Source of the DNA: Streptomyces griseofuscus
Lineage (GTDB): Bacteria > Actinomycetota > Actinomycetes > Streptomycetales > Streptomycetaceae
DNA: 64,000 nucleotides
NCBI RefSeq assembly: GCF_014673495.1
Contig: NZ_CP051006.1
Span: forward strand, 5,580,001 to 5,644,000
Reading direction: 5' to 3'
Shown: positions 1 through 64,000 of the stretch, piece by piece
Position numbering within the stretch: position 1 is the first letter of the stretch
Layout of the letters: every line of letters starts with the position of its first letter
Made by a program: the position numbers and the translations under genes
The notes under the pieces: model-generated
Told to the model about the DNA's origin: nothing
The model's database searches: none
Seen by the model: the letters and a program-made list of their open reading frames with translations, nothing else

Positions 1-1
1 C

Positions 2-124
2 GACCTCGCCGCGACCGGCGGCTCGGCCGTCACCCCTGTGATCGCCGGCGCCGCGATAGGCCTGGTCGTCATCGGCGGCGCGGTCCTGGTCCTGCTGCGC
101 AAGCGGGAACAGCCGGGCGAGTGA
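2..124 (+). CDS. C-terminal end of LAxTG sortase-anchored surface protein (partial)
   Basis: Only the last 40 codons are in the window; the start lies upstream. The peptide has the classic sorting-signal order: an LAATG pentapeptide, a glycine/alanine/valine-rich hydrophobic helix of about 20 residues, and a basic tail (LLRKRE). LAxTG is the motif used by class E sortases of Streptomyces, which join the threonine to peptidoglycan. The protein is therefore probably secreted and wall-anchored or, if uncleaved, membrane-held. Nothing can be said about the exported domain. Basis: motif seen directly; sortase class from family knowledge. Confidence 0.75.
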   Translation, partial: DLAATGGSAVTPVIAGAAIGLVVIGGAVLVLLRKREQPGE

Positions 125-145
125 CCTCGCCGATGGGCGGACGGA

Positions 146-526
146 TCAGCGGTCCGCCCACCGGGCGCCTCGCGCCACGTGCCTGACGAGCGTGGACACG
201 AGGGCGGTGGCGAACAGGCTCCCGTGCAGGACCAGGGCCACCCCGATCACGAAGAGCCCGGTGGAGTCGTCGGACCAGTCGCACCAGGCGGCGACGGTCA
301 TCCCGGCCGTCGTCCCGGCCACCGCTGCCACGGCATGCCGCCGGAACGCCGCCCAGCAGACCACCACCAGCAGACTCAGCACCAGCCCGGCCACCTGCCA
401 CACCTCGTACGGCCCGCTCTCCGTACCCCCCAGCCAACCGGCCCACAGCCCCGCCGCGACGACCCCCATCCCGAGCATCCACACCGACTGCCCGGCCGAC
501 TTCTTCCACCACACTCCTCGACGCAT
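146..526 (-). CDS. Small integral membrane protein of unknown function
   Basis: A 126-residue protein with about four hydrophobic stretches (roughly residues 14-34, 43-61, 65-85 and 91-113) separated by short polar loops, starting with a basic N-terminus (MRRG, WKK) and ending in a basic tail. I do not recognise the family. It is convergent with the LAxTG gene. The start could be the ATG at 526 or a GTG a few codons downstream with the better ribosome binding site (GAGGAG). Hydrophobicity pattern and Streptomyces-like codon use are the only evidence that it is real. Confidence 0.6.
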   Translation of the reverse strand: MRRGVWWKKSAGQSVWMLGMGVVAAGLWAGWLGGTESGPYEVWQVAGLVLSLLVVVCWAAFRRHAVAAVAGTTAGMTVAAWCDWSDDSTGLFVIGVALVLHGSLFATALVSTLVRHVARGARWADR

Positions 527-636
527 ACCCGAAGCGTCACCCCCAGCCCCCGCCCACGCGCAGCGCGCGCGTACTCACCGCGCCCCCGTACTCCTACTCA
601 CCCGCCCCTTCCATGAAGTCCCGGGGGCAATCGGCC

Positions 637-933
637 CTACGAACGCGTGGCGAACTTCCCGCGCGCGACCATGAGGGCAATCCATCCGGACGCCATCACG
701 AGCGCGGCCACCACGGTCAACCGAGCACTGAACTGGACACCGAAAACTGCCAAGGAGACCCCCAGCATCACCATGGCGGCGGCGGCCGACTCGGCCCGAA
801 GCCGGGGAGCGGAATGCCCGTTCGCCGACGGCTTGATGGGCTGACGGCTGAGAAGCCCCAGGTCAGCGCCCCGGACCGTAACGAGTTTCCGCACAGGGGT
901 GGCCGTACGGCAAGATGGGGTGTATCTGCCCAC
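637..933 (-). CDS. Small two-helix membrane protein, start uncertain
   Basis: The C-terminal half holds two hydrophobic helices joined by a short polar turn and ends in a basic tail (MVARGKFATRS), which looks like a genuine small membrane protein. The first 40 or so residues of the longest reading frame are not convincing, so translation may begin at the GTG 13 codons in or at the internal ATG of MVMLG. It is divergent from ettA. Function unknown. Confidence 0.45.
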   Translation of the reverse strand: MGRYTPSCRTATPVRKLVTVRGADLGLLSRQPIKPSANGHSAPRLRAESAAAAMVMLGVSLAVFGVQFSARLTVVAALVMASGWIALMVARGKFATRS

Positions 934-964
934 TGCCAGATTTCAAGCTGCCGGACGGTTTCTC

Positions 965-2629
<1,665 letters not shown>

Positions 2630-2635
2630 TCGGTC

Positions 2636-3058
2636 TTGCGCCACATCTACGCGTGCCCGCTGCGCTGGTCCGACATGGACGCCTACGGCCATGTCAACAA
2701 CGCGGTCTTCGTCCGCTACCTGGAGGAAGCCCGGATCAACTTCCTGTTCCGACCGGACAAGGAGTTCCAGCAGGGCTCCGTGGTGGCGCGCCACGAGATC
2801 GACTACAAGCGCCAGCTCGTCCACCGGCACCACCCGGTGGACATCGAGCTGTGGATCACCGAGATCCGGGCCGCGTCCTTCACCATCGCCTACGAGGTGA
2901 AGGACGCGGACGTGGTCTATGTGCGGGCCTCGACCGTCGTCGTACCGTTCGACTTCGAGGCACAGCGGCCGCGCCGGATCACCTCCGAGGAGCGCGAGTT
3001 CCTCCAGGAGTACCTGGAGAAGGCCGGCGCCGAAGAGGGCGAGGCCGTCGCGGCATGA
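2636..3058 (+). CDS. Acyl-CoA thioesterase, 4HBT hotdog family
   Basis: A 140-residue single hotdog domain. The N-terminal WSDMDAYGHVNN block is the 4-hydroxybenzoyl-CoA thioesterase-type active-site loop, with Asp15 the likely catalytic residue, followed by the long helix FVRYLEEAR. Expected role is hydrolysis of an acyl-CoA in the cytoplasm; substrate cannot be told. It starts with TTG directly after ettA and its stop overlaps the next ATG (ATGA), so the three genes are probably cotranscribed. This ettA-thioesterase-hypothetical order is one I associate with actinobacteria. Confidence 0.85.
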   Translation: MRHIYACPLRWSDMDAYGHVNNAVFVRYLEEARINFLFRPDKEFQQGSVVARHEIDYKRQLVHRHHPVDIELWITEIRAASFTIAYEVKDADVVYVRASTVVVPFDFEAQRPRRITSEEREFLQEYLEKAGAEEGEAVAA

Positions 3059-3747
3059 CGGTGCTGCACCTCGTGGACGAGACGGAGACGGCGGACCTCG
3101 CCGCCTTCCTCGCCCGGCTGCTCCACTACGACCGCGGTGCCGCGGTACGCCTCCAGGCGGCCGGCACCGCGCTCGCCGTCTTCGGCCGGCCGCCGTCCTT
3201 CGAGGTGCTCGCGGTACGCGCGGTACGGCTCGCGAAGCCGTACGAGGACGGTCTCCGTGTCTCCCTCGACAGCACCGTCTCCGCGGGCGAACTGCTGGAG
3301 TCGGTGTCCGAGCGGGCGGCCACCGCGGCCGTGCCGGGCGCGGTCACCGGGCCGCCGTGGGCCGGTGTGCTGCCGCCGCGGGGCGGCTGGCGGACCGAGC
3401 CGGGGCTGCCGGCACCGGACGCGCTGCGGGCGACGGTCGCCGCGGCGGTCGGTGAATTCCGGGCGCGCAGCGAGGAGTTGGCGCCCGAGCGACGCAACCG
3501 GGCGGAGCTGGACCGGATCGGGCGGGACATCTGGTCCCGCGAGATCGGGCACACCCGGCTGCCCGTGCGCGCCGTGCACGCGGCACAGTCCCTGGGCTTC
3601 CTGCGCCCGGGCACCGAGGCGGCCGACACCGGCCTGCTGTCCTCGGGCGCGTGGCTGCGGCTGCGCACGCCGTACGGCTCGATCGCGGTACGGCGGGCCG
3701 GGGCGCTCGGCTCCCTTGGGGCGCTGGGCGTCAGCGTCGGCCGCTGA
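3055..3747 (+). CDS. Conserved actinobacterial protein of unknown function
   Basis: 230 residues, soluble, no signal peptide and no transmembrane segment. I recognise no catalytic motif. The start ATG overlaps the thioesterase stop codon by four bases, implying translational coupling; longer frames upstream run through the thioesterase gene and are spurious. The middle (about residues 120-175) is helical and charged (RARSEEL, RRNRAELDRIGRDIW) and could be a short coiled coil. Context suggests a minor role linked to EttA or thioesterase expression, but nothing in the sequence gives a function. Confidence 0.75.
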   Translation: MTVLHLVDETETADLAAFLARLLHYDRGAAVRLQAAGTALAVFGRPPSFEVLAVRAVRLAKPYEDGLRVSLDSTVSAGELLESVSERAATAAVPGAVTGPPWAGVLPPRGGWRTEPGLPAPDALRATVAAAVGEFRARSEELAPERRNRAELDRIGRDIWSREIGHTRLPVRAVHAAQSLGFLRPGTEAADTGLLSSGAWLRLRTPYGSIAVRRAGALGSLGALGVSVGR

Positions 3748-3771
3748 ACCGCCGCCGGTCCAACAGGGGGC

Positions 3772-4176
3772 TCAGTCCGCGGTGTTGACCATCGAGGCGG
3801 CGGCGTACGTCAGGTAGTTCCACAGCGTCCGCTCGTGCTCCTCGGACAGGCCCAGGTCGTCCACGGCCGCCCGCATGTGCCGCAGCCAGGCGTCGTGCGC
3901 CGCCCGGTCCACCGCGAAGGGCGCGTGCCGCATCCGCAGCCGGGGATGGCCGCGGCGCTCGCTGTAGGTGGAGGGGCCGCCCCAGTACTGCATCAGGAAC
4001 AGCCTCAGCCGCTCCTCCGCCGGGCCCAGGTCCTCCTCCGGGTACATCGCCCGCAGCTCGGGATCCTCGGCGACCCCCTCGTAGAAACGGTGGACGAGCC
4101 GGCGGAAGGTGTCCTCCCCGCCGACCTGCTCGTAGAAGGTCTGCTCCTGAAGCGTGCCGCGCCGAATCTCATTCAC
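3772..4176 (-). CDS. glbO: Truncated hemoglobin, group II (trHbO/GlbO type)
   Basis: 134 residues, the usual length for a 2/2 globin. The N-terminal FYEQVGG, central FLMQYWGGP and RMRHAPF with the proximal heme ligand His84 are diagnostic, and Trp97 (AWLRHM) occupies the G8 position conserved in group II. Group II truncated globins bind oxygen tightly and are proposed to act in oxygen or nitric-oxide redox chemistry at the membrane. Translation begins at a GTG. The gene is divergent from the methyltransferase gene across an 80-base region holding a perfect palindrome, so both may share control. Confidence 0.9.
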
Positions 4177-4212
4177 CCGTCCATGGTCTCAGACGGGACG
4201 GCCCACGACTCA

Positions 4213-4224
4213 GGTCCTAGGACC
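4213..4224. promoter_or_regulatory. Perfect 12-bp palindrome in a divergent promoter region
   Basis: GGTCCTAGGACC reads identically on both strands and sits midway between the globin start (4176) and the methyltransferase start (4257), about 20 bases upstream of the likely -10 box of the latter. This is the right place for a repressor operator acting on one or both genes. The binding protein is unknown. Confidence 0.4.
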
Positions 4225-4244
4225 AGTGAGAAGATCGGGGGTTC

Positions 4245-4250
4245 TAGGGT
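4245..4250 (+). promoter_or_regulatory. -10 box of a probable leaderless promoter
   Basis: TAGGGT resembles the Streptomyces housekeeping -10 element and ends exactly six bases before the methyltransferase ATG, so transcription should begin at or next to the start codon. There is no Shine-Dalgarno sequence in the gap. Confidence 0.5.
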
Positions 4251-4256
4251 GGTCGT

Positions 4257-5228
4257 ATGGGTGCCTACGACACCGGGGAACTCGCCGCCGCGGCGCGGGC
4301 CGGGATGGTGCGGGAGATCGCGGCGGAGGGCGCCTTCGCGGCGGACCCCGGATGGCGGGAGCCGTTCGCGCGGGTGCCCCGGCATCTGTTCGTGCCGTAC
4401 TACTTCGTCGCCGGTCCGCGCGGCTACGAGCGGCGCTGGGGCGAGAGCCCCGACCCCCGGGCCCGGGAGCGCTGGGTGCGCGGCGCCTACGCGGACGAGC
4501 CGCTGGCCACCCGGCTGCGCGACGGCGAGCTGCTCTCCTCCAGCAGCCAGCCCTCCCTGATGGCCCGGATGCTGGCCGCGCTGCGCGTCGAGGACGGCGA
4601 CCGGGTCCTGGAGGTGGGCGCGGGCACCGGATACAACGCGGCCCTGCTGGCCGAGCGGCTCGGCGACGACGATCTGGTCACCAGCGTGGAGCTGGAGCCG
4701 GAGATCACCGAGTCGGCGCGGGCGCATCTGGCCGCGGCCGGGTACCGCCCGACGGTCGTCACCGGGGACGGGGCGCGCGGGGTGCCCGGACGCGCCCCCT
4801 TCGACCGGATCATCGCGACCTGCGCGCTGCCCACGGTGCCGCGCGCCTGGCTCGCGCAGTGCCGCCCCGGCGCGCGCGTCCTGCTGCCGCTGGCGACCGG
4901 ACTGCTCGCGCTCACCGTGCGGGACGCGGAGCACGCCGAGGGCCGCTTCCTCGACACGGCAGCCTATTTCGTGCCGCTGCGCGGACAGGGCCGTGCCGAA
5001 CCCGAGGGCGTCCGCTGCGCGGGGCTGCCGCACAGGGCCCGTGAGCAGGACACCTTCCGCTTCCTGCTGGCGCTGAGCCGGGGCGCGCTCGATCCGCAGG
5101 AGGCGTACACGCTGTGGGAGCGCGAGGAGGAACCGGAGCGCGAACGGTACGGCGTCACGCTCGCCGGCGCGCACGGCTGGGCCTGGCTGGACGACCCGGA
5201 GGGGCCGTACGCCTGGCCCCTCCCGTGA
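4257..5228 (+). CDS. Protein-L-isoaspartate O-methyltransferase-like SAM-dependent methyltransferase
   Basis: 323 residues. The N-terminal part (PFARVPRHLFVPYYF, then a conserved segment ending SSSSQPSLMARML) is typical of PCMT-family enzymes, and the SAM-binding motif I, VLEVGAGTGYN, lies at about residues 117-127, followed by an acidic motif II (TSVELEP). PCMT enzymes repair isoaspartate by methylation, but many actinobacterial paralogues of this length act on other targets such as peptide natural products, so substrate is open. The C-terminal third is an extra domain of no clear function. Probably translated from a leaderless mRNA. Confidence 0.8.
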   Translation: MGAYDTGELAAAARAGMVREIAAEGAFAADPGWREPFARVPRHLFVPYYFVAGPRGYERRWGESPDPRARERWVRGAYADEPLATRLRDGELLSSSSQPSLMARMLAALRVEDGDRVLEVGAGTGYNAALLAERLGDDDLVTSVELEPEITESARAHLAAAGYRPTVVTGDGARGVPGRAPFDRIIATCALPTVPRAWLAQCRPGARVLLPLATGLLALTVRDAEHAEGRFLDTAAYFVPLRGQGRAEPEGVRCAGLPHRAREQDTFRFLLALSRGALDPQEAYTLWEREEEPERERYGVTLAGAHGWAWLDDPEGPYAWPLP

Positions 5229-5236
5229 CCGCCTTG

Positions 5237-5269
5237 CCGCCGGGCTCGGGGTCTGACTAACCCCGGCGG
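5237..5269 (-). terminator. Hairpin at the 3' end of the FHA gene
   Basis: CCGCCGGG and CCCGGCGG form an eight-pair stem enclosing the FHA stop codon, and an alternative CGGGGT/ACCCCG stem lies inside. It is at the end of the long minus-strand signalling operon and close to the convergent methyltransferase stop, so it may end both transcripts. No U-tract, as usual in Streptomyces. Confidence 0.4.
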
Positions 5270-7179
5270 ACCGTGATCGTCGTCCAGGCGCCCACGTGCA
5301 CCCGGTCGCCGTCGCGCAGCGGAACCGGCACGAACGGCTGGATCGGCTCCTCCGACATGTTGACCGTGGTGCCGTTGGTCGAGTTCTGGTCGACCACCGC
5401 CCAGCTGCCGTCCGGCTGCTGCACCAGCATCGCGTGCTGGTGCGAGACGCCCGGGTCCTCCGGCGGCACGGCCAGGTCGATGTCCGGGGTGTCGCCGGTG
5501 GAGTGCCGGCGGCGGCCGATCGTCACCTGGTCGCCGGTGAGAGTGCGCTGCTGCTCGGGGGAGTACGCGGGCAGGTTCAGGCCCGTGGCCTCGGGGCCGG
5601 AGCGGTGCATCATCGCCATGAAGTACTCGCGGTCCGGGCCGATGGTCGCGGTCCAGGTGGACTGACCCGCGGCGTCCGGGAAGCCCGGACCCGCGGGGGC
5701 CTTCTGGAAGCCGGGGTGCGCGGGGGCCTGGGTGCCACCGGGCTGGGGGTAGCCGTAGCCGCCGCCCTGGCCGGGGCCCGAGGGGTTGGCGGACGACGGC
5801 GGGGAGATCACCCAGTCGTCGTCACCGCCGCCGAAGGAGGGACCGCCGGAGCCGGGGCCACCGGAGCCCGGTCCGCCACCGGGACCACCGAAGGGGCCGC
5901 CCTGCGGACCGCCGGCCGGGGGACGCCCGGTCTCCTGCGGGAACGCCGGGGGCGCGGGCGGGCCACCGGCCGCCGACGGGAACGCCTGCGAAGCGCCGCC
6001 GGGACCCTGACCGGGACCACCAGGACCTTGACCGGGACCACCAGGACCCTGACCGGGACCGGCAGGGCCGCCCTGGCCGCCGGGGCCCGTGGGCCGGGAG
6101 GGGTCGCCGAAGGGGCCCTGGCCGGGGCCGCTTCCGAAGGGCGAGGGGCCGCCGCCCTGACCACCGGGGCCCGTGCCGGGGCCGCGGTCGCCGCCGAAGC
6201 TCGGGGGCGGGGGCGGGGACTGAGGGTTGCCGGGCTGGGGGTAGCCGTAGCCGCCCTCGCCCTGACCGCCGGGACCCTGACCGGGACCGGAGGGGCCACC
6301 GGCCGGACCGCCTGTGCCGGGACCCTGGCCCGGGGCGTTGCCGAAGGGCGAGGGGCGACCGGCCGGAGCGCGGTCACCGCCGAAGCTCGGGGGCGGCGGA
6401 GGGGACTGGGTGCCACCGGGCTGGGGGTAGCCGTAGCCGCCACCCTGGCCCTGGCCACCGGGACCTTGCCCACCGGGACCCTGACCCGGGCCGGAAGGGG
6501 CGCCGGGGCCCGTGCCGGGGCCGCGGTCACCGCCGAAGCTCGGGGGCGGGGACTGGGTGCCACCGGGCTGGGGGTAGCCGTAGCCGCCACCCTGGCCCTG
6601 GCCACCGGGACCTTGCCCACCGGGACCCTGACCCGGGCCGGAAGGGGCGCCGGGTGCGCCCTGGCCCGGGATCCGCCCGAAGGCGGGCGGGGCCGGGGGA
6701 CCGGGGGAGGTCGGCGGGCTCGGCGGGGTGCGGTCGAACGGGGTCGGGCCCGAGGGCTCGCTGCCGAACGACGGGATCGGCTCGGCCGGACGGTTCACCT
6801 GCGAGGGCCGGGAGCCCTGGTACTCGAACCCGTCACCGCCGCCGAACGGCGTGTTCGGCGACTGGAAGTGCGGGCCGCCCGTGGGGCGCGGGGCCGCCGG
6901 GGTGTACGAGGTCGCGGTGTTGGTCAGGAAGTTCCACCGGCACTCCTCGCAGAAGGGCGCGCCGCCCTCGCGGGGCGTACGGCACTGCGGGCACAGCTCG
7001 GCCTCGCCGGTGGCGGCCGGCGGGCGGGCGCCCTGCCGGCCGGCCCCGGGGGGCGGGAAGCCGTAACCGCCGGGCGGCGGGGGCGGCGGAGGCGGAGGTA
7101 CGGCACCGGCCATGCGGTGACCGCAGACCTCGCACCAGTCGTCGGAACCCGACTGGTGTCCGTTCGGGCAGGTCGGCAT
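5257..7179 (-). CDS. FHA-domain protein with N-terminal double zinc ribbon and Gly/Pro/Gln-rich linker
   Basis: 640 residues in three parts. Residues 1-85 hold two zinc-ribbon-like modules (CPNGH with CEVCGH, then CPQC with CEEC). Residues about 90-520 are a low-complexity linker of repeated GPGGQGPGGQG and GGGYGYPQPGG units, partly from exact DNA duplication. The last 90 residues are an FHA domain, with IGRR near the phosphothreonine-binding arginine, VSHQHAML and NSTNGTTVN. FHA domains bind phosphothreonine peptides. As last gene of an operon encoding a PknG kinase and a PP2C phosphatase, it is a likely reader of that kinase, comparable in role to mycobacterial GarA, though much longer and lacking an obvious GarA-type N-terminal phosphosite. 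Confidence 0.88.
   Translation of the reverse strand: MPTCPNGHQSGSDDWCEVCGHRMAGAVPPPPPPPPPGGYGFPPPGAGRQGARPPAATGEAELCPQCRTPREGGAPFCEECRWNFLTNTATSYTPAAPRPTGGPHFQSPNTPFGGGDGFEYQGSRPSQVNRPAEPIPSFGSEPSGPTPFDRTPPSPPTSPGPPAPPAFGRIPGQGAPGAPSGPGQGPGGQGPGGQGQGGGYGYPQPGGTQSPPPSFGGDRGPGTGPGAPSGPGQGPGGQGPGGQGQGGGYGYPQPGGTQSPPPPPSFGGDRAPAGRPSPFGNAPGQGPGTGGPAGGPSGPGQGPGGQGEGGYGYPQPGNPQSPPPPPSFGGDRGPGTGPGGQGGGPSPFGSGPGQGPFGDPSRPTGPGGQGGPAGPGQGPGGPGQGPGGPGQGPGGASQAFPSAAGGPPAPPAFPQETGRPPAGGPQGGPFGGPGGGPGSGGPGSGGPSFGGGDDDWVISPPSSANPSGPGQGGGYGYPQPGGTQAPAHPGFQKAPAGPGFPDAAGQSTWTATIGPDREYFMAMMHRSGPEATGLNLPAYSPEQQRTLTGDQVTIGRRRHSTGDTPDIDLAVPPEDPGVSHQHAMLVQQPDGSWAVVDQNSTNGTTVNMSEEPIQPFVPVPLRDGDRVHVGAWTTITVRRG
6404..6654. 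repeat. Two perfect 104-bp direct copies inside the FHA linker
   Basis: Bases 6404-6507 and 6551-6654 are identical, offset by 147 bp, with imperfect similarity continuing outside. The 147-bp offset is a multiple of three, so copy-number change keeps the frame. Related, more diverged copies lie at about 6170-6260. This indicates recent duplication in the coding sequence of the glycine-rich linker. Confidence 0.9.
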
Positions 7180-7238
7180 GTCGGTGCTTCCCCTTCTTCC
7201 TCTAAGGGTCCGGCTGGATCGCTAGGGTCGCTTCCAGG

Positions 7239-8576
7239 TCACTTCTTTACACGAACAGTCTTTGTGGACCGGGTCTCCAGAGTCATCTCATCGGCCTGAG
7301 CGACCCTCGTCTTCAACCGCACAGTACCTGTCGCGGCGTCGACCACGTCCACCACCTTCGAAAGCAGTTTCGCAGTATCCGCGTTCCCCGAGGCGCTCGC
7401 CAACTGAACGGCCCGTCCCAGTTTGGCCGTTGCTCCATCGAAATCGCCCACTTTGCGCAGATCGAGGCCCTGTTTGATGACTTGTGCCAGTTCGGCCTGA
7501 CCTGTGTAGTGGGCGACCTGAGGGCTGATCGCGGTGGAGGCCGTCATGTCGTCGGTCCATACGGCCCGCACCAGGCCCTGCGCGCCGAGGTTCTGTGCCG
7601 AGCCGTCCGGCTGCGGAACCACCAACGACACCCGCGCGGCCAGCATTTCGCGGCCGAGGCCGGCCGGTGGGACCTCCACGCACAGGTGGTAGTCGCGGGA
7701 CTCGTCGCCCCAGGACCCGGTCGGATAGTCCCCGGCGCGCGGCCCGGCCTCGGTGCGGCGGGCGGTCAAGTCCTCGACGGCGGGGGCGACTTGCTTGACA
7801 TAGCGGAGGGTGGTGCCGACCGGCGTCCACACCCGCAGGGCGACGTCGGCGACCTCTTTGCCCATCGCCGTCTCCATCATCCGGGTGAAGTCGGCGGCGA
7901 GACCCGCCGGATCGGCGACGATGTCGGCGGTGCCGAGGAGCGCCGAGGCGATCCCTGTGACTTCTTTCACTTCCCAGTCGGTGCCCACGCCCCGCGCGTC
8001 ACAGGTGAACCGCCCGGCGCAGGCGTCGAGGGCGGCGCGCAGATCCTCCGGCGACTCGTGCTCATTGCGCCCGTCGGTGAGCAGGATGCCGTGCCGCAGG
8101 GCGACGTCCGCCGAGGACAGCAGCCGGTCGGCGAGGCGCAGCCAGGTGCCGATGGCCGTACCGCCGCCCGAGGCGAGCCGTCGCAGCGCCTGCTTGGCCC
8201 GGTGCCGGGTGGTGGGGCTCGCGACGGCCAGGCCCCCGTCGCCCGGGTAGACCTCGGTGGCCACATGGGTGCCGGCGATGACCGCGAAGTGGGTGCCGTC
8301 GCGCAGGGTGTCGACGGCGGCGGCCGTGGCGTCCCGGGCGTTGCGCATCTTCGTCGGCGGATAGTCCATGGAGCCCGAGCAGTCGACCATGATCGCCACG
8401 GCGGCGGAGGGCCGCCCGTCCGAGGCGGCGGGGCTCAGGCCCCCGCCCAGCGTGCCGCCCCCCGTCGCCGTCACCGTGACGATGGCGTTGACCTCGCGGC
8501 CGCCCTCGGGCAGGTACTCATTCTGGTACACGTCCACCGAGAACCGTGGCACGCTCGGCTTCGCGAAATTGGCCAT
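7239..8576 (-). CDS. VWA-domain protein (MIDAS-containing) of the PknG operon
   Basis: 445 residues. A von Willebrand factor A domain spans about residues 55-230 with a complete metal-ion-dependent adhesion site: DCSGS at 65-69, the glycine/threonine turn GGGT ending at Thr140, and LTDG with Asp168. After it come a beta-rich segment (about 235-330) and a helical C-terminus. No signal peptide or membrane helix is seen, so it should be cytoplasmic, like the VWA proteins of chaperone or signalling complexes. Position between the PP2C and FHA genes suggests it scaffolds or is controlled by this kinase-phosphatase pair. A target is not visible. Confidence 0.88.
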   Translation of the reverse strand: MANFAKPSVPRFSVDVYQNEYLPEGGREVNAIVTVTATGGGTLGGGLSPAASDGRPSAAVAIMVDCSGSMDYPPTKMRNARDATAAAVDTLRDGTHFAVIAGTHVATEVYPGDGGLAVASPTTRHRAKQALRRLASGGGTAIGTWLRLADRLLSSADVALRHGILLTDGRNEHESPEDLRAALDACAGRFTCDARGVGTDWEVKEVTGIASALLGTADIVADPAGLAADFTRMMETAMGKEVADVALRVWTPVGTTLRYVKQVAPAVEDLTARRTEAGPRAGDYPTGSWGDESRDYHLCVEVPPAGLGREMLAARVSLVVPQPDGSAQNLGAQGLVRAVWTDDMTASTAISPQVAHYTGQAELAQVIKQGLDLRKVGDFDGATAKLGRAVQLASASGNADTAKLLSKVVDVVDAATGTVRLKTRVAQADEMTLETRSTKTVRVKK

Positions 8577-8664
8577 ACGAACTCAAATCCCCCTCCACCG
8601 GCTCGCTCACGCGCGGCGGTGCTGTGTACGGGCCGGTCCCCTCCGGCCCGTGGCCCCCGTGGCC

Positions 8665-10029
8665 TCAGGCCGATCCTGCCCCCTGCGGTGGTGCGGGGAA
8701 CGGCAGCACGGCCACTGTTACGTTGTCGTGCCCCCCGCCGTCCAGGGCGTGGCCGACCAGGACACGGGCGCTGTGCAGCGGCCGGGCGGCGGCGTCCGCC
8801 GGGATCGTCTCGGCCATCTCCCGCGCCGTCTCGGCGTAGTTCCACAGCCCGTCGGTGCACACCACCACCACACCGGGCCGGTCCGGCTTGAACGACGCGG
8901 TGTGCGGGTCCAGTTCATAGGCGTCCGCGCCGAGCCAGCCGGTGATCGCGTGGGCGCGCTCGTCGGCGTACGCCTCGGCCTCGCTCATCAGTCCGGCGGC
9001 GACCATCTGCGCGGCCCAGGAGTCGTCCTCGGTCAGCCGGGCGGGCGGCGCGTCGCGGTCGTCCGGCACCCAGTAGGCGCGGCTGTCGCCGACCCAGCCG
9101 ACCACCAGGAGTCCGGCGGCGACCACGGCGGAGACGAGGGTGCAGGCCGGGGCGTTCTGGTGCGGGTCGTGCTCGCGGGCCGCGTCCGGCTCCCCGGCCA
9201 GCGCGTTGACGGCCTGGGCGGCGGCGACGATCGCCTCGTGCATGGCCGCCTGCGGATGCGTACCGCGCGGCAGGGCGGCGAGCAGGACGTCACCGGCCGC
9301 ACGCGCGGCGGCGGCCGACGCCTCGTCGGGGCGGGTCGCCGAGGAGACGCCGTCGCAGACGACGGCGAGCGTGGCGGGGCCGCCGTCGGGCAGCGCGGTG
9401 TGGCCGAGGGCGAAGGAGTCCTCGTTGCGGTGGTGGCGCAGTCCGCGGTCGCTGACGGCGGCCACCGGGCCCGACTCCCGCTCCATGTGGTCGCGTTCGC
9501 GGGGCTGGGCGTGCCCGCAGTTCTCGCAGTAGCCGTCGCTGTCCACGCGGCCGGCGCGGCAGGCGACACAGGTGGTGGCGGGCTGCGCGTGCTCCTCGGG
9601 CCGCTGTTCAGGGTCGGGGGTCTCGCCTGCGGCGCGGGGGTCGGGGGCCTGCAAGGGGTACTCCTCGGGTTCCGCCGGCCGGTCGAGGCGGACGCCGGAC
9701 GCGGGCGCTCCCGCGGGCGCCCCCGGAGTGCCGGGGTGCAGCGGGTGGCCGCCCGAGTCGGTGCCGGGCAGATCGGTCGGCAGATGCGTCTTGGGGGAGA
9801 TGGAGTCGGAGCCCGGGGGCTCGGGGGCGGGCCACTCCACGCCGGCCCTGGGCGCCGGGACACCGGAGTCCCGGGGGCCGGTCATGGCCGGCGTGGCGTG
9901 GTCCCGGGGCGGGGCGGGCAGCACCGAGAGGTCATGACCGCACGCACCACAGAAGAGGTCGTCCGGTTCGACGGGTTCCGCGCAGCTCGGGCACGTGGCC
10001 GGGGCTGCCTGCTGGGGCATCTGGGACAT
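8665..10029 (-). CDS. PP2C-type serine/threonine phosphatase with zinc ribbons
   Basis: 454 residues. The first 35 residues carry a zinc ribbon (Cys13, Cys16, Cys27, Cys30) and a second CVAC/CENC ribbon sits near residue 160, separated by a proline-rich linker. The catalytic PP2C domain fills the C-terminal half with the expected motifs: RHHRNED, VVCDGVSSA (DGVS in place of the more common DGMG), GWVGDSRAY, VCTDGLW and GHDNVTV. These place the metal-binding aspartates, so it should be active and able to reverse phosphorylation by the adjacent kinase. I take the ATG at 10029; a TTG precedes it directly. It begins three bases after the kinase stop. Confidence 0.9.
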   Translation of the reverse strand: MSQMPQQAAPATCPSCAEPVEPDDLFCGACGHDLSVLPAPPRDHATPAMTGPRDSGVPAPRAGVEWPAPEPPGSDSISPKTHLPTDLPGTDSGGHPLHPGTPGAPAGAPASGVRLDRPAEPEEYPLQAPDPRAAGETPDPEQRPEEHAQPATTCVACRAGRVDSDGYCENCGHAQPRERDHMERESGPVAAVSDRGLRHHRNEDSFALGHTALPDGGPATLAVVCDGVSSATRPDEASAAAARAAGDVLLAALPRGTHPQAAMHEAIVAAAQAVNALAGEPDAAREHDPHQNAPACTLVSAVVAAGLLVVGWVGDSRAYWVPDDRDAPPARLTEDDSWAAQMVAAGLMSEAEAYADERAHAITGWLGADAYELDPHTASFKPDRPGVVVVCTDGLWNYAETAREMAETIPADAAARPLHSARVLVGHALDGGGHDNVTVAVLPFPAPPQGAGSA

Positions 10030-10032
10030 CAA

Positions 10033-12522
10033 CTACACCCACGTCCGGGGGCGGTAACGGTTGGCCCGTTCCACCAGTTCGTTCCTCTCCTGGCCGCCGG
10101 GGGCCAGCCGGGCCAGCGTGCGGTAGGCGCGCTCCAGGCCGAAGCGCAGGCCCCGCTCGTCCAGTCCGCTGCCCAGCAGCACCCGCCCGCCAAAAGCCGT
10201 CCGGGCGGTGTTCCGGTCCCCGGAGAGTATCCAGTCCAGCGCACAGCCGAGCACTTCCGCCGACAGCACCTCGCGCCGCGCCGGGTCGAGCCCGTACGCC
10301 TGGAGCGCCTCGACCTGCCCGGCGGCGGCGGTCAGATCCTCCAGGAACGGTACGTCACCCGCGGCCGCGGTGCGCCCTCTGAGCCGGGCGCGGACGGCGG
10401 CGACCCGGGCGGCCGTGTAGTGGATGGACGACTCCGGCACCGACTCCAGTGTGCGCACCGCGCCCTGCCGGTCCCCGGCGGCGAGCCGCACCCGGGCGAG
10501 CCCGAACGCCGCGCTCACATAACTGGGATCGGTCGTCCACACCAGGTGGTAGTAGTCGGCCGCGTTGTCCAGCTGGCCCAGCACCTCGGCGCAGGCGCCG
10601 AGCGCCAGCTTGGGCGCGGCCTCGCCGGGAAAGGCGTCGTAGATCGCGTCGAAGGCGAGCGCGGCGCCCTCGAAGTCGCCGGTGACCAGCGCGGCCAGGC
10701 CCCGGTACCAGACCACCCGCCAGTCCTCGGGCCGCTCCTCGTCCAGCGCGGCCAGAGCGGTCCCCGCACCGTGGTGGTCCGCGGTCTCCAGCCGCGAGCG
10801 CACCTGCCGCAGCCGGGTCTCCACGCTCTGCGCGGGCGCCGCCGCCAGCGCCCCGAGCAGCTCACCGGGCGCGGACCCCACGAGACCCGCCAGCAGACCG
10901 GCGTTGGGGTCGCTCGGGTCGACCAGGGGCACGGGCAGCGCGAGGGCGGCGGCGGGGAAGTCGAGCGGCTTGACCAGGACGGCCGGCGCCGGGGCCGGTG
11001 CGGGGGCGGCGCTGCCGCGCTTGCGCCCCGGGATCTCCCGCGCTCCGAGCCGCGACACGTCTGCGTGCAGCCGGGGGAACAACTCCGGGTCGGTGACCCG
11101 CACTTCGGGCCCGAACAGGGTCGACAGGGCCGGCCGTGCCTGGCCGCTCTGGAGGGCCACGACCTCCCGCAGCACCCCCGTCAGCTGCTCCGCCATCTCC
11201 TGCGCGGAGCCGAAGCGGCGGGCCGGGTCGGGGTCGGTGGCGCGGACCAGGAGGCGGTAGAAGGACTCGTAGCGGCGGAAGACCTCGACGGTCTCGGGGT
11301 CCGGCAGCGAGTCGGCGTAGACGTTGGTGTAGCCCTGGAAGTCGAAGGTGAGCACGGCGAGGGTGCGGCCCACGGTGTACAGGTCGCTCGCCACCGAGGG
11401 GCCCACGTCGGCGACCTCGGGGGCCTGGTAGCCGACGGTGCCGTAGATCGCGGACTCGTCGTCGTCCATGCGGCGCACCGCGCCCATGTCGATCAGCTTG
11501 AGCTGGTCCTCGGTCTGGATGGCGTTGTCGACCTTGAAGTCGCAGTACAGCAGGTTCCGGCTGTGCAGATGGCCGAGTGCCTCCAGCGCCTCGATGCCGT
11601 ACGCGCACGCCTGCTCCACCGGCAGCGGATCGCGTCTGCCGTCAAGCGTGCGGCGGGCGTTGGCGATCTCCTTGAGGGACTTGCCGCCGACGTACTCCAT
11701 GACGATGTAGCCGTCGAGGGAGCCGGTGCGCTGGTCCAGGTGCTCCACGAAGTTGTAGATCCGCACGATGTTGGCGTGCTCGATCTCCGCGAGGAAGCGC
11801 CGCTCGGAGATCGCGGCGGCCATCGCGTCCTGGTCCCCGGTGTCCAGCAGGCCCTTGAGCACCACCCAGCGGTCCGAGACGGCACGGTCCACGGCGAGAT
11901 AGACCCAGCCAAGGCCGCCGTGCGCGAGACAGCCCGCGACCTCGTACTGGCCGTGCACGATGTCCCCGGCCTTCAGCTTGGGCACGAAGGAGTACGGGTG
12001 GCCGCACTTGGTGCAGAACCCCTCGGTACGGCCCGGCCGTTCGCCCCGGGCCCGGCCCACCGGCGCCCCGCAGTCCGAGCGGGAGCAGAACCGTTTGCGT
12101 TCGGGCACCTCGGGGTTGTCCAGGACCATGGTGTGCGGGTCGGGCCGCGGCACCTGCGGCACATCCACCAGGCCCGCGCCCAGCCGGCCGCGCCCCGAGG
12201 ATCCCGAGGACGAGCCGGAGCTGCGCACCGACACCGAGCGGGCGGTGGCGGCGCCGCCGGACAGGGACCGCGACAGGCGCCCCGACACCGAGCGCCGCGA
12301 CCTGGACGACTGCGAGGACGTGCGCGCGCTGCGGGCACTGCCAAAACCCCGGCTCCCGGCGGCGCCCCGGGTGACCCCGGTGGGCGGCGAGCCGACCATC
12401 CCGGTCGCCGACACCACCGGCGCCAGACCGCAGGTGTCGCAGTACAGCTCGCCGCCGCCGACGTCCTCGTACGACCCCTCGCAGCCCGGCCGCTGACAGG
12501 CCCGCCCGGCCCCGCTCATCAC
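10033..12522 (-). CDS. pknG: PknG-type serine/threonine protein kinase with zinc ribbons and TPR domain
   Basis: 829 residues, cytoplasmic. A first zinc ribbon (Cys8, 13, 27, 30) and a Ser/Arg-rich linker precede the rubredoxin-like ribbon characteristic of PknG (CSRSDC at 145-150 and CTKC at 169-172). The kinase domain runs from about 190 to 455, with Lys222 for ATP, YCDFKVDN (catalytic Asp327) in the loop and DMG at 344-346 in place of DFG, all PknG-like. TPR-type helices fill residues 590-829. In mycobacteria PknG phosphorylates the FHA protein GarA and adjusts 2-oxoglutarate and glutamate metabolism in response to GlnH-GlnX. Its start overlaps the upstream gene's stop by four bases. Confidence 0.92.
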   Translation of the reverse strand: MMSGAGRACQRPGCEGSYEDVGGGELYCDTCGLAPVVSATGMVGSPPTGVTRGAAGSRGFGSARSARTSSQSSRSRRSVSGRLSRSLSGGAATARSVSVRSSGSSSGSSGRGRLGAGLVDVPQVPRPDPHTMVLDNPEVPERKRFCSRSDCGAPVGRARGERPGRTEGFCTKCGHPYSFVPKLKAGDIVHGQYEVAGCLAHGGLGWVYLAVDRAVSDRWVVLKGLLDTGDQDAMAAAISERRFLAEIEHANIVRIYNFVEHLDQRTGSLDGYIVMEYVGGKSLKEIANARRTLDGRRDPLPVEQACAYGIEALEALGHLHSRNLLYCDFKVDNAIQTEDQLKLIDMGAVRRMDDDESAIYGTVGYQAPEVADVGPSVASDLYTVGRTLAVLTFDFQGYTNVYADSLPDPETVEVFRRYESFYRLLVRATDPDPARRFGSAQEMAEQLTGVLREVVALQSGQARPALSTLFGPEVRVTDPELFPRLHADVSRLGAREIPGRKRGSAAPAPAPAPAVLVKPLDFPAAALALPVPLVDPSDPNAGLLAGLVGSAPGELLGALAAAPAQSVETRLRQVRSRLETADHHGAGTALAALDEERPEDWRVVWYRGLAALVTGDFEGAALAFDAIYDAFPGEAAPKLALGACAEVLGQLDNAADYYHLVWTTDPSYVSAAFGLARVRLAAGDRQGAVRTLESVPESSIHYTAARVAAVRARLRGRTAAAGDVPFLEDLTAAAGQVEALQAYGLDPARREVLSAEVLGCALDWILSGDRNTARTAFGGRVLLGSGLDERGLRFGLERAYRTLARLAPGGQERNELVERANRYRPRTWV

Positions 12523-13790
12523 TGGTCCCCCTTACGGTCCTCGGGCGCGCCGTCCAGCAGTTCGGCCGCCGCCCGCTGATAGCGCCGCACCGCGCCCTCG
12601 GCCACCCGCAGATCGCAGGGCGCGCTCCACAGCATCCGCCGGGCGGCGTCGTACCGCTCCACCAGGAACGGGTCCTCGGCCAGGCCGTGCCGGGCGACCT
12701 TCGCCTTGTAGGCGTCGAGCCGGCCGCGCAGTTCGGCGCGGACCGCGAGCGGCGCGGTGACCGCGGTCAACTGCTCGCGGGCACGCAGCAGTTCGTCCTC
12801 GGCCCGCTGTTCGAGGGACTCCAGCAGCGGGGACAGCCGGTGCCACTGGGCGCCCCGCCGGTACTCGGCCGCCGTCGCCAGCTGCTCCTGGAGCACGGTC
12901 GGCGGGCCGCTGACCACCGGCACCTCGGTGGCGGCGATCTTCGCCAGCACCTCGCCGCGCGCCGTGCGGGCCTCGGCGAGGGTGCGGTCCGCACGCGAGA
13001 GGACGTCCCGGAGCCGGATCAGCCGGGCCTCCGCGTCCTGGCGCACGGTCAGCACCGCGTCGATCTCCCGGCGCACGTCCTCCAGGGCGCGCGCCTCGCG
13101 GTCGTACACCGTGGTGTCCGGGCGGCCGCCGCCGGGCGCCGAACTGCCCCGGGCGGGCACCCAGAAGGCGAGCGGGTCGCGGATCACGTCCTCGCGCAGC
13201 CGGGTCAGGGTGCGGGTGATCCGCTCCAGGTCGTCCCCGGCCGGGTGCTCGCCGGGGCGCACGCCGACGGAGTGCGCGAGCTGCCGGGTGCGCTGGAGCT
13301 CGGCGGCGAGCAGATCGATCCGCGCGGGCAGCGCCGACCAGACCGCGTCGGCGGTGACGACCAGGTCCAGGCTGCTCGCGTACATCTCGTTCATCCGGTC
13401 CACGAGCTCGGCCAGCGAGAAGCTCTCGCTGAGCCGGCCGGTTTCGGGCGCGGCGACCGCGACGGAGGTGCCGCGCAGCAGCTCGGTCAGCTCGGCCAGG
13501 TCCTCCCGGCTGGACCAGCGGCGCCGGGCGCGGATCTCGCGGGCGCCGCGCAGCGCGGCCGTATAGGCGTCGAAGTACGACCACAGCAGGGTGATCCGGT
13601 CCTCCGTGGCCTGCCAGCGCTCCTGGGTGACGCCGGACAGTTCGGCGCCCTCCAGGAGTCTGCGGCCCGCGTGGTCCTGGAGGGCGAGCAGCGAGGTCTC
13701 GATGGCCTCGTGCTCCTGGCCGAGCCGCGCCAGCGCACGGTCCACCTCGTCCCGGTCCATCACCGGCCCGGCGGGGTCCGTGACGCCCAT
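12519..13790 (-). CDS. Coiled-coil protein of the GlnX-GlnH-PknG operon
   Basis: 423 residues, almost wholly helical and highly charged, without signal peptide or membrane helix. Long heptad-like stretches (for example around residues 180-290 and 300-370) indicate coiled coil. I recognise no enzyme motif. It is translationally coupled to the kinase gene (four-base overlap) and follows glnH by 41 bases, so it is an integral member of the operon. It could link membrane-bound GlnX to the kinase, but that is inference from position only. Confidence 0.8.
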   Translation of the reverse strand: MGVTDPAGPVMDRDEVDRALARLGQEHEAIETSLLALQDHAGRRLLEGAELSGVTQERWQATEDRITLLWSYFDAYTAALRGAREIRARRRWSSREDLAELTELLRGTSVAVAAPETGRLSESFSLAELVDRMNEMYASSLDLVVTADAVWSALPARIDLLAAELQRTRQLAHSVGVRPGEHPAGDDLERITRTLTRLREDVIRDPLAFWVPARGSSAPGGGRPDTTVYDREARALEDVRREIDAVLTVRQDAEARLIRLRDVLSRADRTLAEARTARGEVLAKIAATEVPVVSGPPTVLQEQLATAAEYRRGAQWHRLSPLLESLEQRAEDELLRAREQLTAVTAPLAVRAELRGRLDAYKAKVARHGLAEDPFLVERYDAARRMLWSAPCDLRVAEGAVRRYQRAAAELLDGAPEDRKGDQ

Positions 13791-13831
13791 CGATCACCTC
13801 TCGCTTGCTGTGTGTTCCGGTCGGCCGTGGT

Positions 13832-14878
13832 TCAACTGGTGCGCAGATACCGCGGTGCGGGCGGCTTGGACGCCGAGGAGTCCTTTCCCAGTGTGGCCGA
13901 CAGCCATGTGTCGTACGACGCCTGCCAGCCACTGGCGCGGTAGGCGACCAGGACCCGGTTGACCCGGCGCACCAGATCGGAGGCGTCCTTCTTCATCGCC
14001 ACTCCGTAGTACTCGGTCGTGAAGGGCGCGCCCTTGAGCTCCACGGCCGGATCCTGTGCGGCCTGGCTCGCGGCGAGGGCGCCGTCGGTGACCACCGCGT
14101 CCACCTCGCCGAGCTGGAGCCGCACCAGGCAGTCCAGCTGGTTGGGCACGGTGGTGGAGATGTCGGTGGAGGCGGGCAGCGTCCCGGCCTTCTTGTCCGC
14201 GTCCAGCTTCGCGTACCCGGTCGAACCGGCGGCCGTGCACACCCTCTTGTGCGCCAGCGTGTCGTTGTACCCGGTGATCGTCGACGACTTGGGCGCGAGG
14301 ACCTGCTGGCCGGTCTTGAAGTACGGCGCCGAGAACGCGACTTGCCCGAGCCGCTCGCAGGTGATCGTCATCGTACGGACGACCATGTCCACCCGGCCGT
14401 CCTGGATCGCCGGGATGCGCTGGTTGGTCGGTATCGCCTTGAACTGGACCGCGTCCGGGTCGCCGAGGATGTCCTGGGCGATCCGGTGCACCAGGTCGAT
14501 GTCGAAGCCCTCCAGCTGGGCGCCCTCGGTGTTGGGGTTGCGATAGCCCCAGCGGTAGCTGTTCTGGTCGACGCCGACGATCAGCTTGCGCCGGGCGCCC
14601 TCGCGGGCCTTGATGGCGTCGATGGTCGCCCCGTCCGCGCCGGACGGGGCGAGGGTCTGCTTCTGCGCCTCGGAGTCCTGGCAGGACCCGGCGCGCACCT
14701 GGCTGCCCTCGGCGAGCTGCTGCCCGGCCCGGTCCGGGGCGGCGTGGTGGTGGTGCGCGATCTGTGTGCACGGCAGCAGCAGGACGAAGGCCAGCGCCAG
14801 GGCGCACAGGACCGCCATCGTGCCGACCCCGCCCCAGCCGCGCAGCCGGCTCGCGTCCATCGCCCCGCCCCTTCTCAC
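13832..14878 (-). CDS. glnH: GlnH-like glutamate/aspartate-binding protein
   Basis: 348 residues with an N-terminal hydrophobic segment (about residues 18-36) ending in LLPC, a weak lipobox, then a family 3 solute-binding domain (VGVDQNSYRWGY, LEGFDIDLVHRIA, GRVDMVVRTMTITCER, LQLGEVDAVVTD). It should sit outside the membrane and bind an acidic amino acid or glutamine. There are no ABC permease or ATPase genes beside it; in mycobacteria the equivalent GlnH works as the sensing subunit of GlnX, not in import. GTG 14878 overlaps the glnX stop (GTGA) and has GGAG upstream; ATG 14860 is an alternative with its own ribosome binding site. Confidence 0.88.
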   Translation of the reverse strand: MRRGGAMDASRLRGWGGVGTMAVLCALALAFVLLLPCTQIAHHHHAAPDRAGQQLAEGSQVRAGSCQDSEAQKQTLAPSGADGATIDAIKAREGARRKLIVGVDQNSYRWGYRNPNTEGAQLEGFDIDLVHRIAQDILGDPDAVQFKAIPTNQRIPAIQDGRVDMVVRTMTITCERLGQVAFSAPYFKTGQQVLAPKSSTITGYNDTLAHKRVCTAAGSTGYAKLDADKKAGTLPASTDISTTVPNQLDCLVRLQLGEVDAVVTDGALAASQAAQDPAVELKGAPFTTEYYGVAMKKDASDLVRRVNRVLVAYRASGWQASYDTWLSATLGKDSSASKPPAPRYLRTS

Positions 14879-16344
14879 CGGTACTCCGAAAGCCTGCGGC
14901 CGATCCCGGCGAGGGCGCCCGCCGCGCCGAGCACCGCGAGGGCGGCGGCGCCGACGGGCAGCCCGGTCATGGCGTCCCGCCCGCTCGTGGCGGCCCGCTG
15001 GAACTCGGCCTGCTCATGACCTATCGCGCGGGCGAGGTCGCTGTCGACACCGTCGAAGCATTCGCCGGTGGTGCCCTTGGCGCCGATCACCTTGTCCAGC
15101 GCCTGCTGGTAGTCGCCGTTCTCGTCCTCGGCGCGGGCCGCGCTGTGGCGCTGCTTCCACAGCGCGGTGCCGGCCTCGGCGGACTTCACGGGCGCGGTGC
15201 CGCCGGAGTCGTCGGCGAGCCGCTCCGCCCGGGCGAGGCCCTTGCCGAGCACGGTCATGTCCTTGTCGAAGTCGTAGTAGTACGTGTCGTACTGCTCGCC
15301 GCCGACCGTGACGGTCTCGGCGCCGCGCGCCACCAGGCTCAGATTCTCGTTGCCCCGCGCCTTCAGGGAGGCGATGCGGGCGTCGTGCAGGACGGTCAGG
15401 GAGCGGATGCCGTGGTCGTAGGAGCCGGTCAGCTCGGAGCGCGCGACGGTGTGTCCCACGGTGAGCCACAGCAGGGCGACGGCGGTGGCGCAGCCGGCGC
15501 CGACCAGGCCGTGGTTGAGGACGCGGTTGGTGCGCAGGTAGTCCCGGCGCTGGGCCCAGCCGAGCCCGGCCAGGGTGAGCACACCGAGCGCGATGGCCGC
15601 CCAGGGGTACGGCGTCGCGTCCCCGTAGTCGGCGTCCAGGCGCGCGTTCTCCTTGGTGTAGAGGTCCTCCGCGGCCGGGAGCATCTCCGACTGCATCTTC
15701 TCGTTCGCGTACCGCAGATACGCGCCGCCGACCGGGTAGCCCTGGCGGTTGTAGGTGCGGGCCCGCTCGATGAGGCCCTTGTACTCGGGCAGCAGCCGGT
15801 TCAGCCGGGCGATGGTGGCCTCGGAGGCGGATCCCGGCTCCGCGTTGGCGGCGGCCGTGACCAGGCCGGAGGCGGCCGCGCTGATGTCCTTCTCGTACCG
15901 GTCGCGGGTCGACGCGGGTTCCTGGCCGCCCGCCAGGAAGCCGCTGGAGGCGGCGGTGTTGGCGTCCGCCAGCGAGCGGTAGATGTCGGCGGCGCCGGAG
16001 CTGAGCGGCTGGCTGCGGTGCAGCACATCGTCCGCGGCGGCCGCGCGCTCGCTGCTCTGCCAGGCGGTGACCGCGCCGAACGTCACGACCAGCAGGGCGA
16101 GTACGGCACCGATGAGGCGCAGCCGGCCCGGCTCGGTGGTCGCCGCGGCCCGCAGCTTCTCGGCGCCCTCGGCGAAGGCGGTCCGCCGGGGGCGCGGCGC
16201 CCGGGGCGGCTGCGGCGCGTGGGACGGGTGCGGTGCGTGGCCCGGCGCCGGAGCGGGCCGGCCGGGCTGGGCGGGGATGCCGGGGGCGGCGGGCACGGCG
16301 GAGCCCGCGATGGGTGGTGCTGCGCTCTGCGGCGGGTGTGTCAC
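14875..16344 (-). CDS. glnX: GlnX-type four-helix transmembrane sensor
   Basis: 489 residues. A proline-rich cytoplasmic N-terminus is followed by helix 1 (about 71-92), a roughly 150-residue extracellular domain, two closely spaced helices (about 247-266 and 279-300), a second extracellular domain of about 150 residues and a final helix near the C-terminus. This 4-TM layout with two external loops matches GlnX of mycobacteria, which receives the GlnH signal and passes it to PknG. I chose GTG 16344 because GGGGGAGG precedes it; 21 upstream codons of the same frame look non-coding. It is the first gene of the seven-gene operon. Confidence 0.88.
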   Translation of the reverse strand: MTHPPQSAAPPIAGSAVPAAPGIPAQPGRPAPAPGHAPHPSHAPQPPRAPRPRRTAFAEGAEKLRAAATTEPGRLRLIGAVLALLVVTFGAVTAWQSSERAAAADDVLHRSQPLSSGAADIYRSLADANTAASSGFLAGGQEPASTRDRYEKDISAAASGLVTAAANAEPGSASEATIARLNRLLPEYKGLIERARTYNRQGYPVGGAYLRYANEKMQSEMLPAAEDLYTKENARLDADYGDATPYPWAAIALGVLTLAGLGWAQRRDYLRTNRVLNHGLVGAGCATAVALLWLTVGHTVARSELTGSYDHGIRSLTVLHDARIASLKARGNENLSLVARGAETVTVGGEQYDTYYYDFDKDMTVLGKGLARAERLADDSGGTAPVKSAEAGTALWKQRHSAARAEDENGDYQQALDKVIGAKGTTGECFDGVDSDLARAIGHEQAEFQRAATSGRDAMTGLPVGAAALAVLGAAGALAGIGRRLSEYR

Positions 16345-16488
16345 TCGACCTCCCCCATGGTCATCCGTACGCAGCCAAGTATCGCCGCACGGACCGACAT
16401 TCCGCACCGGCCTTCACTGGATCTTGCGCGGATCCCAGTGTGCGCTGCCCCTATACACGCCGGGAGCAGGTGTTCGGTTCCTCGGGCC

Positions 16489-16522
16489 GGGGCGTGGCCC
16501 ATGCCCTGACCTGCCCCGAGGA
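16489..16522 (-). terminator. Hairpin downstream of csnK
   Basis: TCCTCGGG and CCCGAGGA form a perfect eight-pair stem around an 18-base loop, beginning 34 bases after the csnK stop. It is the likely end of the csn operon; the remaining bases up to glnX at 16344 should hold the glnX promoter, but I see no convincing boxes. Confidence 0.45.
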
Positions 16523-16555
16523 AACCGTTTCTCCACAGGGGCGTTCAGGGCGGAT

Positions 16556-17542
16556 TCACGGCGCTTCCCAGTACCTCCGCGCCCGCTCCTGCGCCCCCGC
16601 CGCCGCCCCGAGCCGGTCCAGTCCGAGGAGGACGGCGCCGAGCACCGGACGCGCGTTGACGACATGCACGGCGGCCTTGGGGGCGCGGGCCGCGAGCCGG
16701 GCGCGGATGCCGTCGTCCAGCCGGTCGTGCCCGGCCGTCAGCACGCTCCCGCCGAGCAGCACCGGCACCTGTTCGTCCAGCAGCTCAAGGCGGGTCAGCG
16801 CGACCGTGGCCAGCACCGTCACCTCGTCCGCGAGCCGGTCCACGATCGCCCGCGCCACCGGGTCGCCGCCGTCCGCCGTGGCGAACAGCACCGGGGCCAG
16901 CTCGCCCCGCCGCTCCGGCGCCAGATGCTCCAGGTGCAGCGCCTCGATCAGCGCGTACATGGAGGACAGCCCGAAGTGGGCGGGCAGGGTGCGCGCGAGC
17001 GCCGTCGCCTCGCCCCGGCCGTCCTCGGCCCGCGCCGCGAACCACAGCGCCTCCTCCGCGAGGCCCCAGCCGCCGCCCCAGTCGCCGGAGATCCGGCCGA
17101 TCGCCGGGAAGCGCGCGGTACGGCCGTCGGGCCGCATCCCCACGCAGTTGATGCCCGCCCCGCAGACCACCGCCACGCCCCGGGGCTCGGCGACGCCCGC
17201 GCGCAGGATCGCGAAGGTGTCGTTGCGCACCTCCACCGCCCCGCCCCATCCGCGCTCGTGCAGCGCGGCCGCCAACTGCTCCTCCTCCACCGGCAGATCG
17301 GCGTTGGCCAGGCACGCGGAGACACGGGTGGCACGGTCCAGGCCCGCGTCCGCCAGCGCGCGGCGCACCGGCTCGGCGAGCGCGTCGAAGGCCGCCGCGA
17401 CGCCGACCGCGGGCGGCCGGAAGCCCCCGCCGCGCGCCGTGGCCAGCACCTCGCCCGCGGCACTGACCACGGCCACGTCGGTCTTGCTGTTGCCCGCGTC
17501 GATGGCGAGCACGCTCGCGGTGTCGGTCGAGGTCAGGCCCAC
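16556..17542 (-). CDS. csnK: N-acetylglucosamine/glucosamine kinase-like BadF/BadG-type ATPase
   Basis: 328 residues of the BadF/BadG/BcrA ATPase superfamily. The phosphate-1 loop AIDAGNSKTDVAV is near the N-terminus, followed by VCGAGINCVG, GDWGGGWGLAEEALW and the adenosine-side LLGGSVL. The family includes N-acetylglucosamine kinases, and its place after a sugar importer and a GH4 glycosidase indicates phosphorylation of the liberated amino sugar in the cytoplasm. The GTG at 17542 overlaps the csnH stop and has GGGAG eight bases upstream; much longer frames continuing through csnH are spurious. Corresponds to csnK of the S. coelicolor csnR-K operon as I recall it. Confidence 0.83.
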   Translation of the reverse strand: MGLTSTDTASVLAIDAGNSKTDVAVVSAAGEVLATARGGGFRPPAVGVAAAFDALAEPVRRALADAGLDRATRVSACLANADLPVEEEQLAAALHERGWGGAVEVRNDTFAILRAGVAEPRGVAVVCGAGINCVGMRPDGRTARFPAIGRISGDWGGGWGLAEEALWFAARAEDGRGEATALARTLPAHFGLSSMYALIEALHLEHLAPERRGELAPVLFATADGGDPVARAIVDRLADEVTVLATVALTRLELLDEQVPVLLGGSVLTAGHDRLDDGIRARLAARAPKAAVHVVNARPVLGAVLLGLDRLGAAAGAQERARRYWEAP

Positions 17543-18798
17543 GCGAGATGCTCCCGGTTGTGTGCGATCAGTCTGTCGGTCAGGGTCTCGGCGTACTCGT
17601 ACTGGCCGATCAGCGGGTGCGCGAGCAGGGCGCGGAAGACCCGGTCCCGGCCACCGCGCAGCGCCGCCTCCAGGGCCAGCTCCTCGTACGCCGTCACGTT
17701 GGCGATCAGGCCCGCGTACAGCGGGTCCACCTCCGGCACCGGCAGCGGCGCGGGACCGGTCGGGCCGACCGCGGCCTGCACCTCGATCACCGCGTCGTCG
17801 GCGAGGAACGGCAGCGTGCCCTTGTTCAGCGTGTTCACCACCTGGTACGGGCTGCCCTCGCCGCGCAGCAGCGCCGCCGCCAGGTCCACCGCGGCCTCCG
17901 AGTAGTAGGCCCCGCCTCGCTCGGCGAGCAGCGCCGGCTTCTCGTCCAGGGCCGGATCGCCGTACATCTCCAGCAACTCCCGCTCCATCCGCGCCACTTC
18001 CTCGGCCCGCGAGGGCTTGGTGCGCAGCTCCCGTACGACCTCGTCGTGGGCGTAGAAGTAGCGCAGGTAGTACGAGGGGACGACACCGAGGCGGTCGAGG
18101 AGGGCGCGCGGCAGCCGCAGGTCGTCGGCGATGGCGTCGCCGTGCTCGGCGAGCAGCTTGGGCAGCACGTTCTCGCCCTCGGGCCCGCCGAGCCGTACGG
18201 CGGTCTCCCAGGTGAGGTGGTTGAGGCCCACGTGCGCGAGGTGCACGTCCTGCGGGGTCACTCCGAGGCGGTCGGCGAACTTGCGCTGGAGGCCGATCGC
18301 CACATTGCACAGCCCGACCGCGCGGTGCCCGGCGTGCAGCAGGGCGCGGGTGACGATGCCGACCGGGTTGGTGAAGTCGATGATCCAGGCGCGCGGATTG
18401 CCGCGCCGGACCCGCTCGGCGATGTCCAGCACGACCGGTACGGTGCGCAGCGCCTTGGCGAGGCCGCCCGCGCCGGTGGTCTCCTGGCCGACGCAGCCGC
18501 ACTCCAGCGGCCAGGTCTCGTCCTGCCGCCGGGCCGCCTGGCCGCCGACGCGCAGCTGGAGCAGCACCGCGTCGGCGCCGTCGATGCCCGCGTCCAGGTC
18601 GGCGGTGGTCACGATCCGGCCGCCGTGCCCCTGCCTGGCGAAGATCCGCCGGGCCAACCCGCCCACCAGCTCCAGGCGTTCGGCGTCCGGGTCCACCAGG
18701 ACCAGTTCCTCGACGGGCAGGATGTCCCTGAGCCGGGCGAAGCCGTCGACGAGTTCGGGGGTGTAGGTCGAGCCGCCGCCGACCACGGTGAGTTTCAT
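17533..18798 (-). CDS. csnH: GH4-family 6-phospho-beta-glucosidase-type glycosidase
   Basis: 421 residues. Glycoside hydrolase family 4 features are clear: the NAD-binding start VVGGGSTYTPEL, DFTNPVGIVTRAL and the metal-binding LCN segment, HVGLNHLTW, and the catalytic tyrosine region GGAYYSEAAVD. GH4 enzymes use NAD and a divalent metal in a redox elimination mechanism. Most known members act on 6-phosphosugars, but the kinase encoded next may act after cleavage, so the true substrate could be unphosphorylated glucosamine oligosaccharides. It lies seven bases after csnG. Confidence 0.88.
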   Translation of the reverse strand: MKLTVVGGGSTYTPELVDGFARLRDILPVEELVLVDPDAERLELVGGLARRIFARQGHGGRIVTTADLDAGIDGADAVLLQLRVGGQAARRQDETWPLECGCVGQETTGAGGLAKALRTVPVVLDIAERVRRGNPRAWIIDFTNPVGIVTRALLHAGHRAVGLCNVAIGLQRKFADRLGVTPQDVHLAHVGLNHLTWETAVRLGGPEGENVLPKLLAEHGDAIADDLRLPRALLDRLGVVPSYYLRYFYAHDEVVRELRTKPSRAEEVARMERELLEMYGDPALDEKPALLAERGGAYYSEAAVDLAAALLRGEGSPYQVVNTLNKGTLPFLADDAVIEVQAAVGPTGPAPLPVPEVDPLYAGLIANVTAYEELALEAALRGGRDRVFRALLAHPLIGQYEYAETLTDRLIAHNREHLAWA

Positions 18799-18805
18799 AC
18801 AGAGA

Positions 18806-19699
18806 TCAACCCTTCACTCCGGTGAGCGTGACGCCTTCGACGAATGCCTTCTGGGCGAAGAAGAACACGAGGATCACGGGGGCCATGACCAGTACCGTCG
18901 CGGCCATGGTGAGGTTCCAGTCGGTGTGGTGCGCGCCCTTGAAGGACTCCAGGCCGTAACTCAGCGTCCAGGCACCGGGGTTCTCGGAGGCGTAGATCTG
19001 GGGGCCGAAGTAGTCGTTCCAGGCGTTGAAGAACTGGAAGAGGGCCACGGCGGCGATGCCGGGCTTGGCCATCGGCAGCACGACCCGGACGAGGGTGCGC
19101 AGTTCGCCGCAGCCGTCCACCCGGGCGGCGTCGACGTACTCGTTCGGGATCGTCATCAGGAACTGGCGCAGCAGGAAGATGGAGAACGCGTCGCCGAACG
19201 CCATCGGGATGATCAGCGGCCACAGCGTCCCGGACAGGCCCAGCTGTTTCGCCCAGAAGAGGTACATCGGGATGACGACGACCTGCGGGGGCAGCATCAT
19301 CATCGAGATCACCAGCATCAGGGCCAGATTGCGGCCCGGGAAGCGGAACTTGGCGAGCGCGTACGCCACCGGGACCGAGGACACCACGGTCAGTGCGGTG
19401 CCGAGTCCCGCGTAGATCAGGGTGTTGCGCCACCAGGTGAGGAAGCCGGGTGTGTCGAAGACCTTGCGGTAGTTGCCCCACTCCCAGGTGCCCGGGATCA
19501 GGTCCCGGCTCAGTGCCTGGCTGTCGCTCATCAGCGAGGTCAGCAGCACGAACACGAAGGGCAGCACGAAGAAGAGCGCGGCGGCGACGCCGAGGGAGTG
19601 CACCGCGATCCACCGGAGCAGCTCCTTGCGGCGGGCGGTGCGTCGGGCGGGCGCGGACGAGGGCACCAACTCTGCTGGTGTGGCGAGTACTTGGGTCAT
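18806..19699 (-). CDS. csnG: Carbohydrate ABC transporter permease (MalG-type)
   Basis: 297 residues, six predicted membrane helices, long cytoplasmic N-terminus with a cluster of arginines. The EAA loop that docks the ATPase is visible as EYVDAARVDGCGEL followed by LPMAKPGIA. It pairs with the adjacent CsnF permease. As in most Streptomyces sugar importers, no ATPase gene is present; the shared MsiK-type ATPase encoded elsewhere presumably powers it. Start two bases after the csnF stop. Confidence 0.92.
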   Translation of the reverse strand: MTQVLATPAELVPSSAPARRTARRKELLRWIAVHSLGVAAALFFVLPFVFVLLTSLMSDSQALSRDLIPGTWEWGNYRKVFDTPGFLTWWRNTLIYAGLGTALTVVSSVPVAYALAKFRFPGRNLALMLVISMMMLPPQVVVIPMYLFWAKQLGLSGTLWPLIIPMAFGDAFSIFLLRQFLMTIPNEYVDAARVDGCGELRTLVRVVLPMAKPGIAAVALFQFFNAWNDYFGPQIYASENPGAWTLSYGLESFKGAHHTDWNLTMAATVLVMAPVILVFFFAQKAFVEGVTLTGVKG

Positions 19700-19701
19700 G
19701 G

Positions 19702-20643
19702 TCAGTCACCTGCCTGGATCAGGCCGCCCCGGCGCCGCATCAGAAGCGCGGTGAATGCCATGGAGAGGGCGAAGAGTACGAGGGCGACGACGCACGCGGA
19801 GCCGTAGTCGAAGCGCTGGAAGCCGAGGTTGTAGACGAGCTGGGGCAGGGTGAGCGTGGACTTGTCCGGGTAGCCGGGCTCGAACTGGGCGCCCGCGCCC
19901 TGGATCACCCCGGAGGCCACCTTCCCCGCGACCAGCGGCTCCGTGTAGCACTGCATCGCCTGGATCACCCCGGTGACGACGGCGAACATCACGATGGGGG
20001 AGATGTTCGGCAGTGTCACGTACCGGAACCGCTGCCAGGCGGAGGCGCCGTCCAGCTCGGCCGCCTCGTACTGCTCCCTCGGTACGTCGAGCAGCGCGGC
20101 CATGAAGATCACCATCAGATCGCCGATGCCCCACAGCGCGAGCAGGGTCAGTGCCGGCTTGGACCAGTCCGGGTCGTCGAACCAGCCCGGCGCCGGGATC
20201 CCCGCCTTCTCCAGGAGTGAATTGACCGGCCCGGTACCGGGATTGAGCAGGAAGGCGAAGGCCATGGTGGCGGCGACCGGCGGGGCGAGGTAGGGCAGAT
20301 AGAACAGGGTGCGGAAGACGCCGGTACCCGTCTTGATCTTCGTGATGAGCATCCCGATGCCGAGCCCGAAGGCCACGCGCAGGGTCACCATCACCACGAC
20401 CAGCCACAGCGTGTTGCGCAGCGCGGGCCAGAACAGCGGGTAGTGCGTGAAGACGTACGTCCAGTTCTTCCCGCCGCTCCAGATGGGCGGCCGGAAGCCG
20501 TCGTAGTGCATGAAGGAGAAGTAGACCGTCGAGATCAGCGGGTACGCGAAGAACACCGCGAAGCCGATCAGCCACGGCGACAGGAAGGCGAGCGTGCGCA
20601 GCGCCGAGCGGCGGCGCTTGGCGGCCAGGGTGAGCGTGCCCAT
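19702..20643 (-). CDS. csnF: Carbohydrate ABC transporter permease (MalF-type)
   Basis: 313 residues, six membrane helices, with the EAA loop EQYEAAELDGASAW followed by YVTLPNISP. Forms the membrane channel with CsnG, receiving sugar from the CsnE lipoprotein. The ATG at 20643 comes three bases after the csnE stop, so csnE, csnF and csnG are one transcription unit. Confidence 0.92.
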   Translation of the reverse strand: MGTLTLAAKRRRSALRTLAFLSPWLIGFAVFFAYPLISTVYFSFMHYDGFRPPIWSGGKNWTYVFTHYPLFWPALRNTLWLVVVMVTLRVAFGLGIGMLITKIKTGTGVFRTLFYLPYLAPPVAATMAFAFLLNPGTGPVNSLLEKAGIPAPGWFDDPDWSKPALTLLALWGIGDLMVIFMAALLDVPREQYEAAELDGASAWQRFRYVTLPNISPIVMFAVVTGVIQAMQCYTEPLVAGKVASGVIQGAGAQFEPGYPDKSTLTLPQLVYNLGFQRFDYGSACVVALVLFALSMAFTALLMRRRGGLIQAGD

Positions 20644-20646
20644 CGG

Positions 20647-21999
20647 CTACTTCGCCTGCGCGATGTCCGTGTCGATCTGCGCGGCGGCCTTCTTCAGCCC
20701 GGCCGTCAGATCCGTGACCCTGCCGCTCTCGTAGTCGTAGCCCAACTGCTGGAGCGTCACCAGGTACTGGCCGCCGTTGAGGGAGGCGGGTGTGGTGGTG
20801 GAGTCGGGGTCGGCGGCGATGTCCAGGAAGGTCTTGAAGCGCGGATCGTACTTCAGCCTGGGGGACTTGAGGGCCGCGAGGGTGGACGGCACATTGTGGA
20901 TGTCATTGGCGAAGCCGACCACCGCGTCCGTGTCCGTGCTGATGTACTTCACGAACTCCCAGGCGGCGTTCTGCTTGCGGCTGGTGGCGGCGATGCCGGT
21001 GATGGTGCCGGTGATGTAGCCCTTGCCGTACTGGTCCAACTGATCGTCCGGTACGGGCAGCGGGGCGACGCCTATCTCGAACTTCGGCCTGGCCTGCTCG
21101 GCCATCCCGAGCCGCCACTCGCCGTCCAGCTGCATGGCCACCTGGCCGGTGTGGAAGGGGTGTTTGGCGCCCCACTCGTCGCCGAGGGTGGAGCGGAACC
21201 GCTCCAGCTTCCGGAATCCGCCGAGTTCGTCCACGAGCCGCTTCTGGAGCGCGAACCCCTGCTGGAACGCCGGGTCCTTGGCGACGTTCGACTTGCCGTC
21301 CGCGGTGAAGTACTTCGGCGAGAACTGGCCGAAGTAGTGCTCGGTGGTGGTCTCCCAGCCGTGGTAGTCGGGCATGAACCCGAGCTGCTTGTACGAGTCC
21401 CCGGCGGGCACGGTCAGCCGCTTGGCGTCGGCCTCGAACTCGCTCCAGGTCCTTGGGGGTTGCTTGATCCCGGCCTTCGCGAACGCCGTCTTGTTGTAGT
21501 ACAGCCCGTACGCGTCGCCGAGCAGGGGCACGGTGCAGCGGTCGCCGTCGAACCGGGTGTACTCGTTCATCGCCTTCGGGAAGGTGCGCGCGGGGTCGAT
21601 GCCCGCCTTCTTCAGGAAGGGGTCGAGGTCGATCAGCGCGCCGGAGGAGCAGAACTTGCCCACGTTGTTGGTGGTGAAGGAGGAGATCACGTCCGGGGCG
21701 TCGCCGCCGCCCGTGCGCAGCGCCTGGTTGATCTTGTCGTCGGTCATGTTGCCGACGATGTGCACATGGATGTTGGGGTGCGCCTTCTCGAACCCGGCGA
21801 CCAGGGACTTGACCGCCGCGACCTCGTTCGGCGCGCTCCAGGCGTGCCAGAAGTTGATCGTCGTGTCCTTGGTGGGATCGTCCGTGGCACCCGCGTCGGA
21901 CTGCCCGGTGCAGGCGGCGGTCAGCAGCACGGCGGAGGCGGCGAGGGCGAGGGCGGCTTTGCGGGTGGCTCTGATGACTCCGGGTGCTGCTGTGGGCAT
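20647..21999 (-). CDS. csnE: Sugar-binding lipoprotein of an ABC importer
   Basis: 450 residues, family 1 solute-binding protein. The signal peptide ends LLTAAC, with lipid-modified Cys30, so the protein is anchored to the outer face of the membrane. INFWHAWSAPNE, DAPDVISSF, YNKTAFAKAG and QLDGEWRLG are typical for oligosaccharide-binding proteins. Its partners are CsnF and CsnG. By synteny with the csnR-K operon, expected ligands are chitosan-derived glucosamine oligosaccharides. GGGAGATCC precedes the start. Confidence 0.9.
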   Translation of the reverse strand: MPTAAPGVIRATRKAALALAASAVLLTAACTGQSDAGATDDPTKDTTINFWHAWSAPNEVAAVKSLVAGFEKAHPNIHVHIVGNMTDDKINQALRTGGGDAPDVISSFTTNNVGKFCSSGALIDLDPFLKKAGIDPARTFPKAMNEYTRFDGDRCTVPLLGDAYGLYYNKTAFAKAGIKQPPRTWSEFEADAKRLTVPAGDSYKQLGFMPDYHGWETTTEHYFGQFSPKYFTADGKSNVAKDPAFQQGFALQKRLVDELGGFRKLERFRSTLGDEWGAKHPFHTGQVAMQLDGEWRLGMAEQARPKFEIGVAPLPVPDDQLDQYGKGYITGTITGIAATSRKQNAAWEFVKYISTDTDAVVGFANDIHNVPSTLAALKSPRLKYDPRFKTFLDIAADPDSTTTPASLNGGQYLVTLQQLGYDYESGRVTDLTAGLKKAAAQIDTDIAQAK

Positions 22000-22087
22000 G
22001 GCGGATCTCCCAGGACGGTTCGGGTCGGGGTGGGGAGGGCGCGGTGCGGGGGTTTTCGTGGCCCGGGTTTATCGGGGCCGGGGGCGG

Positions 22088-23299
22088 TCAGCGCGAGGTG
22101 TCGAAGACCTCGTCCCGGGTGGTGGCGAGCGCGGACTCCAACGCGCCGCGCAGGACGGGGTGTTCACGGATGTCGCCGAGGACGAGCCGCGGCCGGGCCG
22201 CCGCCAGCTCCTCCAACTCGGCCTGGATCAGGGCGCGCAGCACCTCGCCGCCCGCGGTCAGGGCGGAGCCGCTGAGGACGACGAGTTCGGGGTCGAGGAC
22301 CGAGACGAGCGCGGCGAGACCGGTGGCGAGACGGGTCGCGTACGCCGTCAGCAGCTCCCGGTGCGGGCCGTCCGCGTGGTCGGCGGCGCGCGCCAGCAGC
22401 TCGCGGGCCGACTCGGTGTACGGCCCCGGCGGCACGTCAGGGACGCCCAGTTCGCGGGCCAGCTTCGGCAGTTCCTGGGCGCCGGCCAGCTCCTGGTAGC
22501 CGCCGCTGTTGGCCCGGGTCACCTGGCGCACCAGGGGCGTGCCCGGCACCGGCAGGAAGCCGACCTCGCCTGCGCCGCCGGTCCAGCCGCGGTGCAGCCG
22601 GCCGCCGAGGACGAGGGCGGCGCCGAGCCCCTCCTCGTTCCACAGCAGCACGAAGTCCCCGTGGCCGCGGGCGGCTCCCAGGCGCTGTTCGGCGACGGCG
22701 ACGAGATTGACGTCGTTCTCGTACTCGACCGGCATCGGCAGCGCGGCGGCGAGTTCGTCGAGCAGCGTGGGGGAGTGCCAGCCGGGCAGGTGCGAGGCGT
22801 AGCGCAGCCGCCCGGTGTTCGGGTCGAACGCGCCCGGCGTGCCGATGACGACCCGGTGCAGCTCGCCGCGCGCCAGCCCGGCCGCCTTCACGGCGCCGTC
22901 GAGGGCGTCGGTGACCTGTCGTACGACGGACTGCGCGGGCCTTCTGCCGGGGGTGGGCAGCTCGTACTCGCCGATGGTGCGGCCGGTGATGTCGGCGACG
23001 GCGGCGCGGATGCGGTCCGGGGCGACGTCGAGGCCGGCGGCGTAGGCGGCACCGGGGTGCACCGCGTACAGCTGGGCGCTGGGCCCCGGCCGCCCCTCGC
23101 TGGTCCCGGTGACCCTGACCAGCCCCGCGGCCTCCAGCCGGGCCAGCAGCTGGGAGGCGGTGGGCTTGGACAGCCCCGTCAGGTTCCCGATCCGGGTCCG
23201 GGACAACGGCCCGTGCTCCAGCAGCAGATCCAGCGCGGCACGATCATTCATCGCCCGCAGCACGCGCGGAGTCCCCGGCGTACCGGCCGTTCCTGCCAT
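22088..23299 (-). CDS. csnR: ROK-family transcriptional repressor of the csn operon
   Basis: 403 residues. An N-terminal winged helix (SRTRIGNLTGLSKPTASQLLARLEAAGLV) is followed by a ROK sugar-kinase-like domain (AAGLDVAPDRIRAAV, GTPGAFDPNTGRL, LLWNEEGLGAALVLGG) that normally senses the inducing sugar. A perfect palindrome lies just upstream, so autoregulation and control of the whole csn operon are expected. The glycine-rich loop lacks the CxCGxxGC zinc motif seen in many ROK proteins. I use ATG 23299; GTG 23320 is possible but would place the operator four bases from the start. Confidence 0.9.
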   Translation of the reverse strand: MAGTAGTPGTPRVLRAMNDRAALDLLLEHGPLSRTRIGNLTGLSKPTASQLLARLEAAGLVRVTGTSEGRPGPSAQLYAVHPGAAYAAGLDVAPDRIRAAVADITGRTIGEYELPTPGRRPAQSVVRQVTDALDGAVKAAGLARGELHRVVIGTPGAFDPNTGRLRYASHLPGWHSPTLLDELAAALPMPVEYENDVNLVAVAEQRLGAARGHGDFVLLWNEEGLGAALVLGGRLHRGWTGGAGEVGFLPVPGTPLVRQVTRANSGGYQELAGAQELPKLARELGVPDVPPGPYTESARELLARAADHADGPHRELLTAYATRLATGLAALVSVLDPELVVLSGSALTAGGEVLRALIQAELEELAAARPRLVLGDIREHPVLRGALESALATTRDEVFDTSR

Positions 23300-23323
23300 G
23301 GGTCCCGACACCTGCCTCACTGT

Positions 23324-23338
23324 TAGGAAACTTTCCTA
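23324..23338. promoter_or_regulatory. ROK (CsnR) operator palindrome
   Basis: TAGGAAA and TTTCCTA are perfect inverted arms around a single central C, directly upstream of csnR. The AGGAAAnTTTCCT form is what I recall as the CsnR box of Streptomyces chitosanase genes. It is the only full copy I find in the window. Confidence 0.75.
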
Positions 23339-23385
23339 TTCCGCCCGAACGTAAGCCCGGCGGGGAGGGGGCGTCAATACGCGAG

Positions 23386-23419
23386 ACCCCCGAGGCAACA
23401 GAGTCGTTATCTCGGGGGT
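23386..23419 (-). terminator. Terminator downstream of the Uma2 gene
   Basis: ACCCCCGAG and CTCGGGGGT make a perfect nine-pair stem with a 16-base loop, 12 bases after the stop codon of the minus-strand Uma2-like gene. It separates that gene from csnR. Confidence 0.65.
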
Positions 23420-23431
23420 GCGGAGGGCTCG

Positions 23432-24061
23432 TCAGCCGGTGACGAGGAAGGGGCTGGTGTCGAGGGCGGGGTACGGCGCCGGAAGGGGGAGGGGGTCGCC
23501 GAGGTCGGCCTTGGTGTCCTGCTCGTAGTAGGCGTCGGCGGGGTCGTCGCCGGGCGGGGCCGGGTTCGTGTCGCAGTGGGCGGTCCTGGAACGGCGGTCG
23601 ATGAGGACGTAGACGGGGATGCCGGCGGCGGAGTGGGCGCGGAGTTTGGGGCCGGTGTCGATTTCGTGGTCGGCGGAGGTGACCTCGCCGACCAGGTCGA
23701 GCATGTCGCTGGGGTGCCAGCCCGGACATGCCGCGTAGTGGGCCTCGTCGGCGCTGGTCGCCTTTCGGCTCCGGACGTGGATGTCGGGGACGAGCAACCC
23801 GGCCGCGCTGCCGGTCCGGCCGGTGAACCGGTACCCGTTGCCCGTGCCGATGCCCGGGACCGCTGCCGACCGGAACTGGAGGAGCAAGCTCATGACCGCG
23901 CTGCCGTGCCCGTGATCGGGCGGCGACTGCGGCAGGTAGGCGCGGCCTTCGAGGAACTCGGGGCGTACGGGCATGGGTGACACCGCCTCGTACGCCGCCA
24001 GCAGGCGGTCCGGCTCCAGCTGCGCCATGAGGTCCGGAGCGGCATCACCGGTACTGTCCAT
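23432..24061 (-). CDS. Uma2-family putative endonuclease (DUF820)
   Basis: About 209 residues. VPDIHVRSRK, LVGEVTSADHEIDTGPKLRAHSAAGIPVYVLIDRRS is the core of the Uma2/DUF820 family, a PD-(D/E)xK nuclease fold with the acidic residue of PDI, the Glu of GEV and the Lys of KL. These proteins are abundant in Streptomyces and their role is unsettled. The start is uncertain: ATG 24061 and ATG 24025 (MAQLEPDR) are both possible, and a longer open frame continues into the mscS region without coding character. Confidence 0.75.
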   Translation of the reverse strand: MDSTGDAAPDLMAQLEPDRLLAAYEAVSPMPVRPEFLEGRAYLPQSPPDHGHGSAVMSLLLQFRSAAVPGIGTGNGYRFTGRTGSAAGLLVPDIHVRSRKATSADEAHYAACPGWHPSDMLDLVGEVTSADHEIDTGPKLRAHSAAGIPVYVLIDRRSRTAHCDTNPAPPGDDPADAYYEQDTKADLGDPLPLPAPYPALDTSPFLVTG

Positions 24062-24144
24062 GGACAGCACCGTGGGGCACCCCGAACGCCACCGCGCCGG
24101 AATGCCCCACCTCTTCACTCGAACGAGCGTGCTGAACCGTTCCC

Positions 24145-25254
24145 CTACTTCCTCGGCGGAACCGTCCGCTGCGTCGTGATCGGGGTCGCCGCCATCGACT
24201 GCGGGGAGTCGGAGTTGGAGAAGGCGGAGGGGGCGGCGACCGCGGCGGTGGGGTCGGGGAGGTCCTCCACGTCCTCGACGGCCGTCGCGCCGCCCACGAT
24301 GCGGATGTGCGCCGCGTCGAAGGCGCGCTTGATGCGCCAGCGCAGCTCGCGTTCGACGGTGACGGACTTGCCGGGCATGGTCTTGGCGGAGACGCGGACC
24401 ACCATGGAGTCGATGAGCACGGAGTCCAGGCCGAGGACCTCGATCGGGCCCCACAGCAGCTCGTTCCAGGGCTCTTCCTTGCTGGTCTTCTCGGCGACCT
24501 CGTCCAGCGTCGCCTTGACCTTGTCCAGGTCCTCGCTCGCCCGCACGGTCACATCGACCCCGGCCGTCGCCCAGCCCTGGGACAGGTTGCCGATCCGCTT
24601 GACCTCGCCGTTGCGGACGTACCAGATCTCGCCCTCGGCGCCGCGCAGCTTCGTCACGCGCAGCCCGACCTCGATCACCTCGCCGGTGGCCACGCCCGCG
24701 TCGATCACGTCACCGACGCCGTACTGGTCCTCCAGGATCATGAACACGCCGGACAGGAAGTCCGTGACGAGGTTCCGCGCGCCGAAACCGATCGCGACAC
24801 CGGCGACACCGGCGGACGCCAGCAGCGGGGCCAGGTTGATCTTGAAGGTGGACAGCACCATCAGCGCCGCCGTACCGAGGATCAGGAAGCTCGCCACCGA
24901 GCGCAGCACGGACCCTATCGCCGCCGACCGCTGCCGCCGCCGCTCCGCGTTGACCAGCAGCCCGCCCAGCGCGGTGCCGTCCACGGCCTGCGCGGTCCGG
25001 GCCATCCGCTCTATCAGCTTGGTGATCGCCCGCCGTACCACCGATCTCAGCGCGACCGCCACGACGATGATCAACAGGATCTGGAGCCCCATGGCGAGCC
25101 ACGTCGACCAGTTCTGCTCGACCCAGCTCGCCGCGTTCGTCGCGCTCTCCTGGGCGCCCTGGAGCGTCGGCACCGCGGGCGCCGTACCCGAAGGGGACGG
25201 CGACGGGGACGAAGACGCACCGGCGGCCATCAGGACCACGGGCAAGGACGACAC
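24145..25254 (-). CDS. MscS-family mechanosensitive ion channel
   Basis: 369 residues. One external or signal-like segment is followed by three membrane helices (about 60-80, 110-135 and the pore-lining helix ASAGVAGVAIGFGARNLVTDFLSG), then the beta domain with QYGVGDVID and VEVGLRVTKLRG and the C-terminal alpha/beta domain, as in MscS. Such channels open on hypo-osmotic shock. The C-terminal tail after residue 330 is low-complexity. I chose GTG 25254 because GGAGG stands eight bases upstream; about 165 earlier codons of the open frame overlap the divergent promoter region and look non-coding. Confidence 0.88.
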   Translation of the reverse strand: MSSLPVVLMAAGASSSPSPSPSGTAPAVPTLQGAQESATNAASWVEQNWSTWLAMGLQILLIIVVAVALRSVVRRAITKLIERMARTAQAVDGTALGGLLVNAERRRQRSAAIGSVLRSVASFLILGTAALMVLSTFKINLAPLLASAGVAGVAIGFGARNLVTDFLSGVFMILEDQYGVGDVIDAGVATGEVIEVGLRVTKLRGAEGEIWYVRNGEVKRIGNLSQGWATAGVDVTVRASEDLDKVKATLDEVAEKTSKEEPWNELLWGPIEVLGLDSVLIDSMVVRVSAKTMPGKSVTVERELRWRIKRAFDAAHIRIVGGATAVEDVEDLPDPTAAVAAPSAFSNSDSPQSMAATPITTQRTVPPRK

Positions 25255-25579
25255 GGCAGGTACCTCCAGGTGCTGCACGGTCCGTACCGGTGGGGCGGGC
25301 AGGGTCTGCGAGGTCACGAAAAGATCACCGGACGGCCAGCACCACCACACTAACGGGGCATTGTGGGTGTCCTGTGCGGATCCGCCAAGGAGGGGCGCAG
25401 GAGAGACACGGCTCACCCTGGCTTGAACAGGCCGTGATCCTGGGGATGTATCACCTGTGGTCGAAAACACTCCCAGCCCGTTACCGGGACATGGTGGCGC
25501 CGCCACCAGGCATGAGGGGAGACTGGGTGCAGATCGTCCCGGCGCGAGCCACGCGCCGCCGACGCCCAAGGAGGCACCC
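25255..25579. other. Divergent intergenic region between mscS and the HNH gene
   Basis: 325 bases without a credible gene. The part next to mscS contains its ribosome binding site; the part before the HNH gene ends in AAGGAGG. Both strands have open frames here, but they are extensions of the flanking genes without conserved content. I see no strong palindrome. The promoters for both genes should be here, though no clear -35/-10 pair stands out. Confidence 0.5.
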
Positions 25580-26116
25580 GTGCCGCATGTCCTGGTCCTC
25601 AACGCGTCGTACGAGCCGCTCGGCGTCGTACCGCTCCGCCGCGCGCTCATCCTCGTCCTGGAGAACAAGGCCGTCTCCCTGGAGGAATCCGGCGCCTTCA
25701 TGCACAGCGCGACCGTCACACTCCCCGCACCCAGCGTGGTCCGGCTCAAGCGATTCGTCCGGGTTCCCTACCGCGGGCCCGTTCCGCTCACCCGCCGTGC
25801 GCTCTTCGCACGCGACGGGGGCCGGTGCATGTACTGCGGTGGCGTCGCAACCAGCGTCGACCACGTCATCCCGCGCAGCCGCGGGGGCAAGCACGTCTGG
25901 GACAACGTGGTGGCCTCCTGCCGCCGCTGCAACCACGTGAAGGCCGACCGCCACCTCGTCGAACTGGGCTGGCGCCTGCACCACAAACCGGCCCCGCCCA
26001 CCGGTCTGGCCTGGCGCATCATCGGCACCGGCCATAGGGACCCGCGCTGGCTGCCCTACCTACAGCCGTACGGCGCGGAAGACGCCATGGCCCGGATCGA
26101 CGGCATCTCAGCCTGA
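25580..26116 (+). CDS. HNH endonuclease
   Basis: 178 residues. The C-terminal half is an HNH domain with a structural zinc site: CMYC, then SVDHVIPRSRGGKHVWDNV with the catalytic His, and CRRC. The N-terminal segment (VLVLNASYEPLGVVP) is the standard lead-in of this widespread actinobacterial single-domain HNH family, whose physiological target is not established. GTG 25580 is preceded by AAGGAGG; 41 upstream codons of the frame are not part of the family. Confidence 0.88.
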   Translation: MPHVLVLNASYEPLGVVPLRRALILVLENKAVSLEESGAFMHSATVTLPAPSVVRLKRFVRVPYRGPVPLTRRALFARDGGRCMYCGGVATSVDHVIPRSRGGKHVWDNVVASCRRCNHVKADRHLVELGWRLHHKPAPPTGLAWRIIGTGHRDPRWLPYLQPYGAEDAMARIDGISA

Positions 26117-26139
26117 CGATCCGGGCCTTCGCGCATCCA

Positions 26140-26173
26140 CCCCGCGCCCTGCCCGGCAGGACGGGACGCGGGG
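26140..26173 (+). terminator. Possible terminator after the HNH gene
   Basis: CCCCGCG and CGCGGGG enclose an inner CCTG/CAGG pairing, 24 bases after the HNH stop. Stem is interrupted, so strength is moderate. Confidence 0.35.
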
Positions 26174-26290
26174 GTCGGTGGTGTGCGCGCCGTTTCGAGG
26201 ACGTGACGCAGCTCCGCCGTTCGGGGACGTCTGTCATCGCGCTCACTGGGTAGGCCTGCCCTGACCGGCCCTGAGCGACAAGGAGTCCCC

Positions 26291-26578
26291 GTGCCCGTAC
26301 CGGCCCGAACCCAGATCCCGGCGCAGTGGAAACACCGCCGTACCGACAGCCTGCGCAAACCCCTGGCGGAGACGTCCGCCGAGACCATCGAGTCGATCGA
26401 GTCGACCGAGACCGGAGAGATCAGGCTGTACGCGTTCAACGCGGAGGCCGCCGCCACCACGGCGCCGCTCACCAGTGAGCCGCCGCTGCCCGCCGCCGAG
26501 CCCCTGACCAGCGAGCCGCCGCTCGCCGACACCAGCACTCTCACCAGCGAGTCGGACGCCTACGCGGCGGGGTCGTAG
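26291..26578 (+). CDS. Small hypothetical protein preceding malQ
   Basis: 95 residues. The N-terminal half is basic (WKHRRTDSLRKP), then comes a segment rich in Glu, Ser and Thr (SAETIESIESTETGEIRLYAFN), and a tail with repeated LTSEPPL units. AAGGAG precedes the GTG, and the TAG stop abuts the malQ ATG with no spacer, so it is a translated upstream partner of malQ. I know of no function. Confidence 0.6.
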   Translation: MPVPARTQIPAQWKHRRTDSLRKPLAETSAETIESIESTETGEIRLYAFNAEAAATTAPLTSEPPLPAAEPLTSEPPLADTSTLTSESDAYAAGS

Positions 26579-28726
26579 ATGACGGGGGCGCGCACGGACG
26601 AGCTGGCACGGCTCGCCGAGCTGCACGGGGTCGCCGTCTCCTACCGCCCCGCCCCGGACCGTACGGTCACCGTCCCCGACTCCGCCGTCGTCGCCGCGCT
26701 GCATGCCCTCGGCGTCGACGCCACCACCCCCGAAGCGGTCCGCGCCGCGCTCGCCGACCGGGAACGCGCGCTGCGCGAACGCCTGCTGCCGCCGACCGTC
26801 GTGCACTGGGCCGGCGACCCCCATGACCCCGCCGCCCTCACCGCCCTGCCGCCCGGCACCCGGGTACGCGTCGAGACGGAGGAGGGCGAGGAGTCGTACC
26901 GCGTGAGCGCGCCCCTCGTCGCCGGGCTGCCCCTCGGTGTCCACCGGGTCACCGCCACCGCCCCCGACGGCCGCACCGCTCACGCCCACCTCGTCGTCGC
27001 CCCCGACCGGCTGCCCGCGCCGCCCGGACGCTCCTACGGGCTCCTCGTCCAGCTGTACTCCCTGCTCTCCCGCCGTTCCTGGGGGATGGGCGACCTCGGG
27101 GACCTCGCCGAGCTGGCCGGTTGGGCCGGGAGGGTCGCCGGAGCCGGGTTCGTGCAGGTCAACCCGCTGCACTCGGCCGTGCCCGGCGCGCCCACGGACC
27201 CCTCGCCGTACCGGCCCTCCTCCCGGCGCTTCCCCGACCCCGTGCATCTGCGGGTCGAGGACGTCCCCGAGTACGCGTACGCCGAGGACCGCGAGAGGCT
27301 CGCCGGGCTCCTGGAGCGGGCCGCGCGGCTGCGGGCCGCCGTGCTCGACAAGGGCGCCCTGATCGACCGCGACGCGGTGTGGGAGCTCAAGCGCGAGGCA
27401 CTGGAGACGGTCCTCGCCGTCCCCCTCGGACCCGGCCGCCGCGCCGCCTACGACGCCTTCCGCGCCGCCCACGGCCAGGCCCTCGACGACCACGCCACGT
27501 ACTACGCCCTCGCCGAGATCCACGGCCCCGACTGGACCACCTGGCCCGACGGCCTGTGCGACCCGCGCTCCGCGGCGACCGCCCGCGCCCGTGCCGGACT
27601 CGCCGACCGCGTCGCCTTCCACACCCGCCTCGCCTGGCTCACCGACGGACAGCTGCGGGCCGCACAGCGCACCGCCCGGGAGGCCGGGATGCCGGTCGGG
27701 ATCGTGCACGACCTCGCCGTCGGCGTGCACCCCGCGGGCGCCGACTCCTGGGCCCAGCAGGACGTCTTCGCCGCCGGTATGTCGGTCGGCGCGCCCCCGG
27801 ACGCCTTCAACGCGCGCGGCCAGGACTGGGGCCTGCCGCCCTGGCGCCCCGACCGCCTCGCCGCCTGCGGCTACGCCCCCTTCCGCGAGCTCCTGCGCGC
27901 CCTGTTCCGCTACGCGGGCGCCCTGCGCATCGACCACGTCATGGGCCTGTTCCGGCTCTGGTGGATCCCCCAGGGCAGCCCGCCCACCGAGGGCACGTAC
28001 GTCCATTACGACGCCGAGGCCATGCTCGCCGTCCTCGCCCTGGAGGCCGGGCGCGCCGGATCCGTCGTCATCGGCGAGGACCTCGGCACCGTGGAGCCGG
28101 GCGTCCGCGAGACCCTGCAACGGCGCGGCGTGCTCGGCACCTCCGTGCTCTGGTTCGAACGCGACTGGACCGGCGACGGCCGCCCGCTGCCCCCCGAGCG
28201 CTGGCGCGCCGACTGCCTCGCCACCGCCACCACCCACGATCTGCCGCCCACCGCGGCCCGCCTCACCGGCGACCACGTCGAACTGCGCGACCGGCTCGGC
28301 CTGCTCACCCGTCCCGCCGCCGAGGAACGCGCCGAGGCCGTCGCCGACGCCGCCGAGTGGCTCGCCCTGCTGGGCGGCCTCGGACTGGTGGACAGCGTCG
28401 GACCGGCGGACAGCCTCGGACCGGCGGACAGCCTCGGACCGGTGGGCGGTACGGCGACCGGGCCGCCCGGCACCGACGAGGAGGCGCAGGTCCGTGCCGT
28501 CCACCGGTTCCTGCTGCGCACCCCGGCCCGGCTGATCGGCGTCTGGCTCCCGGACGGCGTGGGTGACCGCCGCCCGCAGAATCTGCCGGGCACCTGCGCC
28601 GAATACCCCAACTGGCGGTTGCCGATCGCGGACCGCGAGGGCAGGGCGGTGCCGCTGGAGGAATTGACGGCCGCCCCGCGGCTGCGCGCTCTCCTGGAGG
28701 TGTTCGCCCAGCTCAGACAGGGTTGA
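26579..28726 (+). CDS. malQ: 4-alpha-glucanotransferase (amylomaltase)
   Basis: 715 residues, GH77, the long actinobacterial type with an extra N-terminal domain. Catalytic residues are in place: LRIDHVMG (nucleophile Asp), VIGEDLGTVEPGVR (acid/base Glu) and TTHDLPPTA (third Asp). The enzyme transfers alpha-1,4-glucan segments between maltodextrins in the cytoplasm and feeds glycogen and maltose metabolism. Near residue 605 an 18-bp repeat encodes tandem GPADSL units in a surface linker. It is coupled directly to the small upstream gene. Confidence 0.95.
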   Translation: MTGARTDELARLAELHGVAVSYRPAPDRTVTVPDSAVVAALHALGVDATTPEAVRAALADRERALRERLLPPTVVHWAGDPHDPAALTALPPGTRVRVETEEGEESYRVSAPLVAGLPLGVHRVTATAPDGRTAHAHLVVAPDRLPAPPGRSYGLLVQLYSLLSRRSWGMGDLGDLAELAGWAGRVAGAGFVQVNPLHSAVPGAPTDPSPYRPSSRRFPDPVHLRVEDVPEYAYAEDRERLAGLLERAARLRAAVLDKGALIDRDAVWELKREALETVLAVPLGPGRRAAYDAFRAAHGQALDDHATYYALAEIHGPDWTTWPDGLCDPRSAATARARAGLADRVAFHTRLAWLTDGQLRAAQRTAREAGMPVGIVHDLAVGVHPAGADSWAQQDVFAAGMSVGAPPDAFNARGQDWGLPPWRPDRLAACGYAPFRELLRALFRYAGALRIDHVMGLFRLWWIPQGSPPTEGTYVHYDAEAMLAVLALEAGRAGSVVIGEDLGTVEPGVRETLQRRGVLGTSVLWFERDWTGDGRPLPPERWRADCLATATTHDLPPTAARLTGDHVELRDRLGLLTRPAAEERAEAVADAAEWLALLGGLGLVDSVGPADSLGPADSLGPVGGTATGPPGTDEEAQVRAVHRFLLRTPARLIGVWLPDGVGDRRPQNLPGTCAEYPNWRLPIADREGRAVPLEELTAAPRLRALLEVFAQLRQG
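28400..28435. repeat. 18-bp tandem repeat inside malQ
   Basis: Two exact 18-bp units, flanked by a degenerate unit on each side, encode GLVDSV, GPADSL, GPADSL, GPVGGT. The unit is a multiple of three, so number can vary without frameshift. Confidence 0.85.
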
Positions 28727-28772
28727 GGGGGCGCTACGGGACCCCGGGCGCGCGCCCTTCCGGGTGATTCGC

Positions 28773-28778
28773 TAACTT
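28773..28778 (+). promoter_or_regulatory. -10 box of a probable leaderless promoter
   Basis: TAACTT lies six bases before the GTG of the next small gene, with no ribosome binding site in between, suggesting transcription from or next to the start codon. Confidence 0.4.
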
Positions 28779-28784
28779 GAGATC

Positions 28785-29066
28785 GTGGACAAGAAGAACG
28801 CCCTGCGCGCCGGCACCCTGGGCGCCGGTACGACGCTGATGATGCTGCTCATGTCGTCCCCTGCGCTCGCGCTGATCCGCGACGACGGCGACGACCCCGG
28901 TCCGGGCCTGAGCGTCGTCCAGACGCTGGGTCTGTACGTGCTGCTCCCGCTGGTCCTCTTCGGGGTCATCGCCGGTCTGGTGATGGCGCTGGACAAGTCC
29001 CGCGGCAAGGGCAAGACCACCTCGTCCAACATCAACGTCAAGCCCGACGCCCAGGCCAAGGTCTGA
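28785..29066 (+). CDS. Small membrane protein with signal-like N-terminus
   Basis: 93 residues: a basic start (MDKKNALR), a hydrophobic segment at about 14-31, a short acidic outward loop (RDDGDDPGPG), a second helix at about 43-66 and a lysine-rich cytoplasmic tail. It is likely a two-helix membrane protein, or a one-helix protein after signal cleavage at ALA. Conserved small proteins of this kind occur in Streptomyces, without a known role. Convergent with the deaminase gene. Confidence 0.7.
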   Translation: MDKKNALRAGTLGAGTTLMMLLMSSPALALIRDDGDDPGPGLSVVQTLGLYVLLPLVLFGVIAGLVMALDKSRGKGKTTSSNINVKPDAQAKV

Positions 29067-29195
29067 TCGCCGGATCATCGGTTCTTACGCCGGGGGCGCC
29101 TGTCCTCCCGTCGGTACGTGCCCGTCGCGTACCCGGGTGAGGTCGGCGCCCTCGGCGTTTCCGCGCCCGGGGCGCTCTACGGCCGCTGCGGCTTC

Positions 29196-29558
29196 CTAAG
29201 GCTGGGGTGCCGACCGGCTGAAGGCGGCCGGGAGCGGCTCGGCGACGGGCAGCCGGGTCAGCCGCCGCCCCTTGGGCTGGACCAGGACGTCGATGCCGGG
29301 GAAATAGTCGATCAGGACCTGCCGGCAGCGGCCGCAGAGCGGGATCACCGCCATGTCGCGCGAGCGCACGGCGACCATCGGGGTCAGCTCGTACGCCCCC
29401 TGCCCCGCGGCGGCGCCGATCACGACCAGCTCGGCGCAGGGGCCGCCGGTGAAGTGACAGACGTTCTCGGCCGTGACGATCCCGCCGTCACCGGTGCGCG
29501 CGGCGGCGACGAGGGCGAGGTCCTCGTCGGTTCCGTCGGTGCCGTCAGTGGTCTTCAC
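29196..29558 (-). CDS. Cytidine deaminase-like zinc protein
   Basis: 120 residues. The deaminase zinc site is visible as PCAE (Cys41 and catalytic Glu43) and LCGRC (Cys75 and Cys78), with ENVCH before it. This three-cysteine arrangement fits the cytidine/blasticidin-S deaminase family. The N-terminus is shorter than in standard Cdd and lacks the AYAPYS segment, so substrate may differ from cytidine. It starts with GTG behind GGGAGAG, 43 bases after the TetR stop on the same strand, and may be cotranscribed with it. Confidence 0.75.
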   Translation of the reverse strand: MKTTDGTDGTDEDLALVAAARTGDGGIVTAENVCHFTGGPCAELVVIGAAAGQGAYELTPMVAVRSRDMAVIPLCGRCRQVLIDYFPGIDVLVQPKGRRLTRLPVAEPLPAAFSRSAPQP

Positions 29559-29601
29559 GGGCAGCGGGTCTCTCCCGGCGGGAGGCGTACCGCACCTTGT
29601 T

Positions 29602-30189
29602 TCACGGGTTCGGCGCGGTCAGGTAGCGCTGCACCGTCGGGCCCATCCAGGCCACCAGTTCCTCCCTGGTCAGCGCCTGCGAGGCGGGCATGCGGAGGAC
29701 GAAGCGGGTGAGCGCCAGGCCGAGGAGCTGGGCGGCGCAGAGCGCGGCGCGGGCCGGGACCTGCTCGGGGTCGGGGCACACCTGCCGGGCCACCGGGAGC
29801 AACTGGTCGCGGAAGACACCCTGTATCCGCTCGGCCCCGGCCTGGTTGGTGACGCCGACCCGCAGCATGGCCCGCAGCTGCTCGTTTCCCTCCCACAGAT
29901 CGAGGAAGTGGCTCACCAGCGCGCGGCCGGCCTCCTCCCGCGGCACCGGCGTGAGGTCGGGCAGCCGCAGATCGACGTCGATGGCCGCGGCGAACAGCCC
30001 CTCCTTGCTGCCGAAGTAGCGCATCACCATCGACGGGTCGATCCCCGCGTCCTTGGCGATGGCGCGGATGGTGGCCCGGTCGTAGCCGTCGGCGGCGAAG
30101 CGTTCGCGGGCGGCGGTGAGGATCGCGGTGCGGGTGGTGTCGGAACGGCGGGGTGCGGGTGCGGGCGGGGACGGGTGCTTTTCGGTCAC
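29602..30189 (-). CDS. TetR-family transcriptional regulator
   Basis: 195 residues. The N-terminal helix-turn-helix domain (RTAILTAARERFAADGYDRATIRAIAKDAGIDPSMVMRYFGSKEGLFAAAI) is textbook TetR; the C-terminal ligand domain resembles the large TetR_C group with LCAAQLLGLALTRFVLRMP. GTG 30189 is the likely start. It is divergent from a FAD monooxygenase gene across a dense operator array, so it almost certainly represses that gene and itself, with relief by a small hydrophobic ligand or the enzyme's substrate. Confidence 0.9.
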   Translation of the reverse strand: MTEKHPSPPAPAPRRSDTTRTAILTAARERFAADGYDRATIRAIAKDAGIDPSMVMRYFGSKEGLFAAAIDVDLRLPDLTPVPREEAGRALVSHFLDLWEGNEQLRAMLRVGVTNQAGAERIQGVFRDQLLPVARQVCPDPEQVPARAALCAAQLLGLALTRFVLRMPASQALTREELVAWMGPTVQRYLTAPNP

Positions 30190-30200
30190 ATCAACGAGCG

Positions 30201-30348
30201 TAGGCCAACACACGTAGGCCAACAAGTGTTGACCCATTTCCGGCCCCGCACTACCGTTGTCAACGGACGTTGGCCAACATGTGTTGACCAGCAAGCGTTG
30301 GCCGACAGAGGTTGGCCAACAAACGTTGACCCACGGGCGTTGGCACCC
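30201..30348. promoter_or_regulatory. Regular array of TetR-type operators between tetR and the monooxygenase
   Basis: Three copies of a 22-bp imperfect palindrome lie at 30215-30236, 30270-30291 and 30312-30333. Each has a left arm T(A/T)GGCCAACA, a two-base spacer and a right arm (C/T)GTTGACC plus two bases. Two of them are preceded by an extra half-site exactly 14 bp upstream (30201-30210, 30298-30307), and a degenerate match (GTTGTCAACG at 30256) occupies the same position before the middle copy. A last partial half-site is near 30339. The array covers nearly the whole divergent promoter region. Confidence 0.8.
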
Positions 30349-30361
30349 ACAGGAGGCCACC

Positions 30362-31897
30362 ATGACCGGCACCAACGGAAATCCCACTGACACCACCGAC
30401 ACCACCGGCCCCACCGACCACACCGGCGTCATCGTCGTCGGCTCCGGACCCACCGGCCTCCTCCTCGCCGGTGATCTCGCCACCGCCGGCATCCCGGTCA
30501 CCGTGCTGGAGAAGCGCCCCCGGAAGATCAGCAACCTCTCCCGCGCCTTCGCCCTGCACGCCCGCAGCCTCGAACAGCTCGACGCCCGCGGCCTCGCCGA
30601 CGAGCTGGAGGCCACCGGCCGCCCCCTCGACCGGCTCCGCCTCTTCGGCCGCCTCTCCATCGACCTCACCGCCCTCCCCTCCCGCTTCAACCACGTCCTC
30701 GTCCTCCCGCAGTACGAGGTCGAGAAGGCGCTGGCGCGGCGGGCCGTCGAGGCGGGGGCCGGGTTCCGGTACGACACCGAGATGACCGGGCTCGTCCAGG
30801 ACGCGGACGGGGTGACGGTCGGGACCCGCGGCCCGGACGGCCGTACGGAGTCGCTGCGGGCCGCGTACGTCGTCGGCGCGGACGGCATGCGCAGCGCGGT
30901 GCGCGGTGCGATCGGGCTGCCGTTCCCCGGGAAGTCGGTGATCCGCTCCGTCGTACTGGCCGATGTGCAGCTCGCCGAGCAGCCGGACGAGCTGCTCACG
31001 GTCAGCGCGGTGGGCGACGCGTTCGCGTTCCTCGCGCCGTTCGGGGACGGGTATTACCGGGTGATCGGCTGGCACCGCGGCCACGATGTGCCCGACACCG
31101 AGCCGCTGGACCTGGCCGAGGTCAAGGAGATCACCCGGCTCGCGCTCGGCCGTGACTACGGGATGCACGACGCCCGCTGGATGTCCCGCTTCCACAGTGA
31201 CGAGCGGCAGGCGCCGGCGTACCGGGTCGGGCGGGTGTTCCTCGCCGGGGACGCCGCGCACGTGCACACCCCGGCCGGTGGACAGGGCATGAACACCGGC
31301 CTCCAGGACGCGGCCAACCTCAGCTGGAAGCTGGTCTCCGTCCTCGCCGGGCACGCGGACCCGGCCCTGCTCGACACCTACCAGTCCGAACGGCACCCCG
31401 TCGGCAAGGCGGTCCTGCGCAGCAGCGGCGGGCTCGTGCGGCTGGCGATGGCCAAGCGCCCCTGGACCCGGGCCGCCCGTGCCGGGCTCACCGGGCTCGT
31501 GAGCCATGTCGGCCCCGCCCGCCGCAAGGCCACCGCCCAGGTCACCGGCATCGGCTACCGCTACCCCGCGCCCCGCGGCACCCACCCGCTCACCGGCACC
31601 CGCGTCCCCGACGTCCGCCTCGCCGACGGCAGCCGCCTCTACGAGGCCCTGCGCGACGGCCGCTTCGTCCTGATCACCCCGGCCCACGAGCCGGCCCACG
31701 AGCCCTTCTCTCCTGAGCTCCCGCCCCACCCCGACCGCCTGACCACGGCCCACTGGGCGAGCGCCCGCCGCACCACCCTCCTGGTCCGCCCCGACGGCTA
31801 CGCGGCCTGGGCCTCGGACACCGCCCCCGACCCCGGCGCCCTGCGATCCGCCCTGACCGCCCACCTGGGCCCCGCCCCCGCCCGCCAACTCCACTGA
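30362..31897 (+). CDS. FAD-dependent aromatic monooxygenase (PheA/TfdB type)
   Basis: 511 residues. The dinucleotide fold GSGPTG is at 27-32, the VGADGMRSAVR (DG) motif is in the middle and RVFLAGDAAHVHTPAGGQGMNTG is the FAD ribityl (GD) motif. A shortened thioredoxin-like C-terminal domain follows, as in group A phenol and polyketide hydroxylases and rifampicin monooxygenase-like enzymes. It likely hydroxylates an aromatic compound using NAD(P)H, and may serve detoxification since a TetR regulator controls it. ATG 30362 follows AGGAGG. No biosynthetic genes are adjacent. Confidence 0.88.
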   Translation: MTGTNGNPTDTTDTTGPTDHTGVIVVGSGPTGLLLAGDLATAGIPVTVLEKRPRKISNLSRAFALHARSLEQLDARGLADELEATGRPLDRLRLFGRLSIDLTALPSRFNHVLVLPQYEVEKALARRAVEAGAGFRYDTEMTGLVQDADGVTVGTRGPDGRTESLRAAYVVGADGMRSAVRGAIGLPFPGKSVIRSVVLADVQLAEQPDELLTVSAVGDAFAFLAPFGDGYYRVIGWHRGHDVPDTEPLDLAEVKEITRLALGRDYGMHDARWMSRFHSDERQAPAYRVGRVFLAGDAAHVHTPAGGQGMNTGLQDAANLSWKLVSVLAGHADPALLDTYQSERHPVGKAVLRSSGGLVRLAMAKRPWTRAARAGLTGLVSHVGPARRKATAQVTGIGYRYPAPRGTHPLTGTRVPDVRLADGSRLYEALRDGRFVLITPAHEPAHEPFSPELPPHPDRLTTAHWASARRTTLLVRPDGYAAWASDTAPDPGALRSALTAHLGPAPARQLH

Positions 31898-31910
31898 GAA
31901 CGACGCCGCC

Positions 31911-31935
31911 TAGACTCCCCATGTGGCATTCCTGA
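31911..31935 (+). promoter_or_regulatory. -10 box and possible four-codon leader ORF upstream of rlmA-like gene
   Basis: TAGACT (31911-31916) matches the Streptomyces -10 consensus. Four bases later an ATG opens a tiny frame encoding MWHS and then TGA (31921-31935). The distance is slightly short for a leaderless start, so the ORF may be fortuitous. A strong hairpin follows at 31974. Confidence 0.3.
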
Positions 31936-31973
31936 GCACCCCGCACCACTGCTTCCTCTGACCGGAGGACGAC

Positions 31974-32001
31974 GAGGGCGACGCCGTACGGCATCGCCCT
32001 C
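31974..32001 (+). promoter_or_regulatory. Long hairpin in the rlmA leader, possible attenuator
   Basis: GAGGGCGA and TCGCCCTC flank the palindrome GCCGTACGGC, giving a 28-base inverted repeat with one C-A mismatch. It lies 70 bases upstream of the methyltransferase ATG. It could be the terminator of the preceding monooxygenase gene, an attenuator for the methyltransferase, or both. Confidence 0.5.
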
Positions 32002-32071
32002 CTCGCTGTGCCCGGCGGCGTGAACCCCGGGCACCGTCCCCTCCCGTCGGTCCGCCAGGAGTGCCTTTCCC

Positions 32072-32995
32072 ATGTCCGCCATGCCCGCGCCGTTTTCGCG
32101 CGCCCTCGTACCCCTCCTCGACCTGCTGCGCTGCCCCACCTGCCGCACATCCCGCCTGAGCCCCGCCCCCGGCGCCCTGCGCTGCCCGGCCGGGCACACC
32201 TTCGACATCGCCCGCCCCGGCTACGCCGCCCTCCTCACCGGTGCCCGCGCCACCAGCGGCGACGACGCGCCCATGGTCCGCGCCAGGGAACGCTTCCTGG
32301 CCACCGGCGGATACGCGCCGCTGCGGCGGGCCGTGGCCCGGCTGGCCGCCGGGACGGGGACGCACCCGGCCACGGTCGTGGACGCGGGCTGCGGCACCGG
32401 CTACTACCTCGCCGGTGTCCTCGACCGGCTGCCCGGCGCCCGCGGCCTCGGTCTGGACTCCTCCGCGCGCGCCCTGCGTTCGGCCGCGCGGGCCCACGAC
32501 CGGGCCGCCGCGGCGAGCTGGGACCTCTTCCGCCCGCTCCCACTGGCCGACGGCACGGCCGACGTCGTCCTGGTCGTGTTCGCCCCGCGCAATCCCGCCG
32601 AGTTCCACCGGGTGCTGCGCCCGCACGGCCGCCTGGTCGTCGTCCGCCCCACCCCCCGGCACCTCGCCGAACTGCGCGTCCGGCTGCCCGGAATGGTCGC
32701 CGTCGACCCGGACAAGGAGCGGCGGCTGCACCGCGCGCTGGACCCCTACTTCGAGCACGGCGGCACCGAACGGGTCGAGTACGGGCTGGACCTGGGCGCG
32801 GCGCAGGCCCTCGACCTGGTCGCGATGACCCCGAGCGCGCGCCACCTGGAGCCCACCGGAGCGGCCGGGCGGGTCACCGTCTCCGCCCTGGCCACCGTCT
32901 ACCGGCGGCGGCCGCTCAGCCCCGCCGCACCTCGTACAGGAAGCACCCGTACTCCACCGCCCGCACATGGACCGACGCCACCTCCGGGTCGCTGA
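32072..32995 (+). CDS. RlmA-family 23S rRNA (guanine-N1) methyltransferase
   Basis: 307 residues. The N-terminal zinc module (Cys21, Cys24, Cys38, His42), LLRCPTC...LRCPAGHTFDIARPGYAALL, is diagnostic of the RlmA family, and VVDAGCGTGYYLAG is SAM motif I. These enzymes methylate G745 or G748 of 23S rRNA; RlmA-II members such as TlrB give resistance to mycinosyl macrolides. The residues after about 285 are proline/arginine-rich and run over the end of the convergent DUF1203 gene, so the C-terminus is not conserved. AGGAG precedes the ATG. Confidence 0.85.
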   Translation: MSAMPAPFSRALVPLLDLLRCPTCRTSRLSPAPGALRCPAGHTFDIARPGYAALLTGARATSGDDAPMVRARERFLATGGYAPLRRAVARLAAGTGTHPATVVDAGCGTGYYLAGVLDRLPGARGLGLDSSARALRSAARAHDRAAAASWDLFRPLPLADGTADVVLVVFAPRNPAEFHRVLRPHGRLVVVRPTPRHLAELRVRLPGMVAVDPDKERRLHRALDPYFEHGGTERVEYGLDLGAAQALDLVAMTPSARHLEPTGAAGRVTVSALATVYRRRPLSPAAPRTGSTRTPPPAHGPTPPPGR

Positions 32996-33386
32996 ACGCC
33001 CGGGCGAGGGCCGCCGGGAAGTCCTCGCTCACCAGTTCCCCGCCGAGGATGTGCCCCTGCGCCGAGTAGCGGCGCAGGACGCGGTGGGTGTTGGTGAAGG
33101 GCAGCTCGGGGCCGGGCCGGCCGGGGCAGCCGTCCGCGTGCACGAAGACCGGCCCCCGCTCGTCGTACGCGCCGGGGCGGGCGCCGGTCTCCGCCGCCCA
33201 GCGGCGCAGCGGGGCGTACGAGACCAGGGCGATGCGCTCCCCGGGTGTGCTGCGGCGCAGACAGCAGCGCAGCGGAGCGCCGCCCTCCGGGTCGGTGTGA
33301 CCCGCCGCGGGAACGCCCGCGTCGTCCTCGGTGAGCAGCGCGGCGAGAGTGCCGGCGGGAATGGGACACACGGTGTACGTCGTCAT
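32916..33386 (-). CDS. DUF1203-domain protein
   Basis: 156 residues. LRCCLRRSTPGERIALVSYAP, GPVFVHADGC and the ending VEYGCFLYEVRRG are what I recognise as DUF1203, a small soluble family without known activity. Conserved Cys and His residues might bind metal. ATG 33386 is chosen; an earlier frame of 56 codons has no coding character. Its last 80 bases overlap the 3' end of the rlmA-like gene on the other strand. Confidence 0.75.
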   Translation of the reverse strand: MTTYTVCPIPAGTLAALLTEDDAGVPAAGHTDPEGGAPLRCCLRRSTPGERIALVSYAPLRRWAAETGARPGAYDERGPVFVHADGCPGRPGPELPFTNTHRVLRRYSAQGHILGGELVSEDFPAALARAFSDPEVASVHVRAVEYGCFLYEVRRG

Positions 33387-33498
33387 GAGTCCACCTTCCG
33401 GCGACGCGGCCCACGTCACCGGCGGCATACGGACATCGCGTTCCCGCCGGACGGCATGGAAGGATGGCGCAACCCACACATAACGAGGAGATGACCGC

Positions 33499-36075
33499 GT
33501 GCCTGGCACAAACCTGACTCGCGAAGAGGCGCGGCAGCGGGCTGAGCTGCTCAACGTTGACTCGTACGAGATCGATCTCGACCTCTCCGGCGCGCAGGAG
33601 GGCGGTACCTACAGGTCCGTGACCACGGTGCGCTTCGACGTCGCCCGCAACGGGGCGGAGTCCTTCATCGACCTGGTGGCCCCGGCCGTCCACGAGGTCG
33701 TGCTCAACGGCGACCGGCTGGAGCCGGCCGAGGTGTTCGCGGACTCGCGGATCACGCTGCCGGGTCTGCTGGAGGGCCGCAACGTCCTGCGGGTCGTGGC
33801 CGACTGCGCGTACACCAACACCGGTGAGGGCCTGCACCGGTTCGTCGACCCGGTCGACGAGCAGGCCTATCTGTACACCCAGTTCGAGGTCCCGGACGCG
33901 CGCCGCGTCTTCGCCTCCTTCGAGCAGCCGGACCTGAAGGCCACCTTCCAGTTCACCGTGAAGGCCCCCGAGGGCTGGACCGTGGTGTCCAACTCGCCGA
34001 CGCCCGAGCCGCGGGACAACGTCTGGACGTTCGCGCCGACGCCCCGCATCTCGTCGTACATCACCGCGCTGATCGTCGGCCCGTACCACTCGGTGCACAG
34101 CGTCTACGAGAAGGACGGCCAGAGCGTGCCGCTCGGCATCTACTGCCGGCCCTCGCTCGCCGAGTTCCTCGACTCGGACGCGATCTTCGAGGTCACCCGG
34201 CAGGGCTTCGACTGGTTCCAGGAGAAGTTCGACTGCGCGTACCCCTTCGAGAAGTACGACCAGCTGTTCGTGCCCGAGTTCAACGCGGGCGCCATGGAGA
34301 ACGCGGGCGCGGTCACCATCCGCGACCAGTACGTCTTCCGGTCCAAGGTGACCGACGCGGCGTACGAGCTGCGCGCGGAGACGCTGCTGCACGAGCTGGC
34401 CCACATGTGGTTCGGCGACCTGGTCACCATGGAGTGGTGGAACGACCTGTGGCTGAACGAGTCGTTCGCCACCTACACCTCCATCGCCTGCCAGGCCGCC
34501 GCCCCCGGCTCGCGCTGGCCGCACTCGTGGACCACGTTCGCCAACTCCATGAAGACCTGGGCGTACCGGCAGGACCAGCTGCCCTCCACGCACCCGATCA
34601 TGGCGGACATCCGCGACCTGGACGACGTCCTCGTCAACTTCGACGGCATCACCTACGCCAAGGGCGCCTCCGTCCTCAAGCAGCTGGTGGCGTACGTCGG
34701 CGAGGACGAGTTCTTCAAGGGCGTGCAGGCGTACTTCAAGCGGCACGCGTTCGGCAACACCCGCCTGTCCGACCTGCTGGGCGCCCTGGAGGAGACCTCC
34801 GGACGCGACCTGAAGACCTGGTCGAAGAAGTGGCTGGAGACCGCCGGGATCAACGTCCTGCGGCCCGAGGTCGAAACGGACGCCGAGGGGGTCATCACCT
34901 CCTTCGCCGTGCGCCAGGAGGCCCCCGCGCTGCCCGCCGGCGCCCAGGGCGAGCCGACCCTGCGCCCGCACCGCATCGCGATCGGCCTGTACGACCTCGA
35001 CGCGGCCGGCAAGCTGGTGCGCACCGAGCGGATCGAGCTGGACGTCGACGGTGAGCTGACCGCCGTACCGCAGCTGACCGGCAAGGCGCGCCCGGCCGTG
35101 ATCCTGCTCAACGACGACGACCTGTCGTACGCCAAGGTCCGCCTGGACGAGCGGTCCCTCGCGTTCGTCACCGAGCACCTCGGCGACTTCGAGGCGTCCC
35201 TGCCGCGCGCCCTGTGCTGGGCCTCCGCGTGGGACATGACGCGGGACGCCGAGCTGGCCACCCGCGACTACCTTTCGCTGGTGCTGTCCGGCATCGGCAA
35301 GGAGTCCGACATCGGCGTCGTGCAGTCGCTGCACCGCCAGGTGAAGCTGGCCGTCGACCTGTACGCCGACCCGGCCGCCCGTGAGGCCCTGCTCACCCGC
35401 TGGACCGACGCCACGCTCGCGCACCTGCGCGGCGCCGAGGCGGGCAGCGACCACCAGCTGGCCTGGGCGCGGGCCTTCGCGGCGACCGCCCGCACCCCCG
35501 AGCAGCTGGACCTCCTGGAGGCCCTGCTGGACGGTTCCCAGACCATCGAGGGCCTGGCGGTGGACACCGAGCTGCGCTGGGCGTTCGTGGAGCGCCTCGC
35601 GGCCGTCGGCCGGTACGACGAGGCGGAGATCGCCGGCGAGTACGAGCGGGACAAGACCGCCGCCGGTGAGCGGCATGCGGCCACCGCCCGTGCGGCGCGG
35701 CCGACCGAGGAGGCGAAGGCGGAGGCCTGGTCCTCGGTGGTCGACTCCGACAAGCTGCCCAACGCGGTGCAGGAGGCCGTGATCGGCGGCTTCGTGCAGA
35801 CGGACCAGCGCGAGCTGCTGGCGCCGTACGCCGAGCGGTACTTCGAGATCGTCAAGGACGCCTGGGACTCGCGTTCGCACGAGATCGCCCAGCAGATCGC
35901 CGTCGGCCTCTACCCGTCGCTCCAGATCTCCGGCGAGATCCTGGACCGCACGGACGCCTGGCTGGCCTCGGCCGAGCCCGGCGCGGCCCTGCGCCGTCTG
36001 GTCTCCGAGTCCCGCGCGGGCATCGAGCGCGCGCTGAAGGCCCAGGCCGCGGACGGCGCCGCCAGTAGCAGGTAG
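33499..36075 (+). CDS. pepN: Aminopeptidase N (M1 zinc metallopeptidase)
   Basis: 858 residues, cytoplasmic. The exopeptidase motif GAMEN (FNAGAMENAG) and the zinc site HELAH at 298-302 with Glu321 (LNESFA) are intact. The C-terminal half is the helical ERAP1-like domain typical of actinobacterial PepN. It removes N-terminal amino acids from peptides during turnover. GTG 33499 has GAGGAG upstream. It ends at a strong bidirectional terminator shared with asd. A second complete paralogue is encoded 15 kb away on the other strand. Confidence 0.96.
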   Translation: MPGTNLTREEARQRAELLNVDSYEIDLDLSGAQEGGTYRSVTTVRFDVARNGAESFIDLVAPAVHEVVLNGDRLEPAEVFADSRITLPGLLEGRNVLRVVADCAYTNTGEGLHRFVDPVDEQAYLYTQFEVPDARRVFASFEQPDLKATFQFTVKAPEGWTVVSNSPTPEPRDNVWTFAPTPRISSYITALIVGPYHSVHSVYEKDGQSVPLGIYCRPSLAEFLDSDAIFEVTRQGFDWFQEKFDCAYPFEKYDQLFVPEFNAGAMENAGAVTIRDQYVFRSKVTDAAYELRAETLLHELAHMWFGDLVTMEWWNDLWLNESFATYTSIACQAAAPGSRWPHSWTTFANSMKTWAYRQDQLPSTHPIMADIRDLDDVLVNFDGITYAKGASVLKQLVAYVGEDEFFKGVQAYFKRHAFGNTRLSDLLGALEETSGRDLKTWSKKWLETAGINVLRPEVETDAEGVITSFAVRQEAPALPAGAQGEPTLRPHRIAIGLYDLDAAGKLVRTERIELDVDGELTAVPQLTGKARPAVILLNDDDLSYAKVRLDERSLAFVTEHLGDFEASLPRALCWASAWDMTRDAELATRDYLSLVLSGIGKESDIGVVQSLHRQVKLAVDLYADPAAREALLTRWTDATLAHLRGAEAGSDHQLAWARAFAATARTPEQLDLLEALLDGSQTIEGLAVDTELRWAFVERLAAVGRYDEAEIAGEYERDKTAAGERHAATARAARPTEEAKAEAWSSVVDSDKLPNAVQEAVIGGFVQTDQRELLAPYAERYFEIVKDAWDSRSHEIAQQIAVGLYPSLQISGEILDRTDAWLASAEPGAALRRLVSESRAGIERALKAQAADGAASSR

Positions 36076-36088
36076 TACGGAACAAAGG

Positions 36089-36121
36089 AAGGGGCGCCCG
36101 GCGACTCGCCGGGCGCCCCTT
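36089..36121. terminator. Bidirectional terminator between pepN and asd
   Basis: A 15-bp perfect stem (36089-36103 with 36107-36121; core GGGGCGCCCGGCG) around a three-base loop, lying between the convergent stop codons, ending in a short T or A run on either strand. The strongest terminator type seen in the window. Confidence 0.9.
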
Positions 36122-36135
36122 GCGCGCGTCGGGGG

Positions 36136-38003
<1,868 letters not shown>

Positions 38004-38004
38004 C

Positions 38005-38898
38005 ATGAGCACCGGGGACGAGCGGTACGACGGCGGCGGCGACGGTCTGGACGCGCTGATGGCCGCGATCACCGGGGAGCCGCTGCCGGAGGAGGCCCGC
38101 CGGGACCCGGCGTTCCTGGCGGAGCACCGGGCGGCCCAGGCGGACCTCGCGGCGCTGCGGGCCGGGCTGGAGCGGCTGGCGACGGCACTGGACCCCCCTC
38201 CGGCGCCTCGGTGCTCCGAAGGGGCGCGGGGAACTGCGCGCCCGGCCACGGACGGCCCGCACCCGTCTACGATCCACGCCCCGCAGGCGATGAGGCGCGG
38301 CGGCGGGGGCGACTCACCTTCGGCTCCCGCACGTCCCGTGCCCACCGGAAAACCCCTGCCCACCGCACATCCCGTACGCCCCGCGCATCCCGCCCGGCCC
38401 GCACCTCCGGCCGGCCGGGATCGCCGTGCCCGCCGCCCCCTCCGTATCGCCCTCGGCTCTCTCGGGGTCGCCGCCGCCCTCTCCCTGGTCGCCGGGATCG
38501 GCTGGCTCGGTGCCCACCCGGGCGGCGGCGTCTCGGCGGACGGGGCCGGCCAAGGGGGCAAGGCGGCGCGGCCCGGCGAGAAGGCAGGGGGACAGGACGG
38601 ACGGGGGCCGGGCTGTGCGGTGACGGTCGTGGAAGGGACGGTGACCGAGGTCGAGCCCCAGGGGACCGGCCACAGGGTCACCGTGGCCGTCGTACGGTCG
38701 TACGAACCCGCACGGGGTCCTGCCGGGGTCGGCTTCCTGCTCGGCGGGGACGCGCGCCCGGCGCCGCACCAAGGTCAGCATGTGCTCGTCGAGATCGGGC
38801 ACGGGGGCCGGGAGGCGAGCCGGTGGACCGTCGGGGACGCCGCGGTGGCCGCCGAGCGCGCCCGGATCGAGGCGGCCTGCACGGATCCCGGCAGATGA
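38005..38898 (+). CDS. Putative membrane anti-sigma partner with external domain
   Basis: 297 residues. An N-terminal cytoplasmic helical part (about 1-62, DALMAAITGEPLPEEARRDPAFLAEHR) resembles small sigma-regulatory domains; then a proline-rich linker, one membrane helix at 146-170, and an external beta-rich domain of about 100 residues (CAVTVVEGTVTEVEPQGTG). No HxxxCxxC zinc motif, so it is not a ZAS-type anti-sigma factor. Its ATG begins one base after the sigma stop, favouring coupling. Residues about 66-95 are encoded by a dispersed repeat element. Confidence 0.7.
   Translation: MSTGDERYDGGGDGLDALMAAITGEPLPEEARRDPAFLAEHRAAQADLAALRAGLERLATALDPPPAPRCSEGARGTARPATDGPHPSTIHAPQAMRRGGGGDSPSAPARPVPTGKPLPTAHPVRPAHPARPAPPAGRDRRARRPLRIALGSLGVAAALSLVAGIGWLGAHPGGGVSADGAGQGGKAARPGEKAGGQDGRGPGCAVTVVEGTVTEVEPQGTGHRVTVAVVRSYEPARGPAGVGFLLGGDARPAPHQGQHVLVEIGHGGREASRWTVGDAAVAAERARIEAACTDPGR
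38200..38287. repeat. Streptomyces dispersed repeat inside a coding sequence
   Basis: The block containing GGTGCTCCGAAGGGGCGCGG, then GGAACTGCGCG and ending ACGCCCCGCAG is, from memory, a highly repeated Streptomyces element normally found between genes. Here it is read through in frame, adding about 30 residues between the N-terminal domain and the membrane helix of the anti-sigma-like protein. Only one copy is in this window, so repeat status rests on recall. Confidence 0.6.
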
Positions 38899-38901
38899 CG
38901 T

Positions 38902-38962
38902 GCCGGGGGCCGGGAAGCCTCTCGTACCCCGGTAGTTGAACGGAAGGCGACCGGCCCCCGGC
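38902..38962 (+). terminator. Structured terminator after the sigma operon
   Basis: GCCGGGGGCCGG (38902-38913) and CCGGCCCCCGGC (38951-38962) are a perfect 12-bp stem; inside it GCCT and AGGC can pair. It begins four bases after the stop. The rest of the 251-base gap to the next gene holds a smaller ATGGCC/GGCCAT stem near 38980-39000 and nothing else I can identify. Confidence 0.55.
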
Positions 38963-39149
38963 GAGGCGCGGACGAGTCCATGGCCGGGTCGGGGGCCATA
39001 GATCCACGTACGGTGATCGGCGTCCCGAGTTGCCGTGGCGTTCGCATGAATGCCATCCCCGTTGCCAAGGGTCCATAGCAAGCGGGGCGTTCGCGTCCGT
39101 GACGGCCCGCGGCCACTGCCGACGCGTTCGCACTCGGGGAGATCGCACC

Positions 39150-40901
39150 ATGTCGCGTCCACGCTCTGCCGCCACCTCCGTAGCGGGGGTCGACCGCCGT
39201 GCCGTCCTCACCGCCGTCGGAGCGGTCTCGCTCGCCGCGGGTGTCGGCTTCGCCCTGCGTCCCACCGACAGCGAGGCCGCCACCGCCGCCACCGGGCAGA
39301 CCCCGGTCGCCCAGTCCCGGCCGGCCGCCGCCGCACCGCTCGCCCCCTACCGCACCGGCACCACCCTCGCCACCGTCTCCACCCCGCACGGCTCCGGCTA
39401 CCGGCGGCTCGCCGACGGCCCCGGCTGGCAGCGGGTGGTACGCACCGAGCTGGCCAAGCCCAAGGTCGGCCGCGACAAGCGCCGCCGTGCCATCGCAGCG
39501 TTCGTGCAGTTCACCGATCTGCACCTGCAAGATGTGCAGCACCCGCTGCGCCTGGAGTATCTGCGCGCCGCCCACCAGGACGTCTGGCGGCCGCACGAGG
39601 CGCTCACCGTGCCCGGCGCCGTCTCGCTGGTGGAGCGGGTCAACGCGCTGCGCGGCGCCCCCGTCACCGGCGCCCCGCTCCAGTTCGTGATGACCACCGG
39701 CGACAACACCGACAACAACGCCCGCTCCGAACTGGAGTGGTTCATGAAGGTGATGAGCGGCGGCCGGATCACCCCCAACACCGGCGACCCGAGACACTAC
39801 GAGGGCGTGCAGAACAGCGGCCTCTCCCTGTACTGGCAGCCCGAGTCCACCGCCGGGGACAGCGACAAGGCACTCGGCTTCCCGCACCTGGACGGCTTCC
39901 TCGCCGCCGCGATCCGCGAGGTGCGCAGCCCCGGGCTCAACCTGCCCTGGTACTCAACCGTCGGCAACCACGACGCGCTCCCGCTCGGCATCTACGGCGC
40001 CCACGGCGACCCCTACCTCGCCGAGGCCGCGATCGCCGGCAAGAAGCTGTTCAGCGTCAGCGCCGCCGACGCCAAGAAGCTCCAGGACTCCATCTGGAGC
40101 GGCAAGGACCCCAAGGGCGCCGGCTACCGCGACTTCCTCAAGTCCCAGGCGGGCGGCATGCGTTCGGTCACAGCCGACGAGTCGCGCGCCCTGTACACCC
40201 CGGCCGAGTACCTCAAGGCCCATCTGGACCCCGCCTACCAGGGGCACGGCCCGGCGGGCCACGGCTACTCCTCGGCGAACCTCGACGCGGGCACCCAGTA
40301 CTACGCCTTCCGGATCGCCGAGGACGTCATCGGCATCAGCCTGGACACCACCGACGCGGGCGGCCACTACCAGGGGTCCGTCGGAAGCACCCAGCTGAAG
40401 TGGCTGGAGAAGACCTTGCAGGACAACAAGGGCTCCCACGCGGTCGTCTTCAGCCACCACACCAGCGACTCGATGACCAACCAGCGCCCCGACCCGGCCC
40501 GCCCCGGCGAGCTGCGGCACACCGGCGCCGAGGTGGTCAGCCTGCTGGCCCGGCACGCCAATGTGCTGGCCTGGGTCAACGGGCACAAGCACGAGAACGA
40601 GATCACCCCGCACCGCAACAGCGCGGGCGGCTCCTTCTGGGAGATCTCCACCGCCTCCCACATCGACCACCCGCACCTGGCCCGCATCATCGAGCTGGTC
40701 GACAACAAGGACGGCACGATCTCCCTGTTCACCACCCTGATCGAGTCCGCCGCCCCGGCCCGCACCGACTTCACCGACTTCTCCCAGACCGGACTGGCCT
40801 CCCTCTACCGGGAGTTGGCCTTCAACGCCCCCGGCGCGAAGACCAACCTGGCGGGCAACTCGGTCGACCGCAACGCCGAACTGGTCCTCAAGAAGGGCTG
40901 A
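39150..40901 (+). CDS. Tat-exported metallophosphoesterase (TIGR03767 type)
   Basis: 583 residues. The N-terminus VDRRAVLTAVGAVSLAAGVGF is a twin-arginine signal (Arg16-Arg17), so the enzyme folds before export. The calcineurin-like phosphoesterase motifs are complete: FTDLHLQD, TTGDNTDN, VGNHDAL, FSHHTSD and VNGHKHEN, which bind two metals. The family is annotated as actinobacterial secreted metallophosphoesterase; substrate may be a phosphate ester or diester in the medium. ATG 39150 has GGGGAGATC upstream. I see no Pho box in front of it. Confidence 0.88.
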   Translation: MSRPRSAATSVAGVDRRAVLTAVGAVSLAAGVGFALRPTDSEAATAATGQTPVAQSRPAAAAPLAPYRTGTTLATVSTPHGSGYRRLADGPGWQRVVRTELAKPKVGRDKRRRAIAAFVQFTDLHLQDVQHPLRLEYLRAAHQDVWRPHEALTVPGAVSLVERVNALRGAPVTGAPLQFVMTTGDNTDNNARSELEWFMKVMSGGRITPNTGDPRHYEGVQNSGLSLYWQPESTAGDSDKALGFPHLDGFLAAAIREVRSPGLNLPWYSTVGNHDALPLGIYGAHGDPYLAEAAIAGKKLFSVSAADAKKLQDSIWSGKDPKGAGYRDFLKSQAGGMRSVTADESRALYTPAEYLKAHLDPAYQGHGPAGHGYSSANLDAGTQYYAFRIAEDVIGISLDTTDAGGHYQGSVGSTQLKWLEKTLQDNKGSHAVVFSHHTSDSMTNQRPDPARPGELRHTGAEVVSLLARHANVLAWVNGHKHENEITPHRNSAGGSFWEISTASHIDHPHLARIIELVDNKDGTISLFTTLIESAAPARTDFTDFSQTGLASLYRELAFNAPGAKTNLAGNSVDRNAELVLKKG

Positions 40902-40940
40902 CGCACGCGCCGGGCCGGCACGGGACGGGCCGAACAGGTA

Positions 40941-40976
40941 TCTTCCCCCGACCGCATACCACCGGCTGGGGGAAGA
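40941..40976 (+). promoter_or_regulatory. Hairpin that sequesters the ribosome binding site
   Basis: TCTTCCCCC (40941-40949) is perfectly complementary to GGGGGAAGA (40968-40976), with an 18-base loop. The right arm is the Shine-Dalgarno sequence of the following gene and ends one base before its ATG, so folding should block initiation. Confidence 0.65.
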
Positions 40977-40977
40977 C

Positions 40978-42141
40978 ATGCGCGTCCGCACCGCCCTGGC
41001 GAGCACCACCGCCCTGCTCCTGACGACCGCCCTCGCGACGGCCTTCACGCCCCCGACGGCCCCCGCCCCCGCCCACACCGCGACCGTACGGGCCCTCGAA
41101 GCGGCGGTGCGCTCGGGCGTCCCCGGTGCGGCCGTCACCGTCCGCGACACCCACGGCACCTGGTCCGCCACCGCCGGGACCGGCGACCTGCGCACCGGCA
41201 AGTCCCGTTCCCCCGACGACCGTTACCGCATCGGCAGTCTGACCAAGACCTTCGTCGCCACCGTCCTGCTCCAGCTGGAGGCGGAGGGCAGGCTGTCCCT
41301 GGACGACACCGTGGACGAGTGGCTGCCGGGCCTGGTCGAGGGCCACGGGAACGACGGGCGCCGGATCACCCTGCGCCAACTCCTCCGCCACACCAGCGGA
41401 ATACCCGACTACACCGCCGACCCGGACTTCCGCGCCCGGTACCTCACCGAGGACGGCTTCCGGCAGCACCGCCACGACACGCTCGCCCCGCGCCAGTTGG
41501 TGGCCATCGCCCTGCGCCACGCGCCCGACTTCGCGCCGGGCACCTCCTGGCGCTACTCCAACACCAACTACGTGATCGCCGGGATGGTCATCGAGAAGGC
41601 GACCGGACGGTCGTACGCCACCGAGATCACCCGGCGTCTCATCGAACCGCTGCGGCTGACGGCGACGTCCGTGCCCGTCGGAAAGACCGAGGTGCCCCGG
41701 CCCAGCAGCCGGGCCTACTCGACGTTCGACGGCTCGGCGGGGGAGCCGTACGACGTCACCGACCTCGATCCCTCCCTCGCCGCCGCCTCCGGCGCGATGA
41801 TCTCCGACTCGGCCGACCTGGACCGCTTCTACGCCGCCCTGCTCGGCGGGCGGCTGCTTCCCGCGCGCCAGTCGAGGGAGCTGCGGACCACCGTGGCGAT
41901 CGCCAAGGCCCCGGACGTCCGCTACGGCCTCGGGCTGATGGACCGGCGGCTGTCCTGCGGTGTCCATGTCTGGACCCACACCGGCGACATCCTGGGCTCC
42001 ACCTCGGTCGCCGCCACGACGCCCGACGGCCGGCACACGCTCGCCCTGAACTTCGACGGGGACTGGGCGGGGGACACCACCGCGGTGCTGGACGCCGAGT
42101 ACTGCGGCGCCGCGGACCGATCCGCGCGGCGCAGCAACTGA
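40978..42141 (+). CDS. Secreted serine hydrolase, beta-lactamase/DD-peptidase (class C) fold
   Basis: 387 residues with a Sec signal peptide of about 30 residues (TALLLTTALATAFTPP). Active-site motifs are Ser87-Leu-Thr-Lys90 (SxxK), Tyr193-Ser-Asn195 (YxN) and His334-Thr-Gly336 in the KTG position, as in D-alanyl-D-alanine carboxypeptidases and esterases of the class C group. It most likely works on D-amino peptides of the wall or on esters outside the cell; resistance to beta-lactams is not implied. Translation may be controlled by the upstream hairpin. Confidence 0.88.
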   Translation: MRVRTALASTTALLLTTALATAFTPPTAPAPAHTATVRALEAAVRSGVPGAAVTVRDTHGTWSATAGTGDLRTGKSRSPDDRYRIGSLTKTFVATVLLQLEAEGRLSLDDTVDEWLPGLVEGHGNDGRRITLRQLLRHTSGIPDYTADPDFRARYLTEDGFRQHRHDTLAPRQLVAIALRHAPDFAPGTSWRYSNTNYVIAGMVIEKATGRSYATEITRRLIEPLRLTATSVPVGKTEVPRPSSRAYSTFDGSAGEPYDVTDLDPSLAAASGAMISDSADLDRFYAALLGGRLLPARQSRELRTTVAIAKAPDVRYGLGLMDRRLSCGVHVWTHTGDILGSTSVAATTPDGRHTLALNFDGDWAGDTTAVLDAEYCGAADRSARRSN

Positions 42142-42172
42142 CGTGCGCGTAGGCCTAGTTACGGCCCTGTGA

Positions 42173-42619
42173 CTACGCCCCCTCCGGCCCCTGCGCCCAC
42201 TCCGCCTGCGCGCCGTAGGCATGCTGGTCGCCCTGCTGCACGGCGAACACGGTCCCGGAGCCGTGCGCCGTGTTCGTCTGCCGCAGCACCCGCCCCCGGG
42301 CCCCGCCCCCGGGCGCGTCCTCGACGGCCGCGGCGAGCCGTTCCAGCGCGGCACGGACGGCCGGGTCGCGCCGGAGCAGCGCGGTCAGCTCCAGGGTCCA
42401 GTAGGAGAAGAGCGCCCGCCGGGCCGCGTCGGGGTCCGGGGCCTGCCGGACGAGCGTCGCGTTGCCGTCGAGCTGGCTCTCCAGGGCGGCCCTTCGGCGG
42501 CGGTCCGGGCGGAAGAGGGCGACGACGGCGCCGCGGGTCTCCTGCCACAGGTCGGTGGCCATCGCGGTGACCACGGCGGCGGCCCCGGCCTCGGCGAGCA
42601 CGGTCAGTTCGTCGTTCAT
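42173..42619 (-). CDS. Small helical protein with C-terminal Gly/Val/His motif
   Basis: 148 residues. Residues 1-100 are mainly helical (AEAGAAAVVTAMATDLWQETR, RRRRAALESQL, LTALLRRDP), a type seen at the start of many Streptomyces hypothetical proteins. Residues 116-133, NTAHGSGTVFAVQQGDQH, align without gaps to the tails of the cyclase-like neighbour and of the 73-residue protein at 46880. It begins ten bases after the cyclase-like gene and starts with the same MNDEL, so both are one transcription unit. No enzyme motif. Possibly an adaptor of the island. Confidence 0.7.
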   Translation of the reverse strand: MNDELTVLAEAGAAAVVTAMATDLWQETRGAVVALFRPDRRRRAALESQLDGNATLVRQAPDPDAARRALFSYWTLELTALLRRDPAVRAALERLAAAVEDAPGGGARGRVLRQTNTAHGSGTVFAVQQGDQHAYGAQAEWAQGPEGA

Positions 42620-42629
42620 ACGGCCTTCC

Positions 42630-43385
42630 TCAGTGCTTTCTCTCGATCCGGATGTGCTGGGTGCCGTGCTGGGTGGCGTAGACGACGCCGTGACCGGAGG
42701 CCTTGTTGACCATCTTCGAACCGGCCGTCTTCGAACCGGCCGTCTCCGAACCGGCGGGCTCCTCCTGGGCGTCGGCCGGTTCGGGCGCGGCCTCCGCCGG
42801 CGGCTGCCGGCCCGGCAACTGGAGCCAGGCGTCGGCCGTGTGCTCCTTCACCGTGAAGCCGACCTTGCGGAAGTCCTCGGGGAACAGGCCGAGATGACCG
42901 TGCCGTACCGTCTCGTCGTAGAAGTGCCCGGACAGCAGCAGCGACGCGGGCACCGTCTTTGGCGCCCCGGCCAGCGCGGCCCGTGCGGGCGGCGCGTCGA
43001 GCAGCCTGGCCAGGACCTCCAGCGGACTCCCGGCGACCGTCCCGTCCGGGGAGACATGGACATCGCCCGCGTGCAGCGCGATCCGCACCCGGATCCGGGT
43101 CAGCGGCCCGGCCCCCCGGTTGTACGTGCGCAGCCGCAGGGCGAGTTCGGGCACCAGCGGATGGACGAGCGCCGCCTTGCGGGTGCCCGCCGGTGCCGTC
43201 ACCCGCAGCCCGTCGCCCAGATCGTGGCGCAGACACGCGGACCAGTCGACACCGCTCGCCTCGAACGCCTCCTTGAGCATCTCCGTGAGCCGCGCCCGGA
43301 TCTCCAGGAGCGCCCGGTCCCCGCGCCCGGCGGACCGCTCGATGTCCACGGCCAGCACGGCCCGGTACTCCAACTCGTCGTTCAT
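42630..43385 (-). CDS. Class III nucleotidyl cyclase-like protein with C-terminal motif
   Basis: 251 residues. The domain at 7-135 looks like a class III cyclase: first metal Asp14 (AVDIERS), HDLGDGL with Asp58, RVRIALHAGDV and GSPLEVLARLLD. The asparagine of the canonical NxxxR pair is replaced by Glu123 while Arg127 remains, so catalysis is possible but not assured. After a Pro/Glu-rich linker with a TAGSK repeat comes NKASGHGVVYATQHGTQH at 227-244, the motif shared with two neighbours. It is divergent from a Crp-family gene 104 bases away. No membrane segment. Confidence 0.7.
   Translation of the reverse strand: MNDELEYRAVLAVDIERSAGRGDRALLEIRARLTEMLKEAFEASGVDWSACLRHDLGDGLRVTAPAGTRKAALVHPLVPELALRLRTYNRGAGPLTRIRVRIALHAGDVHVSPDGTVAGSPLEVLARLLDAPPARAALAGAPKTVPASLLLSGHFYDETVRHGHLGLFPEDFRKVGFTVKEHTADAWLQLPGRQPPAEAAPEPADAQEEPAGSETAGSKTAGSKMVNKASGHGVVYATQHGTQHIRIERKH
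42714..42758. repeat. 15-bp tandem repeat in the cyclase-like gene
   Basis: Two exact copies of CTTCGAACCGGCCGT and a third with three changes follow each other, encoding ETAGS, KTAGS on the minus strand just before the C-terminal motif. Confidence 0.85.
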
Positions 43386-43477
43386 GGCACCCGCTTCGGC
43401 TCGGCGGCGGAGGTGACGTACTCCAGTCTTCCCGCGCCGGTGTGCGCACAACTCGTAGGAATACGGGGTTGGGCGGG

Positions 43478-43483
43478 GATACT
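43478..43483 (+). promoter_or_regulatory. -10 box of a probable leaderless promoter
   Basis: GATACT ends six bases before the ATG of the Crp-family gene; the gap GGGGCC is too close to act as ribosome binding site. Confidence 0.45.
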
Positions 43484-43489
43484 GGGGCC

Positions 43490-44221
43490 ATGGTGGACGG
43501 CACACGGTCCCTCGCGCGTTCCGGACGGCGGCCGCGCGAGGAGTGGGACTGGCCGGCGCCCAGCCTGCTCGGCGGCCTCGGCGGTGACGCGCGCGCCCGC
43601 TTACTGGGCCTCGGGACACGGGTGCGCTACGACGCGGACCGGATCCTGATCCGGGAGGCCGACCGCACCGACTTCGTGCTGATCCTGCTGGACGGCGTGG
43701 TGAAGGCCACCGGCCGCACCCAGGACGGCCGGGACGCCCTGCTCGCCGTGCGGATGGGCGGCGATCTGGTGGGCGAACTCGCCGCCGTGGACGGCGATCC
43801 GCGCTCGGCCACCGTCACCACCTGCGGTCCGCTCGTGGCCCGGATGGCGACCCGCGCGGCCTTCCTGGACTGCCTGCGCCGGGACGCGCGGATCGCGGAC
43901 GCCGTGAACCGCGCCATCGTGGCCAAACTGCGCCTGGCCAACGCCCATCGCATCAACTTCACCGGCTGCGACGTCGGCACCCGCCTCGCCCGGGTGCTGC
44001 ACCATCTCGCGATGACCTACGGGGAGCGCACGGGCGCCGGCGCGGTGATCCACTGGCCGATCACCCAGCCCGAACTGGCCACCCTGGCGGGCGCGGCCGA
44101 GCCCAGCGTGCACAAGGCGCTGCGCGCGCTGCGCCGTTCGGGCGCCGTCGCCACCGGCTACCGCAGCGTCCGCATCGAAAACCTCGCCCTGCTGCACCGC
44201 ATCGCCTACCCGGAACCCTGA
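43490..44221 (+). CDS. Crp/Fnr-family transcriptional regulator
   Basis: 243 residues. A cyclic-nucleotide-binding beta barrel spans about 30-140, including GGDLVGELAAVDGDPRSATVTT, which keeps the Gly-Glu and Arg-Ser of the phosphate-binding cassette. A dimer helix and a winged helix follow (WPITQPELATLAGAAEPSVHKALRALRRSGAV). No Fnr-type cysteine cluster, so the effector is probably a cyclic nucleotide. The neighbouring divergent cyclase-like gene and the following ATPase gene suggest it reads the local nucleotide signal. Probably leaderless. Confidence 0.85.
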   Translation: MVDGTRSLARSGRRPREEWDWPAPSLLGGLGGDARARLLGLGTRVRYDADRILIREADRTDFVLILLDGVVKATGRTQDGRDALLAVRMGGDLVGELAAVDGDPRSATVTTCGPLVARMATRAAFLDCLRRDARIADAVNRAIVAKLRLANAHRINFTGCDVGTRLARVLHHLAMTYGERTGAGAVIHWPITQPELATLAGAAEPSVHKALRALRRSGAVATGYRSVRIENLALLHRIAYPEP

Positions 44222-44381
44222 ACTCCCTTGTGCAGAAGTGGTGTCGAGAGCCCCCGAGCCGCTCGAAATCGGTCCGGGAAAACCGTACTTTGACGACAGC
44301 CCGGTGCCCGCCCGTGGCTAGCGTGGCGGCAGGGCGCCGGCGCGACAGGGCTCCGGGGCCGCCTGCGCAACGGGGGTTGTC

Positions 44382-46856
44382 ATGACGGACAGGGACACGA
44401 GCGGGCCCGCTCCGGCCGACGAGGGACGGCCCGGGGCAGGGCCCGAGGGGCAGCCCGAGCGGCGACCCGGACGAGGGCCCGAAGGAGGGTCCGAGCGGAG
44501 GATCGACATCGCGGGCGACGCGGGCGGCCCGGTCGTCGCCGGTGATCACAACGTCGTCATCGACGCCCAGCACGGCTCCACCGTCACCCTCCTCATGGAG
44601 GGCCGCAGGCCCCGCCCGGTGCGCCGCGACCGGGTGGCCCTGCTGCCCCGGCGGCAGCACGCGCCGCTAGGCCGGGACACCGACCTGGCCCGGCTCGCGA
44701 CCGCCGTCCGCGACGGCGGCCCGGTCCAGCTGTGGGGCGCGCCCGGCGTCGGCAAGAGCACCCTGCTGCGGCACGCGGCCCGCACCCTCACCCCGGAACG
44801 CGACGGCGTGCTCTTCCTCGACGCGGCCCGGCGCGAACCCGAGGACCTCGCCCAGGACATGTTCGAGGCCTGCTACGAGACCCGGGGGTACGCCCCCTCC
44901 AGCCCCGAACTGCGCCGTCTGATGACCGGCGTGCGCGTCACCGTCTACGTCGACAACGCCGACTTCTCCCCGGAGGGCCTGCGCACCCTCATGGACGCGG
45001 CGCCCGACGCCACGTTCGTCGTCGCGGGCCGGGACAGATCCTTGCTCGGCGACGGCACCGCCCTGCGCCTGGACGGCATCGGCCGCGCCCCCGCCCTCGA
45101 CCTGCTCGCACGCGAACTGGGCCGGCCCGTGGGCGCGGGCGCGGAGGGCGCCACGGCGGGCGACCTGTGGGAGACGTCGTCCGGACGCCCCCTGCTGCTG
45201 CTGCGCGCGGCCGCCCTCACCCGGCTGGAACCGGCCGGCACCGGCGTCCTGCCCCGCCCCGCCGAGGTCGGCGATCTGCTGCCCCTGCTGCTCGGCCGGC
45301 TGGACGCCGAACCGCTGCGCGTCCTGCGGCTGTTGACCACCCTCGACGACGCCGATCTCGACGTCGGCCACATCGAGGCCCTCGGCGGCGCCCGGGACAC
45401 CGACGTGCTCTGCGGCCGGCTGGTGGACCTGGGCCTCGCGGAGCAGACCCAGCGCGGCTACCGCGCCGTGGCCGATGTCGTACCGGCGCTGCGCGAACGC
45501 GACCCCGAGCCGTTCTCCGTCGAGGTGCTGTGCGAGCACTTCGCCACCTGGATCGCCCGCCCCGCCACCACCGCCGCGCAGGTCGAACAGCACGCCCGTG
45601 CCCTGGAGGTGGTGGCCGAACTCGCCGAGCGGGACGGCCGCCCGGAGCTGGCGGTACGGATCGTACGGGCCGCGTCCCCGGCACTGGCCCGCTCGCTGCG
45701 GTTCGGTGTGTGGGGCAGGCTGCTGGACCTCGGGCTGCCCGCCGCCCAGCTGGCCGGCGACCGGCGGGCCGTCGCGTACTTCACCCATGAGCAGGGCATC
45801 CGCAGCCTGCTCACCGGGCGCCGGGTGATGGCGGCCGTCCTGCTCACCGAGGCGGCCGTCCTGTGGCGCCAACTGGGCGATGTGCACGGCGCGAACGCGG
45901 CCGCCGGGGCCCACCAGTACGTCCCCTCGCACGCCGCGAACGCCCAGGGCACCCTGCTCCAGCCGGACGGCGGCGCCTCCCACCTCGCCTCCTCGGGACC
46001 CTCCGCAGGGCCCTCCGCCCCCGACCCGTCCACCGCCCACGCGGCGGGCGCACACGGCACGGCGGCCCACGCGCCCGCTACCGCGACGGACCCCGGCACG
46101 ACGGCCCACACGACGGCGGCCCAGCACACGACGGCCACCACACACACCACGGCCACCTCGCACACGGCGGCCACGACACACACGGCCGCCACCCCGCACG
46201 CGGCGAACGCCGGCGCGGCGAAGGCAGGGGCCGCGAAGGCGGGTGCCGCGAAGGCGGGTGCGGCCAAAGCCGGTGCCGCCGCGCACTCCGCCGGTGCCGC
46301 GCACGCCGGAGCCTCGGCGGCGACCGGTGCCGCGGGGACGGGCGCGGCGGGTGCGGGCGCCGCGGGTGCGGGCGCGGCCGGTGCCGGGGCCTCCATGGCG
46401 GGGGCCTCCGTGGTGCTCAAGGTCGTCGCGGTGATCGTCGCCGTCGTCGTGGGCCGGGTCGTCGTCAGCCAGGCGGTGCACTCGTTCGCGGAGAGCCGCT
46501 CCGGCTCGTCCAGTTCGTCCAGTTCCTCGGACACCGGTCTCGCGGGACGCTGGACGGGCAGCGACGGCGCGACGTACGAGTTCGACGCCTCGGGCGGCGG
46601 CTACGTCTCCCGCGGGCGCGACGCCTGCGGCCAGGACGCGAGCACCGAGTTCACCGGCAGCGGCGACACCTACAGCGCCGAGCGGCCCATCTACGACACC
46701 ACCAGCGGCTCCTGCACCGGCCTCCTCGGCGAGGCCACCACCACGATCACCCTCAGCGGCGACTCCGCCAAGGTCACCACCACCATGACCAAGTCCTACC
46801 AGCAGGGCGTGCAGTGCTTCAGCTGCGGAACGCTCTACCTGACCCGCCAGCAGTGA
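44382..46856 (+). CDS. Membrane-anchored P-loop ATPase with N-terminal motif and external domain
   Basis: 824 residues. A polar Pro/Gly/Arg-rich start leads to IDIAGDAGGPVVAGDHNVV (41-59) and AQHGSTVTLLMEG (62-74). The ATPase begins near 95 with Walker A GAPGVGKS at 119-126, Walker B VTVYVDNAD at 186-194 and FVVAGRDR at 212-219, which resembles a STAND or AAA-like sensor region; a helical part continues to about 505. Residues 551-675 are low complexity (His/Thr repeats, then AKAGA repeats), one membrane helix lies at 676-697, and a Ser-rich stretch leads to an external domain of about 105 residues with four cysteines (749, 778, 812, 815). It looks like a transmembrane signalling ATPase. No family name fits the whole. 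Confidence 0.72.
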   Translation: MTDRDTSGPAPADEGRPGAGPEGQPERRPGRGPEGGSERRIDIAGDAGGPVVAGDHNVVIDAQHGSTVTLLMEGRRPRPVRRDRVALLPRRQHAPLGRDTDLARLATAVRDGGPVQLWGAPGVGKSTLLRHAARTLTPERDGVLFLDAARREPEDLAQDMFEACYETRGYAPSSPELRRLMTGVRVTVYVDNADFSPEGLRTLMDAAPDATFVVAGRDRSLLGDGTALRLDGIGRAPALDLLARELGRPVGAGAEGATAGDLWETSSGRPLLLLRAAALTRLEPAGTGVLPRPAEVGDLLPLLLGRLDAEPLRVLRLLTTLDDADLDVGHIEALGGARDTDVLCGRLVDLGLAEQTQRGYRAVADVVPALRERDPEPFSVEVLCEHFATWIARPATTAAQVEQHARALEVVAELAERDGRPELAVRIVRAASPALARSLRFGVWGRLLDLGLPAAQLAGDRRAVAYFTHEQGIRSLLTGRRVMAAVLLTEAAVLWRQLGDVHGANAAAGAHQYVPSHAANAQGTLLQPDGGASHLASSGPSAGPSAPDPSTAHAAGAHGTAAHAPATATDPGTTAHTTAAQHTTATTHTTATSHTAATTHTAATPHAANAGAAKAGAAKAGAAKAGAAKAGAAAHSAGAAHAGASAATGAAGTGAAGAGAAGAGAAGAGASMAGASVVLKVVAVIVAVVVGRVVVSQAVHSFAESRSGSSSSSSSSDTGLAGRWTGSDGATYEFDASGGGYVSRGRDACGQDASTEFTGSGDTYSAERPIYDTTSGSCTGLLGEATTTITLSGDSAKVTTTMTKSYQQGVQCFSCGTLYLTRQQ

Positions 46857-46879
46857 CCCCCGCCCCCGGAAAGGCCCCC

Positions 46880-47101
46880 ATGTCCCGTGCACCCGGTAAC
46901 AGCATCCGCATCGGCGGCGACGCGTCCGGCCCGGTCGTCGCCGGGAACGACAACCGCGTCGAGGTCCGCCAGGCCGCCCCCGAGGCCGACCGGGAGGCCG
47001 CCGGTCCCGTCCAGAACAACACGGCCGACGGCCACGGCACCGTCTACACCGTGATGAACGGCGATCTGCACGTCCACCACGAGCCCCCGGACGAGACCTG
47101 A
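46880..47101 (+). CDS. 73-residue protein carrying both island motifs
   Basis: Starts 24 bases after the ATPase stop with GGAAAGG upstream. Residues 9-27 (IRIGGDASGPVVAGNDNRV) match the ATPase N-terminus at 41-59. Residues 47-64 (NTADGHGTVYTVMNGDLH) match the C-terminal motif of the cyclase-like and helical proteins position by position. The two motifs are joined by an acidic/alanine linker. No other domain is present. It could be an adaptor that brings the ATPase together with the cyclase-like protein; short repeats of this kind also recall bacterial amyloid-type signalling motifs. The stop is one base from the convergent nuclease gene. Confidence 0.7.
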   Translation: MSRAPGNSIRIGGDASGPVVAGNDNRVEVRQAAPEADREAAGPVQNNTADGHGTVYTVMNGDLHVHHEPPDET

Positions 47102-47102
47102 A

Positions 47103-48173
47103 CTACCGGGGCAGGACCACCACATAGGCGGCGGGCTCGCGGTCGTCCGCCGCCATCAGGGCCGTACGGACCACCGTGGCCTGCTGCTCCATCGCGTCCC
47201 TGAGCTTCCTCGGGGTCAGATGGACGACCGTGATGCCGAGCCGCTCCAGGTGCTCCCGCTTGCGGGCGTGGCGCGACCACTCCGACTCCTCGTCGGCCTC
47301 GCCCTCCGCGGGCCCGTGCGGCGCCCGGGTGTCCAGCTCGACCGCGACCGCCTGGTCCGGCCAGTACGCGTCCAGGGCACCGAGGCGGGGCCCGCCGGGC
47401 AGCCGCAGCTCGACGTTCCACAGCGGGTCCGGCAGTCCGTGCTCGCGCACCATCCGGTACAGCCGGCTCTCCGCGATCGCGCGGCCCTCCGCCACCAGCG
47501 AGCCCACCGCGTCCCTCACCTGCGGCAGCCCGAGCAGCTTCGCGTTCGTGAACTCCCGGACGACGGCGGCCGGTTCGCAGTGCCCATCGCGCACCGCCTC
47601 GGTCAGCAGCCGCCGTACCGCCGCCCCGTCCCGCAGCTCCGCGGCCGCGTCCGCCAGTGCCCGCGGCACCGGTGCCACCGGCAGCCCGCCCACCGTGGCG
47701 GGGGTGGGCAGGTCGGCGGTGCGCAGGACGCGGACGTAGCCGGTGGAGCGCAGCCGGCGCTGCCGGGGCACCAGGACGTCGACGCACTCCAGATCCGCCG
47801 GCGCCGGTGTCTGCGTGAAGCCGTACAGGGCGAGCGCCGCGAGGCCGGTGAGCACCGCGCCCGGGTAGGGCGGCCGGTACGCGTGCCGCCCGGTCGGCTG
47901 GACCGGGACGCCCGGCGCGGGTTCCCGGGCCGCGTACCGCAGGGCGCCGTGCAGCCGCTCCTCGCCCGTCGGCGGTCCGGGGTGCAACAAGTAGACGTGC
48001 GGCAGCAGTTGGGACCAGGGTCCACCCGGGCGGCATCGTGCGGAGAGTTCGGCCGCGGTCACTCCGTGGGCGCGCAGCTGGGCCGTGGTCAGGACCCGCT
48101 GATGGGGCTCGGCGAGCGGGCCGAGGCGACGGAGGGAGCGGGAGGAGAGCGGTGCATTGTGCGTCATGCCCAT
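47103..48173 (-). CDS. AbiEi-antitoxin-like/DUF559 protein
   Basis: 356 residues. The N-terminal part (HQRVLTTAQLRAHGVTAAELSARCRPGGPW, LPHVYLLHPG) is the winged-helix type seen in AbiEi-like antitoxin proteins. The C-terminal part (WNVELRLPGGPRLGALDAYWPDQAVAVELDT, then KREHLERLGITVVHLTPRKL) is a DUF559-like PD-(D/E)xK fold with the Asp and Glu-x-Asp acids. Such fusions are numerous in Streptomyces and are annotated as regulators or nucleases without proof. No AbiEii toxin is adjacent. I use ATG 48173; ATG 48167 is equally possible. Confidence 0.75.
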   Translation of the reverse strand: MGMTHNAPLSSRSLRRLGPLAEPHQRVLTTAQLRAHGVTAAELSARCRPGGPWSQLLPHVYLLHPGPPTGEERLHGALRYAAREPAPGVPVQPTGRHAYRPPYPGAVLTGLAALALYGFTQTPAPADLECVDVLVPRQRRLRSTGYVRVLRTADLPTPATVGGLPVAPVPRALADAAAELRDGAAVRRLLTEAVRDGHCEPAAVVREFTNAKLLGLPQVRDAVGSLVAEGRAIAESRLYRMVREHGLPDPLWNVELRLPGGPRLGALDAYWPDQAVAVELDTRAPHGPAEGEADEESEWSRHARKREHLERLGITVVHLTPRKLRDAMEQQATVVRTALMAADDREPAAYVVVLPR

Positions 48174-48281
48174 CGGATGCCCACCCTCGGTCCCCCCTTT
48201 AACCGCTGTTACACGGTCGTCGAGAAATGCGGACAAGGTAGTACTAAAGGTCAGGTGTTCGGATGCCGAAAGGGCACCGGA

Positions 48282-48315
48282 AACCCCTGGTCCGCCCGGG
48301 TGCGGACCAGGGGTT
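48282..48315 (-). terminator. Terminator downstream of the second pepN
   Basis: AACCCCTGGTCCGC and GCGGACCAGGGGTT form a perfect 14-bp stem with a six-base loop, about 95 bases after the stop of the minus-strand aminopeptidase gene. Confidence 0.8.
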
Positions 48316-48354
48316 ACGGCCTTGCGGGTACGGGTCCCGTAACGGTCACCGACC

Positions 48355-48391
48355 GCCAAAGCTCAGGCCAAAGCCCGGTTCAGGCCAAAGC
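48355..48391. repeat. Short direct repeats in the pepN2 3' region
   Basis: GCCAAAGC occurs three times (48355, 48367, 48384); the last two are part of an exact 12-base TCAGGCCAAAGC repeat 17 bases apart. They lie between the pepN2 stop and its terminator. No known function. Confidence 0.6.
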
Positions 48392-48408
48392 TCAGCTCGG
48401 GCGACAGG

Positions 48409-50979
48409 TCAGCCGGCCTGTGCGTCGCGCTCCTGTGCGCGCAGGGCACGCGCCAGATCGTCCCGCGCCTCCAGCACCAGCCGCCGCAGCGCCGGCGCCG
48501 CGTCCTCGTGCGCCGCGAGCCACGCGTCCGTCGCGGCCAGCGTCCCGGGCCGGTCCTGGAGCGCCGGGAACAGTCCGCTGACGATGTCCATGCCGATCTG
48601 GATCGAACGCTCCTGCCAGAGCCGGTCGATGGCCGCGAAGTACTTCTCGGCGTACGGCGCGGTCAGCTCCCGCTGGGAGGGCTGGTCGAAGCCCGCGATA
48701 GTGGCCTCCACCAGCGCGTTCGACAGCGTGTCGGACTCCACCACCTGCGCCCACGCCTGCGCCTTGACGGCCGCCGACGGACGGGCCGCCAGGCAGCGCA
48801 CCTGGTGGCGTTTGCCGGACGCGGTGTCGTCCCTGGCCAGCTCGGCGGCGATCACGGACTCGTCCGCCACGCCATGGGCGGCCAGCGGGCCGAGGAACGC
48901 CCAGCGCAGCTCCTGGTCCACCTCCAGGCCCTCGATGGACGTGGTGCCGTCCAGCAGGTCCTTCAGCAGCGCGAGATCCGGCTCGGCCGAGGCCGTCGAG
49001 GCGAAGAAGCGCGCCCAGGCCAGCTGGTGCTCGCTGCCCGCGCCGGCCGCCCGCAGCTGACGCAGCGCGCCCTCGGCGAGCAGCGCGCCACCCGTCTCCC
49101 GCCAGTCGGGGGCGGCGTAGCGGTCCAGCGCGGTGTGGGTCCAGGCGTGCAGCATCTGGAGCACACCGATGTCGGACTCGCGGCTCGCGAACCGCAGCAC
49201 CAGGGCGATGAAGTCCCGGGCCGGCAGCAGCGCGTCCCGGGTCATGTTCCACAGCGCCGACCAGCACAGCGCGCGCGCCAGCGGGTCGGTCAGACCGCCC
49301 AGGTGCTCGCGGAGCGTGTCCAGCGAGGCCGCGTCGAAGCGGATCTTGCAGTAGGTGAGGTCGTCGTCATTGACCAGCACCAGGTCCGGGGCCTCGGCAC
49401 CGGCGAGGTCCGCCACGACCGTGCGCGGGCCCTCCACGTCCGTCTCCGCCCGCGCGTACCGTTCCAGGGCGCCGCCCTCGGTCAGCCGGTACAGGCCCAC
49501 CGCGACCCGGTGCGGGCGCAGCTCGGGGTGCGACTCGGCGGCCTCCTGGAGCACCGCCAGCTCGGCGACGCGGGAGTCCTCCAGGAGCACCTGCGGCGTC
49601 AGCGCGTTCACCCCGGCCGTCTGGAGCCAGGACCGCGACCAGGCCGTCATGTCCCGGCCGCTGGTCTCGCCGAGCACCGACAGCAGGTCACCCAGGCGCG
49701 TGTTGCCGTACGCGTGCCGCTTGAAGTAGCGACGGGCGCCCTCCAGGAAGGCGTCCTGGCCGACGTACGCCACCAGCTGCTTGAGGACGGAGGCGCCCTT
49801 GGCGTACGTGATGCCGTCGAAGTTGAGCTTGGCGTCCTGGAGGTCGCGGATGTCCGCGGTGATCGGGTGGGTGGAGGGCAGCTGGTCCGCGCGGTACGCC
49901 CAGGCCTTGCGGCGGTTGGCGAAGGTGATCCAGGCGTCCTTGAAGCGAGTCGCGCCGACATTGCCGAACGTGCCCATGAAGTCCGCGAAGGACTCCTTCA
50001 GCCACAGGTCGTCCCACCAGGCCATGGTGACCAGGTCGCCGAACCACATGTGCGCCATCTCGTGCAGGATCACATTGGCGCGGGCCTCGTACGACGCCTG
50101 CGTCACCTTGCCGCGGAAGATGTACTCCTCGCGGAAGGTCACCAGGCCCGGGTTCTCCATCGCGCCCAGGTTGTACTCCGGCACGAACGCCTGGTCGTAC
50201 TTCCCGAACGGGTACGGATAGTCGAAGTTCTCGTGGAAGAAGTCCAGGCCCTGCTTGGTGACCAGGAAGACGTCGTCGGCGTCGAAGTGCGGCGCGAGCC
50301 CCTTGCGGCACATGGCGCCCAGCGGGATCTCCAGCGTCGTACCGTCCGCGAACGTACGGGAGTAGGAGTCCGTCACATAGTGGTACGGCCCCGCCACCAC
50401 ACAGGTGATGTACGTCGAGATCGGTTTCGTCTCCGCGAACTTCCAGACGCCGTCGGTGAGTTCACCGGCGCCGTTGCTCCACGCGGTCCAGCCCTCGGGC
50501 GCGCGCACCTCGAAGCGGAAGGGCGCCTTGAGGTCCGGCTGCTCGAAGTTGGCGAACACCCGGCGGGAGTCGGCCGGTTCGTACTGCGTGTAGAGGTAGA
50601 CCTCGCCGTCCTCGGGGTCCACGAACCGGTGCAGGCCCTCGCCGGTGCGGGAGTAGGCGCACTGGGCGTCGACCACCAGCTCGTTCTCCGCGGCCAGGTC
50701 CTCAAGGGCGATCCGGGCGCCGTCGAAGACGTCGCTCGGGTCGAGGTCCTTGCCGTTGAGCGACACCGCGGTCACGCTCGGCGCGATCAGGTCGGCGAAG
50801 CTGGACGCGCCCGGCTCGTTGCAGCGGAAGCGGATCGTGGTGACCGAGCGGAAGGTGCGCGGCTCGCCCTCCGCGTCGCCGACGGCCGACCTGAGGTCCA
50901 GGGACACGTCGTATCCCTCGACGGAAAGCAGTGCGGCCCGCTCCCGGGCCTCGTCGCGGGAAAGATTCTCACCGGGCAC
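48409..50979 (-). CDS. pepN2: Second aminopeptidase N (M1 zinc metallopeptidase)
   Basis: 856 residues, cytoplasmic. GAMEN (YNLGAMENPG) and the zinc site HEMAH with WWDDLWLKESFA are complete, and the C-terminal ERAP1-like domain is present. It is clearly paralogous to the gene at 33499, with the same N-terminus MPGxNLxRxEAxxRAxLL, yet differs enough to suggest an old duplication or separate specificity. It probably shares peptide turnover duties. It ends upstream of a strong terminator and is divergent from the DsbA-like gene. Confidence 0.95.
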   Translation of the reverse strand: MPGENLSRDEARERAALLSVEGYDVSLDLRSAVGDAEGEPRTFRSVTTIRFRCNEPGASSFADLIAPSVTAVSLNGKDLDPSDVFDGARIALEDLAAENELVVDAQCAYSRTGEGLHRFVDPEDGEVYLYTQYEPADSRRVFANFEQPDLKAPFRFEVRAPEGWTAWSNGAGELTDGVWKFAETKPISTYITCVVAGPYHYVTDSYSRTFADGTTLEIPLGAMCRKGLAPHFDADDVFLVTKQGLDFFHENFDYPYPFGKYDQAFVPEYNLGAMENPGLVTFREEYIFRGKVTQASYEARANVILHEMAHMWFGDLVTMAWWDDLWLKESFADFMGTFGNVGATRFKDAWITFANRRKAWAYRADQLPSTHPITADIRDLQDAKLNFDGITYAKGASVLKQLVAYVGQDAFLEGARRYFKRHAYGNTRLGDLLSVLGETSGRDMTAWSRSWLQTAGVNALTPQVLLEDSRVAELAVLQEAAESHPELRPHRVAVGLYRLTEGGALERYARAETDVEGPRTVVADLAGAEAPDLVLVNDDDLTYCKIRFDAASLDTLREHLGGLTDPLARALCWSALWNMTRDALLPARDFIALVLRFASRESDIGVLQMLHAWTHTALDRYAAPDWRETGGALLAEGALRQLRAAGAGSEHQLAWARFFASTASAEPDLALLKDLLDGTTSIEGLEVDQELRWAFLGPLAAHGVADESVIAAELARDDTASGKRHQVRCLAARPSAAVKAQAWAQVVESDTLSNALVEATIAGFDQPSQRELTAPYAEKYFAAIDRLWQERSIQIGMDIVSGLFPALQDRPGTLAATDAWLAAHEDAAPALRRLVLEARDDLARALRAQERDAQAG

Positions 50980-51119
50980 GGCGGCACTCCCTTGTGATCG
51001 CGTGATTCAGGGCTGAACAGCACCGATCCTGCCATGTGCCCCTGACAGGAATCATCGGGGAATGCCCTCCGGGACGACGTCGTTGACGCCTCAAGAAGAC
51101 CGTTTCGCTGAGGAGAGCC

Positions 51120-51782
51120 ATGTCCGAGACCGCTTCCCCGTCCGGCAAGACCCCTGTCGACTTCTGGTTCGACCCGCTGTGCCCGTGGGCCTGGATGACC
51201 TCCCGCTGGGTCCTGGAGGTGGAGAAGCTCCGCGACATCGAGGTCCGCTGGCACGTCATGAGCCTCGCCGTCCTCAACGAGGACAAGCTGGACACGCTGC
51301 CCGAGGAGTACCGGGAGATGCTCGCCGTGCGTGCCTGGCAGGGCGTCCGGGTCGTCACCGCCGCCTGGCAGAAGCACGGCCAGGAGGTCGTCGGCCCGCT
51401 GTACACCGCGCTCGGCACCCGCATCCACAACAACGGCGAGGGCGTCACCCTGGAGTCCATCGCCGGGGCCCTCGCCGACGTCGGCCTGCCCGCCGAGCTG
51501 ATCGACTACGCCGAGCAGCAGGACTTCGAGTTCGACGCCGAGCTGCGCGCCTCCCACAAGGAGGGCATCGACAAGGTCGGCCAGGAGGTCGGCACCCCGG
51601 TCATCGCCGTCCCCGGCGACGACGGCGAGCAGATCGCCTTCTTCGGCCCCGTCGTCACCCCCGCCCCCAAGGGCGAACAGGCCGCCCGCCTCTGGGACGG
51701 CACCCTGGCGGTCGCCTCGGTCCCGGGCTTCTACGAGATCAAGCGGACGCGGACGCAGGGGCCCGATTTCAGCAACCTGTAG
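51120..51782 (+). CDS. DsbA-family oxidoreductase (mycothiol-dependent nitroreductase Rv2466c-like)
   Basis: 220 residues, no signal peptide, so cytoplasmic. FWFDPLCPWAWMTSRW at the start is the thioredoxin-fold active site, followed by the all-alpha insertion and the cis-proline region EVGTPVIAVPG. Sequence character fits the Rv2466c/DsbA-like group. The active-site motif is CPWA (Cys21), with only the first cysteine; Rv2466c itself has two cysteines there. A single-cysteine mechanism with mycothiol is plausible. GAGGAGAG precedes the ATG. A strong terminator follows. Confidence 0.82.
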   Translation: MSETASPSGKTPVDFWFDPLCPWAWMTSRWVLEVEKLRDIEVRWHVMSLAVLNEDKLDTLPEEYREMLAVRAWQGVRVVTAAWQKHGQEVVGPLYTALGTRIHNNGEGVTLESIAGALADVGLPAELIDYAEQQDFEFDAELRASHKEGIDKVGQEVGTPVIAVPGDDGEQIAFFGPVVTPAPKGEQAARLWDGTLAVASVPGFYEIKRTRTQGPDFSNL

Positions 51783-51795
51783 GTCGTACGGGTGC

Positions 51796-51821
51796 GGGGG
51801 CTCGGCGGGCGCCGGGCCCCC
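51796..51821 (+). terminator. Terminator after the DsbA-like gene
   Basis: GGGGGC and GCCCCC flank an inner CGGCG/CGCCG stem with one mismatched base on each side and a two-base loop, starting 14 bases after the stop. Confidence 0.75.
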
Positions 51822-51880
51822 GTGACCGACGGAGGGGCACCCCCTGCGGCGCGCCTCCGCCCACAGCACCGCGCCACAGG

Positions 51881-52903
51881 TCACGTAAGACAGTGCGCCA
51901 GCGCTTCCCCCCGCACCCACCGCCCCACCTCCGCCGCCGCGATCCGCGCCCCCTTCTCCGCCACCGCCCGACTCGCCCCGCCGACGTGCGGCGTCAGCAC
52001 CACCCGCGCCCCGACCGTCCGCAACCGCGAGTCCGCCGGCAGCGGCTCGTCGGCGTACGTGTCCAGCGCCGCCACCGCGAGCCGCCCGTCCTCCAGCGCG
52101 TCGCACAGCGCCCCCTCGTCCAGCAGCGCCCCCCGCGCCGCGTTCACCACCACCGCCCCCGGCGGCAGCAGCGCCAGCTCCCGCGCCCCGATCAGCCCCC
52201 GCGTCTCCTCGGTGACCCGGGCATGCAGGCTGATCACCCGCGAGCGCCGCAGCAGCTCGTCCAGCGAGGCCATCCGCAGCCCGTACATCTCCCCGCGCGC
52301 GTACGGGTCGTACACCATCACCCGCGCCCCGAGCGCGCCCAGCACCCGCGCCACCCGGCTGCCGACCGCGCCGTACCCGATGAGTCCGACGGGCAGGTCC
52401 TCCACCTCGAGGCCGCTGTGCTCGTACGTGTAGTACCGGGAGCCCGCCCAACTCCCTTGCGCGGTCAGGCGGTCATGGGCCTGCGGGATGCGCCGCAGGG
52501 CGGCGAGCAGCAGTCCGACGGTGAACTCGGCGGCCGCCGCGGCCTTGCGGCCGGGGGCGCAGCACACCCGGACCCCGTGGGCGCGGGCCGCGTCGAGATT
52601 GACGTTCACCGGGCGGGCCCGGCAGACCGCGACCAGCCGTAACTCGGGGCGGGCGGCGAGGACCCGTCCGGTGACCGGCGCCATCTGGGTGACGAGGACG
52701 TCCGCCCCGGCGAGGGCCGCGATCAGCTCGTCCTCCGCGTCACTGGCCTCCTCCACCTCGGCGACGGTGCCGAACGGTTTCTGCGGCCAGTCGAGTGTCA
52801 ACTCCCGCACATCGCAGTGGGCTTGTCTGGCCAGCGCGGCCGTGATCAGCGAGGGGAGCACGAAGCGGTCGCCGGCGGCCAGTACCCGCACACTGGAGGT
52901 CAT
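51881..52903 (-). CDS. D-isomer-specific 2-hydroxyacid dehydrogenase
   Basis: 340 residues. The NAD-binding fold VGLIGYGAVGSRVARVL, the catalytic Arg in VVNAARGALLDE, Glu in DTYADEPLP and His in LTPHVGGAS are all present. Members oxidise or reduce 2-hydroxyacids such as phosphoglycerate, glycerate or erythronate; the substrate cannot be told. The N-terminal catalytic domain is less conserved. ATG 52903 is chosen over GTG 52906. Convergent with the DsbA-like gene. Confidence 0.88.
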   Translation of the reverse strand: MTSSVRVLAAGDRFVLPSLITAALARQAHCDVRELTLDWPQKPFGTVAEVEEASDAEDELIAALAGADVLVTQMAPVTGRVLAARPELRLVAVCRARPVNVNLDAARAHGVRVCCAPGRKAAAAAEFTVGLLLAALRRIPQAHDRLTAQGSWAGSRYYTYEHSGLEVEDLPVGLIGYGAVGSRVARVLGALGARVMVYDPYARGEMYGLRMASLDELLRRSRVISLHARVTEETRGLIGARELALLPPGAVVVNAARGALLDEGALCDALEDGRLAVAALDTYADEPLPADSRLRTVGARVVLTPHVGGASRAVAEKGARIAAAEVGRWVRGEALAHCLT

Positions 52904-53001
52904 CACAGGAACACAGGTTGTAATGATCGCCCGAGGGGCGTCAATCCCTGGTGTGTGGGGAAAGCGGGGAAACTCCGAACGCGCCCGGCGGGGACGGCGA
53001 A

Positions 53002-53036
53002 AGGCCCTCCGTGAGTCACGTCCTCACGGAGGGCCT
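53002..53036 (-). terminator. Terminator downstream of sodF
   Basis: AGGCCCTCCGTGAG and CTCACGGAGGGCCT form a perfect 14-bp stem with a seven-base loop, 84 bases after the sodF stop on the minus strand. Confidence 0.85.
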
Positions 53037-53119
53037 CCCCTCATCCGCCTGCCGCCGTGAAGGGTGAGAAGACGATCACGAGGCAGGGCGCTTCAGCGGC
53101 GCGCGGGGCGCGCCGGGGC

Positions 53120-53767
53120 TCACGGAGCCAGCAACAGCGTGTTCGCGCGCGAGGCGGCGGCCTCGTAACGGCGGGCCACGTCCTGCCAGTTGACGACGGC
53201 CCACATGGCGTCGATGAAGTCGACCTTCTGGTTCTTGTACTGGAGGTAGAAGGCGTGCTCCCAGGCGTCGAAGACCAGGATCGGGGTGGCGCCCTGGCCG
53301 ACGTTGCCCTGGTGGTCGTAGACCTGCTCCACGATCAGCCGCCCGCTCAGCGGCTCGTACGCGAGGACGCCCCAGCCGGAGCCCTGCGTGGTGGCCGCGG
53401 CCTTGGTCAGCTGGGCCTTGAAGCCGGCGAAGGAGCCGAAGGACTCCTTGATCGCGTCGGCGAGCGCGCCCACGCCGTCGGTGGCCAGCGGCTCGCCGCC
53501 GCCGTCCTTCGGGCCGGTCATGTTCTGCCAGTAGATGCTGTGCAGGATGTGTCCGGAGAGGTGGAAGGCCAGGTTCTTCTCCAGGCCGTTGATCGAGCCC
53601 CAGGACTCCTTGTCGCGCGCCTCGGCCAGCTGCTCCAGCGTGTCGTTGGCGCCCTTCACATAGGCCGCGTGGTGCTTGTCGTGGTGCAGCTCGATGATCT
53701 CGGGGCTGATCACGGGGGCCAGCGCGGAGTAGTCGTAGGGCAGCTCGGGCAGCGTGTAGACGGGCAT
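53120..53767 (-). CDS. sodF: Iron superoxide dismutase
   Basis: 215 residues, cytoplasmic. Metal ligands of the Fe/Mn family are visible: His28 (ELHHDKHH), the HLSGHILH helix, and FDAWEHAFY near the C-terminus; GSGWG is the central signature. In Streptomyces this enzyme is made when nickel is scarce and sodN cannot be used. The promoter region contains an exact Nur box. ATG 53767 has GGAGGGG upstream; an in-frame extension of 21 codons would run into the operator and is rejected. Confidence 0.95.
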
Positions 53768-53790
53768 GGGTGATCCCCTCCGGAACCTTA

Positions 53791-53807
53791 TTGCAAACTC
53801 CTTGCAA
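53791..53807. promoter_or_regulatory. Nur box (nickel-responsive repressor operator)
   Basis: TTGCAA, five bases (ACTCC), TTGCAA: an exact match to the Streptomyces Nur consensus as I know it. It lies between 24 and 40 bases upstream of the sodF ATG, where nickel-bound Nur would block transcription. Confidence 0.88.
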
Positions 53808-53842
53808 CTACACGCTAGCAACAACTGCATCGGGGCGACAGG

Positions 53843-53868
53843 AAGGCTTGCCTTAGTGTCGATACGAT
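53843..53868 (+). promoter_or_regulatory. Palindrome and -10 box upstream of the HAD gene
   Basis: AAGGC-TT-GCCTT (53843-53854) covers the expected -35 region and TACGAT (53863-53868) ends six bases before the GTG start, again a leaderless layout. The palindrome is partly similar to actinobacterial iron boxes (right half AGGCT..CCTTA), but the left half fits poorly. Confidence 0.4.
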
Positions 53869-53874
53869 CGCGCG

Positions 53875-54645
53875 GTGATCACCTCCAGTGCCCGCACCAC
53901 GGTCTTCGACGTCGACGGCACGCTCTGCTTCGACGGCCGGACGATCGACGGCAGGATCCGTACCGCCATCGAGACCTGCGAGCGCGCCGGTCACCACCTG
54001 GTCTTCGCCTCCGCCCGGCCGGTCCGCGATCTGCTGCCGGTCCTCGGCGGGGCCTTCCCCACCGCCACGCTGATCGGCGGGAACGGCAGCCTGGTCTCCG
54101 TCGGCGGCGAGGTCCGGGCACGGGCCGCGTTCGGATCCTGCGAACTCGGCAAGCTGCTGATCGAGGCCGACCGCTTCCGCGCGGGCTACCTCGCCGACGG
54201 GCCCTGGGACTACGCCTACACCGGACCGGCCGGGCACCCGATCCTCGGCCGCGTCGACCAGGGCCGGCTCGCCCGCCGGGTCGACCTCGCGGGCCTGCCC
54301 GCCGTGGTGAAGTTCCTCGTGGTGGACGCGACCGACATGGCCGCGCTCGCCGAGGCGGGCCGCGTGCTCGGCATGACCGTCAACCACCATCTCGACGAGG
54401 CGATCATCGACTTCGCGCCCGGCACCACGAACAAGTGGGAGGCCCTGGCCTCGCTGGGCGTCGACCGCTACAACGCCTTCGGCAACGACATCAACGACCT
54501 CGACCTGCTGCGCCACGCCCACCACTCGGTCCGGGTCGGCGCCCACCCGGCCCTGGACGGCATCGCCCACCGCACCGTCGCCCCCGACCCGGAAGCGGTC
54601 GCCGCCGAGATCTCCCGGCTCGCCGCCCTGCCGCCCGCGGTCTGA
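53875..54645 (+). CDS. HAD-superfamily hydrolase (Cof type)
   Basis: 256 residues. Motif I is [14 protein letters not shown] with the nucleophile Asp; motif III Lys is in GTTNKWEAL, and motif IV is [11 protein letters not shown]. The long cap domain between residues 75 and 180 marks the type IIB Cof group, which dephosphorylates sugar phosphates, FMN or similar. Possible iron or metal regulation is suggested by the upstream palindrome and by the divergent position next to sodF. GTG start. Confidence 0.88.
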
Positions 54646-54669
54646 GCGCCGCACGGCCCCCGCACGGTG

Positions 54670-54709
54670 ACGGCCGGGCCCCCTGTGTCGCACAGGGGGG
54701 CCCGGCCGT
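54670..54709. terminator. Bidirectional terminator between the HAD and permease genes
   Basis: A GC-rich stem of 18 pairs with one bulge (left arm 54670-54687, right arm 54691-54709) around the loop TCG, between two convergent stops; ends in GTT on the plus strand. Confidence 0.85.
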
Positions 54710-54733
54710 TGATGTCTGTCGTGCGCGTGCGGG

Positions 54734-56116
54734 TCAGCGCTTGGCGCGCACCCGCTGCCAGGCGTACCCCGCCGCCGCGAGCACGAGCGTCATCGCGCCC
54801 GAGGAGTACAGCTGGACGCGGGTGTCGGGCTGCCGTGCCATCAGGACGAAGACCGCGGCCATGCCCGCGAGCGCCACCCAGGTGAGGTACGGGAACGCCC
54901 ACATCTTCACGACCAGCTTCTCCGGGGCCTCGCGTTCGATGCGGCGGCGCAGCAGCAGCTGGGAGACGGCGATGAAGATCCAGACGACCAGGATCACCGC
55001 GCCGATCATGTTCAGCAGCCACGGGAAGACGTCATTGGGCCGCCAGTAGCTCAGCAGCACGCAGACGAAGCCGACCAGGCAGGAGGTGGCCACGCCGATC
55101 CGGGGCACCCCGCCGGACACCTTCGCCAGCACCTTCGGGCCCTGACCGCGCTGGACCAGGGAGTAGGCGATGCGCGAGGAGCCGTAGATGTTGGCGTTCA
55201 TCGCGGACAGCAGGGCCACGAACACCACGATGTTCATGAGCTGGCCCGCGCCCGGGATGCCGAGGTGGTCCAGGGTCGCCACGTAGGGGCCGCGCGCCAC
55301 GACCTCCGGGTCGTTCCAGGGCACCAGGGCGACGACGACGGCCATGGAGCCGATGTAGAAGACCGCGATCCGCCACATCGCCGTCTTCACCGCGCGCGCC
55401 ACACCCCGCACCGGGTCCTCGGACTCCGCCGCCGCGATGGTGACCGTCTCCAGGCCGCCGTACGCGAAGACCGAGGCGAGCAGACCGATGACCAGGCCCT
55501 GGCCGCCGTGCGGCAGGAACTGGGTGAGATGGGCGGTGCCGGGGGAGTCCGTGCCGGGCAGCACGCCCGTGAGCGCGAGCACGCCGAGCACCAGGAACAG
55601 CGAGATCGCGCCGACCTTGAGCGCGGCGAACCAGAACTCGAACTCGCCGAAGTTCTTCACGGCGGCCAGGTTCGTGCCCAGGAAGACCACCATGAACAGG
55701 GCGACCCACAGCCACTGCGGGCTGCCGGGCACCCAGCCCTGCGCGATCTTCGCCGCGCCGATGCCCTCCAGGCCGACCGCGGTGCACAGCAGCACCCAGA
55801 ACGCCCACCCGGCGGCGAACCCGGCCCAGGGCCCGATCGCCCGCTCGGCGTGCGCGGAGAAGGAACCGGAGGACGGGTACGCCGCCGACATCTCGCCGAG
55901 CATCCGCATGACCAGCATCACCAGCAGCCCGGACAGGGCGTAGGCGATCACGATGGACGGTCCGGCGGCGGCGATGCCCGCGCCCGACCCGACGAAGAGC
56001 CCCGCGCCGATCACACCGCCGAGGGCGATCATCGACAGATGGCGCTGCTTGAGACCATGGGAGAGGGCGGGGTTCTCCGCCAGGCGTGGTGTGTCCGAGC
56101 GGGTGGGGCTGGGCAT
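54734..56116 (-). CDS. APC-family amino acid permease
   Basis: 460 residues with 12 membrane helices. HLSMIALGGVIGAGLFVGSG is the first-helix signature of the amino-acid transporter (AAT) subfamily, which includes GABA, proline and aromatic amino-acid permeases; REAPEKLVVKMWAFPYLTW lies before helix 11. It works as a proton symporter at the cell membrane; the amino acid is not deducible. ATG 56116 has GGGAGAG upstream. A second gene of the same subfamily is cut off at the end of the window. Confidence 0.9.
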   Translation of the reverse strand: MPSPTRSDTPRLAENPALSHGLKQRHLSMIALGGVIGAGLFVGSGAGIAAAGPSIVIAYALSGLLVMLVMRMLGEMSAAYPSSGSFSAHAERAIGPWAGFAAGWAFWVLLCTAVGLEGIGAAKIAQGWVPGSPQWLWVALFMVVFLGTNLAAVKNFGEFEFWFAALKVGAISLFLVLGVLALTGVLPGTDSPGTAHLTQFLPHGGQGLVIGLLASVFAYGGLETVTIAAAESEDPVRGVARAVKTAMWRIAVFYIGSMAVVVALVPWNDPEVVARGPYVATLDHLGIPGAGQLMNIVVFVALLSAMNANIYGSSRIAYSLVQRGQGPKVLAKVSGGVPRIGVATSCLVGFVCVLLSYWRPNDVFPWLLNMIGAVILVVWIFIAVSQLLLRRRIEREAPEKLVVKMWAFPYLTWVALAGMAAVFVLMARQPDTRVQLYSSGAMTLVLAAAGYAWQRVRAKR

Positions 56117-56133
56117 GGGCGCGGCTCTCCCGA

Positions 56134-56162
56134 TGCAATAGGCGGGCGTGCAATAGGCGGGC
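56134..56162. repeat. Tandem 15-bp repeat upstream of the permease gene
   Basis: TGCAATAGGCGGGC occurs twice with 15-bp period (56134-56147, 56149-56162), about 20-45 bases before the permease ATG, in the promoter or 5' leader. Might be a direct-repeat operator. Confidence 0.6.
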
Positions 56163-56177
56163 AAAAACTAACCCAGT

Positions 56178-56215
56178 CTGGGCGGCCCGTCCGCTCACAC
56201 GGAGAGACCGCCCAG
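56178..56215 (-). terminator. Terminator of the sulfonate operon
   Basis: CTGGGCGG and CCGCCCAG pair over a loop that contains a further TCCG/CGGA stem, 37 bases after the TauD-like stop on the minus strand. Confidence 0.6.
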
Positions 56216-56252
56216 TATCCGGACACCCGCCATTCGGAGAGTGAGACTCCGG

Positions 56253-57167
56253 TTACACCGCCGCGGGCTCTGGCGCCGGGGTGTGTACGGGTGTGTAGTG
56301 CGCGGCGTCGCCCTCGATGGAGTAGCTCTCCTTGCCCTCGACGCCGACCGGGACATCACCGGCGACGGTCACCCGGTGCAGCCGGCGCGGCAGGTCGTCG
56401 TAGTTGTCGATGGCGTAGTGCTGGGTGATCCGGTTGTCGAACAGGACCAGTTCCCGCTCCGCCCAGCGGTGCCGCAGGATGTTCTCGGGCCGGGTCACGT
56501 ACGACTGGAGCAGGTCGAGGATCTTGCGGGACTCGCCGACCGACAGGCCCACGATCCGCTGCGCGAACCCGCCGACGAACAGCCCGCGCTCCCCGGTCAG
56601 CGGATGGACGCGCACCACCGGATGGGCGGTGCGGAAGGTGATCGAGGTGAACTGGGCGCGGTGGGCTGCCTGCTCCGCGTCGATCTCCTCGTCCGGTACG
56701 GCGTAGTCGTAGTCGTTGGTGTGCTCGGCCCACAGCGTGTCGGCGAAGCGGCGCAGCGGCTCGGGCAGATCGCGGTAGGCGGCGGCCGCGTTCGCGATCA
56801 GCGTCTCGCCGCCGTACGGCGGGACCGTGATCGAGCGCAGGGTGCTGGCCTGGGGCGGGTTGAGGACGAAGGTGACGTCCGTGTGCCAGTGGTTGGCGCG
56901 GCCCCGCTCGCTGTCCACGGGCAGCACGTTCGGGGCGCCCTCCACGGCGCCGACCGTCGGATGGGCGGTGGTCAGCGCGCCGAAGTGCCGGGCGAACGCC
57001 TGCTGGCCGGTGTCGTCCAGGCCCTCGGCGGCGAAGACCAGCGCCTTGTGGACGTTCAGCGCCTCGCGGATGCCGGTCACCTCCGCCTCGGTGAGCGGCC
57101 GGGTGAGGTCGACGCCCGAGACACGGGCGCCGATGCGCGCGGTGACCTTGGTGATCTCCAGGGACAT
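56253..57167 (-). CDS. TauD/TfdA-family Fe(II)/2-oxoglutarate dioxygenase
   Basis: 304 residues. The iron triad is His95 and Asp97 (HWHTDVTF) plus His250 (RITQHYAID), and Arg265 in RRLHRV binds 2-oxoglutarate. These enzymes hydroxylate taurine, alkyl sulfates or related compounds, releasing sulfite or sulfate. Last gene of the ssu-like cluster; it uses the imported sulfur source without needing flavin. AAAGGAACT precedes the ATG. Which sulfur compound is used cannot be told. Confidence 0.9.
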   Translation of the reverse strand: MSLEITKVTARIGARVSGVDLTRPLTEAEVTGIREALNVHKALVFAAEGLDDTGQQAFARHFGALTTAHPTVGAVEGAPNVLPVDSERGRANHWHTDVTFVLNPPQASTLRSITVPPYGGETLIANAAAAYRDLPEPLRRFADTLWAEHTNDYDYAVPDEEIDAEQAAHRAQFTSITFRTAHPVVRVHPLTGERGLFVGGFAQRIVGLSVGESRKILDLLQSYVTRPENILRHRWAERELVLFDNRITQHYAIDNYDDLPRRLHRVTVAGDVPVGVEGKESYSIEGDAAHYTPVHTPAPEPAAV

Positions 57168-57192
57168 GGGAGTTCCTTTCCGGAAGGGGATG

Positions 57193-58530
57193 TCAGGCGA
57201 AGGCGGGGGACAGATGCTGGTTCGCGGGGCGCGGCAGGCCGTAGCGCTCGCGCAGGGTCCGCTTCGGGCCGTACTCCGTGCGGAACAGGCCCCGGGCGCG
57301 CAGGATCGGTACGACGTGGTCCACGAAGGCGTCCAGGCCCGAGGGCAGCACGGGCGGCATGATGTTGAAGCCGTCGGCCGCGCCCCGGGTGAACCAGGTC
57401 TCGATGCGGTCGGCGATCTGCTCGGGCGTCCCGGCGAAGGTCTGGTGCCCGCGCCCGCCGCCGAGCCGGCCGATCAGCTGCCGCACGGTGAGCCGCTCGC
57501 GCCGGGCCAGCTCCACCACCAGCGTGTACCGGCTCTTGGCACCCTCCACCGCGGACTCGGGCGGCAGCTCGGCGGGCAGCTGCCCGTCCAAATCGAGGTC
57601 GCCGGGCGCGAGTTGGAGCAGCCGCTCCAGGCGCCGCAGCCCGTGCTCGGGCACGATGTGGTCCTCCAGGACCTGCTCGGCCGCCCGCGCCTCGGCCTCC
57701 GTGGAGCCGAGCACGGGCACGATCCCGGGCAGCACCTTGAGATGTTCGGGATTCCGCCCGGCCCGCTCGGTGCGGTCCTTGAGGTCCGCGTAGAAGGACT
57801 GCGCGTCGGCGAGGGTCTGCTGCGCGGTGAACACCGCCTCCGCGTACCGTGCCGCGAACGCCTTGCCGTCCGCCGAGGAGCCCGCCTGCACCAGCAGCGG
57901 GTAACCCTGCGGGGAACGCGGCACGTTGAGGGCGCCCGCGACCCGGAAGTACGGCCCCTCGTGCCCGGCCGGATGGATCTTGCCGTCGTCGCCCCAGACG
58001 CCGGCCGCCTTGTCGGCGACGATCGTGTCGTCCTCCCAGCTGTCCCACAGCTTCAGCGCCACATCGAGGAACTCGGCGGCCCGCGCGTACCGTTCGGCGT
58101 GCGCGGGCTCCTGTTCCAGGCCGAAGTTGCGGGCCGCCTCCGCGCCCGCGGTGGTGACGATGTTCCAGCCCGCCCGGCCGCCGCTGACGATGTCCAGCGA
58201 GGCGAGTCTGCGGGCCAGGTTGTAGGGGGAGTTGTAGGAGGTGGACGCGGTGGCGATCAGGCCGATGTGCTCGGTGGCCGTCGCCAGCGCGGTCAGCAGG
58301 GTCAGCGGCTCCAGGGCACCGGCCGGACGCTGGCCGAGCTCGCCCCACAACTGGGGGCTGTCGGCGAGGAACAGGCTGTCGAAGGTGCCGCGTTCGGCGG
58401 TCCGGGCCAGCCGTGTGTAGTGCCGCGGATCGACATGCGCGTACGGATCGCTCTCCGGAAGCCGCCAGGACGCCTCGTGGTGCCCGGTGCTCATCAGGAA
58501 CGCGTTCAGGTGGAGTCGGCGGGTGGTCAT
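57193..58530 (-). CDS. NtaA/SnaA/DszA-type flavin-dependent monooxygenase
   Basis: 445 residues of the bacterial luciferase-like superfamily. AFLMSTGHHEASWRLPES at the start, ASTSYNSPYNLARRLASLD and GWNIVTT are characteristic for the NtaA/SnaA/DszA/SoxA branch, which uses FMNH2 from a separate reductase to cleave C-S bonds or hydroxylate chelators. Here it most likely desulfonates an alkyl or aryl sulfonate. No flavin reductase gene is in the cluster. Its ATG overlaps the ssuB stop (ATGA). Confidence 0.88.
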   Translation of the reverse strand: MTTRRLHLNAFLMSTGHHEASWRLPESDPYAHVDPRHYTRLARTAERGTFDSLFLADSPQLWGELGQRPAGALEPLTLLTALATATEHIGLIATASTSYNSPYNLARRLASLDIVSGGRAGWNIVTTAGAEAARNFGLEQEPAHAERYARAAEFLDVALKLWDSWEDDTIVADKAAGVWGDDGKIHPAGHEGPYFRVAGALNVPRSPQGYPLLVQAGSSADGKAFAARYAEAVFTAQQTLADAQSFYADLKDRTERAGRNPEHLKVLPGIVPVLGSTEAEARAAEQVLEDHIVPEHGLRRLERLLQLAPGDLDLDGQLPAELPPESAVEGAKSRYTLVVELARRERLTVRQLIGRLGGGRGHQTFAGTPEQIADRIETWFTRGAADGFNIMPPVLPSGLDAFVDHVVPILRARGLFRTEYGPKRTLRERYGLPRPANQHLSPAFA

Positions 58531-59267
58531 CGGTGGTCCTCCGTGACACCGAGGGCGCCCAGCAGCCGCTCCCGGTACTCGCCCAGGACCGGCTCCCGGT
58601 AGGAGCGCGGGTGGGGACGGTCGATGGTCAGATCGAGGCCGATACGGCCCCGCTCCAGGACGAGCACCCGGTCGGCGAGCACGATCGCCTCGTCCACGTC
58701 ATGGGTGACGAGCAGCACGGAGGGCCGATGGCGCTCCCACAGCTCGCGCAGCAGATGGTGCATACGGATCCGGGTCAGCGCGTCCAGCGCCCCGAACGGC
58801 TCGTCCGCCAGCAGGAGTTCGGGTTCACGCACCAGGGCGCGGGCCAGCGCGGCGCGCTGTGCCTCACCGCCGGACAGCTCGCCCGGCCAGGCCCGCTCCC
58901 GCCCTTCGAGGCCGACCTCCGCGAGGGCGGCCCGGCCGCGCCGCGCCGCGTCCTTCCCGTCCAGGCCCAGCAGCACGTTGTCCAGCACCCCGCGCCAGGG
59001 CAGCAGCCGGGAGTCCTGGAACACCACCGAGACCTGTCTCGGCGCCGCGACCTGCCCGGACCCGGCCACCCCGTGATCGAGCCCGGCGATGGCCCGCAGC
59101 AGGGTGGACTTCCCGGACCCCGAGTGCCCGAGCAGCGCCGTGAACTGTCCGGCGGGCAGTTCGAGATCGATGCCGTCGAGGATCGTACGTTCGCCGAACG
59201 ATCGGTGCAGAGAACGCAGTTGGACGGCGGTGGCGGGCCGGGTCAGCTGCTCAGTGTGCGGCGCCAT
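58527..59267 (-). CDS. ssuB: Sulfonate-type ABC transporter ATP-binding protein
   Basis: 246 residues. Walker A GHSGSGKS, the Q-loop VVFQDSRLLPW, the signature LSGGEAQR, Walker B LLLADEP and the H-loop LVTHDVDEA are complete. VFQDSRLLPW is typical of the SsuB/TauB/NrtD group. It energises the SsuC permease. ATG 59267 lies 25 bases inside the permease gene, a translational overlap. Confidence 0.9.
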   Translation of the reverse strand: MAPHTEQLTRPATAVQLRSLHRSFGERTILDGIDLELPAGQFTALLGHSGSGKSTLLRAIAGLDHGVAGSGQVAAPRQVSVVFQDSRLLPWRGVLDNVLLGLDGKDAARRGRAALAEVGLEGRERAWPGELSGGEAQRAALARALVREPELLLADEPFGALDALTRIRMHHLLRELWERHRPSVLLVTHDVDEAIVLADRVLVLERGRIGLDLTIDRPHPRSYREPVLGEYRERLLGALGVTEDHR

Positions 59268-60088
59268 GACAGCACCCTCCGTTCGATCAGACGGACCGCG
59301 CTGTCGGAGACCAGGCCGAAGACGCCGTAGATCAGCAGGCCGACGAGGATGGTGTCGGTACGGCCGTAGTTCTGCGCCTGGAACATCAGATAGCCGAGCC
59401 CGCTGGTGGCGTTGATCTGCTCCAGGACCACCAGGCCCAGCCAGGAGCCGGTCACCCCGAGCCGCAGCCCCACGAAGAACCCGGGCAGCGCCCCCGGGAT
59501 CACCACCTGCCGCACGAAGCCGAGCCTCGACAGGCCCTGGACCTCGGCCAGTTCGACATAGCGGCTGTCGATCCCGGCCAGCGCGGCATGCGTGTTCAGA
59601 TAGACCGGGACGTAGACGACGATCGCGATGATGGCGATCTTGAAGGTCTCCCCGATGCCCAGCCAGAGGATGAACAGCGGGATCAGGCCGAGGGTCGGGA
59701 TCGCCCGGTTGAGCTGCACCGTCCCGTCGATCAGCGCCTCCCCGGTGCGGCTGAGCCCGGACAGCAGCGCCAGCAGCACCCCGGCGACCAGCCCGATCGT
59801 GAAGCCGTACGCGGCCCGGCGCAGCGAGGTCAGCACATCGGTGGGCAGGGTGCCGTCGGTCCACAGACGACCGAGGGTGCGTAGCACCGTCCAGGGCGCG
59901 GGTATCGCGGCCGGGTCGAGCTGCCCGGCGGCCGAGGCGATCGCCCAGGCGGCCAGCACCAGCAGGGGACCGGCCAGCCGGGCGGCGGGCAGCCGGCGCC
60001 CGGGGGAGAGGCGGCGCCGCCGGCGGACCGGGGGCGGCTCCCCGGACGCGATGGCCGTCGGGGTCGGTGTGGTCGTCACGGCGGTCAT
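59243..60088 (-). CDS. ssuC: Sulfonate-type ABC transporter permease
   Basis: 281 residues with six membrane helices and the EAA-like loop VELAEVQGLSRLGF followed by VIPGALPGFFVGLRLGV, typical of SsuC/TauC. The N-terminal 35 residues are a Thr/Pro and Arg-rich cytoplasmic extension. The ATG overlaps the ssuA stop by four bases. Confidence 0.9.
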   Translation of the reverse strand: MTAVTTTPTPTAIASGEPPPVRRRRRLSPGRRLPAARLAGPLLVLAAWAIASAAGQLDPAAIPAPWTVLRTLGRLWTDGTLPTDVLTSLRRAAYGFTIGLVAGVLLALLSGLSRTGEALIDGTVQLNRAIPTLGLIPLFILWLGIGETFKIAIIAIVVYVPVYLNTHAALAGIDSRYVELAEVQGLSRLGFVRQVVIPGALPGFFVGLRLGVTGSWLGLVVLEQINATSGLGYLMFQAQNYGRTDTILVGLLIYGVFGLVSDSAVRLIERRVLSWRRTLSS

Positions 60089-61131
60089 TTCCGGTACTCC
60101 TCGGGCACGGCCCGGGCGGCGATCGCCTCGAAGCGGTGGTCGAACAGACCGGACACATCCGTCTTCTTCACGAAGCCGCCCTCGGCGAGCAGATCCGCGG
60201 TCTCCTGCTCCCATCTGATCGCCTCGTCCCAGCTCGGCGGGAACAGCGGCTTGTTGGCGAGCGCGGTGATGGACTGGGCCTGCGGGAGGGTCAGGTTCTG
60301 CGTCTTGACGTAGAACTCCTCGTTCCACCGGTCCGGATGCTCGTACTGCCACACCTGGCCCTGGGCCCACCGCGGGATGTACGCGGCGATCGCGGCGGCC
60401 TTGGCGGGATCGTTCAGCGCGGCCTGCGGCGCCCAGAGCAGATTGAGCAGGTCGACCACGTCGGTGGTGACGGTGCGGGCACCCTTCGCCGCGTACTGCT
60501 TGAGATAGGCGGGCGCCTGGCTGTTGGCGAGCGGGGCCACGTCCACCTGGCCGGACTGGAGGGCGGTCAGGAACTGGTTGCTGGTCAGCGGCACCAGCTC
60601 GGCGTCGTCGTACGCCAGACCCGCCTTCTTCAGGGCCCGCAGCAGGACCACGCCCTGCGCCTGCCCCTGCGAGAAGGCGAGCCGCTTGCCCTTGAAGTCG
60701 GCCACGGTGCGGATGTCACTGCCGGGCCGGGTCGCGAACAGGTAGTTCGGCCTGCGGGTCAGCTCGATCGCCACGATCTTCGCCGCGAGGCCCTGGAACT
60801 GCGCCTGGATCGGCGGGATGCCCGCGTTGTTGGCGACATCCAGCGACCTGGCGCGGAAGGCGTTGATGACATCGGGACCGGCGCCGATGTTCACCCAGTC
60901 GGACACGGTGAACGGCAGCGGCGGGAACTTCCCCAGTCTGAACTGGAGTTGCTCCACCCCTTGGTACGAGGTGATCTTCAGGCTGGTCCCGGCGGGGACC
61001 TTGGCCGCGAGGGGCCGGGTGGCGGCGGCGCCGCCGGTGTCGGCGGTGGCCACGCCCTTGGCGCAACCGTCGAGTCCGGCGACGGCGGCGGACGCGCCCA
61101 GCAATGAGGTGAGAAAGAGGCGACGGTGCAT
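60085..61131 (-). CDS. ssuA: Aliphatic sulfonate-binding lipoprotein
   Basis: 348 residues. The signal peptide ends LDGC, a lipobox, after a Tat-like or Sec-like RRLFLTSLLGAS. The mature domain (SDWVNIGAGPDVINAFRARSLDVANNAGIPP, ATRPGSDIRTVADFKGKRLAF) is of the SsuA/NrtA/TauA type. It captures sulfonates or sulfate esters for SsuBC. GGGAG precedes ATG 61131. The 213-base gap to the ROK gene probably contains a separate promoter; I find a possible 35-codon ORF there, without resemblance to known leaders. Confidence 0.9.
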   Translation of the reverse strand: MHRRLFLTSLLGASAAVAGLDGCAKGVATADTGGAAATRPLAAKVPAGTSLKITSYQGVEQLQFRLGKFPPLPFTVSDWVNIGAGPDVINAFRARSLDVANNAGIPPIQAQFQGLAAKIVAIELTRRPNYLFATRPGSDIRTVADFKGKRLAFSQGQAQGVVLLRALKKAGLAYDDAELVPLTSNQFLTALQSGQVDVAPLANSQAPAYLKQYAAKGARTVTTDVVDLLNLLWAPQAALNDPAKAAAIAAYIPRWAQGQVWQYEHPDRWNEEFYVKTQNLTLPQAQSITALANKPLFPPSWDEAIRWEQETADLLAEGGFVKKTDVSGLFDHRFEAIAARAVPEEYRK

Positions 61132-61344
61132 GGGGGTCTCCCGGAAAGAGCCGGTCAACGGAAACACAGAGAAACTCAGGGAAATGCGAAGAAGCCCTGG
61201 GAAATTCACGGCAACACGCGTGTCACACGCGGCAAGATGTCAGCAACAGAAGGCGTGACACTCGGTTCGACAGCTCGTGAAGGGGCGCATGACCAGCATG
61301 TTCCAGGTCCCCGGTGACCCATGTCAACATTCCGAGTTTCTGAA

Positions 61345-62553
61345 TTAAATACCCTCAGGTGAGGCGCCCAGCGGATCCCGGAACAACGCGTCGAGCAGTA
61401 CCGAACCGCCCGCGACCGCGAGTACGGAATCCGGGAAACTCGTCGGCAGCACCGCCGCGGACCGGGAATTCCCGGCCGCCTCCCGCAGTGCGTCCAGGCA
61501 CTCCTCGAAGTGGATGACCCCCACCTCGGTGACCACGACCGTCTCCGGGTTGAGCACATCGAGCAGCAGCGCGGCCGCCCGTCCCGTCGCCCGCGCCCGC
61601 TCGACCAGCAGCCGCCGGGCCACCGCGTCCCCGGCCGCCGCCGCGGCCACGACATGCATCGGATTGGCCGAGTCGGTGACCCCGGCCGCGCGCGCCCTGC
61701 GGCACAACGTCCGTTCCCCCAGCTCCACCTGAAGACAGCCGGTACGGCCGCACGGGCACGGCTCGGTGCCGCCCGGCACCGGCAGATGCGCGATGGCGCC
61801 GGCCGCGGACCGGGGACCATGGTGCACCTCGTCATGGGTGGCGAAAGCGGCGTCGACCACATTGCCCACGAACAGATGCAGCACGCTCCGGCTGCCCCGG
61901 GCCCGCCCGAACAGACGCTCACCGTTCACCAACGCCCGGGCGTGCCCGTCGACTTGGACCGGCAGACCGGTACGGGCGGCGAGCAGCTCCCGCACCGGTA
62001 CCTCCCGCCAGCCCAGCAGCTCGTGCTCCACCACGGTGCCCGTCTCCCGGTCCACCCAGCCGCCGACGGCGACCCCGACCCCCAGCGGGCGCCGCCCGGA
62101 CGCCTCGGCGAACAACGCGGCGAGCCCCTCGGCGGCCCGCGCCAACACCCGCCCGGGATCGGTCCGTTCATGCTTCAGCTCACGCCGGGCCAGCACCCGG
62201 CCGCGCAGATCCAGCAGCGCCACGGTGGTGTACGGCACCGCCACATGCACCCCGCCCACCACGAACCGGGCGTCGTCCAGCTCGACCGGCACATGCGGCC
62301 GCCCCACCCCGCGCGAGCGGCGCGGCGCCGGGGACTCCCGGATCAGCCCGAGCCCGGCGAGCCGCGCACAGTACTCGGTCACCGACGCGGGGGAGAGGCC
62401 GGTCAGCCGCGCCACCGTACTGCGCGCCACCGGGCCGTGCTCCAGCACGGACCGCAGCACGGAACTGGCACTGGTGCGCCGCCGGTCGCGCTCGGCGGCG
62501 CGGGGCACGGGGGAGACAGGGAAGACAAGGGTGGACGCCGCACTGCGGGGCAT
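61345..62553 (-). CDS. ROK-family transcriptional regulator of the sulfonate cluster
   Basis: 402 residues. Winged helix (LEHGPVARSTVARLTGLSPASVTEYCARLAGLGLI), then the ROK domain with VGVAVGGWVDRETGTV, the zinc site CPCGRTGCLQ preceded by GGTEP, and VLNPETVVV. ROK regulators usually sense sugars, so pairing with sulfonate genes hints at a sulfosugar or sulfate-ester ligand. ATG 62553 has GAGGA upstream. A short leader-peptide gene lies 82 bases before it. Confidence 0.87.
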   Translation of the reverse strand: MPRSAASTLVFPVSPVPRAAERDRRRTSASSVLRSVLEHGPVARSTVARLTGLSPASVTEYCARLAGLGLIRESPAPRRSRGVGRPHVPVELDDARFVVGGVHVAVPYTTVALLDLRGRVLARRELKHERTDPGRVLARAAEGLAALFAEASGRRPLGVGVAVGGWVDRETGTVVEHELLGWREVPVRELLAARTGLPVQVDGHARALVNGERLFGRARGSRSVLHLFVGNVVDAAFATHDEVHHGPRSAAGAIAHLPVPGGTEPCPCGRTGCLQVELGERTLCRRARAAGVTDSANPMHVVAAAAAGDAVARRLLVERARATGRAAALLLDVLNPETVVVTEVGVIHFEECLDALREAAGNSRSAAVLPTSFPDSVLAVAGGSVLLDALFRDPLGASPEGI

Positions 62554-62635
62554 GGAGAACCGTCCTCGGGACCGGAGCCGGTACATCGGAAGACCGGAAA
62601 GGACGAGGCGGTCGGGCACCAGCGGCGGGCCGCCC

Positions 62636-62722
62636 CTATCCCGAACGACGACAGGTGGCCGCGCCCTGGCGCCGCAGGTCGACATAGCGACGCGACGTGA
62701 AGTACCGGGCCTGCGCAACCAT
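62636..62722 (-). CDS. 28-residue leader peptide of the sulfur-gene type
   Basis: The peptide starts MVAQARYFTSRRYVDLRRQG and ends AATCRRSG. Its core RRYVDLRRxxxAxC matches what I recall of the Streptomyces 'putative leader peptide' family placed before sulfate, sulfonate and cysteine genes. There is one cysteine codon (TGT, residue 24) near the end. TAGCTT lies seven bases before the ATG, fitting a leaderless transcript. A likely role is sensing cysteine-tRNA during translation to control the downstream ROK and transport genes. Confidence 0.7.
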   Translation of the reverse strand: MVAQARYFTSRRYVDLRRQGAATCRRSG

Positions 62723-63041
62723 GCCCCCGAAGCTAGCAAACCCCCCGAGCACTGCCCACCCCACGCCCACCGACCGAGACGACCGGGGACCGTCGCACCG
62801 GGAGCCGCCCCCGCTTTGGGGGATCCCTACAGTCACGTCGGCAACTCATGAGGTCTGCTGAAGCACTCCACCTCAGTGACCACCGTCACGCCGAACCCGG
62901 TGTGAGTCGTGCTTTTGTGCGGAGCCCACCAAGCTGTCGATCAACCCTTTGTCGAGCGCTGACGGTGATCGGCCGCGGGGCGCCGGTATAGCGTCGCGAT
63001 GTCCCACCTGTCCCCCGTCCCCTTCACCCCGCGGAGTCCCC
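62723..63041. other. Divergent intergenic region between the leader peptide and bioY
   Basis: 319 bases without a credible gene. It contains the -10-like TAGCTT for the leader peptide (minus strand) and TATAGC near 62987 as a possible -10 for bioY. GCGGAG precedes the bioY start. I see no BirA-, BioR- or BioQ-like palindrome. Confidence 0.45.
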
Positions 63042-63623
63042 ATGAGCACCGCCACCGTCAGCGCCCGTCCGGGTGCCGTCCTCGCCGATCTGCTGCCCGC
63101 GTCCCGCGCCCGTGACGCCGTCCTCGTGCTCGGCGGTGCCGCGCTCACCGGGCTCGCCGCCCAGCTGTCGGTGCCCGTGCCCGGCTCCCCGGTGCCGGTG
63201 ACCGGCCAGACCTTCGCCGCGCTGCTGGTCGGCACCGCGCTCGGCGCCCGCCGCGGCTTCCTCTCCCTCGCCCTGTACACGGTGGCCGGCATGATCGGCG
63301 TGCCGTGGTTCGCGGAGGGCGACTCCGGCACCGGCGCGGTCTCCTTCGGCTACGTCCTCGGCATGCTGCTCGCCTCCGCCGTCGTGGGCGCCCTCGCCCG
63401 CCGCGGCGCCGACCGCTCCCCGCTGCGCATGGCGGGCACGATGATCCTCGGCTCGGCCGTCATCTACGCCGTCGGTGTCCCCTACCTGGCCCTGGCCGCC
63501 CACCTCTCCCTCGGCCAGGCGGTCGCCGCCGGTCTCGTCCCGTTCCTGATCGGCGACGCCCTCAAGGCCGCCCTCGCGATGGGCCTGCTGCCCACCACGT
63601 GGAAGCTCGCCGGCAAGCGCTAG
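63042..63623 (+). CDS. bioY: BioY biotin transporter S component
   Basis: 193 residues with six membrane helices. VPVTGQTFAALLVGTALGARRGFLSLALYTVAGMIGVPWF is the BioY signature, and GSAVIYAVGVPYLA lies in helix 5. BioY binds biotin with high affinity and works alone or with a shared ECF energising module; no bioM/bioN genes are adjacent. ATG 63042 is chosen on GCGGAG spacing. A long perfect terminator follows. Confidence 0.93.
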   Translation: MSTATVSARPGAVLADLLPASRARDAVLVLGGAALTGLAAQLSVPVPGSPVPVTGQTFAALLVGTALGARRGFLSLALYTVAGMIGVPWFAEGDSGTGAVSFGYVLGMLLASAVVGALARRGADRSPLRMAGTMILGSAVIYAVGVPYLALAAHLSLGQAVAAGLVPFLIGDALKAALAMGLLPTTWKLAGKR

Positions 63624-63643
63624 CCGCCCACCAGCACACAGCA

Positions 63644-63686
63644 ACGGCCGCGGGGCCTGACGAAGTTCGTCAGGCCCCGCGGCCGT
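63644..63686. terminator. Bidirectional terminator between bioY and a permease gene
   Basis: A 21-bp perfect stem (63644-63664 with 63666-63686) around one central base; core GGCCGCGGGGCCTGACGAA. It lies between convergent stops. Confidence 0.9.
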
Positions 63687-63705
63687 CGTACGTGCGAAGA
63701 GCGGG

Positions 63706-64000
63706 TCAGCCGATGGAGACCTTGTCCGCCGGGGCCTCCGCGGCCGGGGCCGGACGGTCGCCCGTGACCTTCTGCTTGATGAACGCGATGGCCACCACGA
63801 TCGCCGCGACCAGCAGCGACAGCAGCACGGTCTCCCGGCCGTCGTGTGCGGTGTCGAAGAGCATGTACACCAGGACCGCCACGATCACCGCGGCCGCCGC
63901 CCAGGTCAGGTACGGGTACAGCCACATCCGCACGACGAGCTTCTCCGGCGCCTCGCGCTGGATGATCCGGCGCATCCGCAGCTGCGAGAAGCAGATGACC
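63706..64000 (-). CDS. APC-family amino acid permease, C-terminal part (cut by window end)
   Basis: About 98 C-terminal residues. RREAPEKLVV-type sequence (REAPEKLVVRMWLYPYLTW) matches the same region of the permease at 54734, followed by two membrane helices and a cytoplasmic tail. The gene continues beyond base 64000. Same AAT subfamily, substrate unknown. Confidence 0.88.
   Translation of the reverse strand, partial: VICFSQLRMRRIIQREAPEKLVVRMWLYPYLTWAAAAVIVAVLVYMLFDTAHDGRETVLLSLLVAAIVVAIAFIKQKVTGDRPAPAAEAPADKVSIG

What the first reader, a model, noticed from the sequence alone, without database searches (positions are those of the whole stretch)
46880..47101. A 73-residue protein built almost only from the two island motifs
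The protein contains the ATPase-type motif at 9-27 and the cyclase-type motif at 47-64 and no other domain. The ATPase itself has a weaker version of the second motif right after the first (AQHGSTVTLLMEG, 62-74, aligning A, T, V, M and G). The small protein thus looks like the ATPase N-terminus with a spacer inserted, which suits a bridging adaptor or a decoy inhibitor.
Basis: partly seen in the sequence, partly recalled or inferred. Interest (0 to 1): 0.75.

Follow-up and report, generated by a model that had tools for sequence, protein, structure and literature searches.

The report
Two-motif adaptor of a bacterial signalosome
A tiny, conserved Streptomyces protein carries two different short "sticky" tags, one matching a receptor-like ATPase and one matching that ATPase's likely effectors, so it probably works as the plug adapter that joins them, a part not usually seen in bacterial amyloid-type immune circuits.

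Summary
The 73-residue ORF is a real, conserved gene, directly 3' of the ATPase in a conserved locus (helical P4 <- cyclase | Crp -> ATPase -> small) in Streptomyces, Wenjunlia and Kitasatospora, and without P4 in Saccharomonospora. It is two motifs (m1, m2) on a fast-evolving linker. In 17 of 17 well-covered loci m1 was found only in ATPase and small protein, m2 only in effector tails (cyclase, P4) and small protein. Among 17 loci found through the ATPase alone, the small gene is present in 11 of 11 with m2-cyclase and Crp and in 0 of 6 without; in 4 of those 6 a neighbouring TIR or helical protein carries m1 itself. In Lentzea m1 is fused to the cyclase and no small gene is seen. A bridging adaptor predicts this. 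The closest known kind is the BASS/BELL amyloid NLR signalosome, where one shared motif joins receptor and effector; here a separate protein appears to convert one motif into another, with a class III cyclase and Crp as likely output. Covariation support is mixed. Amyloid formation and binding are inferred, not shown.

The parts
46880..47101 (+). small two-motif protein, 73 aa, 23 nt after the ATPase stop
46901..46966 (+). motif m1 of the small protein (residues 8-29)
46967..47011 (+). variable linker (residues 30-44), differing in length and sequence between species
47012..47080 (+). motif m2 of the small protein (residues 45-67)
44382..46856 (+). STAND/AAA-like ATPase, 824 aa
   Evidence: AAA_16/AAA_22 in 10 of 10 members, nSTAND_NTPase5 in 8 of 10, at E<=0.01
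44499..44561 (+). motif m1 of the ATPase (residues 40-60)
46410..46466 (+). predicted transmembrane helix of the ATPase (residues 677-695); a C-terminal domain with conserved cysteines follows
   Evidence: hydropathy 2.82; similar windows in all 13 rows printed together, window included; alignment of 14 C-termini
42630..43385 (-). class III nucleotide cyclase domain with m2 tail
   Evidence: AF2 mean pLDDT 86.6; Foldseek to CyaC 1wc1 and Cya2 2w01, E about 1e-8; invariant D14 and G57-D58-G59
42645..42713 (-). motif m2 of the cyclase (residues 225-247)
42173..42619 (-). P4: five-helix protein with m2 tail, BELL-like
42221..42280 (-). motif m2 of P4 (residues 114-133)
43490..44221 (+). Crp-type regulator with cNMP-binding domain
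   Evidence: PF00027 E 8.6e-16, HTH_Crp_2 E 3.5e-12; G95, E96, R105 identical in 28 of 28

Best explanation
The small protein is a motif-converting adaptor in a membrane-anchored, amyloid-type signalosome. The ATPase (NTPase domain inside, one membrane helix, C-terminal domain probably outside) oligomerises on a signal and clusters its m1 motifs (inferred). m1 of the small protein is templated onto this nucleus and brings its m2 into register (inferred). The m2 array recruits the m2 tails of the cyclase and P4 (inferred). Class III cyclases act as dimers (recalled), so clustering should switch on cNMP synthesis, read by the Crp protein encoded next door; P4, a BELL-like helical protein, would act at the membrane (inferred). 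Shown here: the conserved gene, the sharing pattern of the motifs, the predicted fold of the cyclase and the gene linkage with Crp. Not shown: translation, binding, fibres, enzyme activity, trigger, outcome.
For: (1) In 17 of 17 loci with enough sequence, m1 hits lie only in ATPase and small, m2 hits only in cyclase, small and (15 of 17) P4. (2) ATPase-ascertained test (E<=1e-50; 17 loci besides the window): small in 11 of 11 with m2-cyclase and Crp, 0 of 6 without. (3) In 4 of those 6 a neighbour carries m1 itself: TIR protein L104 (TIR_2 E 5e-14), helical proteins L102, L103 and L137. (4) Lentzea L075: m1 fused to the cyclase N-terminus, no m2, no separate small gene. (5) L134/L136: m1 of ATPase and of small have both changed to an 'IGRD.NG..VVA' form. 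(6) Partial Mantel tests on 28 loci, distances of Crp, NTPase and cyclase domain removed: small m1 with ATPase m1 r 0.59 (0 of 2000 permutations), small m2 with cyclase m2 r 0.37 (0 of 2000), cross pairs about 0 or negative. (7) Ka<Ks over the motif columns in 14 of 14 chosen pairs. (8) In L101 no P4 was found and a hydrophobic, likely membrane protein with an m2 tail (E 1.4e-4) follows the small gene: m2 marks the effector side.
Against: No binding or amyloid data. In the 21-locus main clade the m1 coupling is weak (r 0.21, 132 of 2000) and the wrong pair small m1-cyclase m2 is as strong (0.25, 71 of 2000); without L134/L136 the m1 pair is 0.25 (13 of 2000) and that wrong pair 0.24 (11 of 2000); in a 19-locus less redundant set the m2 pair is 0.27 (35 of 2000). 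P4 m2 does not track small m2 (-0.32) or cyclase m2 (-0.27) and instead tracks m1 (0.43 and 0.60), so P4 as a partner rests on motif likeness; in L134/L136 the P4 tail is not found by the m2 profile, only weakly by the whole-small profile (E 0.05-0.1). P4 was not found in L068 and L070. The ATPase m1 of L130, L133, L134, L135, L136 is not found by the small-only m1 profile at E<=0.3. Of the six no-adaptor loci, L129 and L132 show no m1 neighbour, and the ATPases of L103, L129, L132 are not found by the m1 profile; L132 is a contig of 8.4 kb. Several profiles were trained on loci they score. A conversion of m1 order into m2 order within one chain has no structural model here.
Confidence: 0.67

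Rival explanations
1. Decoy or brake: the small protein caps ATPase m1 clusters and effector m2 clusters and keeps the system off until it is titrated or degraded.
For: Short, motif-only, encoded directly after the ATPase in the same orientation, as expected for a co-expressed inhibitor.
Against: If it only inhibits, no motif found here joins the m1 ATPase to the m2 effectors; it is absent where effectors carry m1 themselves.
Confidence: 0.14
2. Non-amyloid scaffold: m1 and m2 are beta-structured pairing segments that build a defined oligomer (no prion-like polymer), with the same bridging logic.
For: Same genomic evidence as the best explanation; AF2 shows only low-confidence strands in the cyclase m2 (225-229, 235-239; blocks at pLDDT 54-60); no known amyloid-motif family among the Pfam hits of P0001/P0002.
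Against: Motif length, terminal position and neighbourhood fit published bacterial amyloid signalling motifs.
Confidence: 0.12
3. The five genes respond to a signal by transcription only: the small protein is a cofactor of the ATPase, and the cyclase-Crp pair works separately.
For: Two divergent gene groups; P4 m2 does not track small m2.
Against: Small m2 aligns with the cyclase tail and covaries with it also in the main clade (0.37, 0 of 2000).
Confidence: 0.07

Closest known systems
BASS/BELL amyloid NLR signalosomes of filamentous bacteria (Dyrka et al. 2020, not held; seen through PMC7889193 passages and section 9, and passages of PMC8086366, PMC12261475, PMC9815663)
   Same: Short motif at the N-terminus of an NTPase and a motif at the C-terminus of a neighbouring small helical effector; TIR effectors also reported there; filamentous actinobacteria.
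   Different: There receptor and effector share one motif. Here they carry different motifs, joined by a third, motif-only protein; effectors include a class III cyclase with Crp.
RHIM/PP/BASS3 motif family
   Same: m1 has some likeness to the Frankia BASS3 peptide printed in PMC8086366: 15 of 56 m1 rows pass a 5% shuffle test against 0 of 28 m2 rows; the combined m1 profile scores a Methanothrix BASS3-like peptide above 2000 of 2000 shuffles.
   Different: Marginal for Frankia (39 of 2000 shuffles reach the combined-m1 score, 70 with the small-only profile); for Methanothrix the small-only m1 profile (65 of 2000) does no better than the m2 control (67 of 2000); no RHIM among the Pfam hits.
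Animal two-module adaptors such as ASC, FADD, MyD88 and RIPK1 (recalled)
   Same: A protein with two different self-assembling modules links sensor and effector.
   Different: Most of those modules are folded death-fold or TIR domains; here both are about 20-residue motifs and no folded domain was found.
Effector-associated domain (EAD) principle of conflict systems (PMC7159879, PMC8195603; passages read)
   Same: Homotypic modules recruit diverse effectors, cNMP cyclases among them, to an NTPase core.
   Different: EADs are small domains, mostly alpha-helical; the small protein here has no Pfam match. EAD models were not searched by name.

Membership tests
BASS/BELL amyloid NLR signalosome | motif at the NTPase/NLR N-terminus and the same motif at a terminus of an adjacent effector | tested here: not met
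   In the five-gene locus the ATPase has m1 and the effectors m2; met in relatives: L104 (C-terminal m1) and, with N-terminal effector motifs, L102, L137, L075, and by eye L103
BASS/BELL amyloid NLR signalosome | match to one of the ten BASS profiles | not testable with these tools
   profiles and the source paper are not held
BASS/BELL amyloid NLR signalosome | motif forms cross-beta amyloid and seeds its partner | not testable with these tools
   needs peptides
BASS/BELL amyloid NLR signalosome | NLR-type (STAND/NACHT/NB-ARC) NTPase | tested here: inconclusive
   AAA_16 and AAA_22 in 10 of 10 members, nSTAND_NTPase5 in 8 of 10, NACHT in 2 of 10 at E<=0.01; for the window member AAA_22 just passes its cut-off (27.2 against 27) and AAA_16 does not
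BELL domain (P4) | small alpha-helical bundle | tested here: met
   five helices, residues 1-100 in blocks at pLDDT 89-97
BELL domain (P4) | hydrophobic transmembrane helix | tested here: inconclusive
   best 19-residue hydropathy 1.33 in the window protein, in the N-terminal helix; best values 0.83-1.80 in orthologues, not always there
RHIM | match to a Pfam RHIM model | tested here: inconclusive
   no such hit for P0001 or P0002 at E up to 10; so short a motif can be missed, and that the library holds the model is recalled
Class III nucleotide cyclase | fold and two metal-binding aspartates | tested here: met
   Foldseek probability 1.00, E about 1e-8; D14 and D58 invariant in 18 of 18; metal role recalled; no Pfam hit in 18 of 18
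Class III nucleotide cyclase | makes a cyclic nucleotide | not testable with these tools
   activity and substrate unknown
Crp/Fnr regulator | cNMP-binding domain plus Crp HTH | tested here: met
   invariant G95, E96, R105

The most novel reading that the evidence does not exclude
A bacterial counterpart of ASC or RIPK1 made of nothing but two unlike prion-type motifs: it converts a receptor's amyloid code (m1) into an effector code (m2), so one membrane NLR-like ATPase drives both a second-messenger cyclase and a membrane effector, and effectors can be swapped behind m2.
Probability: 0.5. Interest if true: 0.85.

Novelty: new variant of a known kind. Interest (0 to 1): 0.72.

Why it matters
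In the papers seen, amyloid signalosomes of bacteria are described as two-part circuits with one shared motif. A separate converter would show that bacteria also build layered, adaptor-based relays, make motif specificity (who talks to whom) testable with two 20-residue peptides, and link amyloid-type signalling to cyclic-nucleotide signalling. It also gives a simple rule for finding missing adaptors: motif-only ORFs next to NTPase genes whose motif differs from that of the neighbouring effectors.

Tried and rejected
Rejected: 'weaker m2 in the ATPase'. Rejected: chance ORF. The ORF follows the ATPase in 18 of 18 loci printed, most with a purine-rich site before the start; overall Ka/Ks is below 1 in 13 of 14 pairs that I chose out of 378 possible; the pair window-L056 is 1.42, because of the linker (Ka 0.42, Ks 0.14 outside the motifs).

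Led nowhere: viral contigs, no relative; family libraries for the small protein; fold of P4, best Z 4.7 to TetR-type proteins, not meaningful for a helical bundle; sequence relatives of the ATPase in solved structures, three short P-loop matches. Related ATPases L105-L107 (E 2e-39 to 5e-45) were fetched too; no m1 was found in their ATPases and they are not counted. ATPase matches weaker than 1e-50 were otherwise not examined, and only 4 to 6 candidates a genome were scored, so loci can be missed. Literature: no paper on a motif-only protein with two unlike bacterial amyloid motifs stood out in the listings; the main source (Dyrka 2020) is not held, so it may be mentioned there.

Rows dropped before counts: one search scanned 21 loci; L057, L060, L072 (little sequence beside the gene) and L075 (fusion) are outside the 17. 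L065 is in the 17, but its P4, cyclase and Crp are broken or cut. The covariation set (28 loci) left out L055 (near copy of the window), L057, L060, L065, L072, L075, and L068 (no ATPase hit by tblastn; found by profile). L018 and L020-L022 are the same loci as L056, L059, L068 and L071. G049 has a second ATPase match of equal score that was not fetched.

Full report
What is there. Window 46880-47101 (+) encodes a 73-residue protein, 23 nt after the stop of an 824-residue ATPase gene in the same orientation. The window lies in a 9.1 Mb genome (G000:C1:5580001-5644000) whose nearest named relatives among the loci fetched are Streptomyces malaysiense and S. murinus. Gene order: P4 (42173-42619, -), cyclase (42630-43385, -), Crp-type regulator (43490-44221, +), ATPase (44382-46856, +), small (46880-47101, +).

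Conservation. The small protein was searched in 199 genomes of the genus: 8 match at E<=0.001, of which 6 (own included) are two-motif proteins; the other two (G159, G063) are P4-type proteins with m2. Searching 198 genomes with the cyclase gave matches at E<=1e-10 in 100, since the cyclase family is broad, but at E<1e-50 in only 7, and 7 of 7 of these loci have the small gene: six, G146 by a wider set of queries. A scan of the species genome collection with the six-row alignment gave 21 loci: Streptomyces, Wenjunlia, Kitasatospora, Saccharomonospora, a Mycobacteriaceae MAG and Lentzea. In the 17 with enough sequence the small gene follows the ATPase, and cyclase and Crp are present (cut in L065); P4 in 15, broken in L065, not found in L068 and L070. 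The alignment shows two conserved blocks, m1 and m2, and a linker that varies in length and sequence. Over the motif columns Ka<Ks in 14 of 14 chosen pairs; outside them Ka exceeds Ks in 3 of 14.

Who carries what. m1 (GGDASGPVVAGNDNRVEV in the window) is found in the ATPase N-terminus and the small protein; m2 (QNNTADGHGTVYTVMNGDLHVHH) in the small protein and, in related form, in the cyclase and P4 tails. In 17 of 17 loci no other m1 (E<=0.01) or m2 (E<=0.001) appears in up to 20 kb. The profiles were trained on many of these sequences, so finding those is by construction; the absence elsewhere is not. In loci not used for training, the small-only m2 profile finds P4 tails at E about 4e-9 to 0.2 and cyclase tails at 2e-4 to 0.26, and misses some (the P4 tails of L134 and L136 among them); the small-only m1 profile finds the ATPase motif in L101, L125-L128, L131 and L076 but not in L130, L133, L134, L135 or L136.

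Test independent of the small protein. An ATPase alignment (m1 plus NTPase) was searched in 394 genomes of the class and 293 of the order. Besides the window, 17 genomes match at E<=1e-50. Eleven (L101, L125-L128, L130, L131, L133-L136) have a cyclase with m2, a Crp and a small two-motif gene; six (L102, L103, L104, L129, L132, L137) show none of these in the stretch held; L132 is only 8.4 kb, and L129 has a P4-like domain without m2 about 8 kb away. The 11 fall into three groups of relatives and are not independent, so no p-value is given.

Where the adaptor is absent. L104: a TIR protein (TIR_2 E 5e-14) ends in m1 beside the ATPase. L102, L103, L137: a protein of about 140-155 residues with N-terminal m1 lies next to the ATPase; those of L102 and L103 have a hydrophobic stretch in the C-terminal half (hydropathy 1.7 and 2.1), and L137 is alike by eye. 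The ATPase m1 of L103 is seen by eye only. Lentzea (L075): m1 is fused to the N-terminus of the cyclase, which lacks m2, directly before the ATPase. In L129 and L132 neither the ATPase nor a neighbour passes the m1 profile. L101 also holds a separate Crp-cyclase-NTPase module in which cyclase tail and NTPase N-terminus share one other motif directly, by eye. So receptor and effector can share a motif directly; in the five-gene system they do not, and the small protein is the one that has both.

Covariation. With distances of Crp, NTPase and cyclase domain removed, small m1 tracks ATPase m1 (r 0.59, 0 of 2000 permutations) and small m2 tracks cyclase m2 (0.37, 0 of 2000), while cross pairs do not. 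This depends partly on the deep clades: in the 21-locus main clade the m1 pair falls to 0.21 (132 of 2000) and the cross pair small m1-cyclase m2 is 0.25 (71 of 2000); the m2 pair holds (0.37, 0 of 2000). Without L134/L136 the m1 pair is 0.25 (13 of 2000), the m2 pair 0.22 (24 of 2000) and that cross pair 0.24 (11 of 2000). P4 m2 does not track small m2 (-0.32) but tracks m1 (0.43, 0.60). I take it as weak support.

The partners. The cyclase model (mean pLDDT 86.6) matches class III cyclases CyaC and Cya2 (Foldseek E about 1e-8); D14 and D58 are invariant in 18 of 18, Lentzea included; Pfam finds nothing. The Crp protein has PF00027 and HTH_Crp_2 with G95, E96 and R105 invariant in 28 of 28; that these bind cNMP is recalled. 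The ATPase has a P-loop NTPase of AAA/STAND type, a strong hydrophobic helix 138-182 residues before its end in the eight rows measured, and a C-terminal domain with conserved cysteines in most rows that differs in L074, L131 and L134, as a variable sensor would. P4 is a five-helix domain with a disordered m2 tail.

Mechanism. Bridging of m1 ATPase clusters to m2 effectors, cyclase activation by proximity, and Crp reading the product are the simplest account of the sharing pattern. The templating step by amyloid is inferred from published bacterial motifs (PMC7889193 section 9; passages of PMC8086366 and PMC12261475; the 2020 source paper was not available). m1 has a marginal likeness to BASS3 peptides, with one m2 control as good. 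Whether the system serves phage defence, cell death or development is not tested.

Verdict.

Noticed in passing
L101:13585-17711: Separate Crp-cyclase-NTPase module in which cyclase tail and NTPase N-terminus share one motif (GPVH.G.GDQ) directly, without adaptor, by eye.
   Followed up: partly
L101:12254-12601: 115-aa hydrophobic, likely membrane protein with an m2 tail right after the small gene, where no P4 was found: possible effector swap.
   Followed up: partly
L104:3496-4182: TIR-domain protein ending in m1, convergent with an m1 ATPase.
   Followed up: partly
L024:9741-11996: P4-type protein with m2 tail next to a larger protein with an internal m2-like stretch and a hydrophobic segment: possibly a direct m2-m2 pair.
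   Followed up: no
L065:6600-7800: P4, cyclase and Crp are broken or cut while ATPase and small are present.
   Followed up: no
window 47103-48173 (-): Protein without Pfam match, convergent with the small gene and kept beside it in L055-L057 and L066.
   Followed up: no
L134:4912-8258: Three extra genes (the first vWA-like by eye) between ATPase and P4; another large gene with a P-loop-like pattern lies beyond Crp.
   Followed up: no
window 45950-46400: Long Ala/Thr/His/Gly-rich low-complexity stretch in the ATPase before its membrane helix.
   Followed up: no
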